64,000 nt of DNA from Nitrospira sp. (GCA_018242665.1 JAFEBL010000017.1:1-64000), one strand, 5' to 3'. Positions 1 through 64,000 are shown, counted from the first letter of the stretch. Numbers and translations are program-made. The notes: generated by a model not told the origin, from the sequence alone.

Positions 1-12
1 GCGGGGGACGGA

Positions 13-453
13 ATGGCTGAGCCAAGCAAAGAAAGTCTCGAAAAGATGTGGAAGTATGTCAAAGGCTTTGCCGAGAAGAGCGGCACGAGTATGCACCCGA
101 ATCAGGCGGTCACGAATGCCGTCGTCCTGGGATTGGCCACGCACATCGACGAACTCGGCAAGCCGCTCTGCCCCTGCAATTTCTATCCGGACAAACAGGC
201 CGAAGCCAAATTGCGGCGGTGGATGTGCGCGTGCGACGAGATGCAGATCTATAAATATTGCCACTGCCTGCTCTTCGTGAACGAAGAAGGCATGCCGATC
301 ACCGAGTACCTCCCCGAAGATCATGAAGGACGCCAATGTTACGGCCTCGTCCCTGATCCAACCCCGGACAAGGGCCGGGCCCTCCGGCACAAGGCGCTGC
401 CGATGGCGACCAAGGACTCATCCCCGCCCTCCCCTTCGGACCCCTCGGTATAA
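13..453 (+). CDS. Ferredoxin:thioredoxin reductase catalytic chain
   Basis: The 146-residue protein carries all cysteines of the FTR catalytic subunit in the exact family spacing: CPC (53-55), 16 residues, CAC (72-74), 8 residues, CHC (83-85). In the family, four of these bind a 4Fe-4S cluster and two form the redox-active disulfide that passes ferredoxin electrons to thioredoxin. The middle motif is usually CPC; here it is CAC, but both cysteines are kept. The C-terminal 35 residues are proline/serine-rich and look disordered. ATG follows a GGGGGACGG stretch. No variable (FtrA-like) subunit lies nearby, so the enzyme probably works in a non-plant arrangement. It ends 2 bp before the peptidase gene, so the two may be cotranscribed. 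Confidence 0.93.
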   Translation: MAEPSKESLEKMWKYVKGFAEKSGTSMHPNQAVTNAVVLGLATHIDELGKPLCPCNFYPDKQAEAKLRRWMCACDEMQIYKYCHCLLFVNEEGMPITEYLPEDHEGRQCYGLVPDPTPDKGRALRHKALPMATKDSSPPSPSDPSV

Positions 454-455
454 GC

Positions 456-1703
456 GTGCACAGGATCAGGCGACGATCGAGATCACAGGCACTCTCCCTG
501 ACGTTCTGGCTCTTGCTTGCCTTCCTGTCCACGACCGCGGCCGGTTGTCTCCGCACCATGGAGGCCATCGACCCGCGAACTTTGCCGGTCACCAGTCCTT
601 CCGCTCGGCAGCTCCATGCTCACGTGTCCTTCCTGGCAAGTCCCGAACTGGCCGGCCGCCAACCAGGTAGCGCGGGCAATCGGCAGGCTGCGCGCTACAT
701 CGAGGAGCAGTTCCGCACAGTCGGGCTACAACCACTTCACTCCCTGGGCGGCTATAGACAGACGATTTCGGAATGGATGGGCGATAACGTCATCGGGGTC
801 ATCCCGCCAGTTGACCACAACGGCCCCACAGACTGGATTGTGATCGGCGCCCATTACGACCATCTGGGCTATCCCTTTCTCGGAGCCGACGACAACGCGT
901 CCTCCATTGCCATCCTGCTCGAAACAGCCCGCAGCCTAGTCAAGCCCTCCCGCTACGGTATCCTGCTCGTGGGGTTCAACGGCGAGGAGTCTCCATATTT
1001 TGGTACGGCCGACATGGGATCGCAGTTTTTCTTTCATCACCTGCCGCCGGAAATCGGCGCGGCAGACCATCTTCACGCCGTGATCATCATGGATCTGATG
1101 GGAGGCACGCACTGGGCCCCCATCAAGGATGCGATTTTTGCCACAGGAGCGGAGAAAAGCCCGGAGTTTTACAGGCACGTCATCCGCACGTCGGTGCCTT
1201 CCCTGACCGTGCTCCCCGTCGGGATCCACCTCGTCGAGGAAATCCCTGATCACGGACACAAGGCCTTCAGTGACTACGACGTGTTCCGCAACCACCACAT
1301 CCCGTTCCTGTTTCTCTCGGCCGCGCGCTCGCCCCGTTATCACACCGCAGGCGACGTCGCCAGCACGCTCAACTATGAACGCATGGCCGCCACGGTCGAG
1401 TGGCTCAGGCATCTGCTCACCGAGATGGGGCAGGACGACACGCGGTATACCTTCCACCCCCAACGAGTGGAATTCGCCGATGAGGTGGCCGCATTTCGTG
1501 GCATCGTCGAGCAGGCCATTCAGGAAGACACGCGTATTCCCGGCACATCACGCTGGTCGTTGAGGAAATTGCGGCAGGATGTGGAGTGGTTGCAGAAATT
1601 GGATAGGTCCGCGCCTACGCAGGAACAGCTGGAGCGGTTGGAACGGATTTCGATTCGCGTGCAGTGCCTCATCGCCGACTATTCGGGCTGCTTCACCTTC
1701 TAA
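456..1703 (+). CDS. M28-family zinc aminopeptidase lipoprotein
   Basis: The start is GTG, 2 bp after the FTR stop. Residues 13-31 form a signal peptide ending in the lipobox-like TAAGC (Cys31), so the protein is probably an envelope lipoprotein. The M28 co-catalytic zinc site is readable: His133 in GAHYDH, Asp145 in GADDNAS, the GEE pair near 177-178 (general base and ligand), Asp213 in IMDLMGG, and a C-terminal YHTAGD histidine. This predicts removal of N-terminal residues from peptides at the cell surface or in the periplasm. The last 90 residues are a helical extension beyond the catalytic domain. The physiological substrate cannot be read from the sequence. Confidence 0.9.
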   Translation: MHRIRRRSRSQALSLTFWLLLAFLSTTAAGCLRTMEAIDPRTLPVTSPSARQLHAHVSFLASPELAGRQPGSAGNRQAARYIEEQFRTVGLQPLHSLGGYRQTISEWMGDNVIGVIPPVDHNGPTDWIVIGAHYDHLGYPFLGADDNASSIAILLETARSLVKPSRYGILLVGFNGEESPYFGTADMGSQFFFHHLPPEIGAADHLHAVIIMDLMGGTHWAPIKDAIFATGAEKSPEFYRHVIRTSVPSLTVLPVGIHLVEEIPDHGHKAFSDYDVFRNHHIPFLFLSAARSPRYHTAGDVASTLNYERMAATVEWLRHLLTEMGQDDTRYTFHPQRVEFADEVAAFRGIVEQAIQEDTRIPGTSRWSLRKLRQDVEWLQKLDRSAPTQEQLERLERISIRVQCLIADYSGCFTF

Positions 1704-1736
1704 AGCATCCGGCCAGCCGACCCAGACTACACCTGA

Positions 1737-2222
1737 TCACTGCCACCCTTCGGTTTCGTACCCCTTTTCCTTCAGACACCGTTCGACGAAGGCGGCATAC
1801 TCCTGGCGTGGCTGGAGCGGTTTATAGGTCCCCGCCAGCAGACCCAATACTGTCCCGACCGCACCCCCCGCGGCCGCCCCGATGGCAATGCCCGTTGGCC
1901 CTCCGACCAACCCGGCCGAGGCTCCCACCGCGGCCCCGCCAATGAGGCCCAACGTCGCACCGGCGCTGGCGTTCCCGCTGCGATTGGTCCCATGGTCCAA
2001 CCCGGACCGCTCCGCCTTTAGCCCGCACACCGCCGCCTCACGTTCCGCCTGGTCTTTGCCATGCAACTGCAGATAGGTGGTCGACTTGAGAATCGGCTCC
2101 GGGCCGGCGCAGGCGACCAGGGTCAGTATCAAGAGGCCACTGACGCTATGAGCGCCACGGTTCCGGATTTGGCTGAACCTGCGAGCGAATCGCGTCGGCC
2201 TGGCGTCCACCTCATCGTGCAT
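1737..2222 (-). CDS. Glycine-zipper outer-membrane-type lipoprotein
   Basis: A signal peptide ending in LVACAG predicts lipidation. The mature part has a charged region, then a long Gly/Ala-rich zipper (repeated GGAAVGA, GGPTGIA and GAAAGGA-like segments) that forms one or two membrane-packing hairpins as in SlyB/OmpA-associated glycine-zipper proteins, then a short polar tail. The chosen ATG (2222) has a close GGGAGG Shine-Dalgarno; an in-frame ATG at 2240 is possible but lacks one. The protein is 161 residues from the chosen start. It converges on the M28 peptidase with only 33 bp between the stops. The role is probably envelope structure or integrity, which is inferred from fold alone. Confidence 0.78.
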   Translation of the reverse strand: MHDEVDARPTRFARRFSQIRNRGAHSVSGLLILTLVACAGPEPILKSTTYLQLHGKDQAEREAAVCGLKAERSGLDHGTNRSGNASAGATLGLIGGAAVGASAGLVGGPTGIAIGAAAGGAVGTVLGLLAGTYKPLQPRQEYAAFVERCLKEKGYETEGWQ

Positions 2223-2277
2223 ATGACCTCCCATCAGCATCGCCCCACGCTCTCACCAGCCCTGTCCGCGTCACTGC

Positions 2278-2613
2278 TCAGTCGAGTTGGAGCTGTGCAC
2301 GCACCTGTTCCGCGGAACGGCCCTTCACAAGAACGCGTTTCTGCCGGCTTCCCGCCCCGCTCACGATTCCCACCGCACTCGTCGGCACGCCACACAGCCG
2401 GGAAAGAAATCGGCACAATTCTTCGTTGGCCGCCCCATCAGACGGCGGCGCCGCCACACGAATCTTCACCGCATGACCGTGAACGCCGACACATTCAGTA
2501 CGCGACGCCTTTGGCTGGACATGCACCGCGATGACGGCACCCTCAGGCGTGGTGCGAACGATCTGGTCTGCTGATGGAATTTGGCCTTCGCGCTGGGGAT
2601 GTGCGCTGCTCAC
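2278..2613 (-). CDS. DUF167 / YggU-family protein
   Basis: This is a compact 111-residue protein. It matches the DUF167 pattern: an N-terminal strand with VHVQPKASR, then VKIRVAAPPSDGAANEEL followed by a helix, and a C-terminal basic strand (GSRQKRVLVKG). The family is widespread and of unknown biochemical function; small alpha/beta structures are known (E. coli YggU). The start is GTG with only a weak upstream AGGC. It lies 39 bp downstream of the CbbQ-like gene on the same strand, so cotranscription is possible. Confidence 0.85.
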   Translation of the reverse strand: MSSAHPQREGQIPSADQIVRTTPEGAVIAVHVQPKASRTECVGVHGHAVKIRVAAPPSDGAANEELCRFLSRLCGVPTSAVGIVSGAGSRQKRVLVKGRSAEQVRAQLQLD

Positions 2614-2652
2614 AGATTGCCTGCGGGTACCGGGCCACAGCCGGCTACTGCG

Positions 2653-3492
2653 TTAAAACACGGCCTTCACGACTTCGATGATGCTGCGCACCATGTCCGG
2701 ATCATCGGTGATCGGACGAGCCAGAGCCACGTCACAGGCGCGCTCAGCCGGAATGCCCTGCAGGATCAAGGTCGCCGCATAGATCAGCAGTCTGGTGCTG
2801 ACACCCTCTTCGAGCCCGTGGTTTTTCAGATTGCGCACTTTCCCGGCAATCTTCACGAGCCGTTGAGCGATGTCGGGACTCACTCCGGCCTCGTGCGCCA
2901 CCACCCGAGCTTCGATATCCGCGCCCGGATAGTCGAACTCAATGGCCATGAAGCGCTGCTTGGTGCTTTGCTTGAGATCTTTCAGAATGCTTTGGTAACC
3001 GGGGTTGTAGGAAATGACCAGCATGAAGTCGTCAACCGCCTCGATGACCTGCCCCTTTTTCTCGATCGGCAGCAGGCGGCGGTCGTCACTCAACGGATGA
3101 ATGATCACGGTGGTGTCTTTGCGGGCCTCGACGATCTCGTCCAAATAGACAATCGCCCCCTGCTTCACCCCAAGGGTCAACGGACCGTCCATCCACACCG
3201 TCTCCTGGCCTTTCAAGAGGTAGCGGCCAACAAGATCGGAAGCGGTCAGGTCTTCGTGGCAGGCCACGGTGATGAGCGGCCGCCCCAATCGATAGGCCAT
3301 ATGCTGGACGAACCGCGTCTTTCCGCAGCCGGTCGGCCCCTTGAGCATGACCGGCATCCGGCTTTTCGCGGCGATGGAAAACAGTCCCACCTCACCACGC
3401 ACGTCGGCGTAAAAGGGTTCCTGGGCGATACGGTACTGGTCGATGTTTTGTTCGTGTCCCTTCGAAGCCGTCGCCGTTCGCCCGTCGTTCAT
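2653..3492 (-). CDS. CbbQ/NirQ/NorQ-family MoxR AAA+ ATPase
   Basis: Walker A is GPTGCGKT (about 52-59) and Walker B is IVYLDE (about 114-119), with the family's long C-terminal helical part containing [14 protein letters not shown]. Relatives act as ATP-driven activators that remodel or insert metal ions into partner enzymes such as Rubisco (CbbQ with CbbO) or nitric oxide reductase (NorQ with NorD). The chosen ATG at 3492 has AGGGG at good spacing; an in-frame ATG at 3498 is less well placed. The usual VWA-domain partner (CbbO/NorD) is not adjacent or elsewhere in this window, so the client is unknown. The length (279 aa) is normal for the family. Confidence 0.9.
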
Positions 3493-3613
3493 CGCCATAC
3501 CCCTACATTGAGTTGTGCCAGCCGCATGGTGCGCCACGATAAACGGAAACCGGCCGGAAGTTCAAGCGATCGGCGGAAGGCGGTGCGCAATCGACGCAGG
3601 CGAGGCCCTCTCA

Positions 3614-6600
3614 TCAACCAACCTTCGACCCGTCCAGCACTTCTCGAACTTTTTGGGCCAGGGTCGTCGGCGTGAAGGGTTTTTGCAGGAAGGAATGTTC
3701 GGTGTCGATGCCGCCCTTAGAAAAAGCCGGATGGTCCGGATAGCCCGACATGTACAACACTTTCACCTCCGGGCGCACGGTCGCCAGCTTTTCAGCGACC
3801 TCAGGACCGCTCATTTGCGGCATCACGACATCCGTCAGGAGCAAGTGAATCGGCCCCGCATGCTTGGCGCCGGTGAGCAGCGCTTCAATGCCATGGCGGG
3901 CCTCCAACACCGTATACCCATGGAGCCGCAACGTCTCGTTGACCAGGCGTCGTACCCCCGGTTCATCCTCCACCAACAACACGGTCTCACGTCCCCGGAC
4001 AGAATCACCGCCGACGGCTACGGATTCGGCCTCCGGACTCACGGCTTCCACGCGGGGAAAGAAAATTTTGAACGTCGCTCCACGATTGGGCTTACTCTCC
4101 ACCTCGATGAAGCCGCCGCTTTGTTTGACGATGCCATACACCGTCGACAAGCCCAGCCCTGTTCCCTTGCCCTTCTCCTTGGTGGTAAAAAATGGCTCGA
4201 ACACGTGGGACTGCGTATCTTCATCCATCCCATGCCCCGTATCGCGCACAATCAGGGCGATGTACGAGCCGGGCTCGGCGCCCATCGGCGGTCGATTGCG
4301 ACGCGGGCCAAATTGCACGTTGGCGGTTTCTACGGTCAAACGGCCCCCGCTCGGCATGGCATCACGCGCGTTGACGGCCAGATTCATGATCACCTGTTCC
4401 ACCTGGCCAGGATCCGCCTTCACCTGCCCTAAGCCGGTATCCAACACCGTGCAGAGTTCTACGATGTCCTCGCCCAGCAGTCGCCGAAGCATGCCTTCCA
4501 TGTTGTGGATCACGGAATTCAAGTCCAACACTTTCGGGGCGATAAACTGTCGCCGGCTGAAGGCCAGCAATTGTCCCGTGAGGCCGGAGGCGCGATCCGC
4601 GGCTTTTTTGACTTCCTCCAACTCTTTCCGAAATCCATCGGTGGGCGAGAGACGGCTCAGCACCAACTCGCTGTACCCCCGAATCACGGTCAGCATGTTG
4701 TTGAAGTCGTGCGCGACGCCGCCGGCTAGCCGTCCGACGGCTTCCATCTTTTGCGACTGCTGAAGTTGAGCCTCCGTACGGCGTAAGGCTTCCTCGGCCC
4801 GGGCGCGATCACCAAATTGGCCGATCTTGAGCCCGACATCGGCCACCATCTTTAACAACTGTTCGTCCGGTTGTTTGATTTCACGCCGGAACAATTCGAT
4901 CACACCCTCCACCTCGGTGCCGACCCGGACCGGGAATCCAAACGCCCCGTGCAGGCCGACCCGGGAGGCCGCGGCGCCGCGCGGGAAATTGGCCTCTTGC
5001 ACCACGTCTTTGATCCAGGTGGGTTCTCCCGCCTGCCAAATCCGTCCCGGAAGTCCCTGGCCGATCGGGAAGGTATGCTGCCATGTTTCCAGCACGAATT
5101 CTTCGGCATTTAACCCCGGTGATTGCCAGACATCGAGACAGCGCAACACACTGCCTTGGCGGTCCAGCCGCCAGAAGATGCCTAGCTCCCATTCCAGACT
5201 TTCGCAGATCGCCTGCAGAATTCTTGGCCCGGCTTCCTCCAATGTTCGTGATTCGGCCAATACGCGGGTGACGGCATATTGAGAGGCCAACTGACGCTCG
5301 GTCCGCTTCCGGGCTGTAATGTCCCGAATGAAGGCGCTGAAGATGTAGGCATCGCCCAACCGTGCGGGAGAAATGGTGATTTCCACCGGGAATTCGTGAC
5401 CGTCACGATGGCTGCCCATCATCTCGATCCGCCTGTTGAGGAGCGCGCCCTGGCCAGTTTCCAAGAAATGTCGCAACCCGCGATCATGCGCGTCCCGATC
5501 TCGCCCGGGAATGATCGTCTCCGACACGCGCCGCCCCAGGGCTTCTTCCCGTTCCCACCCGAAAATGTTGACGGCCTGGGCATTCCAATCGGTGATGATC
5601 CCGCCGGCGTCCATGGAAATGACCGCGTCTAGCGCGGTGTCGACGATGACCCGATTGCGTTCCTGGCTCTGCAACAGCGCAGCTTCAGCGGCCCGTGCCC
5701 ATTCGCTTTCCTGCTGGGCCTGCCGGTGCTGATCACGCAATCGTCCGGTGGCCCAGAGCAGCAAGCCGACCATCGGAATCCAGACCACCACGCCGGCAAT
5801 GCCGAGCTTCCACATCATCGCCCGGATCGGCAGGAGAATCACATCGCGATCGATCCGTAGGAGAATGGTCCACTGCAACCCCGAGTACTCGCTATACCCT
5901 TTGGTCTGCGAATAACCCGTGACGACCGGCACGCGCCGGCGCACATGCATTTCCTCGACGTACCCGGCCTTCCCCGAGCCACTCAGCAGCACCGAGGGCA
6001 ATCCCATTTCACGGAGATTGGTCCGCTCGATACTGGCCGACGCCGAATCCACAAACACGACCCCGGCTTTCGTCAAAAACTGATACTCAAACGGTCCGGC
6101 GGCATTTTCAGTCTGCTGAATTTCACGCACGGTTTCGATCAAGACATCTTCGAGCATCGGCAGCCCGATACGGGTCGTGACCGCACCGAGAAACTGGCCG
6201 TTCACGTTGATGATGGGAGCCGTAAACGCAATGGACTCAATCTTATGGTTCGATTCGTGGATCTCGACCTCATCGACCTGCACCGTCCCCGTCTGGCGCA
6301 CCCGGTCGAACCAGCCGCTCCGGCCATAGTCCTGCCCGATCGTCGCAGAGTCCGTCGACGCCACCATGCGTCCCTGCGCATCGGTCACGCCCAACCACAG
6401 ATAGACGGGCGCGTAGGTTTCCTTCATCCATTGCAGATATTCGTTGGTGTATTTGCGATCGGCGGAGCGGTCCGAAAACGCCCGGGCCATCATGCGTATA
6501 TCGGCATGGCGTTCAAAGAGCAGCCGATCCAGCTTGTCCGCGATCTCGGCCGACGCGAGCGTGAGATTTTCTCCTGTCGCCTCCACCATTCGCACTTCGA

Positions 6601-6700
6601 TTGAACGCAGCATGACCACCCCGATGACAAACGCCACAATCGTCATGCCGACGATCAGGACCGGCAACCAGGGATAGGAGCGGCGAGAGGAGGCGATCAT
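3614..6700 (-). CDS. Hybrid sensor histidine kinase (Cache-PAS-GAF-HisKA-HATPase-REC)
   Basis: The protein has 1028 residues. A membrane segment (11-32) and a second one (about 297-318) flank a 260-residue extracytoplasmic Cache-like sensor. A PAS domain (about 345-465), a GAF domain (about 470-630), a HisKA domain with the phospho-acceptor His664 in GVAHDFNN, an HATPase domain with DTGHGMD and GKGTGLGL boxes, and a C-terminal receiver (about 905-1025, LLLTDVVMP) follow. It should detect a periplasmic ligand and an internal cue and run an intramolecular phosphorelay. Its ATG overlaps the stop of the upstream YkgJ-fusion gene by 4 bp (ATGA), so the two are probably translationally coupled. No output regulator is adjacent. 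Confidence 0.93.
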   Translation of the reverse strand: MIASSRRSYPWLPVLIVGMTIVAFVIGVVMLRSIEVRMVEATGENLTLASAEIADKLDRLLFERHADIRMMARAFSDRSADRKYTNEYLQWMKETYAPVYLWLGVTDAQGRMVASTDSATIGQDYGRSGWFDRVRQTGTVQVDEVEIHESNHKIESIAFTAPIINVNGQFLGAVTTRIGLPMLEDVLIETVREIQQTENAAGPFEYQFLTKAGVVFVDSASASIERTNLREMGLPSVLLSGSGKAGYVEEMHVRRRVPVVTGYSQTKGYSEYSGLQWTILLRIDRDVILLPIRAMMWKLGIAGVVVWIPMVGLLLWATGRLRDQHRQAQQESEWARAAEAALLQSQERNRVIVDTALDAVISMDAGGIITDWNAQAVNIFGWEREEALGRRVSETIIPGRDRDAHDRGLRHFLETGQGALLNRRIEMMGSHRDGHEFPVEITISPARLGDAYIFSAFIRDITARKRTERQLASQYAVTRVLAESRTLEEAGPRILQAICESLEWELGIFWRLDRQGSVLRCLDVWQSPGLNAEEFVLETWQHTFPIGQGLPGRIWQAGEPTWIKDVVQEANFPRGAAASRVGLHGAFGFPVRVGTEVEGVIELFRREIKQPDEQLLKMVADVGLKIGQFGDRARAEEALRRTEAQLQQSQKMEAVGRLAGGVAHDFNNMLTVIRGYSELVLSRLSPTDGFRKELEEVKKAADRASGLTGQLLAFSRRQFIAPKVLDLNSVIHNMEGMLRRLLGEDIVELCTVLDTGLGQVKADPGQVEQVIMNLAVNARDAMPSGGRLTVETANVQFGPRRNRPPMGAEPGSYIALIVRDTGHGMDEDTQSHVFEPFFTTKEKGKGTGLGLSTVYGIVKQSGGFIEVESKPNRGATFKIFFPRVEAVSPEAESVAVGGDSVRGRETVLLVEDEPGVRRLVNETLRLHGYTVLEARHGIEALLTGAKHAGPIHLLLTDVVMPQMSGPEVAEKLATVRPEVKVLYMSGYPDHPAFSKGGIDTEHSFLQKPFTPTTLAQKVREVLDGSKVG

Positions 6701-8220
6701 CGTGGAGGCTCCGTCACGGTATAATTGGGCACCAATCGCGCAGGATGATACCAGCGTTTGGCGCGAGCCAGACTCGGAAGACCGGAATCATCCATGGTAT
6801 TGATCCAACATGCCCCTTTGTCGCGAGCTTGGCGACAGAATTCACGAAATATGAACGGCCCCGCCCCCACCATATCCCGATCTGCAACTTCCATCAAGAC
6901 ACAGAACACCGACGGGTTCAGCCACATTCCCAGGGTATAGGCCCGTATGCGCCCTTTCACTCGCACCACTGCGCCGGTGAGCCCCAACTCCTCATAGGCA
7001 GACAAGGCTGCCTCATGGGCGCCTGTGGCGTCTTCGAGCAGGGCCTGGGCCCACTGATCCGTGCCGGCTCCCTGTTTCTGCTCCTGCCATTCACGGAAGA
7101 GACTCAGACAGGCTGGTCGATCGCGGACATCGTAGGGTTCGAACAGCCCGCCATGTTCACGCTCAAACCGGTTACAGGCCGCCCGAGGCGACCGGTACGC
7201 ATCTCCCGCCAAATCAGCCAGATCGGCTGCAGCATAGAGATAGTCCGGTTCTTTCGCCGTCACGAGATACCCCATGCCCTGCATCTCCGCCACCAAGACC
7301 TCAGGAACATTATCTATTCTCGTCACCGGCGACGATCCATTTCGCTCACGCATAAAGCGAAACGCCGTCGCCATCGCATCGGTCAGCGGACCCTTGCCCA
7401 GCGGAGGCAGGACCATGAACAGGCCGTCCGGAGAATCGGCAAACAGGCACAGATGCCCATGAAGCTCGGCCCAGGAGTAGGTGAGGCGATGTCGCCAGAT
7501 GTAGTGGAAAGCGAACGACGCGGCGGCGAGCGGCACATCTTGAACGCCTGGGCTCTCGGCCAGGGCGGATTCCAGACGGCTTCGATCCTGAAGCATCAGC
7601 GGCTGCGTGCAAATCTGCAACGTGCCCTGCTGGAGCCGTTCGGTCAGCCGTGTCAACGGCCGGAGCACAATGACATCATCCTGAAATCGGCCGATAAGCC
7701 TGGGGTACCGCACAAACACATCCAGTGTGGCCTCTTCCTCAATCCACCGGGCTGTACGGTCCGCCGTCTGCTCGATCGGCGCAGAGGGGAGGTCCCGCAT
7801 GTAGGGGCACTTCGTGTCCCAACCGAGCAGCACCTGTGTATGCGCAGCGTCCCACATCACGGCAAACGGGTACAGACGGCAGTCGAGCGGGCGCCGATCA
7901 TAGATCCGGCACTGCGACGTGGCGGGATCAAACGCCGGACAGAGATAGCCTTCTCCGGACGGATTCGGCACCAGTTCGATCTGCGCCCCCTGAGCGTCGG
8001 GAAACAAGTCAGGCGCCAGGCCAGCCTCCACGGCTGCCCGGATTTCCTCGGCCGCAAAAAAAGGCCGGAGGACACTGTGTCGTTCCGGGAACCGGCAACA
8101 GACGTCGCACTGAAAACAGGCCGTGCTCGGTACGATCTGCAGGAGAGACTGACCTACGGGTCGCGGGGGAATCGCGGGGTTAGCATGAACGAATGGACTC
8201 GTCATGAGCTGTGGCGGCAT
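6697..8220 (-). CDS. YkgJ-type cysteine-cluster protein fused to DUF2156-like acyltransferase domain
   Basis: The N-terminal third carries a YkgJ-type metal-binding cysteine cluster: Cys35, 38, 41 and 42, then Cys94, Cys104 and Cys114 (CRIYDRRPLDCRLYP). The C-terminal two-thirds resemble the GNAT-fold DUF2156/phosphatidylglycerol lysyltransferase C-terminal family (LYAAADLADLAGDAYRSPR, then EWQEQKQG, and GACWINTMDDSGLPSLARAKRWYHP near the end). Such a domain could transfer an aminoacyl or acyl group, which is inferred. The start is uncertain: ATG 8220 or 8205, neither with a clear Shine-Dalgarno. Both 5' options overlap the start of the divergent plus-strand gene. The stop overlaps the downstream hybrid kinase start by 4 bp. 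Confidence 0.82.
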   Translation of the reverse strand: MPPQLMTSPFVHANPAIPPRPVGQSLLQIVPSTACFQCDVCCRFPERHSVLRPFFAAEEIRAAVEAGLAPDLFPDAQGAQIELVPNPSGEGYLCPAFDPATSQCRIYDRRPLDCRLYPFAVMWDAAHTQVLLGWDTKCPYMRDLPSAPIEQTADRTARWIEEEATLDVFVRYPRLIGRFQDDVIVLRPLTRLTERLQQGTLQICTQPLMLQDRSRLESALAESPGVQDVPLAAASFAFHYIWRHRLTYSWAELHGHLCLFADSPDGLFMVLPPLGKGPLTDAMATAFRFMRERNGSSPVTRIDNVPEVLVAEMQGMGYLVTAKEPDYLYAAADLADLAGDAYRSPRAACNRFEREHGGLFEPYDVRDRPACLSLFREWQEQKQGAGTDQWAQALLEDATGAHEAALSAYEELGLTGAVVRVKGRIRAYTLGMWLNPSVFCVLMEVADRDMVGAGPFIFREFCRQARDKGACWINTMDDSGLPSLARAKRWYHPARLVPNYTVTEPPR

Positions 8221-9939
8221 TGTAACACTAACCCACGACGTGTCCTACTGGGCTTGTCTGCACCACGCCGGATTGTCATCGGCAGCGCCGGCTCGCCCCA
8301 CGGCGACTTGTACCGGTGTCGGAGGCCATGGTACGATTTGCTCCACCTCGAATCCACCCGCGAGTGCGAAGCATGCGACTGCGCTGCGAGCATCGAGGAT
8401 ATCGCATTGGCACTGGCACAACTTTCACGTGAGCCATTGAACTCCGACGAAGCCCGCCGACGTTGTCTCGCAATCCGCGATGCGCTCGTTCATGCCGGTA
8501 TTTATGGCCCGGTCGAAGCGGGAGACTCTGCAACGACCAACACCGCTACGCCCCAACCACTGCGGTTTCGTCTGGCTCCAACAGCATTTCACCTCTCCCC
8601 GTCCGATGTGATGTTCTTCCAGCAGCTTGGTCAGGACCTGCTGGCCTTCTATAAGGCTCTCAATCGGCTCTACCAGGACAGTGTTCGAGGAGTGCAGCCG
8701 GCCTGGGTCGCGTCGTACCTCGACCAGGGGAAGCCGGAAGCCCTGATTACCTTCAGCCGCATGAACCGCTTTCGAAATCTCCTGCCCGGTATTATCCGTC
8801 CCGACGTGATTCCGACCACCGACGGCATGGTCATCACCGAGCTGGACTCGGTTCCCGGCGGGATTGGACTCACCGCCTGCTTGACCAGGGCCTACGACAA
8901 CCAACAGAAACTCGACTCGCCTGCGTCAGAGGCAGGATCGGACCGCTCTCCGTTGATCGCCGGACGTGACGGCATGCTCAACGGATTTTCAGCCATGCTA
9001 CGGGCCCAACAAGGCGAGCAGGAGGGCTGTCTGGCCATCGTGGTCTCGGACGAGGCCAAGGAGTACCGAGCCGAGATGGAATGGATGGCGGGCCGGCTGC
9101 GCGACATCGGCCACCAGGCGTTTTGTGTCCAACCACGAGCCTTGCACTTTACGGAGGAGGGCCTGTTCCTGCGGCACGAGTCTCAGCTTCGGAGGATTGG
9201 ACTACTGTATCGTTTCTTCGAACTCTTCGATCTGAAGAACATTCCCAAATCCGAGCTCATGATGTACACCGCCAAGAAGGGGCTGGTCGCCGTGACGCCA
9301 CCCTACAAGCCGGCGCTGGAGGAAAAACTGGCCTTCGGTTTGTTTCACCATCCGGAGCTGGCAGCATTTTGGGAACAGGCCTTGTCCGGCGACCTGATAT
9401 CCAGGTTACAACGCGTCTTGCCTCGCACCTGGATTCTTGATCCTCGCCCGGTTCCGCCGACCGCCGTCATTCCACACCTCACGATTGGCGGACGAGCGGT
9501 GTCCGATTTTCGCCGCCTCGCCCAGACCACGCAAAAGGAACGACAGCTGGTCATCAAGCCTTCCGGATTTTCGGAATTGGCGTGGGGCAGCCGTGGGGTG
9601 TCGATCGGACACGATCTGCCGCAGGTGGAATGGGCTTCAGCCGTGGAACAGGCGCTTCAATCATTTCCCACGACGCCGTACGTCCTGCAGGAGTTTCACA
9701 AGGGCCGCCTGTTCGAGACTCAATACCTTGATGAACGGAGCGATACCGTCGTCCCGATGTCCGGGAGAGCCCGTCTTTCGCCCTATTATTTTGTCGTCGG
9801 CGACAAGGCCGAGCTTGGTGGCGTCCTGGCCACCCTCTGCCCCGCCAACAAAAAAATCATTCATGGCATGGTCGATGCCATCATGGCGCCCTGTGCTCTC
9901 AGCCTGAATGCGCCGGTGAACCCTGTATTATCATCGTAG
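8185..9939 (+). CDS. ATP-grasp-like protein of unknown function
   Basis: The open frame runs far upstream, but the part before about 8185 is antisense to the YkgJ-fusion gene and is not convincing as protein. ATG 8185 (584 aa) is the best start, after a GGGG stretch. Recognisable elements resemble circularly permuted ATP-grasp/glutathionylspermidine-synthase-like enzymes: ITELDSVPGGIG (about residues 220-230), LLYRFFELFDL, LVIKPSGFSELAWGSRGV and YVLQEFHKG. These would make an ATP-dependent ligase joining a carboxylate to an amine. The substrate is unknown. It is followed 6 bp later by a thioredoxin-fold gene, so the two may be cotranscribed. The first 100 residues are poorly constrained and the start could be further downstream. 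Confidence 0.72.
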   Translation: MNEWTRHELWRHCNTNPRRVLLGLSAPRRIVIGSAGSPHGDLYRCRRPWYDLLHLESTRECEACDCAASIEDIALALAQLSREPLNSDEARRRCLAIRDALVHAGIYGPVEAGDSATTNTATPQPLRFRLAPTAFHLSPSDVMFFQQLGQDLLAFYKALNRLYQDSVRGVQPAWVASYLDQGKPEALITFSRMNRFRNLLPGIIRPDVIPTTDGMVITELDSVPGGIGLTACLTRAYDNQQKLDSPASEAGSDRSPLIAGRDGMLNGFSAMLRAQQGEQEGCLAIVVSDEAKEYRAEMEWMAGRLRDIGHQAFCVQPRALHFTEEGLFLRHESQLRRIGLLYRFFELFDLKNIPKSELMMYTAKKGLVAVTPPYKPALEEKLAFGLFHHPELAAFWEQALSGDLISRLQRVLPRTWILDPRPVPPTAVIPHLTIGGRAVSDFRRLAQTTQKERQLVIKPSGFSELAWGSRGVSIGHDLPQVEWASAVEQALQSFPTTPYVLQEFHKGRLFETQYLDERSDTVVPMSGRARLSPYYFVVGDKAELGGVLATLCPANKKIIHGMVDAIMAPCALSLNAPVNPVLSS

Positions 9940-9945
9940 GTACTC

Positions 9946-10191
9946 ATGGCCCTCACGCTGTATCATGTCCAATGGTGTCCCGATTGTGCGATCGTCCGGG
10001 ATCGTTTGAATGAACTCCAAGTCCCGTATGAGGGCGTCATCGTGCCGGACTTTCGTCCGATGCGCAAACAAGTCTATGACGTCTCGGGGCAATATTACGT
10101 GCCGGTCTTGAAAGACGGGGACACCGTCCTGACAGAAACCCACGACATTCTCGCTCATCTGGACACCCACTACGATAAGGCGCAACCGTGA
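9946..10191 (+). CDS. Glutaredoxin / GST N-terminal-type thioredoxin-fold protein
   Basis: The 81-residue thioredoxin-fold protein begins with a beta strand and the redox motif CPDC (about 11-14), followed by a long helix, and contains the cis-proline strand YYVPVLKDGD that binds glutathione in glutaredoxins and GST N-domains. The C-terminal helix ends HLDTHYDK as in stand-alone GST_N proteins. It probably handles glutathione- or small-thiol-dependent disulfide exchange. It starts 6 bp after the ATP-grasp-like gene, which suggests related chemistry. Confidence 0.85.
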   Translation: MALTLYHVQWCPDCAIVRDRLNELQVPYEGVIVPDFRPMRKQVYDVSGQYYVPVLKDGDTVLTETHDILAHLDTHYDKAQP

Positions 10192-10270
10192 GGAGATCGC
10201 CCCTCGCCCCATCGGAAGCGCGACGAACCCTAGCGAGCACGAGATGCCACGGACAGCCCCGGCCCGTTAT

Positions 10271-10287
10271 GGCTGGAGCTACCAGCC
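10271..10287 (+). other. Small hairpin in the kamA leader
   Basis: GGCTGG and CCAGCC pair around a 5-nt loop about 15 bases before the AAGGA Shine-Dalgarno of the downstream gene. It lies in the 120-bp gap after the thioredoxin-fold gene, which otherwise shows nothing I recognise. It could affect kamA translation, but the 6-bp stem is short and may be chance. Confidence 0.25.
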
Positions 10288-10311
10288 TGGCATCAGCGAA
10301 AGGATAGACCC

Positions 10312-11445
10312 GTGGAGGATTGGAGACGCATCCTGGCCGATAGTGTGGTGAAGCCGAAGGATCTGGCCGAGCGGCTCGGGGTCGACCCGAAAGAGATTGA
10401 AGACATCGTGGGGGATTACCCGATGCGGATTACCCCCACCGTGTTGAGCACGATCAAAGCAAAAGGCGACGCGATTTGGAAACAAGTCGTCCCCGATCGT
10501 GCGGAACTGGCCGATGCCGACGCAGAAGACGATCCGCTCGAAGAAGACTTGATGAGCCCTGTGCCGCATTTGGTCCACCGGTATCCCGACCGCGTCCTGC
10601 TCATGGTCACCAACCAGTGCCCGATCTATTGCCGCTTCTGCACGAGAAAACGGCTGGTGGGCAAACCGGGATTCCTGAAGAAGGGCGAATTGGACCGGGC
10701 CATTGCCTATTTGCGTGACCATCAGGAGGTGCGGGATGTCATCCTGTCGGGAGGGGATCCGCTGCTGCTGCCGGATCATCTGCTTGAGCGCATCCTGAAA
10801 TCACTGCGCACAATCCCGCACTTGGAAGTGATCCGAATCGGCACACGAGTGCCCGGCTCACTCCCGGAGCGCATCACACCCAAACTCTGCGAGATCATCA
10901 AAAAGTATCACCCCTTCTATATGAACCTGCATTTCAATCACCCCGATGAACTGACTCCGGAGGTCAAACGCGCCTGCGGCATGTTGGCTGACGCCGGGGT
11001 TCCACTGGGGGCACAGACTGTGTTACTGAAGGGGGTTAATGACGATCCCGAGATCATGAAACGGCTGATGCACCAGTTGTTGCTGGCGCGGGTCAAGCCC
11101 TACTACCTGTACCAGGCTGACCTCACGAAGGGAACGAACCATTTCCGGACCTCGGTCGAAACCGGCCTCCGGATCATCAAAGCCTTGCAAGGGCATACGA
11201 GCGGCATGGCCGTTCCGCACTTTGTCATCGATGCGCCCGGCGGAGGAGGGAAAATCCCCTTGCTCCCCGGCGATTACTTGGTCAATCTGGATGAAGACAG
11301 CGCCGTGTTGAGAAACTACGAAAATAATACATACCACTACCCCCAACCGGGCTCCGCGCACGGGCGCGAGTTGCCGATGGTCGGCGCGCACCCTTCCTGG
11401 GGCACGACGGCCAACGGGTGCGACGGAGGGAGCGACCACCTGTGA
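10312..11445 (+). CDS. kamA: KamA-family radical SAM aminomutase (lysine 2,3-aminomutase-like)
   Basis: The radical-SAM cluster motif is Cys103-x3-Cys107-x2-Cys110 (NQCPIYCRFC), followed by the family block VILSGGDPLLLPD and, near the C-terminus, FVIDAPGGGGKIPLLPG, which contains the lysine that binds pyridoxal phosphate. Enzymes of this family migrate the alpha-amino group of lysine to the beta position, for osmolyte synthesis or catabolism or, in EpmB, for modification of EF-P. The start is GTG with AAGGA 8 bases upstream. At 377 residues it sits between EpmB and full-length clostridial LAM. Its stop overlaps the next gene's GTG by 4 bp. The true substrate is not determinable from the sequence. 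Confidence 0.92.
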   Translation: MEDWRRILADSVVKPKDLAERLGVDPKEIEDIVGDYPMRITPTVLSTIKAKGDAIWKQVVPDRAELADADAEDDPLEEDLMSPVPHLVHRYPDRVLLMVTNQCPIYCRFCTRKRLVGKPGFLKKGELDRAIAYLRDHQEVRDVILSGGDPLLLPDHLLERILKSLRTIPHLEVIRIGTRVPGSLPERITPKLCEIIKKYHPFYMNLHFNHPDELTPEVKRACGMLADAGVPLGAQTVLLKGVNDDPEIMKRLMHQLLLARVKPYYLYQADLTKGTNHFRTSVETGLRIIKALQGHTSGMAVPHFVIDAPGGGGKIPLLPGDYLVNLDEDSAVLRNYENNTYHYPQPGSAHGRELPMVGAHPSWGTTANGCDGGSDHL

Positions 11446-12593
11446 AACGGGCCCGGGCCTCGAAGGGAATTCTCCCCTATCAAGATATCGTCCATCTGAT
11501 TCGCAGCGGCGCCATCACATCGGATGCGCCGATCGAAACTCGGCAGATCCAGCCGGCCAGCCTGGACTTGCGCCTGGGCAAGAAAGCCTATCGCCTCATC
11601 AGCAGCTTCCTGCCTGAGCTCTCGGCGATCAGCAGCCGTCTCAATGTGCTCGACTTCTATCAATCCGACCTTGTGATGTATGAAATGGACCTGTCGCAGG
11701 GCGCGATCCTCGAAAAGGGCCATGTCTACCTGGTGCCGCTGCTGGAACAGCTCGAACTCCCTGCGACCTTGCGTGCCCGCGCCAACCCCAAAAGCACGAC
11801 CGGACGCTTGGATGTGTTCACCCGCGTCGTCACCGACCTGAATGCCGGCTTCGATGAGATCCGAGCCGGGTATAAGGGTCCGCTGTATCTGGAAGTCGTG
11901 CCCCGCTCGTTTGCCATCAAAGTGCGTACCGGCGACTCGTTGAATCAAATCCGGTTCGTCCGTGGCGATGCCACGGTCTCGGACACCGCGCTCCAAAAGC
12001 TGCATGGCACGGAGCCACTCCTATATCGCAACGCCTCTCCGCCGAAAGCGCTTCCCCAACAAGAGTTCCGCACCGAGCGTGGCCTGTTTTTGCGAATCGA
12101 TCTGACCGGCAGCGCGCGGGAAGATGCGGTGATCGGGTACCGAGCGAAAAAAAACAGCCACGTCATCGACCTGGCCAAGATCGGACACTATGCGGCGCTC
12201 GACTTCTGGGAGCCTCTGAAACGGCACCGGCACGATAGTCTGCTCCTGGAACCGGAAGAGTTCTACATCTTAGCCTCCAAAGAACGGATCCGCGTTCCGC
12301 CAGGCTATGCCGCCGAAATGGTCGCCTATGAAGCGGCTTGCGGCGAACTCCGCACCCACTACGCCGGGTTCTTTGATCCCGGGTTCGGTTATGGAGACGG
12401 CAAAATGCGCGGAACCCAAGTGGTATTGGAAGTGCGGCCACATGATGTCCCCTTCCTCATTCACGACGGGCAAACCTTCTTTAAAGTAGTGTATGATCAC
12501 ATGTTGAGCGTGCCGGCAGAAGTCTATGGCACGACACTCGGCTCGTCATACCAACGGCAAGCCCTCACCCTCAGCAAGCATTTTAAGGCCTGA
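11442..12593 (+). CDS. Tandem-domain dCTP deaminase-like protein
   Basis: The protein is 383 residues from a GTG that overlaps the kamA stop (GTGA), with GGAGGG 11 bases upstream. The N-terminal half contains the dCTP deaminase hallmarks RANPKSTTGRLD and LNAGFDEIRAGYKGPLYLEV with the presumptive catalytic Glu. The second half repeats the fold more weakly (GFFDPGFGYG, GTQVVLEVRPHDVPFLIHDGQ). Double-length deaminases of this type are known in alphaproteobacteria and others; they form dUMP precursors by deaminating dCTP. Only the first half keeps the full RxxxKSxxGR signature, so the second may be structural or regulatory. An in-frame GTG at 11418 is an alternative start. Confidence 0.85.
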   Translation: MKRARASKGILPYQDIVHLIRSGAITSDAPIETRQIQPASLDLRLGKKAYRLISSFLPELSAISSRLNVLDFYQSDLVMYEMDLSQGAILEKGHVYLVPLLEQLELPATLRARANPKSTTGRLDVFTRVVTDLNAGFDEIRAGYKGPLYLEVVPRSFAIKVRTGDSLNQIRFVRGDATVSDTALQKLHGTEPLLYRNASPPKALPQQEFRTERGLFLRIDLTGSAREDAVIGYRAKKNSHVIDLAKIGHYAALDFWEPLKRHRHDSLLLEPEEFYILASKERIRVPPGYAAEMVAYEAACGELRTHYAGFFDPGFGYGDGKMRGTQVVLEVRPHDVPFLIHDGQTFFKVVYDHMLSVPAEVYGTTLGSSYQRQALTLSKHFKA

Positions 12594-12595
12594 CC

Positions 12596-13009
12596 ATGGC
12601 ACCACCGAGCGATCTTCCCGACGTGTCGACCCGTCCGTCCAGACCCCATCCCAACCAGGAGCGGCCGGACGAGGAAAGCCATTCCGATCGGCAGGCGCAC
12701 GTCATCGGGATGATGATCGGCACAGCCCTGATGTTCATCGGCTTTCTCGACGTCTTCCTGTCGATCAGCGGGGGATTCGAGATTAATGTCGTGCCTTTGT
12801 TGATCTACTTCGGCGGGATCGCGGTCTGGGCCAATGCCGTGGTGGAAAACCCCACGATCCGCTATTCCCTCATGGCTGGTTCCGTGCTGATCAGCCTGGC
12901 CTTCTTTCACTACGGCGAGGTCCTGTTCTGGCACAAACAGGTCGTCTTTTGGACCACGGTCGCCGTGGTCATGTATTTCATGTTTAAAGACACCAAGCCG
13001 ATGACCTAA
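12596..13009 (+). CDS. Small polytopic membrane protein
   Basis: The gene begins 2 bp after the deaminase stop and is followed with no gap by a glycosyltransferase gene. The product has 137 residues: a polar Pro/Arg/Glu-rich N-terminal tail (about 35 residues), then about four hydrophobic helices (VIGMMIGTALMFIGFL, VVPLLIYFGGIAVWA, SLMAGSVLISLAFF, VVFWTTVAVVMYFMF). I do not recognise the family. The position at the head of the glycosyltransferase pair suggests a membrane role in the same pathway, which is inference. Confidence 0.72.
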   Translation: MAPPSDLPDVSTRPSRPHPNQERPDEESHSDRQAHVIGMMIGTALMFIGFLDVFLSISGGFEINVVPLLIYFGGIAVWANAVVENPTIRYSLMAGSVLISLAFFHYGEVLFWHKQVVFWTTVAVVMYFMFKDTKPMT

Positions 13010-13777
13010 ATGGTTTCCTGTGGCGCCGCCGACCACATGCGCCCTTCCTGCCCGATGACCATCGCCGTCATCATTCCGGTTCTGAACGAAGCCCGCTGCA
13101 TCGAACACACCCTCGCCGACACCGCCGCACTCGGATTCGACGATCTCGTGATCGTTGACGGCGGCAGTACCGATGCAACCTGCGCGATCGTGCACTCCAT
13201 GGCTGGGCCCAACCGCTCTGCCTCCGAGCACACCCCGGCACCAGCCCGCATTCGTCTGCTCGCGACGTCACCGGGACGCGCCCACCAACTCAATGCCGGG
13301 GCCGCCGCCACCAGATGTGACATTCTCCTGTTCCTGCATGCCGATACGCAGCTACCGACGAACGCCCGACAGGCCGTTTCTTCCGCCCTGTCCGATCAGA
13401 GCTGCGTGGGCGGGCGATTCAACGTACGCTTCGACTCCCCCTGCCTGACGGCGCGCCTCATCGCGCGCTTGATGAATCTGCGCTCCCGCCTCAGCGGCAT
13501 TGCCACCGGCGACCAAGCCATCTTCGTTCGGCGCGATGTCTTCGAACGCATAGGCAAGTTTGCCGAGATTCCCCTAATGGAAGATATCGAGTTCACAGGT
13601 CGGCTGAAGCGAGCAGGGCCCGTCGCGCCCCTGTCCGACACTGTCGTGACCGCCTTCCGCCGTTGGGAGCGCAATGGCCCGCTGCGCACAATTCTGTTGA
13701 TGTGGACCCTTCGCTTGCTGTACTGGATCGGCATGAGCCCGCATCGACTCCAACACTTCTACGGGATCGTGAGATAA
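13010..13777 (+). CDS. TIGR04283-type family 2 glycosyltransferase
   Basis: The GT-A fold starts with IAVIIPVLNEA and carries DGGSTDATC (the nucleotide-sugar loop) and LFLHADTQLP with the DxD-like acidic metal site. The family is the rSAM/selenodomain-associated transferase 2 (TIGR04283), annotated in some databases as arsenosugar-related. It pairs with the TIGR04282-type gene that follows. ATG 13010 directly abuts the previous stop; ATGs at 13037 and 13055 are alternatives, the last of which begins right at the conserved domain, and none has a clear ribosome site. It probably transfers a sugar to a small acceptor, which is undefined here. Confidence 0.88.
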   Translation: MVSCGAADHMRPSCPMTIAVIIPVLNEARCIEHTLADTAALGFDDLVIVDGGSTDATCAIVHSMAGPNRSASEHTPAPARIRLLATSPGRAHQLNAGAAATRCDILLFLHADTQLPTNARQAVSSALSDQSCVGGRFNVRFDSPCLTARLIARLMNLRSRLSGIATGDQAIFVRRDVFERIGKFAEIPLMEDIEFTGRLKRAGPVAPLSDTVVTAFRRWERNGPLRTILLMWTLRLLYWIGMSPHRLQHFYGIVR

Positions 13778-13781
13778 TGCC

Positions 13782-14534
13782 ATGACGACTCGCCCCCCGG
13801 ACCGCTCGCAACGCGCCACGACAGCCCTGGTGATTTTCGCCAAGGCCCCGATACCAGGACTGGTCAAGACCCGACTTTCCCCGGCCTTGACTGAAGACGA
13901 AGCCGCAACCCTGCACGGGAGTTTCGTCCTCGATACACTCGAGCGAACCAAGGCCGCCGTCACCAAATTCAAGCTTTCCGTCGATCGCTACCTGGCCTGT
14001 GCGCCTTCCAGCACCCATGCATTCTTCAAAATCATGGAAGCCCGCCACGGTGTCCGCCTCATGGATCAAGAAGGCGACGACCTCGGCATGCGGATGAGAC
14101 AGGCGTTCGACACGTTGTGCGGCCGTGGCTACGGGCAGGTCTGCTTGGTGGGCACCGATGTCCCGTCGCTGCCCTTGACTCACTACCGCGATGCCCTTGA
14201 GTCGCTGACCCGCCATGATCTGGTGCTGGGGCCAGCACAGGACGGCGGCTATTACCTGATCGGGATGAAGAGCCCTCATCCCCGGCTGTTCGAGAACATT
14301 CCCTGGTCGACCGACCAAGTGTTGGCACTCACGCAACAGAAGGCGAAGGCCGACGGACTGCATGTCGGACTGCTGCCGGTCTGGAATGATGTCGATACCG
14401 TGAACGACCTCCACCGGCTGATCGAGGACTGTGCGGCGGACAAGCAGCGCCCCAAACAGGAGCGCGTCTATTCGATGCGGACCGCAGGCGCCTTGGAATT
14501 ACTCGCCAAACGTCTTCGAACGCGCCACAGCTAA
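13782..14534 (+). CDS. TIGR04282-type transferase (DUF2064)
   Basis: This 250-residue GT-A-like nucleotidyl/glycosyltransferase is of the TIGR04282/DUF2064 family. Markers are VIFAKAPIPGLVKTRL at the start, LVGTDVPSLP in the middle, GPAQDGGYYLIG and WNDVDTVNDL. The family nearly always neighbours TIGR04283, as here with 4 bp between the genes. The ATG start is in a purine-poor context. The C-terminal 25 residues are basic. Likely substrates are a nucleotide sugar and a small acceptor; arsenosugar synthesis is only one published context and there is no arsenic gene nearby. Confidence 0.88.
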   Translation: MTTRPPDRSQRATTALVIFAKAPIPGLVKTRLSPALTEDEAATLHGSFVLDTLERTKAAVTKFKLSVDRYLACAPSSTHAFFKIMEARHGVRLMDQEGDDLGMRMRQAFDTLCGRGYGQVCLVGTDVPSLPLTHYRDALESLTRHDLVLGPAQDGGYYLIGMKSPHPRLFENIPWSTDQVLALTQQKAKADGLHVGLLPVWNDVDTVNDLHRLIEDCAADKQRPKQERVYSMRTAGALELLAKRLRTRHS

Positions 14535-14545
14535 GGGAGCTTTAC

Positions 14546-15280
14546 ATGCCTCATCACGTGGCCTTGATCACCGGCGGAGCCAAAGGCATCGGCCGGGCCA
14601 TTGCCCTCGATCTTGCCGGCCAAGGCTGGTCCGTCGCCATTTGTTATCGCACCAGCGCAGCCGCCGCTCAGGAGACCAGCGCCGCGATCGTGGCACGTGG
14701 AGGGCAAGCGTTAGCCGTGCAATGCGACGTCGCTGACCCGCCGGCAGCACAACGATTGGTCGCGCAGGTAGAAGCTCAATGGGGACGGATCGACGCCCTG
14801 ATCAATGGCGCGGGCCCTTATCATCGCGTGAATCTCTTCGATGAAACCACGGCAGGCTGGCAGGAAATGTTTGACGGCAACCTTCATCCCATTTTTTATC
14901 TGGGGCAAGCGGTGGCGCCGGGCATGAAGGCGCGGAAGCACGGGCGCATCATCAATTTCAGCATGGCCAATGCCGATCAAATGGTGGCCCAGCCGGAGGT
15001 CACCGGGCATTATATCGCCAAAGCTGGAGTGCTCATCCTTACCCGCACGCTGGCCAAACTGCTGGCGCCTTACGGGATTACCGTCAATGCGATTTCACCC
15101 GGCTTCATCGACTCCGGGAGTGCGCCGCCGGAGGAGCTTGCGGGCGTGGTGAAACGGATTCCTGCCGGATATGTCGGCAGCGTGGAAGATACGGTGGGCG
15201 CGGTTCGATACCTCTTGAGCGAGGAGGCGCGCTATGTGAACGGGGCCAATCTACATCTCAGCGGAGGGTGGGGGATTTAA
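14546..15280 (+). CDS. SDR-family oxidoreductase (FabG-like)
   Basis: The 244-residue classical SDR has TGGAKGIG (coenzyme loop, about 9-16), NGAGPY, the catalytic serine in NFSMANADQ and the Tyr-x3-Lys pair in HYIAKAGV, followed by ISPGFIDSG and the C-terminal GANLHLSGGWGI. It should be an NAD(P)-dependent ketoreductase/dehydrogenase. GGGAG precedes the ATG at good spacing. It lies 11 bp after the TIGR04282 gene and ends the run of same-strand genes from about 8.2 kb, facing the convergent HAD-UbiA gene. Confidence 0.93.
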   Translation: MPHHVALITGGAKGIGRAIALDLAGQGWSVAICYRTSAAAAQETSAAIVARGGQALAVQCDVADPPAAQRLVAQVEAQWGRIDALINGAGPYHRVNLFDETTAGWQEMFDGNLHPIFYLGQAVAPGMKARKHGRIINFSMANADQMVAQPEVTGHYIAKAGVLILTRTLAKLLAPYGITVNAISPGFIDSGSAPPEELAGVVKRIPAGYVGSVEDTVGAVRYLLSEEARYVNGANLHLSGGWGI

Positions 15281-15293
15281 GTCCGCGGGGCGC

Positions 15294-16730
15294 TCACTTG
15301 GCGAAAAAGAGAATGGCGGCGATGATCGCAGCCATCGCATAACTTTTGGGGTCCTTCACCGCAAACACCACGGGATCGTCGTCCATCCGGTTCCGATAGG
15401 CCAGCATCCAAACCCGGCTGATCCAATACAACATCACCGGGCAGACCAGCCACAACACATCGGCATGCGTGTAGAGCAGCAGCACGTCTTTGCTGCTGAT
15501 ATACAGCGCCAGCACCAAGACCGCCAGGAGCCCGCTGGCCGTTCCGATACTCGAGATGTGCTCCATATCTGTCACCCAATACCCGCGCCCATGCAACTCC
15601 TTGCCTTCCGCCTGGCTCATCAGTCGCAACTCCGTGAACCGCTTCACCAGCGCCAGACTGAGAAACAAAAAGAGCGAGAAGGTCAACAACCAATGCGACG
15701 GTTCGACGCCGGTGGCAGCCCCGCCGCCATAGACACGCACGGTATACAGCTGCGCCAGGACGATCACATCCAGCAGCACGAACTGCTTCAGATAGAACGA
15801 ATACGCGGTCGTCAGCACCAAATACCCTGCCAGGACGATCAGAAACAGCTGGGGTAGCGCGAACGCCAGGAGCACACCACCCAGGAGGCAGGCCGCAGCC
15901 AGCGCCAAGCCGAACGGAATTGAAAGATTGCCTGAGGCAAACGGCCGGTTTCTTTTCCGGGGGTGCCGGCGATCGGATTCCAGATCGAGGCAATCGTTGA
16001 CGATATACACCGAGGACGCACATAAACTGAAGGAGAGAAATGCGAGTCCCGCCTGCAGCATCAGCCGGCCATTGGTCAATTGGTGGGAGGCAAGCACCGG
16101 AACAAACACCAATACATTCTTGGCCCACTGATGAACCCGCAGTGCCTTGGCGACCGACTTCACCCACTTGACCGGCCGGCTGAACACGCGGCTGACCGTC
16201 GTCAGCGTCCTGGCACGGCTCTCGACGCCGGCGGACGCATTGACCACGATCGCCTCACTGGCCTCAGCCCACACGGGAAAATCCGCCGTGGAGTTTCCGG
16301 CGTAGGCAAACCGGCGGGCGCCATATCGCTCCACCAATAGCGCGACTTTCCGCGCTCCCTTCAGGTTGACGACACTGTCACTGCCGAACACCCGGTCATC
16401 AAACAGACCCAGATGAGTTGCAACCGCTTGGGCATAACTGACATGGCTGGCGGTAGCTAAGATCAACTCACGCCCGGACCGTCGTTCGTTGGTGAGAAAG
16501 TCGACCAGCTCCTGGTCGTAGGGCAACGTGCTCGCGTCAAGCGTCACCCGGCGCGCAATTTCATGTTTGAGATGGGCTTTGCCTTTGAGCAACCAGAAGG
16601 GAAGCAACAGGATCAGAAGTGGATTCTGCTTGAGCAGCACCATCAACGATTCCCACAGCAAATCCGTCTTAATGAGGGTGCCGTCCAGATCGACGCAGAG
16701 GGGTGTGTGAGCCGACGAATCCTTGTGCAT
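15294..16730 (-). CDS. HAD-UbiA fusion prenyltransferase
   Basis: The N-terminal about 190 residues form a HAD phosphatase-like domain (DLDGTLIKTDLL near residue 14, a Ser/Thr in ILATASH, then FGSDSVVNLKG and AYAGNSTADFPVW). The remainder is a polytopic UbiA-type domain with the first Asp-rich motif NDCLDLESDRRHPRK and about eight membrane helices. Relatives include decaprenyl-phosphate phosphoribosyltransferase-type proteins that attach ribose phosphate to a polyprenyl carrier. ATG 16730 is chosen; an in-frame TTG at 16757 would add nine residues. Neither has a clear ribosome site. A polyprenyl-linked sugar would fit the neighbouring glycosyltransferases, though they are on the opposite strand. 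Confidence 0.88.
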   Translation of the reverse strand: MHKDSSAHTPLCVDLDGTLIKTDLLWESLMVLLKQNPLLILLLPFWLLKGKAHLKHEIARRVTLDASTLPYDQELVDFLTNERRSGRELILATASHVSYAQAVATHLGLFDDRVFGSDSVVNLKGARKVALLVERYGARRFAYAGNSTADFPVWAEASEAIVVNASAGVESRARTLTTVSRVFSRPVKWVKSVAKALRVHQWAKNVLVFVPVLASHQLTNGRLMLQAGLAFLSFSLCASSVYIVNDCLDLESDRRHPRKRNRPFASGNLSIPFGLALAAACLLGGVLLAFALPQLFLIVLAGYLVLTTAYSFYLKQFVLLDVIVLAQLYTVRVYGGGAATGVEPSHWLLTFSLFLFLSLALVKRFTELRLMSQAEGKELHGRGYWVTDMEHISSIGTASGLLAVLVLALYISSKDVLLLYTHADVLWLVCPVMLYWISRVWMLAYRNRMDDDPVVFAVKDPKSYAMAAIIAAILFFAK

Positions 16731-16798
16731 AAGCAGCAGGCTGGATTCTATCGACAAGGGTGCGGTCGCGCAAGGACTTCCGACAATCGCGTGAGTAG

Positions 16799-16817
16799 GA
16801 ACCCTCAGGTGGGGTTC
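16799..16817 (-). other. Hairpin between glutaredoxin and HAD-UbiA genes
   Basis: GAACCC and GGGTTC can pair around a 7-nt loop in the gap between the glutaredoxin stop and the HAD-UbiA start. There is no T-run on the minus strand after it, so it may be a weak terminator or a leader structure. Confidence 0.25.
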
Positions 16818-16883
16818 GCAAGAAGGACCACAGCATCAATCGGGCAAACCATGAATCAACAGGTCTGCCGCTCTGTGGATGGG

Positions 16884-17210
16884 CTACGAGGCGGTGAACG
16901 CCTTTTTCAGCAACGGCTCGACTTCGCCCTTGGCTTCCATCGGATCCAGAATATCGGTGTCGCCGTAAAACTGCCCATCAATGAAGACCTTCGGCAAGGT
17001 GGGCCAATTCGTCAACCGGGTCAAGGCTTCACGCTTGGCCGGCTGCGACAAGACGTCGATGAGTTCATAGGGATACCCGTACCTTTCAAAAAATTGCATG
17101 GTCTCCCGGGTAAACCCGCACATCGGCATGGCCTTCGTGCCCTTGCCGTAAATCAAAATCTTGTTCGCCTGAATTTCTCGTTGAATTTCTTCTTCAATGG
17201 GGTCAGCCAT
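16884..17210 (-). CDS. grxD: Grx4-type monothiol glutaredoxin
   Basis: The 108-residue protein matches CGFS glutaredoxins: KILIYGKGT, the active-site segment MPMCGFT, LPKVFIDGQFYGDTDIL and a C-terminal basic helix. The canonical motif is CGFS; here the fourth residue is Thr. In the family, the Cys and glutathione ligate a bridging 2Fe-2S cluster, which is shared or traded with BolA. The next gene upstream on the same strand, 10 bp away, is a BolA homologue, which fits this partnership. GGGAGGGACAG precedes ATG. Confidence 0.93.
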   Translation of the reverse strand: MADPIEEEIQREIQANKILIYGKGTKAMPMCGFTRETMQFFERYGYPYELIDVLSQPAKREALTRLTNWPTLPKVFIDGQFYGDTDILDPMEAKGEVEPLLKKAFTAS

Positions 17211-17220
17211 CTGTCCCTCC

Positions 17221-17466
17221 CTATGCGTTCACTTCGTCCGGTGTCGTGGCGGTGATCTCCAACGCATGAATACGTCCGTCTTTCATGGGAGCCGCAAGCG
17301 CCTGATACACCATGCGATGCCGATCCAGCAGATTTTTTTCGGCAAAACCCACCGAGGTCACTCGCACGATCAAATGGTCCTGTGTTCCCGTCTTATCGAT
17401 CACGGTCACGGCGGCGTCAGGAAACACCTGGCGGATATACGTTGTCACAGCCTCGGCGCTAATCAT
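17221..17466 (-). CDS. bolA: BolA-family protein
   Basis: The 81-residue protein has the BolA fold order: N-terminal helix, VTVIDKTG strand, DHLIVRVTSVGF, the helix HRMVYQALAAPM and IHALEITATTPDE. The conserved His in HRMVY is the usual cluster-ligand candidate. Forms a hetero-complex with monothiol glutaredoxins for iron-sulfur trafficking or regulation. The gene is 10 bp upstream of grxD on the same strand, so they almost certainly form an operon. Confidence 0.92.
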   Translation of the reverse strand: MISAEAVTTYIRQVFPDAAVTVIDKTGTQDHLIVRVTSVGFAEKNLLDRHRMVYQALAAPMKDGRIHALEITATTPDEVNA

Positions 17467-17499
17467 CGTGTCCGAGAATAACGCATCCGGTAAGCCGAA

Positions 17500-17514
17500 G
17501 GCAATCGTATTGCC
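17500..17514. promoter_or_regulatory. Dyad upstream of bolA
   Basis: GGCAAT and ATTGCC face each other around three bases, 34 bp upstream of the bolA ATG. It could be an operator for the bolA-grxD operon. No -35/-10 pair is convincing here. It is a single site, so chance is possible. Confidence 0.3.
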
Positions 17515-17642
17515 AACGAATGCTCACGCTTGTGACAGCCAATGCCGCCGCGGATGGCAATTTCGCCGGCGGCTCGCTACACTACCGGCTTACGCGGGTG
17601 GTGTGATGCTGCTCGGCTACGTAGAACGAAAGGAGTGACTTC

Positions 17643-18008
17643 ATGATCCAGTTGGTTTCGCAACGACGTCCCCGTCCCCTGGTCCGAACGATCCTCTGCG
17701 CGCTGCTGATGGTGCTCCTCTGCCAGGTGGCCCTCTCGGTCCGGCCAGCCTCCGCCGCCAGTTCCGGCTCGGAAGCGATCCAAGGCCTGGGCAGTTACTT
17801 CCTGACCTTGCCCTATGGCGGCATCAAAATGGCCGTCGCCATGTTGGGAGCGGTTGCCGGGGGCATGGGATTCATTTTCACCGGAGGCGACAAAGTCACG
17901 GCCGATAAGATCTGGGGACCAGCCATGGGGGGCGAATACGTCATTACTCCGGAACACATTCGCGGAGACAAGGATCTCCATTTCTTCGGACAAGCCCCCG
18001 CCAAGTAA
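17643..18008 (+). CDS. Hypothetical exported or membrane-anchored protein
   Basis: The 121-residue protein begins with a basic region and a signal peptide (about residues 14-39, ending PASAASS). A second Gly/Ala-rich hydrophobic segment (IKMAVAMLGAVAGGMGFIF, about 61-79) could be a membrane helix. The tail is polar (GDKVTADKIWGPAMGGEYVITPEHIRG). AAGGAG gives a clear ribosome site. I do not recognise the family; the tail composition recalls small envelope proteins found in Nitrospira and Deltaproteobacteria. It is separated from the response regulator by 267 bp, so it is probably its own transcript. Confidence 0.7.
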   Translation: MIQLVSQRRPRPLVRTILCALLMVLLCQVALSVRPASAASSGSEAIQGLGSYFLTLPYGGIKMAVAMLGAVAGGMGFIFTGGDKVTADKIWGPAMGGEYVITPEHIRGDKDLHFFGQAPAK

Positions 18009-18104
18009 GACTTGTTCACGGCGGAGCAACGCCCCCTCTCCCGGGCAATGGGCTCTCCTCATTGAGACTTCGACCCTGCCTTTCGCCGGTGGTGCATTTC
18101 ATCG

Positions 18105-18131
18105 GGCCTGGTGGATTCCAACCACCAGGCC
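18105..18131 (+). terminator. Stem-loop after the hypothetical exported protein
   Basis: GGCCTGGTGG and CCACCAGGCC form a perfect 10-bp stem around a 7-nt loop, about 100 bp downstream of the stop. There is no T-run after it, so it may be a Rho-type or processed end rather than a classical intrinsic terminator. Its position between two same-strand transcription units suits a terminator. Confidence 0.45.
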
Positions 18132-18143
18132 GGCACTCGCCGA

Positions 18144-18175
18144 CACGTGAATTCTACTAACTACCTGAATTCGTG
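18144..18175. promoter_or_regulatory. Imperfect dyad upstream of the signalling island
   Basis: CACGTGAATTC and GAATTCGTG form an inverted pair with a small bulge around a 12-nt AT-rich spacer, 100 bp upstream of the response regulator start. This is the AT-richest part of the local gap and a plausible promoter/operator region. No output protein with a DNA-binding domain is encoded in the island itself. Confidence 0.35.
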
Positions 18176-18275
18176 AGCCTCTTCTCTTTCCGCTCTCCGG
18201 CACATGTGTTGCTGTAGATCAGGAGCAAATAGGGCTTGGCAACCACCGATCGTCACACCATCAAGGAGGGGTATC

Positions 18276-18710
18276 ATGGAAGAATTCAAATCCGGCTTCT
18301 TCATGAGTGAAACCAACTGCAACGGCCGCGTGCTCATCGTCGATGATGAGCCGGACATCCGGAAGGTCGTCCGGATGACACTCCAAAAGGCCGGCTACGA
18401 AGTCATTGAGGCCGAGAACGGGGAAAAAGCCATCGAGGCCATCAACACCGGCGAAAACCGGCTGCTGCTGGACGTGCTCATCTGCGACATCCGCATGCCG
18501 AAAATCAACGGCGTCGAGGCCATCGCCTATTTCCAGCAAGAATGGCCGCGGGTGCCGATCATCGTCCTGACCGGATTCCCGGATACCGACATGGCCACCT
18601 CGTTCCTCCGCAGCGGTGTCGTCGACTACCTGGTGAAACCAGTGGAAGGCGAAAAGCTGCGCACCGCAGTCGCCAGAGCCATGGAACAACGGGAACTGGC
18701 CCAGCTGTAG
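18276..18710 (+). CDS. Single-domain response regulator
   Basis: The start ATG 18276 follows AAGGAGGGG at ideal spacing; the frame stays open upstream but without a comparable ribosome site. The 144-residue protein is a CheY-like receiver: acidic VDDEPD near residue 24, phospho-acceptor Asp in ICDIRMP, Thr in VLTGFPDT and Lys in YLVKPVEG. There is no output domain, so it should act by protein contact or as a phosphate shuttle. It precedes two histidine kinases in the same direction with a 130-bp gap, and is the likely receiver for one or both. Confidence 0.92.
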   Translation: MEEFKSGFFMSETNCNGRVLIVDDEPDIRKVVRMTLQKAGYEVIEAENGEKAIEAINTGENRLLLDVLICDIRMPKINGVEAIAYFQQEWPRVPIIVLTGFPDTDMATSFLRSGVVDYLVKPVEGEKLRTAVARAMEQRELAQL

Positions 18711-18840
18711 CCGTCCGTCATGTCGCACAGGTATCGCCCGCGTGGCGCCGGGGAGGTCGGAATGGCCCCCCCGGCGGCACGGTGCACCGCGACAGGACCA
18801 CCCTCGCACTGAACCTCCGGGCACTCACACGGACGCAGGC

Positions 18841-19890
18841 ATGACACCGAACGGTACAAGGATTGCCATCATCGGAGCGGGCAAAGGCGGAGTTGCGCTC
18901 CTCGATCTGCTTCATCAAATCCCCGACGTGGACATCGTAGGCATCACGGACAAAGATCCTGCCGCCCCCGGCTTGCAACGCGCACGGGATTTCCAGGTGC
19001 TGGTTGAACCACAGGCGGCTGACCTGATCCAGAACGACCGCGTCACGCTGATTATGGATGTGACCGGCGATCCTTCGATGAATCGCATGATTCAGACGTT
19101 AAAGCGGCCTGGCGCCGAGGTGTTGAGCGGCGGAGCGACTCGACTGCTCTGGAAGCTGGTCCAGCATCAATCCACACTGGAAGCCGAACTGTTTCAAGCC
19201 GACAAACTCGCCGGGCTGGGCTCGTTTGCCGCCGGCATCGCGCATGACATCAACAATCCCCTCCAGCTGATCCTCGGGCTCGCGGAAAATCTCGAAGACG
19301 AGCAGGACCTCAGCGTCGTGCACGAGCAGGCTCGCGACATCACCGAGGCCGTCAAACGCACCAGCGCCATCTGCCGCGACCTGACGCGCTATGCCAGGCG
19401 CAATAGCGCAGCCGAAGACGTCATGGTCAACCTCAACACGAAACTGGATGAGGCCCTGCGAATCGCGCGGTATGCCGTGACGCTGCAGGATGTCACGGTC
19501 GTGAAACGGTATGCCGACGAGGCGACCGTCAAGGGCAATCCCGATGAATTGCTCCACGTCTTTGTGAACTTGATCACGAATGCGGTCCAGGCCATTCAGG
19601 TTCGCGGGACCCTCACGCTCGAAACCAAGGTCAGCCCAGACGCCACGATCAGCGCTTCCGTGAGCGACACCGGATGCGGCATTCCGAAGGAGGCGTTTGC
19701 GAAAATTTTCGAGCCGCTCTACACGACGAAACCTCCTGGGAAAGGGACGGGCTTAGGATTGTACAATGTGATGTCGGTCATTTCGAAGATGGATGGGCAC
19801 ATTTGCGTCGAAAGTGACGTGGGTGTCGGCACGACGTTCCGCATTGAATTTCCACAGGTGCAACCGACCACATCATGCGCGCCACTGTGA
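18841..19890 (+). CDS. Soluble histidine kinase with N-terminal Rossmann-fold domain
   Basis: The 349-residue protein has no membrane segment. Residues 7-17 hold a dinucleotide loop (IAIIGAGKGG), followed by a Rossmann-like alternation (DIVGITDKDP, LIMDVTGDPS) to about residue 105, as in NAD(P)-binding dehydrogenases. A HisKA domain follows with the acceptor His135 in GIAHDINNP, then HATPase with N-box NLITNAVQA, DTGCGI and GKGTGLGL. The design suggests a kinase that reads a nucleotide redox state or another dinucleotide-linked cue, which is inference. The last 16 bp overlap the start of the next kinase gene. The ATG follows CGCAGGC. Confidence 0.87.
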   Translation: MTPNGTRIAIIGAGKGGVALLDLLHQIPDVDIVGITDKDPAAPGLQRARDFQVLVEPQAADLIQNDRVTLIMDVTGDPSMNRMIQTLKRPGAEVLSGGATRLLWKLVQHQSTLEAELFQADKLAGLGSFAAGIAHDINNPLQLILGLAENLEDEQDLSVVHEQARDITEAVKRTSAICRDLTRYARRNSAAEDVMVNLNTKLDEALRIARYAVTLQDVTVVKRYADEATVKGNPDELLHVFVNLITNAVQAIQVRGTLTLETKVSPDATISASVSDTGCGIPKEAFAKIFEPLYTTKPPGKGTGLGLYNVMSVISKMDGHICVESDVGVGTTFRIEFPQVQPTTSCAPL

Positions 19891-22367
19891 CGAACACCCC
19901 ACGCCCCTCGTCCAATCCGCTGGGATGGGGACTGAAGCGAAAGCTGATCGTCTCCATGCTGCTGGTCGGCATTGTGCCGCTACTACTCGGCCTCGGTATG
20001 GCCTTTCTGCGCGGCTCGAAAGAGATCCAAGTCGTCAGCGGCGAAAGCTTTCAAGCCTTGGCCACTGAAGCCGCCAGAAAATTGGATTTGCTCGTGGCCG
20101 AGGAGGTAGCCAGGACGTCGCGCATCACCGTCCACCCGGCCATCATTCAACAATTGGAACATCGCCGCGATCTGCTGCAATCCGGCGACCCACGAGTATC
20201 CCCGGCGGCTGTCACCCAACAACGCACCGAATGGGCCGCGCACGATCCCCTGGCGGTCAAGGCCATCACGGACAATCCCACCGCGCTTCTGCTGCGGGGA
20301 TTTTATGCCGGCTCCCAGAGTGAGTCCGACCTATTACTGCCCCAGGTCGTGCGAGCGGCTACGAAAAAACTCTTCATCACGGATGTGCAGGGCAATCTCT
20401 TCGCGGCGCTCACCACGTTCCCCAGCTACGCAAATGCCGAGAGTCTGTGGTGGAAGGGTGCCTACAACAAGGGGGTGGGCCAGCTCTATATCGAAGATCT
20501 GTACTTCGACGAGCAGGTCAATACCTATGTCTTCAGCATCTCGCTGCCCATTATGGACAGCCTTCGCTACGAAGTGGTGGGGATCCTCCATCGAGTCATC
20601 GACGCAAAAGAATTTTTCTCCCCCTCGACACACCCGATCCGGTTCGGCAAAACCGGCCACGTCATGCTGATCGACAGCCGGGGGATCGTCCTGAGTTGCC
20701 CCATTCTGCCGACGGGAGTCCGCCTGTCCGATCCGGCGCTGATTCCCCAGGTCACCGGCAGGGAACCGGGCTGGGTCACCGCCGGCAGCGACGGCCATGG
20801 GGGGCAAGGTACCGCCATTATCGGATATGCATTGCTGCCTGAAACCAGCCGCGCCACCAATGGATCCCTCGAAAACGGCGCCTGGCACACGTTTGTCTGG
20901 CAATCGTCCGACGAGCTTTTTTCGCCGATCCGGCATCTCATGTTATGGATGGTGATTCTCGCATCCGTCGCCCTCTGCCTGCTTGCAACCTTGGGATACT
21001 TTGCCGCCAGCCGGATCGTCACGCCGGTCCGCCGCCTGCAAGAGGCCGCCCGCCTCATCGGGCGTGGGGAACTGCAGGAACCGATCGACATTCGTACGGG
21101 CGATGAACTGGAAGAACTGGCCATTGAGTTCAACCGCATGCATACCCAATTGGAGGCGGCCTTCGCCGGACTGAGCACGCAGGTCGAAGAAAAGACACAA
21201 GAGGTGCAGTACCTCCAGAAATCCACCGACCAGGTCCTGGACGCGGTACCAACCCCCATTATCATGATCGATCAACAAGGCCTCATCCAGTACATGAACC
21301 GGGCCTCGCGGGACACGTTGAACGCGAAGTCAGAGGACTGGTCCTCCCGGCCGTTGTTCGAGCTGCTTCCGATCGATAACGAGCATCGCCAGGCCCTTCG
21401 CCGGGATTTTCGGCTGGTGGAAGCCGGCATGCCCGTGGCGTCTTCCCGCACGGATCAGGACCAGGCGCCTCGGGAAGCGCGAGACCCGTTGAATCAAACG
21501 CTCAGCCCCGCACCGGCTTCATTGCGGCGGGAATTGCGCATCGGCCCACATCTGTATCATTACGAATGGTTCCCGCTCGAAGGCCGTAGCGGCGCGGGCA
21601 AACGGTTCGGACTCGTGCTGCGCGACACGACCGATGAAAGCCGGTTGCAAGATCAACTGATTCAAGCGGAAAAGTCCGGCAGTCTGGATGTCCTGACGGC
21701 CGGGATCGGCCATGAACTCAACAACCCGCTGTTCGGCATTCTCGGTCTCGGCGAGGCCATTCAAGAAGAAGCCGACTTGGAGCGCGCCAAAGGATATGCC
21801 CAGGACATCGTCGGACATGGCCGGAAAATGGCGGCGATTATTCGCGATTTCACCGGGGTCGCAGCCCGCGAATCCAAAAGCCAGCGCATTCCGGTCGACG
21901 TCACGGCCCAACTTGAGCAAGCCCTGGCGATTGTGCAGACCTCCCATGAATGCCTCGGCTTGAACGTCCAGAAACACTATGTCGCCGTGTCTCCAGTGAC
22001 GGCACTGCCGGATCAAGTCCGGCTGGCCTTCATCAATGTGCTGACGAATGCCATCCAAGCCATGCACGGGCAAGGGGATCTCTGGCTGACCACTGAAGAA
22101 CAGGACGACATGGTGACGATCAAAATCCGCGACAATGGGCCGGGCATTCCCAAGCAGCATCTGGGGAAGGTCTTCGATCCGTTTTACACGACTAAGGGAC
22201 AGGGCGAAGGGTCGGGCCTGGGCCTGACCGTCGCGCAACGGTTGATCAAGAAGTTCGGCGGCGAGATCCGGCTGGAGTGCCCGGAGGGACAGGGGACCAC
22301 CTGCGTCATTACGCTGCCGGCGGACAAGTCCGGGGTACGGAAGGAGGAGCCATGCGTCTCATCCTGA
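19875..22367 (+). CDS. Membrane sensor histidine kinase (Cache-HAMP-PAS)
   Basis: The 830-residue protein has TM1 at about 24-46, a large extracytoplasmic Cache-like domain (about 50-350, with TKKLFITDVQGNLFA and GHVMLIDSRGIVLS), TM2 at about 356-378, a HAMP domain (about 375-430), a PAS domain (about 455-590), HisKA with His613 in GIGHELNNP, and HATPase with NVLTNAIQA, DNGPGI and GSGLGL. Its start overlaps the previous kinase by 16 bp and its end overlaps the heme-protein gene by exactly 16 bp, so the three are probably translated as a coupled unit. There is no receiver domain, consistent with use of the separate regulator at 18276. Confidence 0.92.
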   Translation: MRATVTNTPRPSSNPLGWGLKRKLIVSMLLVGIVPLLLGLGMAFLRGSKEIQVVSGESFQALATEAARKLDLLVAEEVARTSRITVHPAIIQQLEHRRDLLQSGDPRVSPAAVTQQRTEWAAHDPLAVKAITDNPTALLLRGFYAGSQSESDLLLPQVVRAATKKLFITDVQGNLFAALTTFPSYANAESLWWKGAYNKGVGQLYIEDLYFDEQVNTYVFSISLPIMDSLRYEVVGILHRVIDAKEFFSPSTHPIRFGKTGHVMLIDSRGIVLSCPILPTGVRLSDPALIPQVTGREPGWVTAGSDGHGGQGTAIIGYALLPETSRATNGSLENGAWHTFVWQSSDELFSPIRHLMLWMVILASVALCLLATLGYFAASRIVTPVRRLQEAARLIGRGELQEPIDIRTGDELEELAIEFNRMHTQLEAAFAGLSTQVEEKTQEVQYLQKSTDQVLDAVPTPIIMIDQQGLIQYMNRASRDTLNAKSEDWSSRPLFELLPIDNEHRQALRRDFRLVEAGMPVASSRTDQDQAPREARDPLNQTLSPAPASLRRELRIGPHLYHYEWFPLEGRSGAGKRFGLVLRDTTDESRLQDQLIQAEKSGSLDVLTAGIGHELNNPLFGILGLGEAIQEEADLERAKGYAQDIVGHGRKMAAIIRDFTGVAARESKSQRIPVDVTAQLEQALAIVQTSHECLGLNVQKHYVAVSPVTALPDQVRLAFINVLTNAIQAMHGQGDLWLTTEEQDDMVTIKIRDNGPGIPKQHLGKVFDPFYTTKGQGEGSGLGLTVAQRLIKKFGGEIRLECPEGQGTTCVITLPADKSGVRKEEPCVSS

Positions 22368-22942
22368 GATTCGCCCACACGCGATGGATGTGGCTCGCGC
22401 TGCTGCTGCTCTGCGCCTCAGCCTACTCTCTGCACGCAAAAGACGCCGCGCCGACCGGCATTGCGCCGGAAAAGGTGGCAGATTTCGTCCATGCGGTGTT
22501 GGATGCCGACCGGACAATTTATACGAACCAAGTGGTCAACCGCATGCAAGCCAAAGGCATCGTGTCCGCCGTGGAACATTGGGAGCATGAAAATGCTCTC
22601 CCGCTCCCCGCGCAATTCCTGCAACACTCCGGCAAGCTCGTGGCGGAGTCGGGACGGGGCATCCGTTATCGGCTCATCAGCCTCTGGCCGATTTATCCGC
22701 GTAATGCGCCGGCGACTGACCTGGAACGTCAGGCGCTGGAAAGTTTTTCGCAGACCCCGGACCGGCCGTTCACTGGAATCGTCACGAGCGGCCGCAAACA
22801 ATATTTTCAAGCGATCTATTCGGATCGTGCGATTTCAGCGGCCTGCGTCAAATGCCACAATAGCCACCCACTGAGTCCCAAGCGCGACTTTTCGCTCAAC
22901 GATGTGATGGGTGGGATGACGATCACGATTCCGCTCGATTGA
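22352..22942 (+). CDS. Exported DUF3365 (Tll0287-like) c-type heme protein
   Basis: ATG 22352 follows AAGGAGGAG; the frame extends upstream but this ribosome site is decisive. The 196-residue protein has a signal peptide (about 10-30) and a DUF3365/Tll0287-like domain with EKVADFVHAVLDADRTIYT at the front and a single heme-attachment motif CVKCH at 165-169 followed by NSHPLSPKRDF. Tll0287-like domains resemble PAS folds and are proposed periplasmic heme or redox sensors. The 16-bp overlap with the Cache kinase suggests that the heme protein acts with that kinase, perhaps as its ligand-sensing partner. Confidence 0.9.
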   Translation: MRLILRFAHTRWMWLALLLLCASAYSLHAKDAAPTGIAPEKVADFVHAVLDADRTIYTNQVVNRMQAKGIVSAVEHWEHENALPLPAQFLQHSGKLVAESGRGIRYRLISLWPIYPRNAPATDLERQALESFSQTPDRPFTGIVTSGRKQYFQAIYSDRAISAACVKCHNSHPLSPKRDFSLNDVMGGMTITIPLD

Positions 22943-22964
22943 CAGGCGCCGATCCGGAGGGACG

Positions 22965-24044
22965 TCAGGGCTGAACAAGCGACGAAGCCGGCGGTTGATA
23001 TTCCTCGCGATAGATCTGCAAGGCGGTGAGAAAGAGGCCCACCAGAATCGGCCCCAGAAACAACCCGAGAATTCCATAGGCTGCCAAGCCTCCCAAGACG
23101 CTGAAGGTCAGCAGTAAGACAGGAATCTGGGCTCCCTGCCCGATAAACAGCGGCTTCAAAATCTGATCGACTGTCGAGACGACTCCGATTCCCCAGGCCA
23201 GGATCACCACTCCCTTGACCACCGCCCCCGTCCACAACAGATACAGCGCGACCGGCCCCCAAATGAGCGCCGTGCCACCAAACGGGAGCGGGGCCAGCAG
23301 GATGGTCAGGGCCATCAAGACCATGGGGAACGGCACGCTCAGGACGGCATAGGCTGCGCCGGCGAGCAGGCCCTGCGCAATGGCCGTCAACACAATGCCT
23401 TTCACGACAGCACGAATGGTTTGGTCCAGACGGATGAGGATCTTGTCTTTGTGCGAGGCTTCGAGCGGGATCAGGCCATACAACGACATGAGCCAATGAC
23501 GGCCATCCTTGAAAAAAAAGAACAACGTAAACACCATGACGAGAAAATCCGCCACCAGCATGAAGACATCCCGCACGAGATCGCTCAACTCACCTACCAC
23601 GAACTTACTGAACGTTTTGGCGCTGGAGAGCACGAATTGCTCCAGGTCGCTTTCCCTCCCCGTGACACGTTCCAGCCACGCTCTGGCCGCACGCCCGCCC
23701 GGCAGGCCCGACAAGCGGTCGGGCAATTGTTGCACGCCCCCAGAGGCGATCCATTCCCGCACCGCCCGCTCGGCCGATCCCGCCTCCTTCACCAGCATCA
23801 CGCTCAAGACGATCAACGGCACCACCACCAAGGCAAGCGCGGCCAGCGTCAGGAGCACCGCGGAATGTGATTCCCTGCCTCCCAGCCATGCCGTGAGACG
23901 ACTATGCAGAGGGAAGCAGAGATGCGCCAAAATCACTGCCCACAGCACTGGAAACAGGAAGGGGCGGAACATCAACGCCATCTGGTAGAACAGCGCCAGC
24001 AGCACGCCGAAAAAGCAAATGGCAAAAATCTGTCGTCGATTCAT
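22965..24044 (-). CDS. AI-2E family transporter (PerM/YdiK-like)
   Basis: The 359-residue polytopic protein has the family arrangement: two to three N-terminal helices, a soluble region with the amphipathic stretch VRDVFMLVADFLVMVF near residue 160, then further helices with GLLAGAAYAVLSVPFP and LLAPLPFGGTALIWGPVALYL, and a C-terminal helix pair ending FLGPILVGLFLTAL. Members export small molecules or ions; only some move autoinducer-2. The ATG has no clear Shine-Dalgarno. It is downstream of the bactofilin gene with a 175-bp gap containing a strong inverted repeat. Confidence 0.9.
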   Translation of the reverse strand: MNRRQIFAICFFGVLLALFYQMALMFRPFLFPVLWAVILAHLCFPLHSRLTAWLGGRESHSAVLLTLAALALVVVPLIVLSVMLVKEAGSAERAVREWIASGGVQQLPDRLSGLPGGRAARAWLERVTGRESDLEQFVLSSAKTFSKFVVGELSDLVRDVFMLVADFLVMVFTLFFFFKDGRHWLMSLYGLIPLEASHKDKILIRLDQTIRAVVKGIVLTAIAQGLLAGAAYAVLSVPFPMVLMALTILLAPLPFGGTALIWGPVALYLLWTGAVVKGVVILAWGIGVVSTVDQILKPLFIGQGAQIPVLLLTFSVLGGLAAYGILGLFLGPILVGLFLTALQIYREEYQPPASSLVQP

Positions 24045-24086
24045 AGAGGTGTCGCGGTCAACTGCGTTGCAGCCGTTGATAACAGA

Positions 24087-24138
24087 ACCCGCTCAGGATG
24101 TCACGCGCGGGACTTCGAGCCCTCGTGCCTGAGCGGGT
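24087..24138 (-). terminator. Long-loop inverted repeat after the bactofilin gene
   Basis: ACCCGCTCAGG and CCTGAGCGGGT are a perfect 11-bp inverted repeat around a 30-nt loop, in the gap between bactofilin and the AI-2E transporter. On the minus strand the stem is followed by a modestly T-rich stretch. It could terminate or stabilise bactofilin mRNA. Confidence 0.45.
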
Positions 24139-24219
24139 GTGTCGTGAGAAAACCGGAGGAGAAGATAGAGGCCGGAAAGTGCGTTGGGCTAGAGACCGTC
24201 GCTCGAACGAGCGCGCCTG

Positions 24220-24660
24220 TCAGGCGTTTTCGCCTACGGCAGCCACGGCCTTGGGCCGTGGTGAGGAAATATCCCGGACATTCGCGGGAAGCTTCTGCGC
24301 ATCGTCGCCCCAAGACGACACACCCATATCCGACGTGCCCTGAAACTTGGCCCCGTCCTCCATCGAGAAGGCCGGCGCATGCACTTCGCCGATAAGAATT
24401 CCAGTCTTCAGCAATTGCAACCGTTCGGTGGCCCGGACCGTGGCCTTGATCTTCCCGCTGCTGATGACCGTGCCGGCGGTGATGGTCCCCTGCACCACAC
24501 CATCTTCACCGATCACGACCGTGCCGGCGGTTTGCACATCGCCTTCCAACCGGCCGTCGATCCGCACGGTGCCCTCGACATGAATTTCCCCTCTGAGCAG
24601 GACACCCTTGGCCAACAGGGTAATATTGTCGCTTTCCACAAAGCCGGACTTCTTCATCAT
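24220..24660 (-). CDS. Bactofilin (polymer-forming cytoskeletal protein)
   Basis: ATG 24660 has AAGGAG six bases upstream; longer frames lack this. The 146-residue protein is a DUF583 bactofilin: a short N-terminal tail, then a beta-helical core with the regular turns LLRGEIHVEGTVRIDGRLEG, VVIGEDGVVQGTI and INTO-type repeats such as LQLLKTGILIGEVHAP, and a disordered C-terminal tail with Pro/Lys. Bactofilins polymerise without nucleotide and position cell-wall enzymes. The PBP1b-type gene directly upstream on the same strand supports a cell-wall role, 86 bp away. Confidence 0.92.
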   Translation of the reverse strand: MMKKSGFVESDNITLLAKGVLLRGEIHVEGTVRIDGRLEGDVQTAGTVVIGEDGVVQGTITAGTVISSGKIKATVRATERLQLLKTGILIGEVHAPAFSMEDGAKFQGTSDMGVSSWGDDAQKLPANVRDISSPRPKAVAAVGENA

Positions 24661-24746
24661 CACGAGCTCCTTGTCGCAGGCGGTGGCGGGTGAACCTGTG
24701 AACCATCTCAACATGAAACGAGCCTACACCAGCTTTGTGACCGCAC

Positions 24747-27050
24747 CTAGAAAAAACCAAAACCGCGTTTCACCCGTTCCCAGAACCCGCTGCCGTGTAC
24801 TTCGCAGTAGACGGACGGCTCCGTGCCCTCGATAAACACTTCCGCTACCCGATGCGGACATTTTGAGGTCGCAAGTTGTGCCGATTGAGGATCGATCTCC
24901 CGCGTCACCACCGCAGGTGGGAGGGCGAAGTCGCGCGGGGCCGATGGCATGACCCGCCGCATGAACTCCACCCACATCGGCAACGCGGCCTGGGCACCGG
25001 TCAAATGCAAGGCCTCCTCGTCATCGAAGCCCACCCACACGCCCACCACCACATCCGGCGTGTAGCCGATGAACCAGGCATCGCGATAGCCATCCGTCGT
25101 GCCCGTCTTGCCTGCCACAATCCCGCGCAACCCCATCGCCTTAGCCTTCGCGGCGGTTCCACGTTCGACCACGCCTTTCAACAGCGAGGTCATCACAGAG
25201 GCTGCCGGGGGGGAGACGGCCTGACGCCGAACCGGCGTATGGCGCCAAGCCGGGTCTCCCTCCGGCGTCATCACCGTCTGCACCGCCGTGGGAACCACCA
25301 GAAGGCCTGCCTGCGCCAACGCGCCATAGGCCGACGTCATCTCCAGCAATGACACGCCCGACGTCCCCAACGCGATGGACAAATTGTCGGCCAACGGACT
25401 TCGAATCCCGAGCTGCTCCGCGAGATGAAGAATGCGTTTCGTCCCGACCGCCTGCGCGATTTTGACCGCCGGAACGTTGAGGGATTGTTCCACTGCCGCC
25501 CGCACTGAAACCGTGCCGTGGAATTTGTGGTCGTAGTTCTGCGGAGCCCAGACACCGGTCCCTGAATCGAAGGTGATGGGTTCGTCGACAATCGTCGTCG
25601 CCGGTGTGATTGGTTGTCCGCCGGCCAGTTCCCGGCGCGCCTCCAGAGCCGCCAGATAGACCAGCGGCTTGAACAACGATCCCGGTTGCCGCTTCGCCTG
25701 CACGGCTCGATTAAATTGGCTCAGGCGATAATCTCGACTGCCGACCATGGCCAGAATGCCTCCGGTCGCGGGATCGATCGCCACCAACGCCCCTTGCACC
25801 GGGGTCGGATGGTCCTTCAAGGCCGGATACGTGGTTTCGAGGGTGGTCAACTCGCGTTCCAACGTCTGCGCGGCCAATTGCTGGAACACCGGGTCCAGTG
25901 TCGTATAGGCTCGAACGCCATCGGAAAGCGGCGCGCCGGTGGCCTCCTCGACTTGCCGCAACAGATAGTCGACGAAAAATGGGGCGTCGGCCAACGTGTC
26001 TTGGGGCGGCATCACCCGCACCGGCGTCCCGACGGCTTGCGCCCGAGCCGCCTCGTCGATCACGCCCAATTCGTGCAGCCGGCCAAGGACGACATCGCGG
26101 CGTTGTTTGGCCATGGCGGGATTCCGCAGCGGCGAATAGGTATTCGGCCCCTTGATCATGCCCACCAGCAAGGCTGCCTCCTCCAGACTCAGCGCCTCCA
26201 TGCGTTTCCCGAAATACCGGTGCGAGGCTTCCCCGACCCCGTAGATGGACACCGAGCCGACTTGCCCGAGATAAATCTCGTTGGCATAACTTTCGAGAAT
26301 GGCCCGTTTGTGATACTTGGCCTCCAAGACCAAGGCGGCAATCGACTCTTTCAGTTTTCTCCCGAACGTGCGCTGCGGAGAGTAAAACAGGTTCTTGGCC
26401 AACTGCTGCGTGATGGTGCTGCCGCCTTGAATGACTGTGCCCCGGGTGAGATTCGTCCACACCGCCCGTGCCACGGCCACCGGATCGATCCCCAGGTGGC
26501 TGAAGAACCGACGGTCCTCGATCGCCAGCAGGATGTCGAGAAATCGTGGGGACAGGTCGTCATACGAGACCCATTCACGGACCTGCCGCGAGGCGCCACG
26601 CAATCCACTGATCAGTTGCGGTTCCAGATAGGCAGGGAACAATTCGTCGCCCTGGTCAATCGACAACACCCGTGCGACACGACCCTGGTCGAGCACCAAG
26701 CGGGCGGGCATGGGTCGCAGGTGCAAATCGGGAAACTCGTGCAGGTAGATATCGATGTCGGCGGAGGTGACACGATATTCGCCGGGCGCGCGGACCGCCG
26801 TGTCGACGCGGTGATACCCAAGACGGTTGAGACGTTCGAGCAAATGGGACGCCGCCACATCCAGATCCGGCTTCAGGAGAAACGGCGCGCCGTAAATCAA
26901 CCGAGGTGGATGCTCATCGCCTGTCGGCAAGGCGAGGCTGGTGGAAAGGTAGAGGCCATAGGAGAGGGCACCCCCTGCGACAAGGAGCACGACGCCCGCC
27001 AACATCAGCAGTCCCCGTACGACCCAGCGCGTGACAACCGTCACCACCAC
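24747..27050 (-). CDS. PBP1b-type bifunctional peptidoglycan synthase
   Basis: The 767-residue protein has an N-terminal membrane anchor (about 9-31), a UB2H-like region (about 45-145), a GT51 transglycosylase with Glu178 in LAIEDRRFFSHLG and GGSTITQQLAKN, and a transpeptidase with Ser458-x2-Lys461 in PGSLFKPL, SLN in EQSLNVPAVK and KTGTTDG near the C-terminus. It polymerises lipid II and crosslinks stems in the periplasm. The start is a GTG in a GTG repeat; the exact initiator is uncertain. The bactofilin gene follows on the same strand, so cell-wall synthesis and scaffold may be coregulated. Confidence 0.94.
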   Translation of the reverse strand: MVVTVVTRWVVRGLLMLAGVVLLVAGGALSYGLYLSTSLALPTGDEHPPRLIYGAPFLLKPDLDVAASHLLERLNRLGYHRVDTAVRAPGEYRVTSADIDIYLHEFPDLHLRPMPARLVLDQGRVARVLSIDQGDELFPAYLEPQLISGLRGASRQVREWVSYDDLSPRFLDILLAIEDRRFFSHLGIDPVAVARAVWTNLTRGTVIQGGSTITQQLAKNLFYSPQRTFGRKLKESIAALVLEAKYHKRAILESYANEIYLGQVGSVSIYGVGEASHRYFGKRMEALSLEEAALLVGMIKGPNTYSPLRNPAMAKQRRDVVLGRLHELGVIDEAARAQAVGTPVRVMPPQDTLADAPFFVDYLLRQVEEATGAPLSDGVRAYTTLDPVFQQLAAQTLERELTTLETTYPALKDHPTPVQGALVAIDPATGGILAMVGSRDYRLSQFNRAVQAKRQPGSLFKPLVYLAALEARRELAGGQPITPATTIVDEPITFDSGTGVWAPQNYDHKFHGTVSVRAAVEQSLNVPAVKIAQAVGTKRILHLAEQLGIRSPLADNLSIALGTSGVSLLEMTSAYGALAQAGLLVVPTAVQTVMTPEGDPAWRHTPVRRQAVSPPAASVMTSLLKGVVERGTAAKAKAMGLRGIVAGKTGTTDGYRDAWFIGYTPDVVVGVWVGFDDEEALHLTGAQAALPMWVEFMRRVMPSAPRDFALPPAVVTREIDPQSAQLATSKCPHRVAEVFIEGTEPSVYCEVHGSGFWERVKRGFGFF

Positions 27051-27229
27051 ATCCCCATGGGCCGAGCATACGCGATCCCGCGAACGAAATCACATCCGGA
27101 CAAGTGACGGAAGCCGTGGCTGGCCCTGATCCAGGCTTGACAAAGCGCCCTCCGTCCTCTTAGATGGGCGCCACAAGGCCGGTTGCTTACCATCTCATAC
27201 CTACCCTTATCCACACGAGGAATGAACCG

Positions 27230-28735
27230 GTGAAGACCAGACTCTCCGCCACGGCGGGTTCCGCCGCCTCTGCCTGCTCGTTATCGAAGACCACTCCTGA
27301 TGCGGCGACGCTGCCGCACCCGCGCGACCGCCGGCGCCCACCTGCATCATGTCGGCTCCGCCTTGGTGCCGGACCCGCGCTGTTCGCCTGGAGCATGCTC
27401 CTGACTGGCCTGACCGCCATGATCCCAACTACCGCGTCGGCGGGCAGTTTCCGCATCTACGATCACAGCGCCTCGGCCACCGGCCAGGCGTCGGCCTTTG
27501 TCGCCCAAGCCGACGATGCCTCCGCGGGCTACTACAATCCAGCGGGCATGACCCAACTTCGCGGCGTCCAACTGTCGGCCGGCACGACGCTCATCGCCGG
27601 CGGCTTTTCATTTCAGAATGCCGCGGGCACCCAGGCCAACGGAGACCTTCGTGGCAGCGTGGCCATTCCACCCCCGTCCAATATCTACCTCACGGCAAAC
27701 CTCAAGGATCTGGGGATCGGGTCATGGGAGAGTACGACGGTCGGGCTCGCTGTCTTCAGTCCGTTCGGCACCTTGACACGTTGGCCGGACAGCAGCCCCT
27801 TTTCCACCGCCACAACCAAAGCGGCGTTCGAACTCATCGACATCCGTCCCTCCATCGCCTTCCGGCCGTTACCGGATCTGGCCATCGGCCTCGGCGCGGA
27901 CGTCTATACATTTTCAGGAGCGTTCGGGGAAGGTCAAGTGGAACGCCAATTTCGCTGGCCGGGCGGGCTCGGCATTCCAGCCGGCACCGGCATGGAATTG
28001 AACGGACGGGATACGGCCGCCGGCTTCAATGCCAGCCTGCTATATACCCCGCTGCGCAATGAAGACGGCAAACCCCTCGTCAACATCGGCCTCACCTATC
28101 GCAGCCAAGCCACCCTGCACCTCGAGGGCCAATTGCTCGCCGCCGGGACTCCTGTGGCGGACACCCGCACCACGTTCGTCGTGCCGCAGGTCCTCACCGG
28201 CGGCATCGCCCTGTGGCCCGTCCGCGACAAAGACCGGGAATGGAAAGTAGAACTGGATGTGGACTACACCGGCTGGAAATCGGTCCGCAACCTGGACACC
28301 CGCTTGTCGAACGGCCTGACGGTCCCGACGCCGGCCAATTGGACAAGTGGATACACGGTGATGATCGGCACGGAACATAAATGGCTGAACCCCGCGCCGC
28401 TGCCCGATTGGGACATCGCCTTACGCGCAGGGTACTGGCATTCGCAGAAAGCGATTCCCGACCAGACCTTCAATCCCGCTATCCCCGACGGCGACAACCA
28501 TGCGGTCTCCACCGGAATCGGGTTCATGTGCCGGGAGCGCGGCCGGTTTCTCGGGATCATTCCCTGTGGCGGCTCCGAGAAGACCCTCAGCCCCAAGGGG
28601 CTTGGCGTCGACCTTGCCTACCAGGCCATCCTCTACGAAAATCGAACCGTCGCCGGCAACATCAATCCAACGGTCAACGGTACCTATCGCACGACGTTGC
28701 ATGTCGGTTCCATCAACCTTCGGGTAAATTTTTGA
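27230..28735 (+). CDS. FadL/OmpP1-family outer-membrane transporter
   Basis: The start chosen is GTG 27230 with ACGAGG nine bases upstream; the frame continues to ATG 27164. A long basic leader precedes the hydrophobic signal segment and PTTASAGSFRIYD, so the signal peptide may be shorter than the frame implies. The mature part follows the FadL pattern: GQASAFVAQADDASAGYYNPAGM at the N-terminus and many amphipathic strands ending VNF. FadL channels move fatty acids or hydrophobic compounds across the outer membrane. The length (501 aa) is typical. It is divergent from the PBP1b gene across about 180 bp. Confidence 0.9.
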   Translation: MKTRLSATAGSAASACSLSKTTPDAATLPHPRDRRRPPASCRLRLGAGPALFAWSMLLTGLTAMIPTTASAGSFRIYDHSASATGQASAFVAQADDASAGYYNPAGMTQLRGVQLSAGTTLIAGGFSFQNAAGTQANGDLRGSVAIPPPSNIYLTANLKDLGIGSWESTTVGLAVFSPFGTLTRWPDSSPFSTATTKAAFELIDIRPSIAFRPLPDLAIGLGADVYTFSGAFGEGQVERQFRWPGGLGIPAGTGMELNGRDTAAGFNASLLYTPLRNEDGKPLVNIGLTYRSQATLHLEGQLLAAGTPVADTRTTFVVPQVLTGGIALWPVRDKDREWKVELDVDYTGWKSVRNLDTRLSNGLTVPTPANWTSGYTVMIGTEHKWLNPAPLPDWDIALRAGYWHSQKAIPDQTFNPAIPDGDNHAVSTGIGFMCRERGRFLGIIPCGGSEKTLSPKGLGVDLAYQAILYENRTVAGNINPTVNGTYRTTLHVGSINLRVNF

Positions 28736-28851
28736 TGACCGGCGGTTCGCCGATCGTGGTAGAGTACCGCCAGCTATCATGCGCACCGATCTCGTAACCG
28801 TTTTCCCGGTTGTTTGTGCGCGGTGATACCGTTTCCGAGCGAGGCCGTTCC

Positions 28852-31212
28852 ATGGATCGCCCGTCTGAGGCCGACTCTTCGACCGACCTTCCCGCCCAAC
28901 AAGTTCACGTGCTGTATCGCAACATGCCGACCGGTGTCTTGGCGAGCGCCGCCAACGCGGCCATTCTCGCCGCGGTGGAGTGGTCGGTCGTTCCGCATAC
29001 GCCGTTGATGGTATGGGTTTCCGTGCTGTGGTTCATTGCCGCCGCTCGGGCCACCCTCATCCTCCAATATCGCCGTGGCGCCCCTGCCGCATGGACCAGC
29101 CGCGACTGGCACCGATGGATGTTACTCAGCACCACCGCGGCCGGCGTCGCCTGGGGCGGAAGTGTGTACTTCCTCACCCCGGAAATTCCCCTGCCCTATG
29201 AGCTGGTCCATCTGTTCGTGCTGGGGGGCATGACCGCGGGCGCGATCTCGGTGCTGTCGGTGTCTCTGCCTCTATTTCTCTGCTATGCCGTACCGGTGAC
29301 CCTGCCCGCTCTCGGGCATCTCCTGTTCAGCGGGCGCGACTTCCACTCGATCATGGGACTCATGGGGATCCTGTTCCTCATCGCCACCGTCCACTCGGCG
29401 TGGAATTTCAATCGGGTCCTGCTTTCTTCCATGCGGTTGCAGCTGGAAAAGCTCACCCTGGTGCGATCGCTCACGACCCGCACGGAAGCGGTCGAACGGC
29501 TCAATCAGGAAATCACCAAAGAGGTTCACGAACGCCGCGTGATCGAGGAACATCTACGCATGGCCCAGAGCGATCTGGAACAGCGCATTGCGGACCGCAC
29601 GGCCGACCTCGCGCAGGCCAATGCCAAACTGCAACAGGAAGTGCGTGAACATCGGCTCACGGAAGGCGCCCGGCTTTCCAGCGAAAAACGATTCAACGCC
29701 CTCACCGACAACCTCAACCAAGGCGTATGGTTTGCGCGCGCGCAACCACCCCAGGTGCTCTACGTGAATCCCGCGTTTGAGCGCATCTGGGGACTGCCGG
29801 CCGCGCGGTTTTATGACAATCCGAAACTCTGGCGGGACAGTGTGCACCCCGACGATCAACGGATGGTGATGGAAGTCTATGACGCGGAATTAACCAGTCC
29901 GAGCGGGCGCGATGTGCAGCTGCTCTATCGCATTGTCCGCCCAGACGGCAAGGTCCGATGGATCCACGACCGTATGGTCATCCACCGTTCCGAAACGGGG
30001 GACGTCGACAGCATGAGCGGGATCACGGAAGACATCACTGAGGCGCGCGAACTGGAGGACCAACTGCGGCAGGCCCAAAAAATGGAAGCGGTCGGGCGTT
30101 TGGCCGGCGGCGTGGCGCACGATTTCAACAATGTCATGACGGTCATCCTCGGGTACAGCGCCGTGCTGCTTCAGGAACTCAGTCAGAATTCCTCGGCCCG
30201 CTACTTCGTGCAGGAAATTCAGCGAGCCGGCGAACGATGTGCGGCCCTGACCGGCCAGCTGCTCGCCTTCAGCCGTAAGCAGATGTTGCATCCGGTGTCA
30301 CTGGATCTTCATCGCGTGATTCGAGATCTCATGGCGTTGCTCAAAAGCCTCATCGGCGAGCATGTCACAATTGTGCTGCACCTCGACCCCACGCCGCGAT
30401 GGGTCAAGGCCGATGCGGTACAACTCGAACAGGTCCTGCTCAACCTGGCGGTAAATGCCCGCGATGCCATGCCGCATGGCGGCACCTTGACCATTGACAC
30501 GTCCCAGGTGTTGCCCGAGGCGGTATGGGGCCCCAACCACGACGCGCGCGCCACCCGAACCTATGTGCGACTGCGCGTCCATGACACGGGAACCGGCATC
30601 GATGCGGCAACGAAGGCGAAAATCTTCGAACCGTTTTTTACCACCAAGCCGCCGGGTCGCGGGACCGGACTCGGTTTGTCCACGGTCTACGGCATTGTGC
30701 ATCAAAGCGGGGGGACCATCTCGGTGGAGAGCACCGTGGGCCACGGCACAACGATGACGGTGTTTCTTCCGGAAGTCGTGCCTCCGCATATCGCGCTACC
30801 GGCTGCGACGTCGACACCGGATGATAAGACCGCAACAGAGATCATCCTGCTCGTGGAAGATGAACCCTCGGTCCGGCTCTTGACGCAGCATATTCTCCGC
30901 ACCCACGGATATACGGTGCACGAGGCGGAGGACGGCTTCCAAGCGCTGGATCTGATTCGCCGCAGTTCTCTCCACATTGACCTCCTGATCACCGATCTGG
31001 TCATGCCCGGCATGAACGGCAAAGAATTGGCGATGCGTCTCCGCAGCCACTTCGCCGAGCTGAAAGTGCTGTACATGTCAGGGTACAGCGACAATCCGCC
31101 GGTTACGGGAGACGAGTCACAGGGGCAGACAACATTCTTGCAGAAGCCGTTCTCACCGGAAGATCTGATCCGCCTGGTGCGCGAGATCCTGCAGCCGGTT
31201 TCGCCCGCCTAA
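28852..31212 (+). CDS. Hybrid histidine kinase with multi-helix membrane sensor
   Basis: ATG 28852 has GAGG about eight bases upstream; a TTG in frame at 28810 is less likely. The 786-residue protein has five to six N-terminal membrane helices (about 25-190), a coiled coil (about 215-285), a PAS domain (about 290-405), HisKA with the acceptor His in GGVAHDFNN, HATPase with DTGTGID and GRGTGLGL, and a C-terminal receiver with LLITDLVMPGMNG. From the HisKA domain on it is close in layout to the hybrid kinase at 3614-6700, but the sensor half is different. No adjacent output regulator is seen. Confidence 0.92.
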   Translation: MDRPSEADSSTDLPAQQVHVLYRNMPTGVLASAANAAILAAVEWSVVPHTPLMVWVSVLWFIAAARATLILQYRRGAPAAWTSRDWHRWMLLSTTAAGVAWGGSVYFLTPEIPLPYELVHLFVLGGMTAGAISVLSVSLPLFLCYAVPVTLPALGHLLFSGRDFHSIMGLMGILFLIATVHSAWNFNRVLLSSMRLQLEKLTLVRSLTTRTEAVERLNQEITKEVHERRVIEEHLRMAQSDLEQRIADRTADLAQANAKLQQEVREHRLTEGARLSSEKRFNALTDNLNQGVWFARAQPPQVLYVNPAFERIWGLPAARFYDNPKLWRDSVHPDDQRMVMEVYDAELTSPSGRDVQLLYRIVRPDGKVRWIHDRMVIHRSETGDVDSMSGITEDITEARELEDQLRQAQKMEAVGRLAGGVAHDFNNVMTVILGYSAVLLQELSQNSSARYFVQEIQRAGERCAALTGQLLAFSRKQMLHPVSLDLHRVIRDLMALLKSLIGEHVTIVLHLDPTPRWVKADAVQLEQVLLNLAVNARDAMPHGGTLTIDTSQVLPEAVWGPNHDARATRTYVRLRVHDTGTGIDAATKAKIFEPFFTTKPPGRGTGLGLSTVYGIVHQSGGTISVESTVGHGTTMTVFLPEVVPPHIALPAATSTPDDKTATEIILLVEDEPSVRLLTQHILRTHGYTVHEAEDGFQALDLIRRSSLHIDLLITDLVMPGMNGKELAMRLRSHFAELKVLYMSGYSDNPPVTGDESQGQTTFLQKPFSPEDLIRLVREILQPVSPA

Positions 31213-31252
31213 CAGGCCGCGTTATTGATCTTGCCGTGCCGGCTCATTCCAT

Positions 31253-32719
31253 TCAGGAATCCGCAGGGGTCGTGAGTGGCGGGCGCTTGGCCGACTCGCC
31301 CATGGCGCCGGCATGCGGGATCCACTGCGGCAATAGCGATCCCGCCGCCATTCCCGCCGCCGATACCAATAGGCCGACGAGTTGTGGGGGCCACACGTAA
31401 TCCGGCGTGACCCACGCTTCCAGCCACAACCAGCTTCCCAGACCGGCGACGATACTGACCAGCGCGCCTTGGGTGGTTGCGCCCGGCCAATACAGTCCGG
31501 CCAGCAACGGCATAAAGGCCGCCACCAAGGTCACCTTGTAGGCGCTCTCCACCATTTTAAAAATGCTGGCCTCAGAATTGAGGGCAAACAGCAGGACGAT
31601 CGCGGTAAAGCTGATCAATACCGAGCGCATGACGCGCAGCAAACCGCCGTCGCTGATGGTCGGCACGCAGCCCTTCACGATATTTTCGCTGAAGACCACC
31701 GATGGCGCGAGCAATGTCGCCGATGAGCAGCTCATGATCGCGGAAAGCAGCGCGCCGAAAAACACGATCTGCGCGGCCATCGGCGTATGCTGCAAGACCA
31801 ACGTCGGCAGAATGAGTTGCGAATCCCGACCCAACAATCCCGCAACCTGCGCCGGGTCCACAAGCATGGCTGTATACGCGAGAAACATCGGCACGAAGGC
31901 GAAGAAAAAATACAGCGCCCCGCCCAGCACCGATCCCCGCACTGCCGTTCGTTCATCCCGAGCCGAAGTGATCCGCTGAAACACGTCTTGCTGCGGAATT
32001 GATCCGAACATCATGGTGACCCACGCTCCCAGAAACGGAATCCACAGATCCACATCGGCAGGAGGGAAGAAATCGAGTTTCCCTGCCGCCGCCGCGTGCG
32101 TCACCACCGCCTCGATTCCGCCGGCCAACTCGCTGACCACAGACCCGATATACAGCATGCCGCCCATAATCACGGTGATTTGCACGAAATCGAGAATCGC
32201 CACCGAAAACATGCCGCCGAACGTGGTGTAGGTCAGCACGATGAGCGCGCCCAGCATCATACCGGCCGGCTGACTCATGGCCCCGCCCGTCACGACGTTG
32301 AACACCAGCCCAAGCGCTTTGATTTGGGCCGACACCCAGCCGAGATACGAGGCCACGATGCAGAGCGTGCACAGCACCTCTACCGACCGGTTGTACCGCA
32401 ACCGGTAAAAGTCCCCGATGGTCAGGAGATTCAGCCGATAGAGTCGGCGGGCGAAGAACAGACCGGCAAATATTAAACAGAGGCTTGAGCCGAACGGATC
32501 AGCCACCACGGCCCGCAGGCCGTCTTTCACGAACGTGGCGGAGATGCCGAGCACCGTTTCGGCACCAAACCAGGTGGCAAACACAGTGGCCGTCACCACT
32601 GGCAGCGGGAGGCAGCGGCCCGCGACGGCGAAATCTTTGGTGTTGTGAACGCGAGTGGCGGCGTAGAGCCCAACCGCGACCGAGCAGGCAAGATACACAA
32701 TCACGAACAGGAGCAGCAT
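31253..32719 (-). CDS. Sodium:solute symporter family protein
   Basis: The 488-residue protein has about 13 membrane helices in the SSS/LeuT arrangement. Family markers include DFAVAGRCLPL near residue 30, GADTVL-like FGAETVLGIS, and an internal GALLSAIMSCSSATLLAPS at about residue 320-345, which contains the conserved Ser/Thr of the sodium site. It should import an organic or inorganic solute with sodium. The substrate cannot be told from sequence alone. It converges on the hybrid kinase with 40 bp between stops. Confidence 0.9.
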   Translation of the reverse strand: MLLLFVIVYLACSVAVGLYAATRVHNTKDFAVAGRCLPLPVVTATVFATWFGAETVLGISATFVKDGLRAVVADPFGSSLCLIFAGLFFARRLYRLNLLTIGDFYRLRYNRSVEVLCTLCIVASYLGWVSAQIKALGLVFNVVTGGAMSQPAGMMLGALIVLTYTTFGGMFSVAILDFVQITVIMGGMLYIGSVVSELAGGIEAVVTHAAAAGKLDFFPPADVDLWIPFLGAWVTMMFGSIPQQDVFQRITSARDERTAVRGSVLGGALYFFFAFVPMFLAYTAMLVDPAQVAGLLGRDSQLILPTLVLQHTPMAAQIVFFGALLSAIMSCSSATLLAPSVVFSENIVKGCVPTISDGGLLRVMRSVLISFTAIVLLFALNSEASIFKMVESAYKVTLVAAFMPLLAGLYWPGATTQGALVSIVAGLGSWLWLEAWVTPDYVWPPQLVGLLVSAAGMAAGSLLPQWIPHAGAMGESAKRPPLTTPADS

Positions 32720-32843
32720 GTGCTACCGGCGCATCAGTGAGATCACACCCGCGGGGGGCGGTGTGCGAGGCGATTGTACCGGCGGCCGCATGACGACGCA
32801 ATGCTATGGCCATCGAACGGGTGAGAGAGCCCCTTCACGGAGA

Positions 32844-32878
32844 CGGCTTGCGCAGGTTCAGCACACCCACGCAAGCCG
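32844..32878 (-). terminator. Stem-loop after the small helical exported protein
   Basis: CGGCTTGCG and CGCAAGCCG form a 9-bp stem around a 17-nt loop, 23 bp downstream of the minus-strand stop. There is no T-run on that strand, so confidence is moderate. It lies in the 182-bp gap before the symporter gene, which otherwise shows nothing. Confidence 0.4.
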
Positions 32879-32901
32879 CTTCGTCTTCTGCGAGACCCCA
32901 G

Positions 32902-33177
32902 TTACTCAGTCTTGGCTTTCAGTTCGTTGACCTTGCCCTTCGCCTTCTCCATCGCCGCATTTCCCTTACCCTTGGCGCGCTCCACTTCCGCCTGCACCTT
33001 ATTGCCCTTGGCTTCTTCCACCGCGGCCTTCGCGTCGCCCTTCAGTTCCTCGACTTTGGCCTTGGTGTCCCCCTTCAACTCCTCCACCTTGGCTTTCATC
33101 TCACCGGCCCAACTGGCGGAACAGAGACCAGACATTACCAACACCAGCGCCGAAACCACCACAGACCACTGTGTCAT
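32902..33177 (-). CDS. Small exported Lys/Glu/Ala-rich helical repeat protein
   Basis: ATG 33177 has AAGGAGG six bases upstream, which decides the start. The product is 91 residues with a signal peptide (ending SASWAG). The mature part is almost pure amphipathic helix with tandem copies of KAKVEELKGD, then AAVEEAKGN and ERAKGKGN and EKAKGKVNE. It resembles periplasmic or outer-membrane-associated apolipoprotein-like or CsbD-like stress proteins in composition only. No catalytic residues are seen. No function is assigned. Confidence 0.8.
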   Translation of the reverse strand: MTQWSVVVSALVLVMSGLCSASWAGEMKAKVEELKGDTKAKVEELKGDAKAAVEEAKGNKVQAEVERAKGKGNAAMEKAKGKVNELKAKTE

Positions 33178-33351
33178 GGATAACCTCCTTCTTCGACCAT
33201 AGGGTGATTCTGCCATCGACGATCCGCTCCGGACAGTCTGTGCCAATGGCGCGCAGGCCACAATCGCTGGAACAAACTACGGAATCGTATGGATCACATC
33301 GTGAAGAAATCGCTCCACAACGGTAGGCAATGACGAAAAACGATCATTTCG

Positions 33352-33379
33352 TTGACGCGTCGTCTTAGTGTGTTACGAA
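33352..33379 (+). promoter_or_regulatory. Sigma-70-like promoter, possibly leaderless
   Basis: TTGACG (33352-33357) and TACGAA (33374-33379) are spaced 16 bp. The expected transcription start falls within a base or two of the ATG of the small gene that follows (33386), so the message may have little or no leader. The match is by eye only. Confidence 0.4.
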
Positions 33380-33385
33380 TAGGGC

Positions 33386-33604
33386 ATGCGTTACTCACTG
33401 TATTTCGCCTGGGTGGTGGCCGTCCTGTCGATTTGCATCTTGACGACACTCGCCTCGTTTCCGACACTCGGCAACGGGGAGCGTACGCCAGAGCCGCAGA
33501 TCGTGGCAGGAGCGGAGAAACTGCGGACGATCAAGATTCACCGGCTGCGGTGCAATCCGTTTACGTCCTCGTGCCACCTCTCCAAGCAAAAACCACAACG
33601 TTAG
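33386..33604 (+). CDS. Small exported or anchored hypothetical protein
   Basis: The 72-residue product has one hydrophobic segment (about residues 6-25, WVVAVLSICILTTLASF) that could be a signal peptide or an anchor, and a basic C-terminal tail with two cysteines (RLRCNPFTSSCHL). There is no Shine-Dalgarno; the preceding promoter-like sequence would leave almost no leader. I do not recognise a family. Coding status is moderately supported by the clear hydrophobic N-terminus. Confidence 0.5.
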   Translation: MRYSLYFAWVVAVLSICILTTLASFPTLGNGERTPEPQIVAGAEKLRTIKIHRLRCNPFTSSCHLSKQKPQR

Positions 33605-33629
33605 CTCCAACCTCTGTTTCTCCTGACCG

Positions 33630-34580
33630 TCACGTCACGGGGATACGCGTGGCATTCGCGTCCAACCATTGGGCGAACGTCTGCAAGCCGGCATTGAGTG
33701 CCCGGGCGATGGCCGGTTCGCGGGCCGCGCAAAAGACGGCGTTGAAGTCGCGTTTAAACTGAAACATATTGGCCAGGTCGTCCGCTCCCGGAAACCCGAA
33801 GTTCCGGTACACTTCCGGCGGCACCGCGTGATAGCGCACCTCGCGCCCGAGCACCTTGCTCAAGCCGGCGGCCATTTGCGAACCGGTGAGATGCTCGCCG
33901 GCGATGCCGACGGTTTTACCGAGATAGGCCTCCCGCTTCCTGAATATTCCCAGCGCGCACTTGCCAATGTCGTCAGCCGCAATCCCGGGCAAGCGGGCCT
34001 CACCCATGGGAAGCGTAAAGACCAACGTGCCGTCCGGCCCCGGCTTCGGCCCCATGCCGAAATGAATGAGATTGTCCCAGTAGAAGGAGGTGAGCAGGAA
34101 CGTCGTCGGCACTCCAAGTTGTTTAAAGAGCTGATCTGCTTCCCCCTTGGCGTCGAAGTGCGGCACCTTATACTTACCCATCAATGTCGGCATCCGGTTA
34201 TCGGAGAGCGGAACCCATCGACGCGTATCTTCGAGCGTCGACCAGATCACATGCCGCACCCCCGCTGCCTTGGCGGCCTTGGCCATGGCTTCAGCCTCGG
34301 CGTACTCCTTTTCGGGAGACAAATGCGCCCAGAAAAACGTGACGCAAAACGCACCGGTGGCACCCGCAAAGGCGCGCTTCAGACTGTCCACGTCATGTAC
34401 ATCGGCGGCCACCACTTCCGCGCCGAGCCGGGCAAGTTCTTTGGCCTTGTCCGAATGGACGTCTCTGGTCAGCGCGCGTACCGCCACACCGCTGGCTGGA
34501 TCGGCCAATAGCGCCCGCACCAATCCACCACCTTGCATGCCGGTCGCCCCGACCACCGCAATCACCTGCTTCTCTCCCAT
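33630..34580 (-). CDS. NmrA/HSCARG-type NAD(P)-binding protein
   Basis: ATG 34580 follows AAAGGAG. The 316-residue protein begins with VIAVVGATGMQGGGLVRALL (Rossmann loop GATGMQGG), continues as an atypical SDR (AEVVAADVHDVDSLKRAFAGATG) and has HVIWSTLEDTRR instead of a YxxxK catalytic pair, as in NmrA-like redox sensors. Such proteins bind NADP(H) and report redox state or act as regulators rather than as dehydrogenases. It is a single gene on its strand. The longer frame upstream adds 15 residues without a ribosome site. Confidence 0.9.
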   Translation of the reverse strand: MGEKQVIAVVGATGMQGGGLVRALLADPASGVAVRALTRDVHSDKAKELARLGAEVVAADVHDVDSLKRAFAGATGAFCVTFFWAHLSPEKEYAEAEAMAKAAKAAGVRHVIWSTLEDTRRWVPLSDNRMPTLMGKYKVPHFDAKGEADQLFKQLGVPTTFLLTSFYWDNLIHFGMGPKPGPDGTLVFTLPMGEARLPGIAADDIGKCALGIFRKREAYLGKTVGIAGEHLTGSQMAAGLSKVLGREVRYHAVPPEVYRNFGFPGADDLANMFQFKRDFNAVFCAAREPAIARALNAGLQTFAQWLDANATRIPVT

Positions 34581-34746
34581 GTTGTCTTCTCCTTTGCATC
34601 GCTCGTCGTTGCGAGACCGGCGCATGTTCCCGCACCGTTTCTGTCAACCAACGAGGCAGTCGTCCGTTTCACTCTCTATGAGCCGGAACTGGTCTTCACC
34701 GGCATCGCCATGATAGGCTATCAATAGCTAGCCAGGGAGGAGCGTC

Positions 34747-35253
34747 ATGGTACGTCTTACGACTCACCGATTGGAATCCCCTCGGCAATGGTTGACCTCT
34801 CTCGCAATAGGATGCGGCGTCCTGTTGTGTGCACTTCCGGTGTTTGCTGCGGAAACGTCCGGCCCTTGGGAATGCTCCAACTACACGGGTGACGCGCACA
34901 CGCGATGCCTGCAGGCCTTCATTGAAATCCAGCGGGAAAAAATCTCGAAACTGGAGGCGGAAGTCCAGCTCCAGCAAAGCACCGTCGGCCAGTTGAAAGA
35001 CCAAACCGAACGGCAAAACGCCATGACGGCTGAGTTGCAGCGGCAGATGGCTCAACAATCGTCCGCTCCCTCGACCTATGCCTACGTGTCCCCCGGGATT
35101 GCTCCGGGATTGTTGTACGGATACCCGTCCGTCGGATTCGGCCTGTACCTGGGACGTCCGTGGATCTATGGTTCGCCGTTCTATGCGCGCCCTTATGCCT
35201 GGGGCCCACGTTTTTATCGTCCCTATTATGGACGATGGCATCGGCACTGGTAA
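34747..35253 (+). CDS. Exported coiled-coil protein with Tyr/Pro/Gly-rich tail
   Basis: The ATG follows AGGGAGGAG. The product has 168 residues: a signal peptide (ending VFAAETS), a short cysteine-containing segment (WECSNYTGDAHTRCLQA), a coiled coil (about residues 58-105, EKISKLEAEVQLQQS and similar) and a C-terminus rich in Tyr, Pro, Gly and Arg (GFGLYLGRPWIYGSP and more). This may be a surface-exposed or matrix component; nothing enzymatic is seen. I do not recognise the family. Confidence 0.72.
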   Translation: MVRLTTHRLESPRQWLTSLAIGCGVLLCALPVFAAETSGPWECSNYTGDAHTRCLQAFIEIQREKISKLEAEVQLQQSTVGQLKDQTERQNAMTAELQRQMAQQSSAPSTYAYVSPGIAPGLLYGYPSVGFGLYLGRPWIYGSPFYARPYAWGPRFYRPYYGRWHRHW

Positions 35254-35318
35254 CACCCCGTCCTCTACAGCCACGCCCTTACCTCATTTCCGCACCAAGT
35301 CTAATGACGCCAGGCAGG

Positions 35319-35340
35319 ACTGTATGCTAAACCATACAGT
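35319..35340. promoter_or_regulatory. Palindrome upstream of the ankyrin gene
   Basis: ACTGTATG and CATACAGT are perfect 8-bp arms around a 6-nt spacer, about 50 bp before the ankyrin gene's ATG. The position and symmetry suit a dimeric regulator site; a hairpin is also possible. No known consensus is matched. Confidence 0.45.
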
Positions 35341-35388
35341 CCCCATTCCCATCTCACGAGCAATCATCACGGGGACCCGTGTTTGGCT

Positions 35389-37368
35389 ATGCATCACAGC
35401 ACCGGCGTCGTCTGCGTCATTTTGCTCCTCACCTTCGCATGCCTGTCTCTCGTTGAGGCACGGCAAGCGGATGGGCGAGCACCAGCATCGAGCCACCAGC
35501 CACCTGAGCAACTTGCGATTCATAAGGCGCTGACTGAGGGATCTCCTGCAAGGGTTCAGGTCCTTCTCGATCGTGGCGCAGACATCGAGACACGAAACGA
35601 CCGTGGGGCCACCCCCCTGATCACGGCGTCGGCACATGGCAATCTCCCGCTGGTCAAACTGCTCCTTGCACAGGGCGCGCGAATCGATGCGGTAGACCGC
35701 GAGGGAAATACCGCGCTGCATGAAGCCAGTTTCCAGAGCCACCCGGCATGCGTCGAGGTACTGCTTGCCTCCGGCGCTCCGACCACCGGCCACAACGCCT
35801 TCGGATTTTCGCCACTCCACCAAGCAGTCAGGCGCTTTTGGGAAACCGACGGTGAATCCAGGACGGACCGGCTGACCCGGCAGGCTCAAGTGATCAGCCA
35901 ACTTCTTCGTCATGGGGCCGATCCGGACACTCGTGACGATGCCGGCAGAACTCCAGCCACGCTGGCCGAGGACAACAATAATGCTTCGCTGCGACAGGCC
36001 TTTCGTCTGCTCTCTGCCCCGGTCACGCAGACGGCGATAACAACCACAAGACCACCATCGGGAGACGCAGCACCACCTCGCGCGGCAGTCACTCCGGAAC
36101 AGACCCATGCGTCACCTCCAACCAATGATATGTCCGACAACCAAATTGGCGAGCGCCTCGCTCCAGCGGAGCCGCCACAGCTCGATTCGCATCACACAAC
36201 GCCTTCACCGTTCCCTCCTCCAGGCGAGTCGCGGGAACGGGAAACGACACCGGATGCGCCAGTCATGTCGCTTCCGTCATCGGCATCAGCACAGTCGCCG
36301 TCAGGCACTACCACGACGCCTTTGCGCGAAACAGTCGCCACCTCACCCGCTTCCATAGCACCGAATCAGGACGCCCCCGCAGCATCTTCGTCGATTGGGA
36401 TGCAACCACCGACCCCCGCCCTGTCTACACAACACCCGGTTGACTCGTCGGCCACGACCGCTGGATCATCCCACCCAACCTTACAAGCCGAAGACATGGC
36501 GATCGCCGCTCCAACATCGACGGCCCAGGCCCCAATCCCATCCGAACAGTCATGGAAGCCGGCGAGACTCCAGTCATCCGCTGCTCCGACTTCTCCACCC
36601 GACCCGGCTCACGCACAACATGTGACGCCCCCGGCCTTGACCGAAGAGCGACGCAGCCACATTCCGGCAGCGCCACCTCTTGAGCACACAGCCCCCAGAA
36701 CGGCGCAGGCGGAGATGACTGCGCTCGAGGCCTTCGGATCCGAACGGCCGCCCCACGCACCATCGACATGGGCCAGGCCCCAGACAGCATCGCCGGCTCT
36801 CGACCAGCCCTCCACATCCACCTCACTACGCCCCCTCTCCACCAGTGACGAGACGCCGGATGCTGCAACACCCCACTCTCACTGGATTACGCAATCTCTC
36901 GGTTTTGGACTCGGTTTGGGATGGACCCACAACCTGGGCCCGCGGCGGGTGGAATCCGTGAGCGTCGTGAACCGTATCGTCCGCATTGATGAGGAGCGAA
37001 ACGACTGGGTCCGCGTGATGCCGGAAGTCCATCTCTGGATTGATCGATGGGACGAGCAACGATGGAGTTGGGGGCCGTTTCTCGCCGTCGCGCCGGGAGC
37101 CCGGATTATCGATGCTGTGGGAGGGGGACTCATGCTCGGCTACCGACCGCATCGGGGTGATCGTTATAGTTTCAACCTCGGTATTGGTGGCACACTCGAT
37201 CTGGACGCTCGGGTGCTGGGTGACGGCCTCGTAGCCAATGAACCCCTGCCGCCGCGAGAAACCAGCGCCCGCACCAAACACACCACCGCTGCCGGCCTGC
37301 TTATCCTTTTCTCCGTGGGATGGGATCTGTCGGCGGCCCGGGAGCTCCAGGCAGCGGATTTGAAATAA
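35389..37368 (+). CDS. Ankyrin-repeat protein fused by a Pro/Ser/Thr linker to an outer-membrane-like domain
   Basis: ATG 35389 (659 aa) is chosen over TTG 35383. Signal peptide about 1-25. Ankyrin repeats cover about 40-205 (LLDRGADIETRNDRGATPLITASAHGN, LLLAQGARIDAVDREGNTALHEA, and a third with HGADPDTRDDAGRTPATLA). Residues about 210-490 are a low-complexity Pro/Ser/Thr/Ala linker. The last 160 residues look like a beta domain (GFGLGLGWTHNLGPRRVES, LMLGYRPHRGDRYSFNLGIGG, LLILFSVGWDLS), compatible with a porin-like or outer-membrane-associated barrel. Such a chimera would place ankyrin repeats in the periplasm. Function unknown. Confidence 0.8.
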   Translation: MHHSTGVVCVILLLTFACLSLVEARQADGRAPASSHQPPEQLAIHKALTEGSPARVQVLLDRGADIETRNDRGATPLITASAHGNLPLVKLLLAQGARIDAVDREGNTALHEASFQSHPACVEVLLASGAPTTGHNAFGFSPLHQAVRRFWETDGESRTDRLTRQAQVISQLLRHGADPDTRDDAGRTPATLAEDNNNASLRQAFRLLSAPVTQTAITTTRPPSGDAAPPRAAVTPEQTHASPPTNDMSDNQIGERLAPAEPPQLDSHHTTPSPFPPPGESRERETTPDAPVMSLPSSASAQSPSGTTTTPLRETVATSPASIAPNQDAPAASSSIGMQPPTPALSTQHPVDSSATTAGSSHPTLQAEDMAIAAPTSTAQAPIPSEQSWKPARLQSSAAPTSPPDPAHAQHVTPPALTEERRSHIPAAPPLEHTAPRTAQAEMTALEAFGSERPPHAPSTWARPQTASPALDQPSTSTSLRPLSTSDETPDAATPHSHWITQSLGFGLGLGWTHNLGPRRVESVSVVNRIVRIDEERNDWVRVMPEVHLWIDRWDEQRWSWGPFLAVAPGARIIDAVGGGLMLGYRPHRGDRYSFNLGIGGTLDLDARVLGDGLVANEPLPPRETSARTKHTTAAGLLILFSVGWDLSAARELQAADLK

Positions 37369-37461
37369 GGCCGCGGCCGTGCGGGCACCCAAGGGGAATT
37401 CACCCGCGATTGACGCCACGACTCGAATCCGACTAAGGTGTCCCTCATAAGGAGCGCTTTG

Positions 37462-38406
37462 ATGACAGGCCGCGCGCAATTTCCGAATGAGCAGACTGAG
37501 ACTGGCGAATTCAAACGGCAGGACGACGCCTTCCGTCAGTGGGTGACCGCGGACGGCCGTTCCGGATACCCCGCCGAAACCGGACGGTATCATCTGTACG
37601 TATCACTGGCCTGTCCCTGGGCGCATCGCACGATCATCGTCCGCAAACTCAAGCAATTGGAGTCGGTCATCGGCATGACCGTAGTGGACCCCATTCGCGA
37701 TGAACAGGGCTGGGCTTTTCGTAGCGGCCAAGGTCACTCCGTCGATCCGATCAATGGATTTCACTTCCTGAGCGAGGCCTATCGCCTGACCGACTCCGCC
37801 TACCGGGGACGCGTCACCGTTCCAGTCCTCTGGGATACCGTCACCAAGCGAATCGTAAGCAACTCTGATGACGATCTTATGCGGATGCTCAATGGGGAGT
37901 TCAATCGCTTTACCGCGAGTCCGCTCGATCTCTACCCCACGGCGCTCCGCCGGGAGATCGACGAGATGAATACGTTCCTCTATGAGCAGGTGAATAACGG
38001 CGTCTACCGGGCGGGATTCGCGACATCGCAACGGGTCTATGAACGGGCGGCTCGCTCACTCTTCGCAGCGCTGGACCAACTGGAGACAAAGCTGAGCCAA
38101 CACCGCTATCTGTTTGGCAGGCAGTTCGTCGAATCCGATTGGCGACTCTTCGTCACCTTGATCCGGTTCGATGCGGTGTACCATGGGCATTTTAAATGTA
38201 ATGTCCGACGCATCATCGACTACCCGAATCTTTCCGGCTACCTCAAGGATCTGTACCAGGTGAACGGGATCGCGGACACCGTGAATTTCGACCATATCAA
38301 ACGGCACTACTACATGACCCACGACGACATCAATCCCACCCGCATCGTTCCCATCGGACCACAGCTGGATCTGGAGAGCCCGCACGGAAGAGACACACTT
38401 TCCTGA
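37462..38406 (+). CDS. Glutathionyl-hydroquinone reductase (Ecm4/YqjG-type GST)
   Basis: ATG 37462 has AAGGAG eight bases upstream; an in-frame GTG at 37438 is less likely. The 314-residue protein has the GSH-hydroquinone reductase signature LACPWAHRT (Cys is the nucleophile), then GSVDPINGF-like segments and LYPTALRREIDEMNTFLYEQVNNGVYRAGFA, and a GST C-domain with FVESDWRLFVTLIRFDAVY. These enzymes reduce glutathionyl-quinones. It is a monocistronic-looking gene after the ankyrin gene, with 93 bp between. Confidence 0.9.
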   Translation: MTGRAQFPNEQTETGEFKRQDDAFRQWVTADGRSGYPAETGRYHLYVSLACPWAHRTIIVRKLKQLESVIGMTVVDPIRDEQGWAFRSGQGHSVDPINGFHFLSEAYRLTDSAYRGRVTVPVLWDTVTKRIVSNSDDDLMRMLNGEFNRFTASPLDLYPTALRREIDEMNTFLYEQVNNGVYRAGFATSQRVYERAARSLFAALDQLETKLSQHRYLFGRQFVESDWRLFVTLIRFDAVYHGHFKCNVRRIIDYPNLSGYLKDLYQVNGIADTVNFDHIKRHYYMTHDDINPTRIVPIGPQLDLESPHGRDTLS

Positions 38407-38717
38407 GCCCCACCTCCTGGCTCCATGCTGAACCGAACGGCACGCTTACCCATCCTGGAGGCCGGACAGGCTTTCCCTTCGGCAAGGCTACAAACGAGTC
38501 CGCGGGATCTTCGCAGGCGGCTCAAAATGGCTGTCCCGCAAGGCCGCAGGCGAGTCAAAACCGGAGGCGTACCCGCAGGGGTACGTCGAGGATTTTGACG
38601 AGCCGAGAACGACGCGGGCGGCCATTTTCAGCCGCCTGCCCAAGAATTTTCTTGAGCCGCACCGGCTCGCTGGCATATGGTGAGCCTAGTCATGCTGTTC
38701 AGCAGAAAGGATCCCCT
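38407..38717. other. Gene-free stretch (311 bp)
   Basis: This gap between the reductase and the FKBP gene carries no convincing coding region. Most of it is occupied by the palindromic repeat described separately, with the FKBP leader and its AAAGGA ribosome site at the right end. The left 100 bp show no structure I recognise. Confidence 0.7.
38514..38638. repeat. Long imperfect intergenic palindrome (REP/MITE-like)
   Basis: Outer arms CAGGCGGCTCAAAATGGC and GCCATTTTCAGCCGCCTG match at 17 of 18 positions. Inner segments also pair in places (CCCGC with GCGGG, GTCAAAA with TTTTGAC, and GTACC with GGTAC around the centre). The whole 125 bp can fold as a long cruciform or RNA stem. Layout and sequence recall the dispersed palindromic repeats of Nitrospira genomes; no second copy is visible in this window. 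There are no open reading frames of interest inside. Confidence 0.8.
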
Positions 38718-39395
38718 ATGCGCCATGTGACCGGTGCCGTGTCCGCCGTTGTGCTCCTCATGTCCTCGCTCAGTTGGGCAGCCGCCCCAGAGCCGGCCAA
38801 TGATGAGCAGAAAACGTTGTACGCTCTGGGTGTCGCCATCAGTCAATCACTCACGCCATTCACCTTGAACGAATCGGAACTTGAATTCGTCAAATCCGGG
38901 CTTGCCGACGGAGTCTTGAAGCGATCGCAGAAGGTGGATCTGCAAGTGTACGGGCCGAAAATTCAGCAACTGCAGCAGGTTCGCTCCAATGCGTTGGCCG
39001 ACATTGAGAAGAAAGCCGGGGCTGCATTCTTAACCAAAGCCGCGGCCGAACCTGGCGCCCACAAAACAGAGTCGGGCGCCATCGTCACGACCATCAAGGA
39101 AGGCAAGGGAGCGACCCCGAAGGCCGCAGATACGGTGAAGGTGCATTACCATGGCACCCTGATCGACGGGACGGTCTTCGATAGTTCCGTCAAACGGGGC
39201 GAACCGGCCACGTTCCCGTTGAACCAGGTCATCAAGTGCTGGACCGAAGCCGTGCAACTCATCAAGGTCGGCGGCAAGAGCAAGCTGGTCTGCCCGTCCG
39301 GCATCGCCTATGGCGACCGTGGGTCACCCCCAGTCATCAAGCCAGGAGCCACCTTGGTCTTTGAAGTGGAATTGCTTGATATCGTGAAGCAATAG
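38718..39395 (+). CDS. FKBP-type peptidyl-prolyl isomerase (FkpA/Mip-like)
   Basis: ATG 38718 follows AAAGGA; the frame continues upstream into the repeat without a ribosome site. The 225-residue protein has a signal peptide (ending SWAAAPE), an N-terminal dimerising helical domain (about 30-105, ALGVAISQSLTPF) and a C-terminal FKBP domain (VKVHYHGTLIDGTVFDSSVKRG, PSGIAYGDRG, LVFEVELLDIV). It folds periplasmic proteins by prolyl isomerisation. It is followed by a good stem-loop. Confidence 0.94.
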   Translation: MRHVTGAVSAVVLLMSSLSWAAAPEPANDEQKTLYALGVAISQSLTPFTLNESELEFVKSGLADGVLKRSQKVDLQVYGPKIQQLQQVRSNALADIEKKAGAAFLTKAAAEPGAHKTESGAIVTTIKEGKGATPKAADTVKVHYHGTLIDGTVFDSSVKRGEPATFPLNQVIKCWTEAVQLIKVGGKSKLVCPSGIAYGDRGSPPVIKPGATLVFEVELLDIVKQ

Positions 39396-39408
39396 CCTCG
39401 CGCATTCG

Positions 39409-39442
39409 GACGCATCCGTCGGTCATCGCTGGCGGATGCGTC
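39409..39442 (+). terminator. Intrinsic-terminator-like hairpin after FKBP gene
   Basis: GACGCATCCG and CGGATGCGTC form a perfect 10-bp stem around a 14-nt loop, 13 bp after the stop, followed by a T-rich run (TTCCATATTTTCC). This is the best terminator candidate in the window. Confidence 0.7.
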
Positions 39443-39580
39443 TTCCATATTTTCCTTCCTCATCTCATTAAGTATTGTTCGGACCACGCCGATAAGGTAC
39501 CAGAGCCGAGGGCGTGCGCCTGGATGCGCGACCAATCCGCACCGCATGTGCCAGCCGACCGGCAGTTGGAGTGCCGACCC

Positions 39581-40519
39581 ATGCTGACGCAGATACAGCT
39601 TCCTCCGCATCCGCAACTCTTGTTAGTGGATGACTCGCCCGTCAATCTCGACATCCTGACCCACCACCTGCGCGACAAAGACTATGTCTGCGTGACGGCA
39701 CCGAGCGGCATGCGCGCATGGGAACTCTTGGACAAGGAGCCCGATCGGTTTTACGCCGTGGTGCTTGACCGCATGATGCCCGAAATGGACGGCATCGAGG
39801 TGCTCAAGCGAATGAAAGCGCATCCGGTACTGAGTCAGGTCCCGGTTATCATGCAGACCGCGGCCGGCACCCAACAGCAGATCCTGGAGGGTTTGCAGGC
39901 CGGCGCCTACTACTATCTGGTGAAACCCTACGACAAAGCCACGCTGCTGGCGATCGTCGATGCGGCCGTGCGTGATCACAGCAACTACTTGGAGATACGA
40001 CACGACCTCCGCCGCACGACCGCCACCATGAGATTGCTGGAGTCGGCCACCTTCACGTTCAAATCGCCAGACGAAGCCAAGAACATGGCCACGCTGCTGG
40101 CGCATGCCTATCCAGATCCCAACCGCGTGGTCACCGGCATTCTTGAACTCACCTTGAACGCCGTCGAGCATGGCAACTTGGAGATTGGGTACGCGCAGAA
40201 AACGCAACTCATCGAGGAAGACAAGCTGGACGAAGAAATCAGGCGCCGTTTGAGCGACCCGCTGTATGCCTCCCGAGTAGTGACGGCTCACTTTGCCCGT
40301 CATCCCACGAAGCTATCCCTCCAAATCAGCGACCAGGGCAAGGGCTTTGATTGGAAAAAATATTTGGACTTCGATCCTGACCGCGCGTTCGATACCCATG
40401 GCCGCGGCATTGCCATGGCCAACAAGCTCAGCTTTGACCAGATCGAGTACCGCGGCACAGGCAACCGAGTCATCACGGTGCTCGACCTCATTCCTGTCCC
40501 GGAAGAGCTCGTCGCATAA
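39581..40519 (+). CDS. Receiver-HATPase regulator (anti-sigma-like kinase domain)
   Basis: ATG 39581 has GGAG nine bases upstream; ATG 39524 in the same frame is the alternative. The N-terminal part is a CheY-like receiver (LLLVDDSPVNLDIL, phospho-Asp in VLDRMMPEMDG, YYLVKPYDKA). A connecting helix leads to a GHKL ATPase domain from about residue 190 (ILELTLNAVEHGN with the N-box, ISDQGKGFDW, HGRGIAMANKL) of the RsbW/anti-sigma type, without a HisKA domain. This arrangement fits partner-switching control by a phospho-receiver. No anti-sigma partner or sigma factor is adjacent. Confidence 0.85.
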   Translation: MLTQIQLPPHPQLLLVDDSPVNLDILTHHLRDKDYVCVTAPSGMRAWELLDKEPDRFYAVVLDRMMPEMDGIEVLKRMKAHPVLSQVPVIMQTAAGTQQQILEGLQAGAYYYLVKPYDKATLLAIVDAAVRDHSNYLEIRHDLRRTTATMRLLESATFTFKSPDEAKNMATLLAHAYPDPNRVVTGILELTLNAVEHGNLEIGYAQKTQLIEEDKLDEEIRRRLSDPLYASRVVTAHFARHPTKLSLQISDQGKGFDWKKYLDFDPDRAFDTHGRGIAMANKLSFDQIEYRGTGNRVITVLDLIPVPEELVA

Positions 40520-40593
40520 ACCGCATCCCCACCGATCCACGCTTCTGTTCCCTCTCGACCACGTCTTGCAGGGCCTGTCGCCAACGCGCTTCC

Positions 40594-41994
40594 CTATCGG
40601 ATCGTGACGTGTGACACCTGGTACCAGCGATCCGTCCGCTTCCCCTCGATCGCCAAGTCGACATATGCAGTCCGCCCATCCTCGGCCAGCACGGCAAGAT
40701 CGAGTGCATAGATTCCCGGAGACAGCGTAGTCGGTACCATGAACGCGTCCTGAGCCAGATGCGACGCACCCGGTAACCACTGTTTCACATCGGCCGAACT
40801 TGTCCACTGCGCCACTATCTGATCCTGGACGGACCGCAATCGGTAGGCCAACGGCCAGGCATGGTAGACCGGCGCCACGCCCTTGTTTTCCCAACGTGAC
40901 TGGAGCATCAGGCTCTCACCGGCACGAGCAGCAGCCGGATGTGCAATCTCAGCCGGCACCAGCCGATACCCAATCTTCTTCAAAAACTCGTTGATGCGAG
41001 GCCGCCAGGCAACAGGAATGGGTTTCGACTTGGCATTGAGCACGGACACGTGCCACTCCAGTCCCTTGTTCAAAATCCGATCGAGATCGAATCCTCGCTC
41101 ATACCATTCGTGGATGTAGCCGCACACTTCCATCTGCACAGGCCCGCGTTTCCACGCATCGGCCACGACCTGCGCCTCCAAAACCGGGGCATAGGCATGC
41201 TCCATATGATTCCAGCTCGGAGAGAAGTAGCCATAGTCGCCGAAACAATCACCTCGCCAACCAGCTCCCCGCGCCGTCGCATACTGCAATTGCCCGCCGT
41301 GCAGCATCACCAGTGGAGTACCGGCAAAATATTTGAAATACCAATCGGTAACGGCGAGTTGATTCGCTTCGCTCGGGAAATAGGCCTGGCATTGCGCTTC
41401 CACCCCCTCGCAACAGGCGGTGTTCCATTCGCCCCAGCAACCGATTGATCCGATATCCACGTGATCGATGTCGAGTGAGTGTCCGTACCGTTCGCCGAAT
41501 GCGCGAATGAGCCGTTCGTGATACTCGAGAAAGATGGGGTTGTTGTAGTCGGGGAAAATGCCGTCCGACTCTTTGACACTGCCCACGCCCTTGCTCAGTA
41601 CCCATTGCGGCGTGCCGGTCTTGTACTCGGAGACGATCCGAATAGCGAGTGTCTCGCCTTTGGCTTTCGCTTGTGCGATCACGCGATCAACCAAGGCAAA
41701 GTTGTACTGCCCTTCCACCGGTTCGAGCTCTGCCCATGGCCAGCGAAAATAGGCCACCGTCGTGTGCGGATACTCCTCAGCCTGAGGCGGATGGCCGAAG
41801 CCGAAATGAAAATCTGCGAACCCCATCCCCGGGTTGTCCAGCACATCGTCGATCTCATGAGGATGCACCGTCACAATCTTCTCCGTGGCCGTCCCCGCCG
41901 CCCGGTCCGGTCCGGCATTCAGGGGAGACACGCAGGCAGCCAGGGTCAGCCCCAGCATCAGTAGCAGCGCCCGTTTCCATCCCTCGTTCTGCAT
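40594..41994 (-). CDS. DUF4832-type TIM-barrel lipoprotein
   Basis: ATG 41994 has AGGG at good spacing; an ATG 15 bases further upstream lacks it. The 466-residue protein has a lipoprotein signal (LTLAACVS). The central domain resembles GH42/beta-galactosidase-like barrels (LDNPGMGFADFHFG, WPWAELEPVEGQYNFALVDRV, DIGSIGCWGEWNTACCEG), and the C-terminal part matches DUF4832 (RLVPAEIAHPAAARAGESLMLQ, LAYRLRSVQDQIVAQW). It is likely an envelope glycoside hydrolase or carbohydrate binder. The WGEWN-type acidic residue is a plausible catalytic acid. It converges on the REC-HATPase gene. Confidence 0.8.
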   Translation of the reverse strand: MQNEGWKRALLLMLGLTLAACVSPLNAGPDRAAGTATEKIVTVHPHEIDDVLDNPGMGFADFHFGFGHPPQAEEYPHTTVAYFRWPWAELEPVEGQYNFALVDRVIAQAKAKGETLAIRIVSEYKTGTPQWVLSKGVGSVKESDGIFPDYNNPIFLEYHERLIRAFGERYGHSLDIDHVDIGSIGCWGEWNTACCEGVEAQCQAYFPSEANQLAVTDWYFKYFAGTPLVMLHGGQLQYATARGAGWRGDCFGDYGYFSPSWNHMEHAYAPVLEAQVVADAWKRGPVQMEVCGYIHEWYERGFDLDRILNKGLEWHVSVLNAKSKPIPVAWRPRINEFLKKIGYRLVPAEIAHPAAARAGESLMLQSRWENKGVAPVYHAWPLAYRLRSVQDQIVAQWTSSADVKQWLPGASHLAQDAFMVPTTLSPGIYALDLAVLAEDGRTAYVDLAIEGKRTDRWYQVSHVTIR

Positions 41995-42135
41995 ACCTGA
42001 CCCTTTCATCGATGATGCGCCGGCCGACTCCCCGTCGAAGGCGCGGCACGTCAGCCCTCCCTCTGCTACATCTGACTGTAGGGTCGCGCCGTAAAGTATG
42101 GTAGGGTACGCGCCCAGGCCGAAGGAATACGAGAC

Positions 42136-43020
42136 ATGCCCTATTGGTTCTCAGCCGCTTCCCGTTCAGATTCCGTGGTCATCACCGGCGCCTCGAGTGG
42201 CATCGGGGCTGCGTGCGCCCTGGCATTGGACAAAATCGGGTATCGCGTCTTCGCCGGCATTCGCACCCCCGCCGACGGCGAGCGGCTCCAGCAGCAGGCC
42301 GGTCCCCGTCTGATGCCCATCCGGCTCGACGTGACGGATCCCGCCTCCATCTCCGCCGCCAGCCATACCGTGGCCGCCATGGTGGGAGATCGCGGCCTCG
42401 CCGGACTGGTCAATAACGCCGGCATCGGCGTCGCGGGGCCGATCGAACTCTTACCCCTCGCGGACTGGCGACGTCAATTCGAGGTGAATGTCTTCGGCCT
42501 CATTGCCGTCACACAAACGTTCCTGCCGTTGGTCCGCGCGGGGCGAGGGCGCATCATCAACATGGGCTCGATCGCCGGACGCGCCTCCATGCCGTTTATG
42601 GCCCCCTATGCCGCCTCCAAACATGCGCTGGAAGCGATCACCGATGCACTGCGCCTCGAATTGCAGCCCTGGGGCATCCGTGTGACGCTGATTACGCCAG
42701 GGGCGATTGCCACACCGATTTGGAGCAAGACCAGGAAAGAAGTCGACACCTGGGATGCCACGTGGAGCCAGGATCTCAAAAACATGTACAAGGAAGGATT
42801 CACACGCATCAAGGAAGCCGCCACGGCGGCCGGCGAACAAGCTCAACCGGCCGGAACGGTCACGGCGGCCGTCGCGCATGCGCTTCGGTCGCGCTGGCCA
42901 AAAACCCGGTATCTCGTCGGTTCCGACGCCGCTATTCGAGCCTATCTCGCCTTACTGCTTCCCGACCGGCTCAACGACTGGATCATCACCCGCATCGTCA
43001 AATTGCCCGCGCGCCGCTGA
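42136..43020 (+). CDS. Classical SDR oxidoreductase
   Basis: The 294-residue protein has the coenzyme loop TGASSGIG, the NNAGIG segment, the catalytic Ser in NMGSIAGRAS, and Tyr-x3-Lys in YAASKHAL, followed by TPGAIATPIW. It is likely an NADP(H)-linked alcohol or keto reductase. The start ATG follows GAAGGAATACGAGAC. Neighbours are unrelated lipoproteins on the other strand, so no pathway is implied. Confidence 0.93.
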   Translation: MPYWFSAASRSDSVVITGASSGIGAACALALDKIGYRVFAGIRTPADGERLQQQAGPRLMPIRLDVTDPASISAASHTVAAMVGDRGLAGLVNNAGIGVAGPIELLPLADWRRQFEVNVFGLIAVTQTFLPLVRAGRGRIINMGSIAGRASMPFMAPYAASKHALEAITDALRLELQPWGIRVTLITPGAIATPIWSKTRKEVDTWDATWSQDLKNMYKEGFTRIKEAATAAGEQAQPAGTVTAAVAHALRSRWPKTRYLVGSDAAIRAYLALLLPDRLNDWIITRIVKLPARR

Positions 43021-43025
43021 CCCGA

Positions 43026-43817
43026 TCACCGCTGAGCCGCCCGCACCATATCAATCACCTGTCCTTGTCCGTCGAGAAAGATCGTAATCGACTCGTTGGG
43101 CTCCAGTTGTTCGATCGCCGGCTGAAGGAGGGCCCGAACTGGGAAGGATTGAATGTCGTCAAGCTTCATTCGCAGACGCATTCGTCCGTCGCCGATCGTG
43201 ACAAAGGCGCCGTCGACACGTCGCTGCGGTGCCGGCGGAGAGGTGCCAATCCCCAGCATGCGCGGCTTCCCCAACGACAATACATCCACCAATAGATAGG
43301 CTCGATCCACGGCGAAGTCGGCCGCTTCGCCGACCTCAAGCGCAGCCAGCTTCTCCATCGCCACCGCCCGAGCGTAGAACCCCACATCACGCCCCGAATC
43401 CAAACGAATCGTCACCCGTTCCTTCTGAGGATTGAACATCTTGCCTAACGAACCGCGAAACACTTTGGTCGGCGGCGTCTCTGCCGGTCGCTGATAGGCC
43501 ACGATCTCATCGTGATCGTTCACCATGATCTCGACGGCATGACCGACCTGCAGCCCGCGGGCTTCGTCACCCCCGGCTTCAAGGGAGAGGTACCGCGGAC
43601 TCCGTTCACCAGTCTCGACCTCCACTCGATCCCCCATCATGCCGCGGATCGTCCCCTTCAAGAGCTTCGCGCTCGCCAGGATTCCAGGCACCGGCTTGAG
43701 TTCCTCAATACTGAGGCCGGACATCAATTTGGCCGAACTTCCGCATCCAGCCGTTGCGAAAGTCAGAATCAACAGCCCGGCCATCAGGGCAGATCCGGTT
43801 CGACGCGCATCCATCAT
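43026..43817 (-). CDS. Hypothetical envelope lipoprotein
   Basis: The 263-residue protein has a signal peptide with lipobox TAGC, then a two-part beta-rich body. Features are TIRGMMGDRVEVETGERSPRYLSLEAG and VTIRLDSGRDVGFYARAV, in which OB/SH3-like beta-strand repeats alternate with Gly turns. GGGAG precedes ATG by seven bases. I do not recognise the family. It faces the SDR gene convergently with only 5 bp between stops. Confidence 0.75.
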   Translation of the reverse strand: MMDARRTGSALMAGLLILTFATAGCGSSAKLMSGLSIEELKPVPGILASAKLLKGTIRGMMGDRVEVETGERSPRYLSLEAGGDEARGLQVGHAVEIMVNDHDEIVAYQRPAETPPTKVFRGSLGKMFNPQKERVTIRLDSGRDVGFYARAVAMEKLAALEVGEAADFAVDRAYLLVDVLSLGKPRMLGIGTSPPAPQRRVDGAFVTIGDGRMRLRMKLDDIQSFPVRALLQPAIEQLEPNESITIFLDGQGQVIDMVRAAQR

Positions 43818-44018
43818 GCATTCACTCCCATGGTGACCGATGTTAGACCAAACCAGCCTCGGGATGCGAGACGTTCACGTCGCGAGGCCGACAGCCATGC
43901 CCTTCGCATCACTCACTCCTTCAACCCATTGTCCGCCTGTGATCGGCGTGCCTTTCCGCTGGGCTTCCTCCAACAGGTGTGCTAGAACGCCCGCATCGTC
44001 TCGAAGGACTGATGATCC

Positions 44019-45218
44019 ATGTCGAATCAATGCAAAGTTGCAAGACTGGCAGGCGTGCTCGGGATCGTCGCCGTTCTGAGTACGGCAGGCTGCCTCTCCC
44101 CGCCCACGTTGAACCGCGCGGTCCTCGCCTATGACGAGGCCATCACGGATGCAATCTCGAAGCAATTGTTGATCAATATCGCCAGGGCCCACCATCACGA
44201 GCCGATTCACTTTACCGGTGTGGCCAACGTGGCTGCCACATTCGACTTCCGCGTGACAGCCGGAGCGACCCCGACCCTCACCGGCGAACATGGGCGCACC
44301 TTGATGCCCCTGTTCGGCGGGTCTATCGCGGAGAACCCCACGATCAGCATTGCGCCGATCGAAGGGGAAGAGTTCACCAAGCGGCTGCTGACGCCCTTCC
44401 AGGAAACCAAGCTCACATTGCTGCTGAGACAAGGGGTCGATATCGATCTGCTGCTCCGCCTCATGGCGAAGGAACTGCGCCTGAAAGACCACGGCCAGGA
44501 GGTGGCCTATCGAAACAGCCCCTCAGACAAGGCCGGGTACGAGATGTTTCGCAAGGTGGTGCTGCATCTGTCGGCTATTCAAGACGCCAACCGGCTCTAT
44601 GCGGAGGCGATGACGTTCGAACGCACCTGGACGATTCCCGCAGAATCCGTGACGGCGGAAGGCTTCGCCGCCCTGGAGCAACAATACCTGATCACCTACC
44701 TGCCTCAGCAGCGCACCTACACGCTCCGCAAACCGGTGTCGGGGCGCATCCTCATCACCAACTACGATCCCGCCACCCTTCCGCCTGCGGAACGGATTCG
44801 CTTGCACGAGACGGCCGACCAGCGACCCGCGAACGACGTGTCCTTCGATATCCGTCCTGGCTATCTGGGCGGAGAATGGCCGATGAGCGGCGATTTCAGA
44901 CTGCGCAGTTTCAATGCGATTTTGAATTTCTTGAGCCGGTCCGTCGATGAGGAACGCGAATATGCCGTCGACAAAGAGATCCGGACACCGCCGGTGGCGG
45001 AAAACCCCGTCCATACGATGGAGTTGTTGGTCTCGGATCGAGCCCCGGAGGCCTCGGACCTCTCCATTCGCTCCCATGGTCGCTATTATGCCGTCAACGG
45101 GGAAGGCCCGCTGGGCCGCTGGAATCGGGAAGCGTTCAAACTGCTGACGCAACTCTTTCAGATGACGGTCACCGAGATTCCACGCAGCGGCGTGCCCGGC
45201 ATCACCATCGCAAAATAG
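44019..45218 (+). CDS. Hypothetical envelope lipoprotein
   Basis: The 399-residue protein has a lipoprotein signal (VLSTAGCLSPP). The conserved front part contains NRAVLAYDEAITDAISKQLLINIARAHHHEPIHFTGVANVAATFDF, recognisable from hypothetical proteins of nitrifiers and gammaproteobacteria that have no assigned function. The rest is mixed alpha/beta with a MELLVSDRAPEASDLSI segment. AAGGA is 10 bases upstream of ATG. It lies divergent from the lipoprotein at 43026 over a 201-bp gap and just ahead of a DUF481 gene on the same strand. Confidence 0.75.
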   Translation: MSNQCKVARLAGVLGIVAVLSTAGCLSPPTLNRAVLAYDEAITDAISKQLLINIARAHHHEPIHFTGVANVAATFDFRVTAGATPTLTGEHGRTLMPLFGGSIAENPTISIAPIEGEEFTKRLLTPFQETKLTLLLRQGVDIDLLLRLMAKELRLKDHGQEVAYRNSPSDKAGYEMFRKVVLHLSAIQDANRLYAEAMTFERTWTIPAESVTAEGFAALEQQYLITYLPQQRTYTLRKPVSGRILITNYDPATLPPAERIRLHETADQRPANDVSFDIRPGYLGGEWPMSGDFRLRSFNAILNFLSRSVDEEREYAVDKEIRTPPVAENPVHTMELLVSDRAPEASDLSIRSHGRYYAVNGEGPLGRWNREAFKLLTQLFQMTVTEIPRSGVPGITIAK

Positions 45219-45349
45219 CCGCAACGGATTTTTTCACACCCTCCGCTTGCAACTGCCGAGGGCCCTCCAGTAGGGTGGCTGACGGAACAGGCCGCGGTTC
45301 CTCCGCTTCTCGCCGTGAGTTGCGAGCCCGCCAGTGTCCCTACACCTCC

Positions 45350-46372
45350 ATGTCCCAACACGCTGTCTATCACCGCCTGCTTCGGCAGGGCGCGCTCCTA
45401 GGCTTCATCCTCTGGGCCAGCCTTGCCTGGGCCGACGAGGTGCATTTGCAGAATGGAGATCGGCTGACGGGTACGATCGTCAAAATGGAGGAGCGGGTCC
45501 TGACCCTCCAGACCGACTATGGCGGCGAGATCAAGCTGGATTGGGGCAAAGTCGAACGATTGTCGTCGGCAAGCCCGCTCAGGCTCCTGGTGCCGGGCGC
45601 CTCGCGCGACGTGCTTCGCGAATTCTTCTATGGGGCGCAGGACCTGCAAGAGGCCAGCGAGCTCGGGCCGGACGGTCCCGTGCGGCTGACCGACGTGACG
45701 GCGATCAACCTGGAACCGCTCCGGGTGACAGGGACCATCACGGTCGGCGGCAACAGCACCACCGGCAATAGCAGCGCCAAGGCATTCAACAGCGCCGTCC
45801 GCATGACAATTCAGGCCTATCGTCAGCGGCTGTTGATCGAGGGCAAATACAACTATGGACAAGCGGGCGATCAAGTCACCGCCCGCAACTCACTGGCGAG
45901 CCTGAAACACAATTACTTTGTCAGCAAACAGGTCTTCATCGAAACATTCGGCATGCTGGAAAAAGATACCCTGCAGAACCTCCAACTCCGTTCCACGATC
46001 GGTAGCGGCTTGGGATATCAGTTCTATGAAACGGCTCGCACCACTCTCGCCGTCTCCGCCGGTCTCGCGCATGTGAACGAACATTTCACAAACAGCCCCA
46101 GTACGGAGACCCCTTCTGCACGGTGGAGTCTTCGGTGGGAGCATGGCCTCTGGCCGGATCGCGTCAAGATCTTTCATCGCCACGAAGCATTTTGGGACCT
46201 CAACGGCGGAAACGCCTTCCGCGTGAACGCAGACCAGGGCGTCCGCATCACCGTGTACAAGAATCTCTTCTTCAACGTGGAATACGACCTGCGGTTGAAC
46301 ACTCAGCCGGCCCCAGGTCGCAAAAAGACAGACGAATCCGTGATCTTTGGGGTGGGTTATGAACTCCGCTGA
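45350..46372 (+). CDS. DUF481 outer-membrane protein
   Basis: ATG 45350 gives a clean signal peptide (RQGALLGFILWASLAWADEV); an in-frame GTG at 45275 would extend it by 25 residues. The mature protein starts with the DUF481-associated VHLQNGDRLTGTIVKMEERVLTLQTDYGGEIKLDW, an SH3-like domain, then a beta-barrel with ITVGGNSTTGNSSAK and FFNVEYDLRLN near the end. The family is an outer-membrane barrel (YdiY-like) of unknown role. The 3' end overlaps the convergent flavoprotein gene by 16 bp. The start has no strong Shine-Dalgarno. Confidence 0.86.
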   Translation: MSQHAVYHRLLRQGALLGFILWASLAWADEVHLQNGDRLTGTIVKMEERVLTLQTDYGGEIKLDWGKVERLSSASPLRLLVPGASRDVLREFFYGAQDLQEASELGPDGPVRLTDVTAINLEPLRVTGTITVGGNSTTGNSSAKAFNSAVRMTIQAYRQRLLIEGKYNYGQAGDQVTARNSLASLKHNYFVSKQVFIETFGMLEKDTLQNLQLRSTIGSGLGYQFYETARTTLAVSAGLAHVNEHFTNSPSTETPSARWSLRWEHGLWPDRVKIFHRHEAFWDLNGGNAFRVNADQGVRITVYKNLFFNVEYDLRLNTQPAPGRKKTDESVIFGVGYELR

Positions 46373-47673
46373 GCCTTACCGGCTCGCGGCCATTCCTTCG
46401 CCAGATCAGCCGCCACGGCACGACCTGCCACCCGTCCGGTCGCCCAGGCCCATTGAAAATTGAACCCACCGATCCGGCCGTCGCAGTCAAGGACTTCTCC
46501 GACCAGATAGAGTCCGGGAACCAGCTTCGACTCCATCGTCCGGAAATTGACCTCTTCCAATGGCACTCCGCCGGCGGTGACTTCGGCAAAGTTCCACCCG
46601 CGATCACGCACGACGGGAAAACGAAAGCGGGTAAGGCCCGTCATCAGCCGGTCCCGAACAACGCGCGGCACCTGCGCGCAGGCCTGCTGCGGATCACCCC
46701 CGGCATGACGGCACAGTGCCTCGGCAAACCGCTCCGGCAACGAATCCGCAAGCACCTTCAGTAACGACCGGCGAGGATGTTGGGCGGCCTGCGCAAGAAA
46801 CCATTCTTTCGCCTGCTCCGCATGTCGGCCCGGAAGGAAGTTGCCGATGACCTCCGCCGTTTCACCTCGCGACCGGGCCAGACACCAGAAGCGACTGGCA
46901 TCCATCACGACTGGCCCACTGATGCCGACATGCGTCCAGAGGAGACTGCCTGCACGCCGATCGACCGATCGCCCTGCCACCAACGTTTGAATCTCCACGT
47001 CCTGCGACAGACCTGAGAGCTGCGCGTGAAAGCAATGCTCATCCAGCAGCAACGCCACCAATGCCGGCACGGTCGGCGTGACGTGATGCCCCAGATGCCG
47101 CACCAGCTCGTACCCCGCTCCGTCGCTTCCGGTTCGCGGCAACGACTGCCCACCGGTGGCCAGGATGACGCGACGCGCAGGCGTCTCTCCATGCTGATGG
47201 CGGATCACAAACCGTGGCAGACCCACTGTCTCGTGCTGTTCCGATTCGTTTCTACGCTCAATGCCCGCGACCCGATGCCCCGGCCGGATGACCAAGCCCA
47301 GTTCACGACCTCGCCTCGTAAGGGCGTCGAGCACTGTCCTGGCCTTATCGGTCACCGGAAACAACTTGCCGGTCTCCTCACGCTTCAGTTCGACACCGAG
47401 CGAGGCAAACCATGCAACGGTATCCTGCACCGGAAACGCCGCGAGCACATTCCGAACGAGGTGCCGAGTGCCGAAAAAATCTTCCGGCGTGACGACATCA
47501 TGGGTGACGTTGCAACGGCCTCCGCCCGAAACGAGAATTTTGGCCCCGATGCTCGTGGCCCCGTCCAACAATTCAACCCTGAGGTCTGGTTGAAGCTCAG
47601 CCGCAAAAATCCCGGCCGCCAAACCGGCCGCGCCCGCCCCGATCACACAAATATCCGCCACCGGCTCTGCCAT
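46357..47673 (-). CDS. HI0933/YhiN-family flavoprotein
   Basis: The 438-residue protein starts with the FAD-binding ADICVIGAGAAGLAAGIFAAE loop, contains the HI0933 pattern GAKILVSGGGRCNVTH, LATGGQSLPRTGSDGAGYE, and the C-terminal GLYLVGEVLDCDGRIGGFNFQWAWATGRVAGRAVA. The physiological electron partners are unknown; members include a bacterial dehydrogenase subset (BaiN-like). GAGG is close upstream of ATG. A second gene of the same superfamily lies at 53103-54341. Confidence 0.9.
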   Translation of the reverse strand: MAEPVADICVIGAGAAGLAAGIFAAELQPDLRVELLDGATSIGAKILVSGGGRCNVTHDVVTPEDFFGTRHLVRNVLAAFPVQDTVAWFASLGVELKREETGKLFPVTDKARTVLDALTRRGRELGLVIRPGHRVAGIERRNESEQHETVGLPRFVIRHQHGETPARRVILATGGQSLPRTGSDGAGYELVRHLGHHVTPTVPALVALLLDEHCFHAQLSGLSQDVEIQTLVAGRSVDRRAGSLLWTHVGISGPVVMDASRFWCLARSRGETAEVIGNFLPGRHAEQAKEWFLAQAAQHPRRSLLKVLADSLPERFAEALCRHAGGDPQQACAQVPRVVRDRLMTGLTRFRFPVVRDRGWNFAEVTAGGVPLEEVNFRTMESKLVPGLYLVGEVLDCDGRIGGFNFQWAWATGRVAGRAVAADLAKEWPRAGKAQRSS

Positions 47674-47772
47674 CTGACCTCGTCAACAACTGCTTCATTC
47701 TGCCGCCGCATGATGCCCGTTGCGAACGGGGCACGCAATCCCAAAACTCGGCATGGAAACCGGAGCCACACT

Positions 47773-48147
47773 ATGCCAAGATCCGAGACGATGTTCATGG
47801 AGACGCGATACCTGCGACAACCCATGCGCCCATTCCACCGGTGGTACCTGATCCTACCGATGCTGCTGCTGTGCCTCTCTACCGGCTGCTTAATGCCCAT
47901 GGCCTCGACCGTCCCGGACAGTCCCAAAGATCCGGTGATTTCCACGAACGTCGAAGCGAAGTTCGCCGAAGACCAGCAGGGCGGACTTTCCGGGATCATC
48001 GTGACCACTGAAAACGGCATCGTGACGCTGACCGGCACGGTGCAGAAGGCCGAGCGCAAGGCAAAAGCCGCCGAATTGGCGCGGCAAGTGAAGGGGGTGA
48101 GGCGGGTGAAAAACGATCTGGATATTCACGCCGACGCTGCACCGTGA
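47773..48147 (+). CDS. BON-domain lipoprotein
   Basis: ATG 47773 is best placed (GGAG eight bases upstream), though ATGs at 47791, 47797 and 47824 are possible; the frame is open much further upstream but is antisense to the flavoprotein gene there. The 124-residue protein has a lipobox (LSTGCLMP) after a hydrophobic stretch and a BON domain (about 55-120, IVTTENGIVTLTGTVQKAERKAKAAELARQVKGVRRVKNDLDI). BON domains bind phospholipid or peptidoglycan-associated partners in the envelope. Confidence 0.87.
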   Translation: MPRSETMFMETRYLRQPMRPFHRWYLILPMLLLCLSTGCLMPMASTVPDSPKDPVISTNVEAKFAEDQQGGLSGIIVTTENGIVTLTGTVQKAERKAKAAELARQVKGVRRVKNDLDIHADAAP

Positions 48148-48169
48148 AGAGTGCCGCCTGAGCCGAGCG

Positions 48170-51100
48170 TCAGAACGCGTCTTCCACGTCCGTGATGCCC
48201 TCTTCCGCCATCGAGAAGGCTTTTTGCGGGAACGTCATGGCGTTGACCATAATATCGAAAGCCAACTGGGCCGTTCCCTTCACGCCGGTTATCAGCGATT
48301 CCACTGGAAGATAGCGCAACTGCGGATTGTTCGCCGATCCCTTCAGCTCAAACACAGCAGTATCAAATCCCTGACGATCGCCTGACAGCAGGGTTCCGAA
48401 CAGGGGAATCCGTTTCAAGAGCGCGGAATAGGATCCGAGCGGGCTGACCGCCAACACCATATCGAATTCATCCGCCAGGATGTCATAGCGCCCCGTTCCG
48501 CTGATCTTGAGCACGGGACTGTCGAGCAGAAATTCCTTCGTGTGGATCACGCCGTTGTTGAGAGCCCCCCGGAGCTTGAGCCGATCGAACGGCATGCCGT
48601 CTTTGTCGAAGTTCACCTGCCCCTCCAGCACAGCCGGAAGATTCAACACCGACAGCAGCGTAGACAACACCGGATGTTGATACATATGCCCGTCCTCGAC
48701 AAGGATTTGAACCGGCTGCCGACTGGTGAGGGCTGCAGGTAGAAGCATCCCTCGCTCGAATTCCGCCTGAACCTTCCCCGACGTGGTCAACCAGCCTGAC
48801 AGGACTGGCTTCGCCTGAAACTGCGAGAGGACCCGCTCGACCTGAATGCCGCTGGCCCGGAAGATGCTGCGAGCCTGTTCCATCTGTCCATTCTTCGTGC
48901 GGATCTTCACCTGGCCGCCGAGCTGGCCCTCGTTCGTATCTCCGCTGATCCGTTCCACCGTCAGCAGTCCATGATCCCAGGTAATCTTGGTCGAGAGATC
49001 GGTCAGCAGAAACTTGTTGTAATACACGTGATCGGCAAACAGAAACGCATTCAGCGTGGCATCCGTCCAGAGATGGGATGAAGATCGCTGTCGGGCCGCC
49101 GGCAACGGGCTCGACCGAGACGGTTCGAATGCCGCGAGATCAATTTGCGACGACTCCACGACGAGGCGAGCCTTCGGATGGTCGGCCCATTGGGCAATCG
49201 AGCCGGATATCCGGAGATCACTCGCGCCCACGTGGAACGCCATGCGGGGAATATGAATTCGATCTTGATCAAACTGCAGCGTCACAAACGCGTTGCGAAT
49301 CGGTTCATCGAGGTTCTCCGCCTTGATCGTGCCGTCATCGAATCTGATCTGTCCCCATGTACGCCAGGAGGCACGGTCGTTGATTCGGCCTTCCATATCA
49401 AGGGTGGCATCCAGCGTTCCGGCCCGCAGGGGACCCAGAACGATGCCTTTCGGAAGCCTGCCGACGGCAATCCGACCGGACGACACGTGCGCCGAAAACG
49501 CCTTCTCCCCGGCTAAGTCGATGGCCCCGGATCCTGAAATCATGACCGGAGGAAACCTGAGGCCGACATGCCGGACCACTAACCGCTTGTCCGGGGAAAG
49601 ATGCCCTTCGAAATCGATGGCGGCGGGAGCCTGCAACGGTTTGGTCAGCCAATGCTGCAGGCGTAAGCCGGCCGGCCCCAGATCAATACTGCCTTTGATA
49701 CGTGGAGATCCGGCGACGCCCGTCACGACTGCGCGCAAGCGAATGGTACCGTCCATCTCCGGAATCAATGCTTCCTGGGCGTGCTCCGCCGACCACGCTT
49801 GCACCGTCGCCGCCTCCATGCTCATCGTCAACGTCATATTGGAATAGGCTTTGCCCTCCGTCATGGTCACTGCCCCCTGAGCCTGAAAGGCGGCCGGTCC
49901 CAGCCATCCGGTCAGATGCTCGATCGTCACGACGGTCGGTGTAATAGTGCCGTGCGCTTCGACCTGTCGCACAGAAACCGGGAACAGCGCACTGCGGCCT
50001 CCAACACGCTGGAGCCGAAAATTGGCCGCCACCAACGCGAGCGGCTGCCCACTGAGCGGTCGCCCCATCACATGGGCCTGCAACTCCACATCGCCGGTCG
50101 GTTCTTCCAAGTCAATGGCCAGATTTTGCAATACCGGAAACTCTTCCAGGCGACCCATCGCCGCCACCAGCCCGGCCACTGGCGCCGTGCCGGTGATATT
50201 CACATCGATATGCGGATCGGTCATCCACTGGGTGATCAACAAATCCTTCCCCATCAACCTGATCGGGCCGCATTGTGCGCGTACCTCTGTCATACGCAGG
50301 TGATCGGTATCAAACACCATGTTCACGGACAGCGCCTCGACGGGAGGGTCCTGTAGACGACGCGTGAACCGGCCGTTTCGAATCGCCAGTGTGCCGTTCA
50401 TGTGCGGAGGTCTCTCGGAGCTGATGTCGCCGGCAATCGACAAGGATTGTAGGGTGATCACGCCCTCCACCCCATGGTCCGCGAACTGCGCCCGTAACTC
50501 AGTCGATACCCAGGCGGAGGGCAGCTCACTCAGGAGGCGCGCGGCCGTCACCGAGGACGCGGACAGCGTCGATGAAAATCGTGCCTGTGTCGTCCCGATA
50601 CCCTGCACGGCCCCGGAGCCCTGTACGGAGACATCCGCGAACTCGGCTCTCACCTCGTCGGCCAGCAGATCATATCCCGCCGCTCCTGGCTTCCAACGCA
50701 GGTGGGCCGTCAGCTGCGCTGGCTGAGAAAACCCATCGGTGATCCGGCCGTCCCCCATCCAGGAGGACAATACCTGCCGCACATTCAGCTGATGGAGCCG
50801 CAGATCCCCTTCTGCCTGTATCCCTTCACCTTCGCCGTTTTGCGTAACTGAACCGTCCCAGAGGAACGCCGCACGCGCGCCTGCCTGCGGAAGCTCTCCC
50901 GAAAGAGACAGCGTCGCGCGACGGCCCAACATGTCGCTCGATAACGCAGCCTGCGTCACGATGATGTTTACGGGCGTGGACGGAGAAACCGATTCATCGA
51001 CGAGCGTCACCATTCCTTCAACCACGAGCAGATTCCTCACGACCTGCAACAATGCAAGCGGCGCAGTCGGTTCTGAAGGCGCGCGTGAGGGATGCTCATT

Positions 51101-51508
51101 GCCTATGGCCCAATCCCCGTTCGGCGACCGGCGAAGGGTCACGTGAGGCCGGTCGATGACCAGCTCCTTGACGACGATGCGTCCATCCAGCAGCGACATC
51201 CACTGCAGCGCGATGTCCATCTGCTCCGCAAACACCAATGGTTCTGCGGAAGCAGAGGCGTAGAGCCGGGGCTGCATCAGTGTCACCCGAGGCGATGGGA
51301 AGATCTCGACATGCGATTGCTCGATGGAGATCCGATGTCCCGTCCGCGCTTCGAACTCCTGAAGCAAGGCCGCCATCCCTGCCGGACGATTCACCAGCCA
51401 GGGCAAAACCAGGACCATCCCCACAGAGAGGATCACCAGAAAAACCAGCATCAGGAGGATGAACCGGCCTATCTGTTTTCGTGACGACGGGACGATGGGA
51501 TGACTCAT
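48170..51508 (-). CDS. AsmA-like large envelope protein
   Basis: ATG 51508 has AAGGAG nine bases upstream; the frame extends further without one. The 1112-residue protein has one N-terminal membrane anchor (about 14-36) followed by long beta-rich periplasmic repeats with the AsmA-typical start (LLQEFEARTGHRISIEQSHVEIFPSPRVTLMQPRLYAS), a mid region with many IDV-type strands, and the C-terminal GTGRYDILADEFDMVLAVSPLGSYSALLKRIPLFGTLLSGDRQGF, which is the AsmA C-terminal motif. AsmA/TamB/YhdP-type proteins are implicated in lipid transport to the outer membrane. The size suggests a long bridge. Confidence 0.88.
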   Translation of the reverse strand: MSHPIVPSSRKQIGRFILLMLVFLVILSVGMVLVLPWLVNRPAGMAALLQEFEARTGHRISIEQSHVEIFPSPRVTLMQPRLYASASAEPLVFAEQMDIALQWMSLLDGRIVVKELVIDRPHVTLRRSPNGDWAIGNEHPSRAPSEPTAPLALLQVVRNLLVVEGMVTLVDESVSPSTPVNIIVTQAALSSDMLGRRATLSLSGELPQAGARAAFLWDGSVTQNGEGEGIQAEGDLRLHQLNVRQVLSSWMGDGRITDGFSQPAQLTAHLRWKPGAAGYDLLADEVRAEFADVSVQGSGAVQGIGTTQARFSSTLSASSVTAARLLSELPSAWVSTELRAQFADHGVEGVITLQSLSIAGDISSERPPHMNGTLAIRNGRFTRRLQDPPVEALSVNMVFDTDHLRMTEVRAQCGPIRLMGKDLLITQWMTDPHIDVNITGTAPVAGLVAAMGRLEEFPVLQNLAIDLEEPTGDVELQAHVMGRPLSGQPLALVAANFRLQRVGGRSALFPVSVRQVEAHGTITPTVVTIEHLTGWLGPAAFQAQGAVTMTEGKAYSNMTLTMSMEAATVQAWSAEHAQEALIPEMDGTIRLRAVVTGVAGSPRIKGSIDLGPAGLRLQHWLTKPLQAPAAIDFEGHLSPDKRLVVRHVGLRFPPVMISGSGAIDLAGEKAFSAHVSSGRIAVGRLPKGIVLGPLRAGTLDATLDMEGRINDRASWRTWGQIRFDDGTIKAENLDEPIRNAFVTLQFDQDRIHIPRMAFHVGASDLRISGSIAQWADHPKARLVVESSQIDLAAFEPSRSSPLPAARQRSSSHLWTDATLNAFLFADHVYYNKFLLTDLSTKITWDHGLLTVERISGDTNEGQLGGQVKIRTKNGQMEQARSIFRASGIQVERVLSQFQAKPVLSGWLTTSGKVQAEFERGMLLPAALTSRQPVQILVEDGHMYQHPVLSTLLSVLNLPAVLEGQVNFDKDGMPFDRLKLRGALNNGVIHTKEFLLDSPVLKISGTGRYDILADEFDMVLAVSPLGSYSALLKRIPLFGTLLSGDRQGFDTAVFELKGSANNPQLRYLPVESLITGVKGTAQLAFDIMVNAMTFPQKAFSMAEEGITDVEDAF

Positions 51509-51651
51509 GCCGGACAGCTCCTTCGTTCCACTGTACGCAGCGGAACGAGGCGGACACAAGTCGCAGTTCCCAGGAGAAACTGAGCTGACCAGGCTATGGT
51601 ACACTCCACGCCCGACAGTATTGGCATAACCTCCTCATGACGTGAGACCCG

Positions 51652-52434
51652 ATGGCCGGATCTCTTCTTCGCATCGCCTGCTTACACCTGGCCCCGGTTC
51701 CTGGAGCCATCGCGCAGAACCGCCACCTCCTCACCCAGGCCATCACCAAGGCGGCCTGCTCCGGAGCTGGTTGGATCATCACCCCGGAACTGGCGGTCAG
51801 CGGCTACACCTTTGCCGATACGCTCGGGACCGATTGGATCGAGCCTCAGCCAGACCATTGGATGAGCAGAATCTGCCGCCTCGCCGCTCGACTCCGGGTC
51901 ACGCTGTTCCTGTCGCACCCGGAAAAAGATCCGCGCTCCCGGCAACTCTACAACACGGTCTTCGCGATCGGCCCCGATGGCCGCATTGCGGGCAGCCACA
52001 GGAAGATCAACGCATTGCGCGTCGGGTCCGAGGCCTGGTCCACCCCAGGCACAGACGCGGCTGCGTTTCGCCTAGCGCCATTCGGCCGCGTCGGCCTCCT
52101 CATCTGCGCCGATGCCTATACCCCGGGAATTGCCAAGAGTCTGAAAGCGCAGGGGGCCACTGTCCTCGTGTCTTCGGCTGCCTGGGCGCCGGGACTCCAC
52201 GGCCCGAACGGCGAGTGGGAACGCTGCACGAAAGACACGGGATTGCCGCTGTTCGTCTGCAATCGAACCGGGCAGGACCGCACCCTCGACTTCAGAAGGG
52301 CGGAAAGCGTGGTGGCTCACGATGGGAAGCGGCTCCTATCGCTCTCGTGCGAACAGTCCGCCATTTTTCTGATCGAATGGAACCTGAGGTCGGGGGCGCT
52401 GGCCGCCCCGAACGCTCGGCGCATTCTGCTCTAG
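51652..52434 (+). CDS. Nitrilase-family carbon-nitrogen hydrolase
   Basis: The 260-residue protein has the Glu-Lys-Cys triad: Glu46 in PELAVSG, Lys118 in HRKIN and Cys152 in LLICADAY. The family hydrolyses amides or nitriles; Nit1/Nit2-type members act on small omega-amides. ATG 51652 has no strong ribosome site. It is divergent from the AsmA-like gene. The preceding 130 bp carry no obvious regulator site, and the following 121 bp contain repeats. Confidence 0.9.
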   Translation: MAGSLLRIACLHLAPVPGAIAQNRHLLTQAITKAACSGAGWIITPELAVSGYTFADTLGTDWIEPQPDHWMSRICRLAARLRVTLFLSHPEKDPRSRQLYNTVFAIGPDGRIAGSHRKINALRVGSEAWSTPGTDAAAFRLAPFGRVGLLICADAYTPGIAKSLKAQGATVLVSSAAWAPGLHGPNGEWERCTKDTGLPLFVCNRTGQDRTLDFRRAESVVAHDGKRLLSLSCEQSAIFLIEWNLRSGALAAPNARRILL

Positions 52435-52455
52435 CACCTCAGTGCAGCGCATTGC

Positions 52456-52529
52456 CGTATCTCGTCGCTCGTATCTCGTATTTCGTCACACACCATCTCG
52501 TATGGACGAGATACGCTTCACGTTTCACG
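52456..52529. repeat. CGTATCTCGT / CTTCACGTTTCACG dispersed repeat cluster
   Basis: Two direct copies of CGTATCTCGT (52456-52465 and 52470-52479) are followed by an inverted copy (ACGAGATACG at 52506-52515) and then CTTCACGTTTCACG (52516-52529). The last 14 bases match 13 of 14 positions of a repeat at 61989-62002. This looks like a mobile or slippage-born repeat of the kind seen in Nitrospira intergenic regions. It lies between the nitrilase gene and the convergent hydrolase gene. Confidence 0.7.
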
Positions 52530-52555
52530 AGAGACGAACGCAGACATCGAGCCGA

Positions 52556-53086
52556 TTAGGACGACTTCAGCAATGCGTCCAATAGGGCTAGCCCGTCAGG
52601 CCATTCCCCAAGGTCGCTCTCGGCATTGATGTGGCCAATCGCGCCGGCCTCGGCGAAAGCACTGCCCCAATCAGCCGCGCATCGCTTGGCGTAGTCCACA
52701 GATCCGAAGGGGTCGTTGCTGCTGGCAACCACGAGACTGGGGAAGGGCAGTCTGCCAGATGGAACCGTTTCAAACCCACGCGCTGTCGCAGGAAACGCGG
52801 GGGCCTGCGGATCAGGCGGCGCCACCAGCAGGGCCGCGCGAATGGGAACCGAAGCGCGTGTTGCCAAGTGCGCAACCAGCAGGCAGCCCATGCTATGGGC
52901 GATCAGGACCGTCGGCTGAGGTCGCACGGCCATTGCAGCATCGAATCCTCGCAGCCACTCCTCCAGCACCGGACGATCCCAATCCCGTTGCTGCATCCGT
53001 CTCCAGTGGGGATGGTGCTGCATCCAGAGGCTCTGCCAATGCTGTGGCCCGGAATCACCGATGCCCGGGACGATCAGCGCCACCAC
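52556..53086 (-). CDS. RBBP9/YdeN-type serine hydrolase
   Basis: The GTG at 53086 is chosen because the preceding flavoprotein gene ends at 53103, and because the family begins with LIVPGIGDSGPQHWQ, as here. It has 176 residues with the nucleophile in AHSMGCLL, an acidic residue after VVASSNDPFGS and a C-terminal histidine in GHINAESDLGEW. This fits the alpha/beta hydrolase triad. The frame is open upstream, but that part overlaps the flavoprotein. No substrate is evident. Confidence 0.85.
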   Translation of the reverse strand: MVALIVPGIGDSGPQHWQSLWMQHHPHWRRMQQRDWDRPVLEEWLRGFDAAMAVRPQPTVLIAHSMGCLLVAHLATRASVPIRAALLVAPPDPQAPAFPATARGFETVPSGRLPFPSLVVASSNDPFGSVDYAKRCAADWGSAFAEAGAIGHINAESDLGEWPDGLALLDALLKSS

Positions 53087-53102
53087 CCCGTCAGTTGCTA
53101 CA

Positions 53103-54341
53103 CTACGACCGGCCACGTTCAACGCGCTCCGCCAACCAGGCCAGGGCCCCTGCACCGGCAGCCCGGCCGCTGGCCAAACAGGCCGTGAGCAGATAGCCGC
53201 CCGTCGGCGCTTCCCAATCCAGCATTTCTCCCGCACAGAAGATTCCCGGCAAGGCTCGAAACATCAGTCGTGTGTCAATCGACTTCCATTCCACCCCGCC
53301 GGCGGTACTGATCGCTTCCGCCAGCGGGCGCGGCGCGTTCACCGTGAGCTGCAGGGATTTGATCGCCGTCGCCAGGCGGGTCGGGTCCGCAAAATCTTCC
53401 TTCGACACGATTTCGCGAAGCAATCCGGCCTTCACCCCGTCGATATGCGCACGCCGCTGCAAATGGGTCGCCATCGTTTTTTTACCGCGAGGCTGGGAAA
53501 GGTCCTTGATCAGTCGCGGCAGCTCACGATCGGGCGCCAGATCCAACCGGAGGGTCCCCCGACCTGTCGCTTCGATTTCATCCCGCAGGAACGAGGCGAC
53601 GGAGTAGATCACGCCACCCTCGAGGCCGGTCTCGGTAATCACGAATTCTCCCATCCGACGCATGACTGCGCCGGCCGGTGATTTCGCCACCACGCCCACC
53701 GTTTTCACCGGATGCCCGGCGAACTTTGTTCGAAAATGCTCCGTCCATCCGACATCGAACCCGCAGTTCGCCGGTCGCAAGGGAGCGACGGAGATCGAAC
53801 GCGCGCCAAGGATCGGCACCCACGCGCCATCCGAGCCGAGTTGCGGCCAACTGCCCCCGCCCAGCGCCAGAATGACGGCATCGGCTCGTACGGAGGTCGG
53901 CCCTTCTGGCGTCTCGAAGCGAAGCGCCTTGTGTTCATCCCAGCCACGCCAGCGATGACGCACGTGAATGACCAATCCTGCCTGACGCAGACGCCGTAAC
54001 CAGGCGCGCAGCAGCGGAGCAGCCTTCATATCTTTGGGAAACACGCGGCCGGAGGAGCCGACATAGGTCTCGATTCCAAGTCCCTGAGCCCAGGCACGGA
54101 GCGCATCAGGCCCAAACTCGGCCAACCAAGGAGCAACCTGTGCTCGATGCTCGCCATATCTGCTGAGAAAGAGATCGGATGGATCGGAATGGGTCAGATT
54201 CAACCCGCCCTTCCCGGCGAGCAAAAATTTTCGGCCCACAGAGGGCATGGAGTCATAGAGCGCGACCTGTGCGCCCCCGGCCAGCGCTGTTTCGGCGGCC
54301 ATGAGTCCGGCCGGCCCTCCACCGATAATGGCAATGTGCAT
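53103..54341 (-). CDS. TIGR03862-type HI0933-superfamily flavoprotein
   Basis: ATG 54341 starts MHIAIIGGGPAGLMAAETA, the FAD loop. Upstream codons in frame have no signal or ribosome site. The 412-residue protein continues with GRKFLLAGKGGLNLTHSDP, ILALGGGSWPQLGSDGAW and AGEMLDWEAPTGGYLLTACLASGRAAG, matching TIGR03862 flavoproteins. No known reaction is assigned. It is 85 bp downstream of the C39-like gene and 16 bp upstream of the hydrolase gene, all on the minus strand. Confidence 0.88.
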   Translation of the reverse strand: MHIAIIGGGPAGLMAAETALAGGAQVALYDSMPSVGRKFLLAGKGGLNLTHSDPSDLFLSRYGEHRAQVAPWLAEFGPDALRAWAQGLGIETYVGSSGRVFPKDMKAAPLLRAWLRRLRQAGLVIHVRHRWRGWDEHKALRFETPEGPTSVRADAVILALGGGSWPQLGSDGAWVPILGARSISVAPLRPANCGFDVGWTEHFRTKFAGHPVKTVGVVAKSPAGAVMRRMGEFVITETGLEGGVIYSVASFLRDEIEATGRGTLRLDLAPDRELPRLIKDLSQPRGKKTMATHLQRRAHIDGVKAGLLREIVSKEDFADPTRLATAIKSLQLTVNAPRPLAEAISTAGGVEWKSIDTRLMFRALPGIFCAGEMLDWEAPTGGYLLTACLASGRAAGAGALAWLAERVERGRS

Positions 54342-54426
54342 ACGATCTACCGATTGAACCCGTGAGCGCCTGAGATCGCTTCGAAAATGCGCTGCTGTCT
54401 TACCATGGATGGAGGGGGAAGCGCAC

Positions 54427-54882
54427 TCATCCGGCTTGGCGCTTGATCTGCGGGTGAACCGCGTTGCGAAGCGGAAGCATGACTGGGAGAAACCACTTCG
54501 GCTGCATGCGCCCAAAATCCACGCGCATATGCGTGCTCAATGACGCCTTGGAATCAAGCACGTACTTGTGCTTCCGATCTCGCACAAACACGACCCAATG
54601 CCAGCAGGGCCGACGCGCTTCCAGATGCCATGTAATCGCCAATAGCGCGCAATCAGGCAGGTCTGTCCATGAACGAAACGGCGTGGGCGTCCGTGCGACA
54701 CGCGAGCCAAAGCACGAAAGCAATCGCTGAACCGGCTCCGTCTCAGACCACAGCGATATATCGTGTACGAAGATTCCGGTCGAGGCAGCCACCGCCTTGG
54801 CGTGTGCATAGGACACACCCGCAATCGCTGCGACCGCCGCAATGCCACAACCGGTTTGGTCCGCCTGCACGACCGGTTTCAT
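54427..54882 (-). CDS. C39-like cysteine-peptidase-fold protein
   Basis: ATG 54882 overlaps the upstream GNAT gene's stop by 4 bp (ATGA), so the two are probably coupled. The 151-residue protein has the cysteine-protease layout of C39-like proteins: Cys in VVQADQTGCGIAAVAAIAG, His in CWHWVVFVRD and Asp in YVLDSKA. It could be a peptidase, or a transglutaminase-like or maturation protein. There is no ABC transporter nearby, unlike bacteriocin C39 systems. The function stays open. The frame extends further upstream but only as antisense shadow. Confidence 0.78.
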   Translation of the reverse strand: MKPVVQADQTGCGIAAVAAIAGVSYAHAKAVAASTGIFVHDISLWSETEPVQRLLSCFGSRVARTPTPFRSWTDLPDCALLAITWHLEARRPCWHWVVFVRDRKHKYVLDSKASLSTHMRVDFGRMQPKWFLPVMLPLRNAVHPQIKRQAG

Positions 54883-55352
54883 CGAAGGTCCACTTTCAAT
54901 TTCCGCCCGCCGGACTGGCTGAACCCCTCTCGCGCATAAAACGCCAGAGTCCGGTCGAATTGCGGCAGCGGTGGCGTGGTGACCTCCAGCCTGCTCCAGC
55001 CTTTCAAGCGGGCAACACGTTTCGCTTCCGCCAGCAACTCGCGCCCCACACCGTGCGACCGCCGGTCCGGGCGTACATACAATTCCGGGATGATCCCGAA
55101 CAATCCCTCCGCATACAGCGCACGGCATTCAGACAAGGCCAGCAGACCGGCGAGGCGGTCACCGTCCCGCGCCAGCAATACGGTATAGCTGCCATCCTCC
55201 AGCCAGGACCGGGTCCGTGCTGACGTTTCATCCAACGAGAACGCAAACGCCTGCGTCCCGATGGCAGCCATGATCTCCTGCAGCAAGTCACCAATCAACT
55301 TCGCAATGGTCGTGGCATCGGACGGCTGTGCCGCTGTAATTCGAATCGGCAT
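54879..55352 (-). CDS. GNAT-family N-acetyltransferase
   Basis: The 157-residue protein has the GNAT core: ITAAQPSDATTIAKLIG at the start, LAGLLALSECRALYAEGLFGIIPELYVRPDRRSHGVGRELL with the acetyl-CoA loop RRSHGVG, and the C-terminal TLAFYAREGFSQSGGRKLKVDL. The acceptor is unknown. It begins 5 bp after the antiporter stop and its own stop overlaps the C39-like gene by 4 bp. The partnership with the cysteine-protease-like protein is worth noting. Confidence 0.9.
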   Translation of the reverse strand: MPIRITAAQPSDATTIAKLIGDLLQEIMAAIGTQAFAFSLDETSARTRSWLEDGSYTVLLARDGDRLAGLLALSECRALYAEGLFGIIPELYVRPDRRSHGVGRELLAEAKRVARLKGWSRLEVTTPPLPQFDRTLAFYAREGFSQSGGRKLKVDLR

Positions 55353-55357
55353 TGTCC

Positions 55358-56974
55358 TTAGCCCCGGGCTCTGCCCACCCGTCGCTCGCCGACACCCTGA
55401 TGCAGGGCGGCGACATCCAGCTCCTGTTCCAGCTGATGCAGCACTTCATCGCTGATCGTGCCGTCGTTCCGAAGTCCGATCAGGGCAAACCGCTCAGCGG
55501 TCAGCACTTCATGATGCAGGCGCTGGACGGTTTCAAGGTTTCCGTCAGTATGGATATCCTCCTGCACGCCAGTCCGCGTAAGGTGTTCCAACCGACGCAG
55601 ATACCGCAAGCGCACGCTCTCGACCTGCTCGACGGCGACCCAGTGTTCCGTCACGACCTGATCCAATCGAGTCAACGCCGCCGTGGCCGCATGCTCTCGC
55701 GCCAGCCGTTCTTCGTGCTCCAACTCATGTTCTTCTTCGAGGCGCAGCCTCTGGATAATCGGCGGAAGTGAAAGGCCCTGCAGCACCAACGTGGCTAGGA
55801 TGACCGTAAAGCTGATGAGGATAATTTCCGACCGGAAGGGAAATGGCGCGCCGGAGCCGGTTGTCATTGGAAGCGCCAAGGCCGCCGCCAAGGTGACGAT
55901 ACCCCGCATGCCGGTCCACGAAATGAGAAACAACATCTTCCAGGAAGGCATCGGATCACGCGCGCGCAAAGCGGGGCTCAGATATCGCGGAATCAGCGCC
56001 GCCAGCGGCACCCAGAGAAATCGCACAAGGATCGCCGTTGCGCTCACCATCAATCCGGCAAACAGGACGGGGCCGTACTGCCCGTGAGGCACGGCGTCCC
56101 GGAGCGCGCCCAATTGCAGACCGATCAAAATAAAAATCACGCCGTTTAGCACAAAGATCAACAACTCCCACACGGCTCGGGCCTGGAGACGAGTTGCCGG
56201 CGCGACCGCACCGCTGAAGTACTGACGGACGTAGAGTCCACCCGCCACACAGGCCAACACAGCCGATGCATGCACCGATTCCGCGATCACCCAGGCGATG
56301 TAGGGGGCCAGCAACGTGATCCCGATTTGCGTGAAACCATCTTCCGTCGCGCAGAGCGTCCACCGCGAGAACCAGCCCGCCGCGATGCCGATGGCAATGC
56401 CCGCTCCTGCGGCAAACAGAAACTCCAGGAGTGTGTGGCCGAGCACGAACGACCCACCCACCACGGCCCCCACGGCAGCTCGATATAGCACCAGAGCGGT
56501 GGCGTCGTTGACTAGGCTTTCACCTTCCAGGATGGTGACGACACGACGAGGAATCCGCAGACGTTTCCCGATGGCCGTGGCCGACACCGCATCTGGCGGC
56601 GAGACGATGGCTCCCAGAGCGACGGCTTCCGCCCAGCCGATGCCTGGCAGCAACGCATGCGCCACCGCCGCAACCCCGGCAGTCGTGGCAAGTACCAATC
56701 CGACCGCTAAGAGGGAGATCGGCCTGAGGTTTTGCCGGAACTCCCGCAACGACGTGAAATAGGCGGCTGCCCAGAGAATCGGCGGAAGGAAGACTAGAAA
56801 CACGAGGTCCGGGTGCAGCGTCACTGTCGGCAAACCCGGCACCAAGCCCAGAACTAAGCCGCCCAGCACTAGAAAAATCGGGTACGGGATACGGATCTTC
56901 TGCGCAATCGTGGTGAGGGCCAACACCACCGCGAGCAGCAGGATAATGATTTCGAGTTGATGCAGGCTTTCCAT
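55358..56974 (-). CDS. CPA1-type Na+/H+ antiporter
   Basis: The 538-residue protein has about 12 membrane helices and CPA1 marks: the GAIVSPPDAVSATAIGKRL segment with the ion-binding Asp, LEGESLVNDATALVLYRAAV with the conserved ND, and WTGMRGIVTLAAALALP with the Arg. A cytoplasmic tail of about 130 residues is rich in Glu, Arg and Gln helices and may regulate it. It exchanges sodium for protons. The GNAT gene follows 5 bp later on the same strand. Confidence 0.93.
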   Translation of the reverse strand: MESLHQLEIIILLLAVVLALTTIAQKIRIPYPIFLVLGGLVLGLVPGLPTVTLHPDLVFLVFLPPILWAAAYFTSLREFRQNLRPISLLAVGLVLATTAGVAAVAHALLPGIGWAEAVALGAIVSPPDAVSATAIGKRLRIPRRVVTILEGESLVNDATALVLYRAAVGAVVGGSFVLGHTLLEFLFAAGAGIAIGIAAGWFSRWTLCATEDGFTQIGITLLAPYIAWVIAESVHASAVLACVAGGLYVRQYFSGAVAPATRLQARAVWELLIFVLNGVIFILIGLQLGALRDAVPHGQYGPVLFAGLMVSATAILVRFLWVPLAALIPRYLSPALRARDPMPSWKMLFLISWTGMRGIVTLAAALALPMTTGSGAPFPFRSEIILISFTVILATLVLQGLSLPPIIQRLRLEEEHELEHEERLAREHAATAALTRLDQVVTEHWVAVEQVESVRLRYLRRLEHLTRTGVQEDIHTDGNLETVQRLHHEVLTAERFALIGLRNDGTISDEVLHQLEQELDVAALHQGVGERRVGRARG

Positions 56975-57006
56975 AGAGTCAGAACACGAAATGAGCCGAC
57001 AGTCGG

Positions 57007-57843
57007 CTACATCCCGATCGTTTCAAGCTGTTGAAGGTCCTCGGATGAAATAGTGAACTGATCGGACCGGAGATCCTCGGCCATATGTTGTTGGTTGGTC
57101 GTGCCAGTGAGCGGCAACATGCCGATCTGCATCGCAAACCGGAACACCAGCTGCGCCAGGCCGACGCCGTACTTGGCGGCCATGGCGCGCACGTCCGGAT
57201 CGGCGAAGATATCCCGGTTGGCCGTGAGCAATGAGAAGCCCTGATAGATGATCCCGTGGGCACGGCAAATCTCCCGTACGTCCTGATCCCATCCTAGCGC
57301 GGCATAGCAACGATTTTGGACGACCATGGGTTTATGCGCGGCCCGTTCGCAAAGCTGCCGGAGTTGATCCGACGATACGTTACTGATGCCGATCATGCGC
57401 GTGGTTCCCGCCGCATACAGACTCTCGATCGCCGCCCACACTTCCCAATCCGCATCGCTCAAGCCTCGACGGGCATAGGGCCCGTGCAGCACATAGGAGT
57501 CCAGATAGTCGGTGTGCAGATGGGCGAGGGAGCTGGCGAACGATTGCTTCACCTGGGTGGTGAGATCGGCCTGCGCGTCATAGGGCGTCCGATGATCTTG
57601 CCCGTTGACCGGCGTAAATTTCGTCTGGACAAACAGCCGCTCACGCGGCGTGCCCTGCTTCGCCAATTCGACGAGCGCTTCCCCGACCAGCGCTTCCTGG
57701 TAGTGGATCAACTGATTGGCGGTATCGATGGCGGTAAACCCCGCCGCCACGGCCTCCAACACCAATTGAGTCGTAGCCTCTTTCTTCCAGGCCGTTCCAT
57801 ACATGAACGCGGGGATAGTGACTTGATTATAAGCCGTCAGCAT
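57007..57843 (-). CDS. Aldo/keto reductase
   Basis: ATG 57843 has GGAGG ten bases upstream; an in-frame ATG at 57870 is the alternative. The 278-residue protein has the AKR tetrad: Asp in AIDTANQ, Tyr in IHYQE (offset by the local insertion), Lys in FVQTKF and His in YVLHGP, plus GISNVSSDQL. It should reduce carbonyls with NADPH. It sits on the minus strand 32 bp upstream of the antiporter gene. Confidence 0.92.
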   Translation of the reverse strand: MLTAYNQVTIPAFMYGTAWKKEATTQLVLEAVAAGFTAIDTANQLIHYQEALVGEALVELAKQGTPRERLFVQTKFTPVNGQDHRTPYDAQADLTTQVKQSFASSLAHLHTDYLDSYVLHGPYARRGLSDADWEVWAAIESLYAAGTTRMIGISNVSSDQLRQLCERAAHKPMVVQNRCYAALGWDQDVREICRAHGIIYQGFSLLTANRDIFADPDVRAMAAKYGVGLAQLVFRFAMQIGMLPLTGTTNQQHMAEDLRSDQFTISSEDLQQLETIGM

Positions 57844-58011
57844 GGCGTGACACCCTCCATGCCGTACCATACACAGATCTTCGCGATGGTCTCAATATTG
57901 GCGACGATCTGCGGCAACTGCAATGGATGCCGATGAAGATCGCGGCGCCGACCTTTCGAGGCCTGAATTGCGCCAGGGTCACGGCAGAAATCACTGAAAA
58001 AGGATCGGTTG

Positions 58012-59169
58012 TCACTGGGCTGAGGAGTTCGCGGGGGACTTCTGACGGAAAAGCGGGTGTTGGCGGAGGTGTTCGAACATGATCTGGGCCTTCACTTCTT
58101 CGCCCTCCGCCGTCAAATGACAATTGTCCTGGAACCATTCATCCTTAAACCGGGCTTGTGGAGGAATGACGAACGCGATGTCATGCGCCTTGGCGATGCT
58201 TCGCATGACGTCATAATTCTTGTCCAGCCCCACCACAAGGGCGTCTTCAAACCCATTGAATGCGCCGGCATTTTTCGACAGGTGTTCTTTTCGGGCCTGC
58301 AGGAAGCCAAAGAGGACCACGTCCGCTCCGTCGTCCTGACTCAACCGGACGAGATAGTCGAGGTTCCGTCGAAACCCCTCCGGATTCTGCGTCCGGACGC
58401 GTTGCAACGCTAGTTTGGGATCCACTTCCCAAAACGGCTTCGTGTCATGCACGGAAGCAACCGGTTCAAGCCATCGGGCATACAGATACTTCCCCACATT
58501 GGTCTTCTGCAGCAGTGTCTTTTCACCTGGACGTGGAACCGTGCCGTTCCCATGCTGCCTGAAGTGGGTATATTCCGGATTATAGCCGTCGAAAAACAGC
58601 GGGAGAACGTCATTGCCCCCACCGTGATAGATCACGAGATCTGGTTGAAGAAACCGATGCCGAAACACATACCCCGCCAAGGCCTCCGCGCTCGTGCCGT
58701 AATTCAGCCCGGCATTGATCACCTGTACCGATCGGCCGGTCTGCGCCTGTAATTTCGCTTCGAGCCGAGCCACCCAGGTATCCGCTGGATTTTTCACATA
58801 GGGCCACATGAATGTGGTCGAGCCGCCGAGGACCAGCACCCGAATCGTCTCGGCTGGTTTCGCAATCGGGAACTCCGCATTGCGGTATCCCAGACTATTC
58901 GTTTGTTGATAGCCGTCAGCATCGAAGTTCGGTGCGTGTGTATACAAGAGATAGGGATGAGGAATGATCGAGTTGACTTCCCCCTTGGAGGCAGACTTGG
59001 GGTTGTCCTGCCGCCCCATGTACCACGCCACCATCTGCTTTCCATTTTTCCAAGAAGACTTTTCATAGAGATAGCCCGTGACGACTTCCAGGAACGCCGC
59101 GGAGACCACGACACTGAACAGGCCGAGCGTCGCCATGAGCATGATTCGTGTGGGTTTGGTGAGGACCAT
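58012..59169 (-). CDS. SGNH/GDSL-family hydrolase
   Basis: The 385-residue protein has an N-terminal membrane anchor or signal (about 8-28) and the SGNH blocks: Ser in LVLGGSTTF, Gly in NYGTS, Asn in YHGGGND, and Asp-His in WFQDNCHLTAEG. It is likely an extracytoplasmic esterase or acetyl-esterase acting on a polysaccharide or lipid. AAGGG precedes ATG. The DxxH pair has a Cys between (DNCH). Confidence 0.9.
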   Translation of the reverse strand: MVLTKPTRIMLMATLGLFSVVVSAAFLEVVTGYLYEKSSWKNGKQMVAWYMGRQDNPKSASKGEVNSIIPHPYLLYTHAPNFDADGYQQTNSLGYRNAEFPIAKPAETIRVLVLGGSTTFMWPYVKNPADTWVARLEAKLQAQTGRSVQVINAGLNYGTSAEALAGYVFRHRFLQPDLVIYHGGGNDVLPLFFDGYNPEYTHFRQHGNGTVPRPGEKTLLQKTNVGKYLYARWLEPVASVHDTKPFWEVDPKLALQRVRTQNPEGFRRNLDYLVRLSQDDGADVVLFGFLQARKEHLSKNAGAFNGFEDALVVGLDKNYDVMRSIAKAHDIAFVIPPQARFKDEWFQDNCHLTAEGEEVKAQIMFEHLRQHPLFRQKSPANSSAQ

Positions 59170-59380
59170 ACGCGCACCCTTGCCTTGGAATGTTGATAGT
59201 CAGGCCGAGGCGGTTCCAACCAGGTATCCTACGAAGGAATCCGGGGGAAAGGCTTTGGATATCGGCACACTGGGCGACCGGATTTTGTCCAGCCAATGCT
59301 TCGGCGACCGGACCCGCTGGCCACCCCTCGCCCCAACCTGATAGAGTGCCGCGTCACGAACCCCGAAGGAGCAGTCCGAC

Positions 59381-59695
59381 ATGGATGCAGCACAGGCCAA
59401 TCAACTTGTTGAGCTTCGACTCACTCCCGGCTATATCAAAGACCATCCCTGGACCGTTCAGGCCATCAACGGATTCCTCTCTGCCTATTTCATGGAGAAG
59501 CCGGGATTCTCCGTGCAACGCCATTATGACGACCTCGAGTCGGGTATGCACGTGTGGATCTGCGACGCTCCAGCCACCATGAAGATCACGGTGCTGTTAC
59601 GGCGGCTGCAGGCCGACATTCCCCCCTGCCGTTACTTTCAGCCCTCAGGCGAGCCGCCGGCCAGACCGCAGTATGTGATCGACAGCCCGGAATAA
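59381..59695 (+). CDS. Hypothetical protein, 104 residues
   Basis: AAGGAG eight bases upstream supports ATG 59381. The protein has helices (IKDHPWTVQAINGFLSAYFM) and beta strands (MHVWICDAPATMKITVLLRRL), with two cysteines. No known motif is recognised. It is followed directly by a short GC-rich hairpin. The 211-bp gap before it shows no further gene. Coding status is well supported by the ribosome site and its ordinary composition. Confidence 0.72.
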   Translation: MDAAQANQLVELRLTPGYIKDHPWTVQAINGFLSAYFMEKPGFSVQRHYDDLESGMHVWICDAPATMKITVLLRRLQADIPPCRYFQPSGEPPARPQYVIDSPE

Positions 59696-59713
59696 CGGCG
59701 CGCGCTTGCGCCG
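59696..59713 (+). terminator. GC-rich hairpin after the 104-residue protein
   Basis: CGGCGC and GCGCCG pair around a 6-nt loop immediately after the stop codon. No T-run follows, so it is a weak terminator candidate. Confidence 0.35.
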
Positions 59714-59764
59714 CTCCCGGCCTCATCGCTACACTGCGCGAAATATGCACAACGGAGGATTGCC

Positions 59765-60373
59765 ATGCGAGTGATCGTCATCGGAGGAACAGGTACCATC
59801 GGATCGGCTGTCGTGAAGCGGCTCTCTACGCGGCATGAAGTGGTGGTGGTCGGGCACAAGAAGGGCGCCTTTCAACTGGACCTGGCTTCGCCGGATTCCA
59901 TCACCAGCCTGTTCAAAGCGGTCGGCACCTGCGACGCCGTGGTCAGCACCGCCGGAATCGCCAAGTTTGCGAGCCTGGACGACCTGACCTATGACGACTA
60001 TTTCATCGGCCTGAAAAATAAATTGATGGGCCAGGCGAATCTGGTACGGATCGGCCGGCCGTTCGTGATCAACCACGGCTCCTTCACGCTCACCAGTGGA
60101 GTGCTGAGCCAGCACCCTATGAAAGGCAGCTGCGCCATCAGCATGGTCAATGCAGGACTGGAAGGATTTGTCCGCGCCGCCGCCATCGATCTGCCACGCG
60201 GCCTCCGGGTGAACGTCGTCAGCCCGCCCTGGGTGACGGAAACGTTGATCGCCAGGGGGATGGATCCCTCCATCGGCATTCCTGCCGATCAGGTCGCGCA
60301 ATCCTATCTGGCGAGTGTGGAAGGGACGATGACGGGACAGACACTGGATCCCAGGCAGATCGCCGCAACCTAG
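59765..60373 (+). CDS. Short-chain dehydrogenase-like protein lacking the YxxxK pair
   Basis: The 202-residue protein has the Rossmann loop VIGGTGTIGSAVVKRLS and an SDR-like C-terminus (LRVNVVSPPWVTETLI). The position of the usual Tyr-x3-Lys pair reads SCAISMVNAG, so the catalytic Tyr and Lys are not present. Small SDR-like proteins with this Ser/Asn replacement are common and remain poorly characterised; they may bind NAD(P) without being dehydrogenases. GGAGG-like purines precede ATG (CACAACGGAGGATTGCC). Confidence 0.85.
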   Translation: MRVIVIGGTGTIGSAVVKRLSTRHEVVVVGHKKGAFQLDLASPDSITSLFKAVGTCDAVVSTAGIAKFASLDDLTYDDYFIGLKNKLMGQANLVRIGRPFVINHGSFTLTSGVLSQHPMKGSCAISMVNAGLEGFVRAAAIDLPRGLRVNVVSPPWVTETLIARGMDPSIGIPADQVAQSYLASVEGTMTGQTLDPRQIAAT

Positions 60374-60388
60374 CGCCACAACGCGTGG

Positions 60389-61504
60389 CTACCCTGCCGT
60401 GATATGAAACACACCTAACGGGTAGGCGTGGCCATTCACCAGCAGCTCAATCCGGTGCACGCCGGGATAGTGTGTGCGAGTGGTGAGTTGAGTGAGGGCC
60501 AGGGATTTGCTGAAACGAAGCGTCTCCCGCGCGGCGAGTTCGACCGTCTTGAATGTGAACACCTTCGGACTGTGCTTGCCATTCGCCTTGACGTAGTGGA
60601 CGCGCAAATCCACCAGCACCCGTTGTACCCCGGATGCTTGATTCGCCACCTCCCAGGTGATGCCCACTGACGAGCCGATCCGAGGCCGCGACGGAGTGAT
60701 GCGGATCTTCTCCACTGCGACCAACGGTGTGTGCCCGAAGCCCAAGACATGGAGTGCCCCTGATTCTCCCCGCTTGACCGCCGACCGCAGCGCATGGCGA
60801 ATGATCCAACGGCGCTCCTCCGTCGCATGCGCCAGCCACCGCCTGGCCGTCTCGACCAGCACCTCGGGATGGTCTTTCCCAATATCATTCAGATTGTTGG
60901 CCACACTGCGACGCACATACAGGGACGGATCGTCTTTCAACCGCTCCAAGAGAGCCAGCACCGGCCGCGGATCAGCCTGAAACGCGCGGAGCCTCGGCGC
61001 CCAGGGCAATCGCGGACAGGTGCCTTCCGAGACCAGGCGTCGCACGTCTTCACTGGGATCAGCCGTCCATTCCGCCAGGCGGGCCAACGTGGCGGCCTTG
61101 TGCCGCTCCAGATACCGGCGGATGGAGAACTCAGCCGTGAATCGTTGCGTCAGCAGATATTGCGCGCGCATGGAGGCGTCGAAATGGTCCAGTCCGTATT
61201 CCGCCACGAAAAAGACATGCGGAAGAAAGAAGAAGCCGCCCATGCCCGAGGCAACCGTTCGCGTCGGCGGCTGGTCGAGTGACGCCAGAAGAATCTCAAG
61301 GGCCCGTTCATAGTCATCCGGCAAACCCCGTCGCAAGGCATGCGCGATCTTCCAGGCGCGCGGCATCAATTCGAGCTCGTCATATCCGTCCAGCACCGAC
61401 CGGACGAAGGCCTTCTCGTCGAATCGAGGGAACACGGCGGCAATCATTCGCGCAATGGTCCGGGGAACATCGGCGCCGAAACTATTCTTGAGCGGTTCCG
61501 CCAT
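60389..61504 (-). CDS. alkC: AlkC-like DNA alkylation repair protein
   Basis: The 371-residue protein has a helical, HEAT-like N-terminal region (about 1-240; FPRFDEKAFVRSVL, PSLYVRRSVANNLNDIGKDHP, TRRWLAHATEERRWIIRHALRSAVKRGE) and an immunoglobulin-like C-terminal domain (VGITWEVANQASGVQRVLVDLRVHY to the end). This combination is that of AlkC glycosylases, which excise 3-methyladenine and related lesions. It starts 6 bp after the SUI1/YciH gene's stop, so both belong to one operon. Confidence 0.86.
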   Translation of the reverse strand: MAEPLKNSFGADVPRTIARMIAAVFPRFDEKAFVRSVLDGYDELELMPRAWKIAHALRRGLPDDYERALEILLASLDQPPTRTVASGMGGFFFLPHVFFVAEYGLDHFDASMRAQYLLTQRFTAEFSIRRYLERHKAATLARLAEWTADPSEDVRRLVSEGTCPRLPWAPRLRAFQADPRPVLALLERLKDDPSLYVRRSVANNLNDIGKDHPEVLVETARRWLAHATEERRWIIRHALRSAVKRGESGALHVLGFGHTPLVAVEKIRITPSRPRIGSSVGITWEVANQASGVQRVLVDLRVHYVKANGKHSPKVFTFKTVELAARETLRFSKSLALTQLTTRTHYPGVHRIELLVNGHAYPLGVFHITAG

Positions 61505-61510
61505 GGTCCT

Positions 61511-61900
61511 TCAGCCGCCGGCAAACACCGGCCTGAACCCCGCCTGCGTTAAGATGCGGGCGACGTCGTCGCGCCGGTCTCCTTGAATCTCGATGCGTCC
61601 GTCCTTCACCGTCCCTCCGACGCCGCAAACCTTCTGCATGTCCTTCGCCAGTTGTTCTTTCTCCGTCTGACTGATGCCGACAAATCCCGTGATCACCGTG
61701 ACCGTCTTGCCGCCGCGATGCGCCGTCTGCCTGATGATATCCACCCGGCCGCGATTCTTTGTCGTGGCCGATGGCGCCGCAGGCGGATCAACGTTCTCTC
61801 GCGGCGGAGCCGGCGGCAGCGCGATCTCCTTCAATCCCGCAAACGGACTCTTCCACGCAACCGGTTCTCCATCGGTGGGAATGCGTTTCTTTTCCTTCAT
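61511..61900 (-). CDS. yciH: SUI1/YciH-type translation initiation factor-like protein
   Basis: ATG 61900 has GGAG nine bases upstream; a TTG 18 bases further up is possible. The 129-residue protein has a disordered Pro-rich N-terminus and an eIF1-like domain (VDIIRQTAHRGGKTVTVITGFVG, CGVGGTVKDGRIEIQGDRRDDVARIL). Bacterial YciH proteins bind the ribosome and influence start-site choice. It is directly upstream of alkC on the same strand. Confidence 0.92.
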   Translation of the reverse strand: MKEKKRIPTDGEPVAWKSPFAGLKEIALPPAPPRENVDPPAAPSATTKNRGRVDIIRQTAHRGGKTVTVITGFVGISQTEKEQLAKDMQKVCGVGGTVKDGRIEIQGDRRDDVARILTQAGFRPVFAGG

Positions 61901-61988
61901 GGCACCATGCTCCAGCAACCCCCACAGACCCTTCGCATTTTCGCCAACGCACCTCGGACGTCTGACGTCTTCCCTCTTACCTTTCCCT

Positions 61989-62023
61989 CTTCACGTTTCA
62001 CCTTTCACGTTTCACCTTTCACG
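61989..62023. repeat. TTTCACS tandem repeat at the yaeQ 3' end
   Basis: Five 7-bp units alternate: CTTCACG, TTTCACC, TTTCACG, TTTCACC, TTTCACG. The first 14 bases match 13 of 14 positions of the repeat at 52516-52529. The yaeQ stop codon (62012-62014) lies inside the array, so the last few residues of YaeQ come from repeat sequence. The 111-bp gap that holds the rest of the array has no other feature I can see. Confidence 0.75.
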
Positions 62024-62575
62024 CCCTACGCCCGACGATTCTTTCCACATCGACAAGTCCAGCTGTGCGGCGTTCGTCCCGTCTCCCATCAACACCTGCC
62101 CATCTTGCATCGTGCAGTGCAGATCCATATTCCGCTGCGCCAGATTCGTCAGTCCGCGGCTTCCCTCCGCAGAAAGATTCACGATGGCAAGATTGTTCAA
62201 TCGGTCGAGCGCCGCGACGTGATCCTTCCACCATTGATCTGCCGCACGACCGCCATAGGTGTAGACCCACACCTGCCTGGCGCGGCCGCAGGCGCGGCGA
62301 ATCGTCTTTTCGTCCGGCAACCCGACTTCGATCCATAACTCGATCAGACCGGTGACATCTTTCTGCCACAACGCCGGCTCATCCTCGGTGCTCAATCCCC
62401 GGCCGAACGACAAGGCTTCATGCGCGTGACGCGCGAACGCGAGCAGGCGCACCATCATGCGCTCGTCGGTTTCCGACGGATGCCGCGCCAGGGTGATACT
62501 GTGGTCTTCGTAATACTGGCGATCCACGTCGGCAATATGGAGGACCGCCTTACAAATCGTCGCGTTGGGGGCCAT
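62012..62575 (-). CDS. yaeQ: YaeQ-family protein
   Basis: The 187-residue protein matches YaeQ: IADVDRQYYEDHSITLARHPSETDERMMVRLLAFARHA, a long central part with LWQKDVTGLIELWIEVGLPDEKTIRRACGRA, and a C-terminal basic tail. The fold is PD-(D/E)xK-like (DExK in the centre), but no nuclease activity is established. The last residues read out of a TTTCACS repeat, suggesting the original C-terminus was replaced by the repeat. It lies 45 bp downstream of the MscS gene on the same strand. Confidence 0.93.
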   Translation of the reverse strand: MAPNATICKAVLHIADVDRQYYEDHSITLARHPSETDERMMVRLLAFARHAHEALSFGRGLSTEDEPALWQKDVTGLIELWIEVGLPDEKTIRRACGRARQVWVYTYGGRAADQWWKDHVAALDRLNNLAIVNLSAEGSRGLTNLAQRNMDLHCTMQDGQVLMGDGTNAAQLDLSMWKESSGVGRER

Positions 62576-62620
62576 GCGATTCCTTGGGAAAGAGGGAGAA
62601 GCTGATGACGCAGCCGGCTG

Positions 62621-64000
62621 TTACTTTCTCGCGATCTTCTCTTCAGCAAAGGTCCGTTCAATCATGAAGCGCAGATCACTGGCGACCATGGCCGCGTCGA
62701 TACCGGGACTGATCTCGATCCAGTAGTGGAGGACAAACACTAGCGCCTGTTCGCTGAAATCTTCCATCAAGACATACGGCTCCGGCTCTTTGAGAATTTG
62801 ACCGTGTTCACCGGCCAAGTCGCGAAGTTTCTCCTTCACCTGCCGCGCATCCGACCCGGTCGCCACCGCAATGCGCAGCGAATACCGTTTGCGAAAGCTG
62901 GAATAGGTCCAGTTCGTCAGGTTCTTCTCGAGCAGATTGCTGTTGGGGATCAAGGTTTCCACGCCGTTCATATCCCGGATCGTCGACGAACGCAGACCGA
63001 TGGTGGTCACCATCCCTCTGATGCCATCCACCTCGATCACATCGCCGACGCGCAGAGGGCGTTCCATGAGCAGCAGCAGCCCGCTGATGACATTCTTCAG
63101 CAAATTTTGCGTGCCGAATCCCACCCCGATGGCCAGGGCGCCTCCGAGAAACGCGAAGGCGGTGATGGGAATTTTCACCGACATCAGGGTCACGATCACA
63201 AGAAGGAGGAAAAGACAGGCCAGGGCCCAGTGACGAATAATGTTGGCGACGTTGGGATCGAGTTGCAGCCTGGCGATGGCCTGGCGCTCGGCAAACCGGG
63301 CCATGATTCCCGCCAGCCAGTACCCGACGATCAACATCGCCAGCGCCGTCACGATCTTCCCGACCGTGACGCTCCGGCGGCCGGTGATATTCTTGCCATC
63401 CACTTCAATGGTGTCTTCAGCGGCAAATAACTCTATGTGCCACGCATTCCCCAACATCACCACGGAGGCTCGTCCCCATTCCTTCATACGCGCGAGCACG
63501 GACCGGGCCTGCTCTCGGCGGGCAAATTCCGCCTGCTTGTTGTCGATCAAACCCAATAGTGAATCCGTTCGCTGAAGCGCGCGCCGGTACAGATCTTCAC
63601 GGTGACGAAAGAGACGAAGCTTGTCACTGAACACTTGCGCCCTGGCCGCCGAAGGCGCCTCCGCAAGGCGGTCTTCCACATCGCTGATGTGATTGCCCAC
63701 CATGCTCAGTTGCTGGTTCCCATACTCCTTCCAGCCGCGAATTTGTTTGGCGGCCGCGGCAATTTTCGCATTCGCCTCTCGCTCCTCGACGACGGAGAGC
63801 CTGTCCTGGGCAATCGCGAAACGGACGTCCCAAATATGTCGCTCCTGCTCGAGGCCCGTCAGCATCTCGCGCAGCAACTCCACATGCAGATTGGCATTGT
63901 CGAATTGCAGACGCTTCAGTTCGACCGACTCGGTGAGCTGCGTCAGGCGGTCCGCCTTCGGCCTGGCTGGGGTACTCTTGGACGACGAGTGTTTTGCATC
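62621..64000 (-). CDS. MscS-type mechanosensitive channel, 5' end outside the window
   Basis: The frame is open through the right edge, so the N-terminus is missing and the start cannot be given (the GTG at 63883 is internal). Visible parts are a long N-terminal coiled coil (several repeated Glu/Lys/Leu-rich helices) and the C-terminal MscS region with three membrane helices, the pore-lining GGALAIGVGFGTQNLLKNVISGLLLLMERP, and the beta domain with IRGMVTTIGLRSSTIRDMNGVETLIPNS. It releases solutes under osmotic stress. The long coiled coil ahead of the channel suggests an extended MscK/YbdG-like sensor part. Confidence 0.92.
   Translation of the reverse strand, partial: DAKHSSSKSTPARPKADRLTQLTESVELKRLQFDNANLHVELLREMLTGLEQERHIWDVRFAIAQDRLSVVEEREANAKIAAAAKQIRGWKEYGNQQLSMVGNHISDVEDRLAEAPSAARAQVFSDKLRLFRHREDLYRRALQRTDSLLGLIDNKQAEFARREQARSVLARMKEWGRASVVMLGNAWHIELFAAEDTIEVDGKNITGRRSVTVGKIVTALAMLIVGYWLAGIMARFAERQAIARLQLDPNVANIIRHWALACLFLLLVIVTLMSVKIPITAFAFLGGALAIGVGFGTQNLLKNVISGLLLLMERPLRVGDVIEVDGIRGMVTTIGLRSSTIRDMNGVETLIPNSNLLEKNLTNWTYSSFRKRYSLRIAVATGSDARQVKEKLRDLAGEHGQILKEPEPYVLMEDFSEQALVFVLHYWIEISPGIDAAMVASDLRFMIERTFAEEKIARK

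Follow-up and report, generated by a model that had tools for sequence, protein, structure and literature searches.

Sensor kinases of the LuxP-LuxQ type are assisted by a periplasmic-binding protein, and networks of several kinases acting on one receiver are known from the sporulation kinases that feed Spo0F. Kinases of the AtoS/ZraS class are normally paired with sigma-54 activators, and the NADH sensor Rex joins a NAD-binding Rossmann domain to a winged-helix repressor. Members of Nitrospira are major nitrite oxidisers, including the known comammox bacteria, and to our knowledge little has been written on their sensing of NO, nitrite, or redox state. Heme-Cache proteins of the Tll0287 family (sCache_heme, DUF3365, PF11845; PDB 5b82, 3b42) are exported and carry a CxxCH motif, and their signalling members are fused to HAMP, kinase, or chemoreceptor modules. 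A signalling-associated member from P. azotoformans, which lacks an axial cysteine, was found to bind NO tightly, a stand-alone Cys-ligated member was redox-like, and for stand-alone heme-Cache domains a redox function was proposed in preference to a sensory one (PMC12889525).

A locus resembling parts of each of these systems is present in the window, a 64,000-nt stretch of a Nitrospira sp. draft genome (4.06 Mb, 57 contigs). ORF and sequence inspection placed four adjacent genes on the + strand, encoding a response regulator (RR), two histidine kinases (HK1 and HK2), and a Tll0287-like protein (Tll; Table 1). A sequence-only reading had proposed this set as a single-domain regulator, a soluble kinase with a Rossmann domain, a Cache-HAMP-PAS membrane kinase, and an exported DUF3365 protein, and the ORFs and Pfam assignments agree. 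The 16-bp overlap that it gave for both junctions is exact, and its output-less receiver is borne out by RR, in which Pfam finds Response_reg alone and no output domain. HK1 contains HisKA and HATPase_c, its N-terminal ~110 residues falling below Pfam cut-offs when scanned singly, and HK2 contains dCache_1, HAMP, PAS, HisKA, and HATPase_c. A survey of 41-43 loci, the number varying by gene, found the receiver DD/D/T/K motifs of RR intact in 42/42, each active-site motif of HK1 in 42-43 of 43, and those of HK2 in 40 of 41, the exception being a truncated ORF. Judged by sequence, every part belongs to or resembles a known family, and the combination is what would be new, as a variant of two-component signalling. 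The fixed four-gene combination was not found in the literature searched (open-licence papers only), and the search found no open-licence paper treating Nitrospira and DUF3365 together.

Table 1. Features of the four-gene block, with coordinates counted from the first nucleotide of the window.
Feature	Coordinates	Strand	Evidence or remark
Sigma-54-type (-24/-12) promoter-like site, CGGCACATGTGTTGCT	18198..18213	+	Motif match only; begins 78 nt upstream of the RR start codon
RR, single-domain response regulator, 144 aa	18276..18710	+	Response_reg only; strong SD; signature residues 42/42
Hairpin between RR and HK1	18740..18782	+	12-bp consensus stem with compensatory changes
HK1, soluble histidine kinase, 349 aa	18841..19890	+	N-terminal Rossmann domain, HisKA, HATPase_c
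Predicted HK1 Rossmann (NAD-type) domain, GAGKGG motif and D37	18841..19164	+	AlphaFold beta-alpha-beta; invariant residues; profile matches
HK1/HK2 overlap, 16 bp	19875..19890	+	ORF coordinates
HK2, membrane histidine kinase, 830 aa	19875..22367	+	dCache-HAMP-PAS-HisKA-HATPase_c; two TM segments
Codon of C275, sole Cys of the HK2 periplasmic domain	20697..20699	+	Conserved in 40/40 full-length orthologues
HK2/Tll overlap, 16 bp	22352..22367	+	ORF coordinates
Tll, exported Tll0287-like (DUF3365, sCache_heme) c-type heme protein (predicted), 196 aa	22352..22942	+	PF11845
CxxCH heme-attachment motif of Tll (CVKCH)	22844..22858	+	Invariant in 38 operon orthologues

Linkage of the four genes in relatives had been set beforehand as the observation on which the sequence-only reading could fail, and the order was found to be kept. 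Among 296 Nitrospirota genomes, with match thresholds applied per gene, HK1 was found in 80, HK2 in 81, Tll in 80, and RR in 89. HK1 and HK2 occurred together in 78 of the 296 and were adjacent in 77, with one contig break, and Tll lay closely 3′ of HK2 in 76 of the 81 HK2 carriers (counts made by eye from coordinates). Wherever contigs allow, genus loci have all four orthologues grouped, and RR adjoins HK1. Both Nitrospiraceae and another family of the same order (f2) have the full block, the f2 kinases sharing about 46-53% identity with HK1 and HK2 of the window. Because the order is kept across these two families with unlike flanking genes, it is more than chance. By the sequence comparison it is an old, selected unit, which Nitrospira and its relatives inherited as such and which was vertically kept in the order Nitrospirales, and we are confident that RR-HK1-HK2-Tll works as one functional unit. 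One genome-contig scan, by a method detecting close relatives only, gave no orthologues outside Nitrospira. Being vertically kept, and having a promoter type, signals of stoichiometry, and a heme partner, the sensor block offers concrete points of entry for tests.

The members of the block differ in their rate of change and in their distribution. RR is the slowest-evolving, with mean identities of 96/83/65% at genus/family/order level, compared with 83/62/49% for HK1, 85/61/50% for HK2, and 87/67/61% for Tll. In a class-level outgroup (L072), no Tll adjoins RR-HK1-HK2, a further locus (L077) has RR-HK1 only, and another genome (G222, L074) holds a mere remnant of Tll. On these few outgroups, the signalling genes may be older, with Tll joining later, within the order. 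In genome G185, RR is kept at the syntenic place, between AI-2E and glutaredoxin genes, and HK1, HK2, and Tll were not found at the thresholds used.

Upstream of RR, the sigma-54-like site of the window matches 10/12 consensus positions and has a GG-N10-GC element. Such a site was found in 23/23 genus loci, 67-80 nt upstream of the RR start, and 22 of these score at least 10/12, as do five of ten other Nitrospiraceae loci (L065, 12/12; L063, 11/12). The whole scanned set (1.19 Mb, both strands) holds only 58 sites at that level, many of which are these same RR-upstream ones; the site was not found in most f2 loci. The source genome contains rpoN. In two related genera, an NtrC-type activator stands beside the module: the order is RR, HK2-like kinase, activator, kinase in one (g3, L104) and RR, HK1, activator, kinase in the other (g10, L066), and the two activators are 72% identical. 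Together with the promoter-like sites, these neighbours suggest that the module is tied to sigma-54 signalling, and in Nitrospiraceae transcription of the cassette probably starts at the predicted sigma-54 promoter.

A model in which two unlike kinases with different sensors share one RR, and Tll partners HK2, is given an even chance as a whole. HK1, in the cytosol, would use its Rex-like Rossmann domain to read a dinucleotide, the NAD(H) pool being the likeliest, and HK2 would read the periplasm through its dCache domain. Tll would be a detached periplasmic sensor or ligand-binding partner of HK2, with a Cys-less pocket that suits the sensing of redox state or NO. The state of the dinucleotide in the cytosol and a heme-mediated signal from the periplasm would be integrated on the shared RR, which, once phosphorylated, would pass the signal on by protein contact rather than DNA binding. 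The ligands, the phosphotransfer from both kinases to RR, the contact of Tll with HK2, and the output are what we infer in this scheme; the parts of the cassette probably report redox state or NO inside and outside the cell, and it is plausible that redox and NO inputs both converge on RR. HK2 has two TM segments around ~310 periplasmic residues, and a comparison of its dCache domain with PDB sequences gave 3lif (E 0.013) as the sole match, so no ligand is predicted from it.

Several lines of evidence place Tll in the heme-Cache family. It matches PF11845 with 73.5 bits (cut-off 24.1), its N-terminus is signal-peptide-like, and its model superimposes on Tll0287 (5b82) with Z 12.8 and rmsd 3.9 over 145 aligned residues, the next match scoring 8.5. 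Since it has both CxxCH and an export signal, covalently bound heme and a periplasmic location are predicted for it, in keeping with the c-type heme protein first proposed. No cysteine besides CxxCH occurs beyond residue 32 in 38 operon orthologues, and the Cys/His ligation of Tll0287 would therefore be impossible within Tll. PDB-chain sequence searches with Tll and one paralogue returned no relative, so that loss of the axial Cys is read from the absence of cysteine rather than from a residue alignment. In this respect Tll resembles the NO-binding P. azotoformans protein (PMC12889525) and departs from stand-alone Tll0287, which is of the Cys/His type, and its sequence type (R..Y and CHNxHPxSPK) is common to plasmid-borne chemoreceptor and cyclase proteins. 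Unlike the fused signalling members, however, Tll is a separate 196-aa protein in a kinase operon and, because no signalling module is fused to it, it was not filed as a ‘Cluster 2’ NO-sensing sCache_heme (PMC12889525). By its sequence it is an intermediate case, a stand-alone gene with a pocket lacking Cys.

In LuxP-LuxQ, structures of which were among the weak fold-search matches, a membrane kinase likewise has an exported protein that works with its periplasmic domain, as Tll would with that of HK2, but the accessory there is a sugar-binding-type protein rather than a c-type heme Cache domain, and the Tll-HK2 contact is putative. Whether Tll modulates HK2 is judged evenly balanced, and NO as the ligand is a tentative suggestion. 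It is possible, though we consider it unlikely, that Tll is no sensor partner, but a periplasmic c-type redox or NO-buffering protein merely co-transcribed with kinases that sense other ligands. Redox roles were proposed for stand-alone sCache_heme proteins (PMC12889525), the genome encodes three close stand-alone Tll paralogues with no obvious kinase alongside, the Tll gene has a strong SD, and the class-level outgroup indicates that HK2 can do without Tll. Against this stand the tight linkage to HK2 in the carriers counted above, the Cys-less pocket with a sequence type shared by signalling-fused domains, and the stand-alone heme-Cache gene found near a second dCache kinase of the same genome (L094). 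The cassette would be a natural test case for the idea that a heme-Cache protein encoded on its own can serve as a subunit of a sensor. NirK was considered as an NO source linked to the cassette and dropped: nearly all Nitrospiraceae have NirK-like genes whether or not they carry the cassette, and several f2 carriers gave none at the threshold used, so the distribution of these genes is uninformative. For NXR, the narH model matched nothing in the source draft genome.

The use of RR by both kinases is favoured, if modestly. Spo0F is likewise a single-domain receiver served by several HisKA-type kinases, and convergence in the cassette is putative; the cassette differs in having two kinases and a heme protein in one conserved block, with no relay partner adjoining. 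The best NCBIfam matches of the HK1 and HK2 cores are of the AtoS/ZraS class (HxxNNPL), at scores far under the family cut-offs, and both kinases differ from that class in their sensor domains and receiver-only partner. In an alternative that is again unlikely, and slightly more so than the last, HK1 and HK2 do not converge: an NtrC-type sigma-54 activator or some other regulator is the target of at least one of them, and RR acts as a phosphate sink or works for additional kinases. In favour of this, RR is much better conserved than either kinase and is retained in G185, where neither was found, which indicates that it may have other partners; the activators of g3 and g10 stand alongside the module; and the residues right after the acceptor His differ, LQL in HK1 and LFG in HK2. 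At least 50 further HisKA matches elsewhere in the genome make partners outside the block possible. Convergence is favoured by RR being the block's only receiver, next to HK1, and by the acceptor boxes of HK1 and HK2 being of one HxxNNPL class. The specificity residues of the two kinases gave a mixed picture by eye and were not taken as evidence for convergence.

For HK1, the claim of a nucleotide-binding-type Rossmann domain on a soluble kinase held: no TM segment was found, and the N-terminal domain is beta-alpha-beta in the AlphaFold model (pLDDT mostly 84-95 over residues 11-90). G12, G14, G16, G17, and D37 are invariant among orthologues, and the best profile matches are acetaldehyde dehydrogenase (E 5e-6) and Rex (E 9e-5), which together indicate a predicted NAD-type Rossmann domain. 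The matches listed by a fold search with HK1 were taken up by its kinase half. As in Rex and other NAD-binding Rossmann proteins, a glycine motif and an acidic residue are present, and reading of NADH/NAD+ is presumed; the similarity to Rex is remote and, in place of a winged-helix DNA-binding domain, HisKA and HATPase_c follow, giving a histidine kinase rather than a repressor as output. HK1 may thus work like Rex, though it is not a member of the Rex family. That the domain is not redox-reporting, and binds another nucleotide or a CoA compound or serves merely for dimerisation, is rather improbable: single-sequence Pfam matches are below cut-off and scattered over several NAD and CoA Rossmann families, but orthologues invariably keep two marks of NAD sites, the glycine motif and an acidic residue following beta-2, and the best profiles are those of NAD dehydrogenases and an NADH sensor.

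A split heme-gas sensor under sigma-54, in which Tll docks on the HK2 dCache domain, C275 switches, and the signal joins that of an NAD(H)-reading HK1 on RR, is very unlikely. In it, C275 would act as an axial ligand in trans or as a thiol, replacing the Cys absent from Tll; the trans-ligand role is weakened by the occurrence of C275 in distant dCache kinases, some without an adjacent heme-Cache gene.

The proposal that the 16-bp overlaps impose fixed-ratio translation was not upheld, because the paired 16-bp arrangement is confined to part of the genus, the SD strengths are very unequal, and a hairpin separates RR from HK1. In a survey in which starts were picked by similarity, so that single values may be off, most genus loci have a 16-bp HK1/HK2 overlap and four have one of 4 bp, and HK2 and Tll share 16 bp at every genus locus that holds both genes; outside the genus, most values are 4, 49, or 52 bp or correspond to small gaps. 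Mean anti-SD pairing energies in the genus are -11.9 kcal/mol for RR, -4.4 for HK1, -2.5 for HK2, and -11.5 for Tll, and the ranking is identical at family and order level. The 12-bp stem of the RR-HK1 hairpin has five doubly changed pairs; 95.5% of cells pair, compared with 45-60% when the stem is slid, and the covariation score exceeds all 500 shuffles, which ignore relatedness. At 17 of 19 divergent loci, a hairpin of mostly unrelated sequence lies at the same place and beats at least 39 of 40 shuffles, although in the window, taken by itself, the full RR-HK1 gap shows no unusual stability (z -1.3). An Rfam scan of 16800-24100 gave no match. An ordinary intrinsic terminator was rejected, as no T-run follows the hairpin in the window, and so was a dispersed repeat: the genus consensus, allowing up to three mismatches, matched nothing in the window, a search that excludes consensus-type copies only, the window hairpin deviating from the consensus in spacing. 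Because the T-run is lacking, we infer an element that acts in stability or partial termination, by which RR can outnumber the kinases. RR output would then surpass that of the kinases through its strong SD and the hairpin ahead of HK1, and Tll output would surpass that of HK2 through the strong Tll SD.

The periplasmic domain of the membrane kinase HK2 (310 residues) contains a single cysteine, C275, which was found to be invariant across 40 HK2 orthologues and is also present in distant paralogues. In many Nitrospiraceae loci, the cassette is bordered by a BolA-glutaredoxin gene pair and an AI-2E-type transporter gene, neither of which was found next to it in loci of the second Nitrospirales family. 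An exported-looking 121-residue protein, for which Pfam and NCBIfam scans gave no match, is encoded upstream of the cassette in most Nitrospira loci, and no match to it was found in the other genera examined.

Coordinates of features in the window and in compared loci
Feature	Source	Position	Strand
HK2 C275 codon	window	20697-20699	
BolA-glutaredoxin pair (upstream, divergent)	window	16884-17466	-
121-aa protein gene (upstream)	window	17643-18008	+
AI-2E-type transporter gene (downstream)	window	22965-24044	-
RR	L108, G185:C34:112000-126000	near 7395-7826 (locus)	-
L094 genes	own genome, C12:40000-52000	632-2938, 2920-3564, 5187-5963 (locus)	
L099 genes	own genome, C44:17000-28000	1135-1740, 1918-2889, 5093-5848 (locus)	

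The single-domain receiver (RR) is still at its syntenic position in genome G185, and searches of that genome for both kinases and the heme-Cache protein (Tll) found none. At locus L074 (G222), the Tll following HK2 is reduced to a 30-residue remnant, and HK2 of L068 (G301) is interrupted by a stop; both probably represent decay in individual genomes.

The kinase/heme-Cache neighbourhood is recurrent in the window's own genome. L094 encodes a second dCache kinase of the HK2 subfamily, with the conserved cysteine, whose gene is overlapped by that of a receiver-containing regulator, and a stand-alone heme-Cache gene lies close to both. Another dCache kinase of this subfamily (L140) is found near 52 kb of the same contig, ~6 kb beyond the L094 cluster. 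At L099, a stand-alone heme-Cache gene, belonging to a different sequence type, lies near genes for a Crp/Fnr-type regulator and a NirK-like copper protein, the NirK-like match being below the NCBIfam cut-off.
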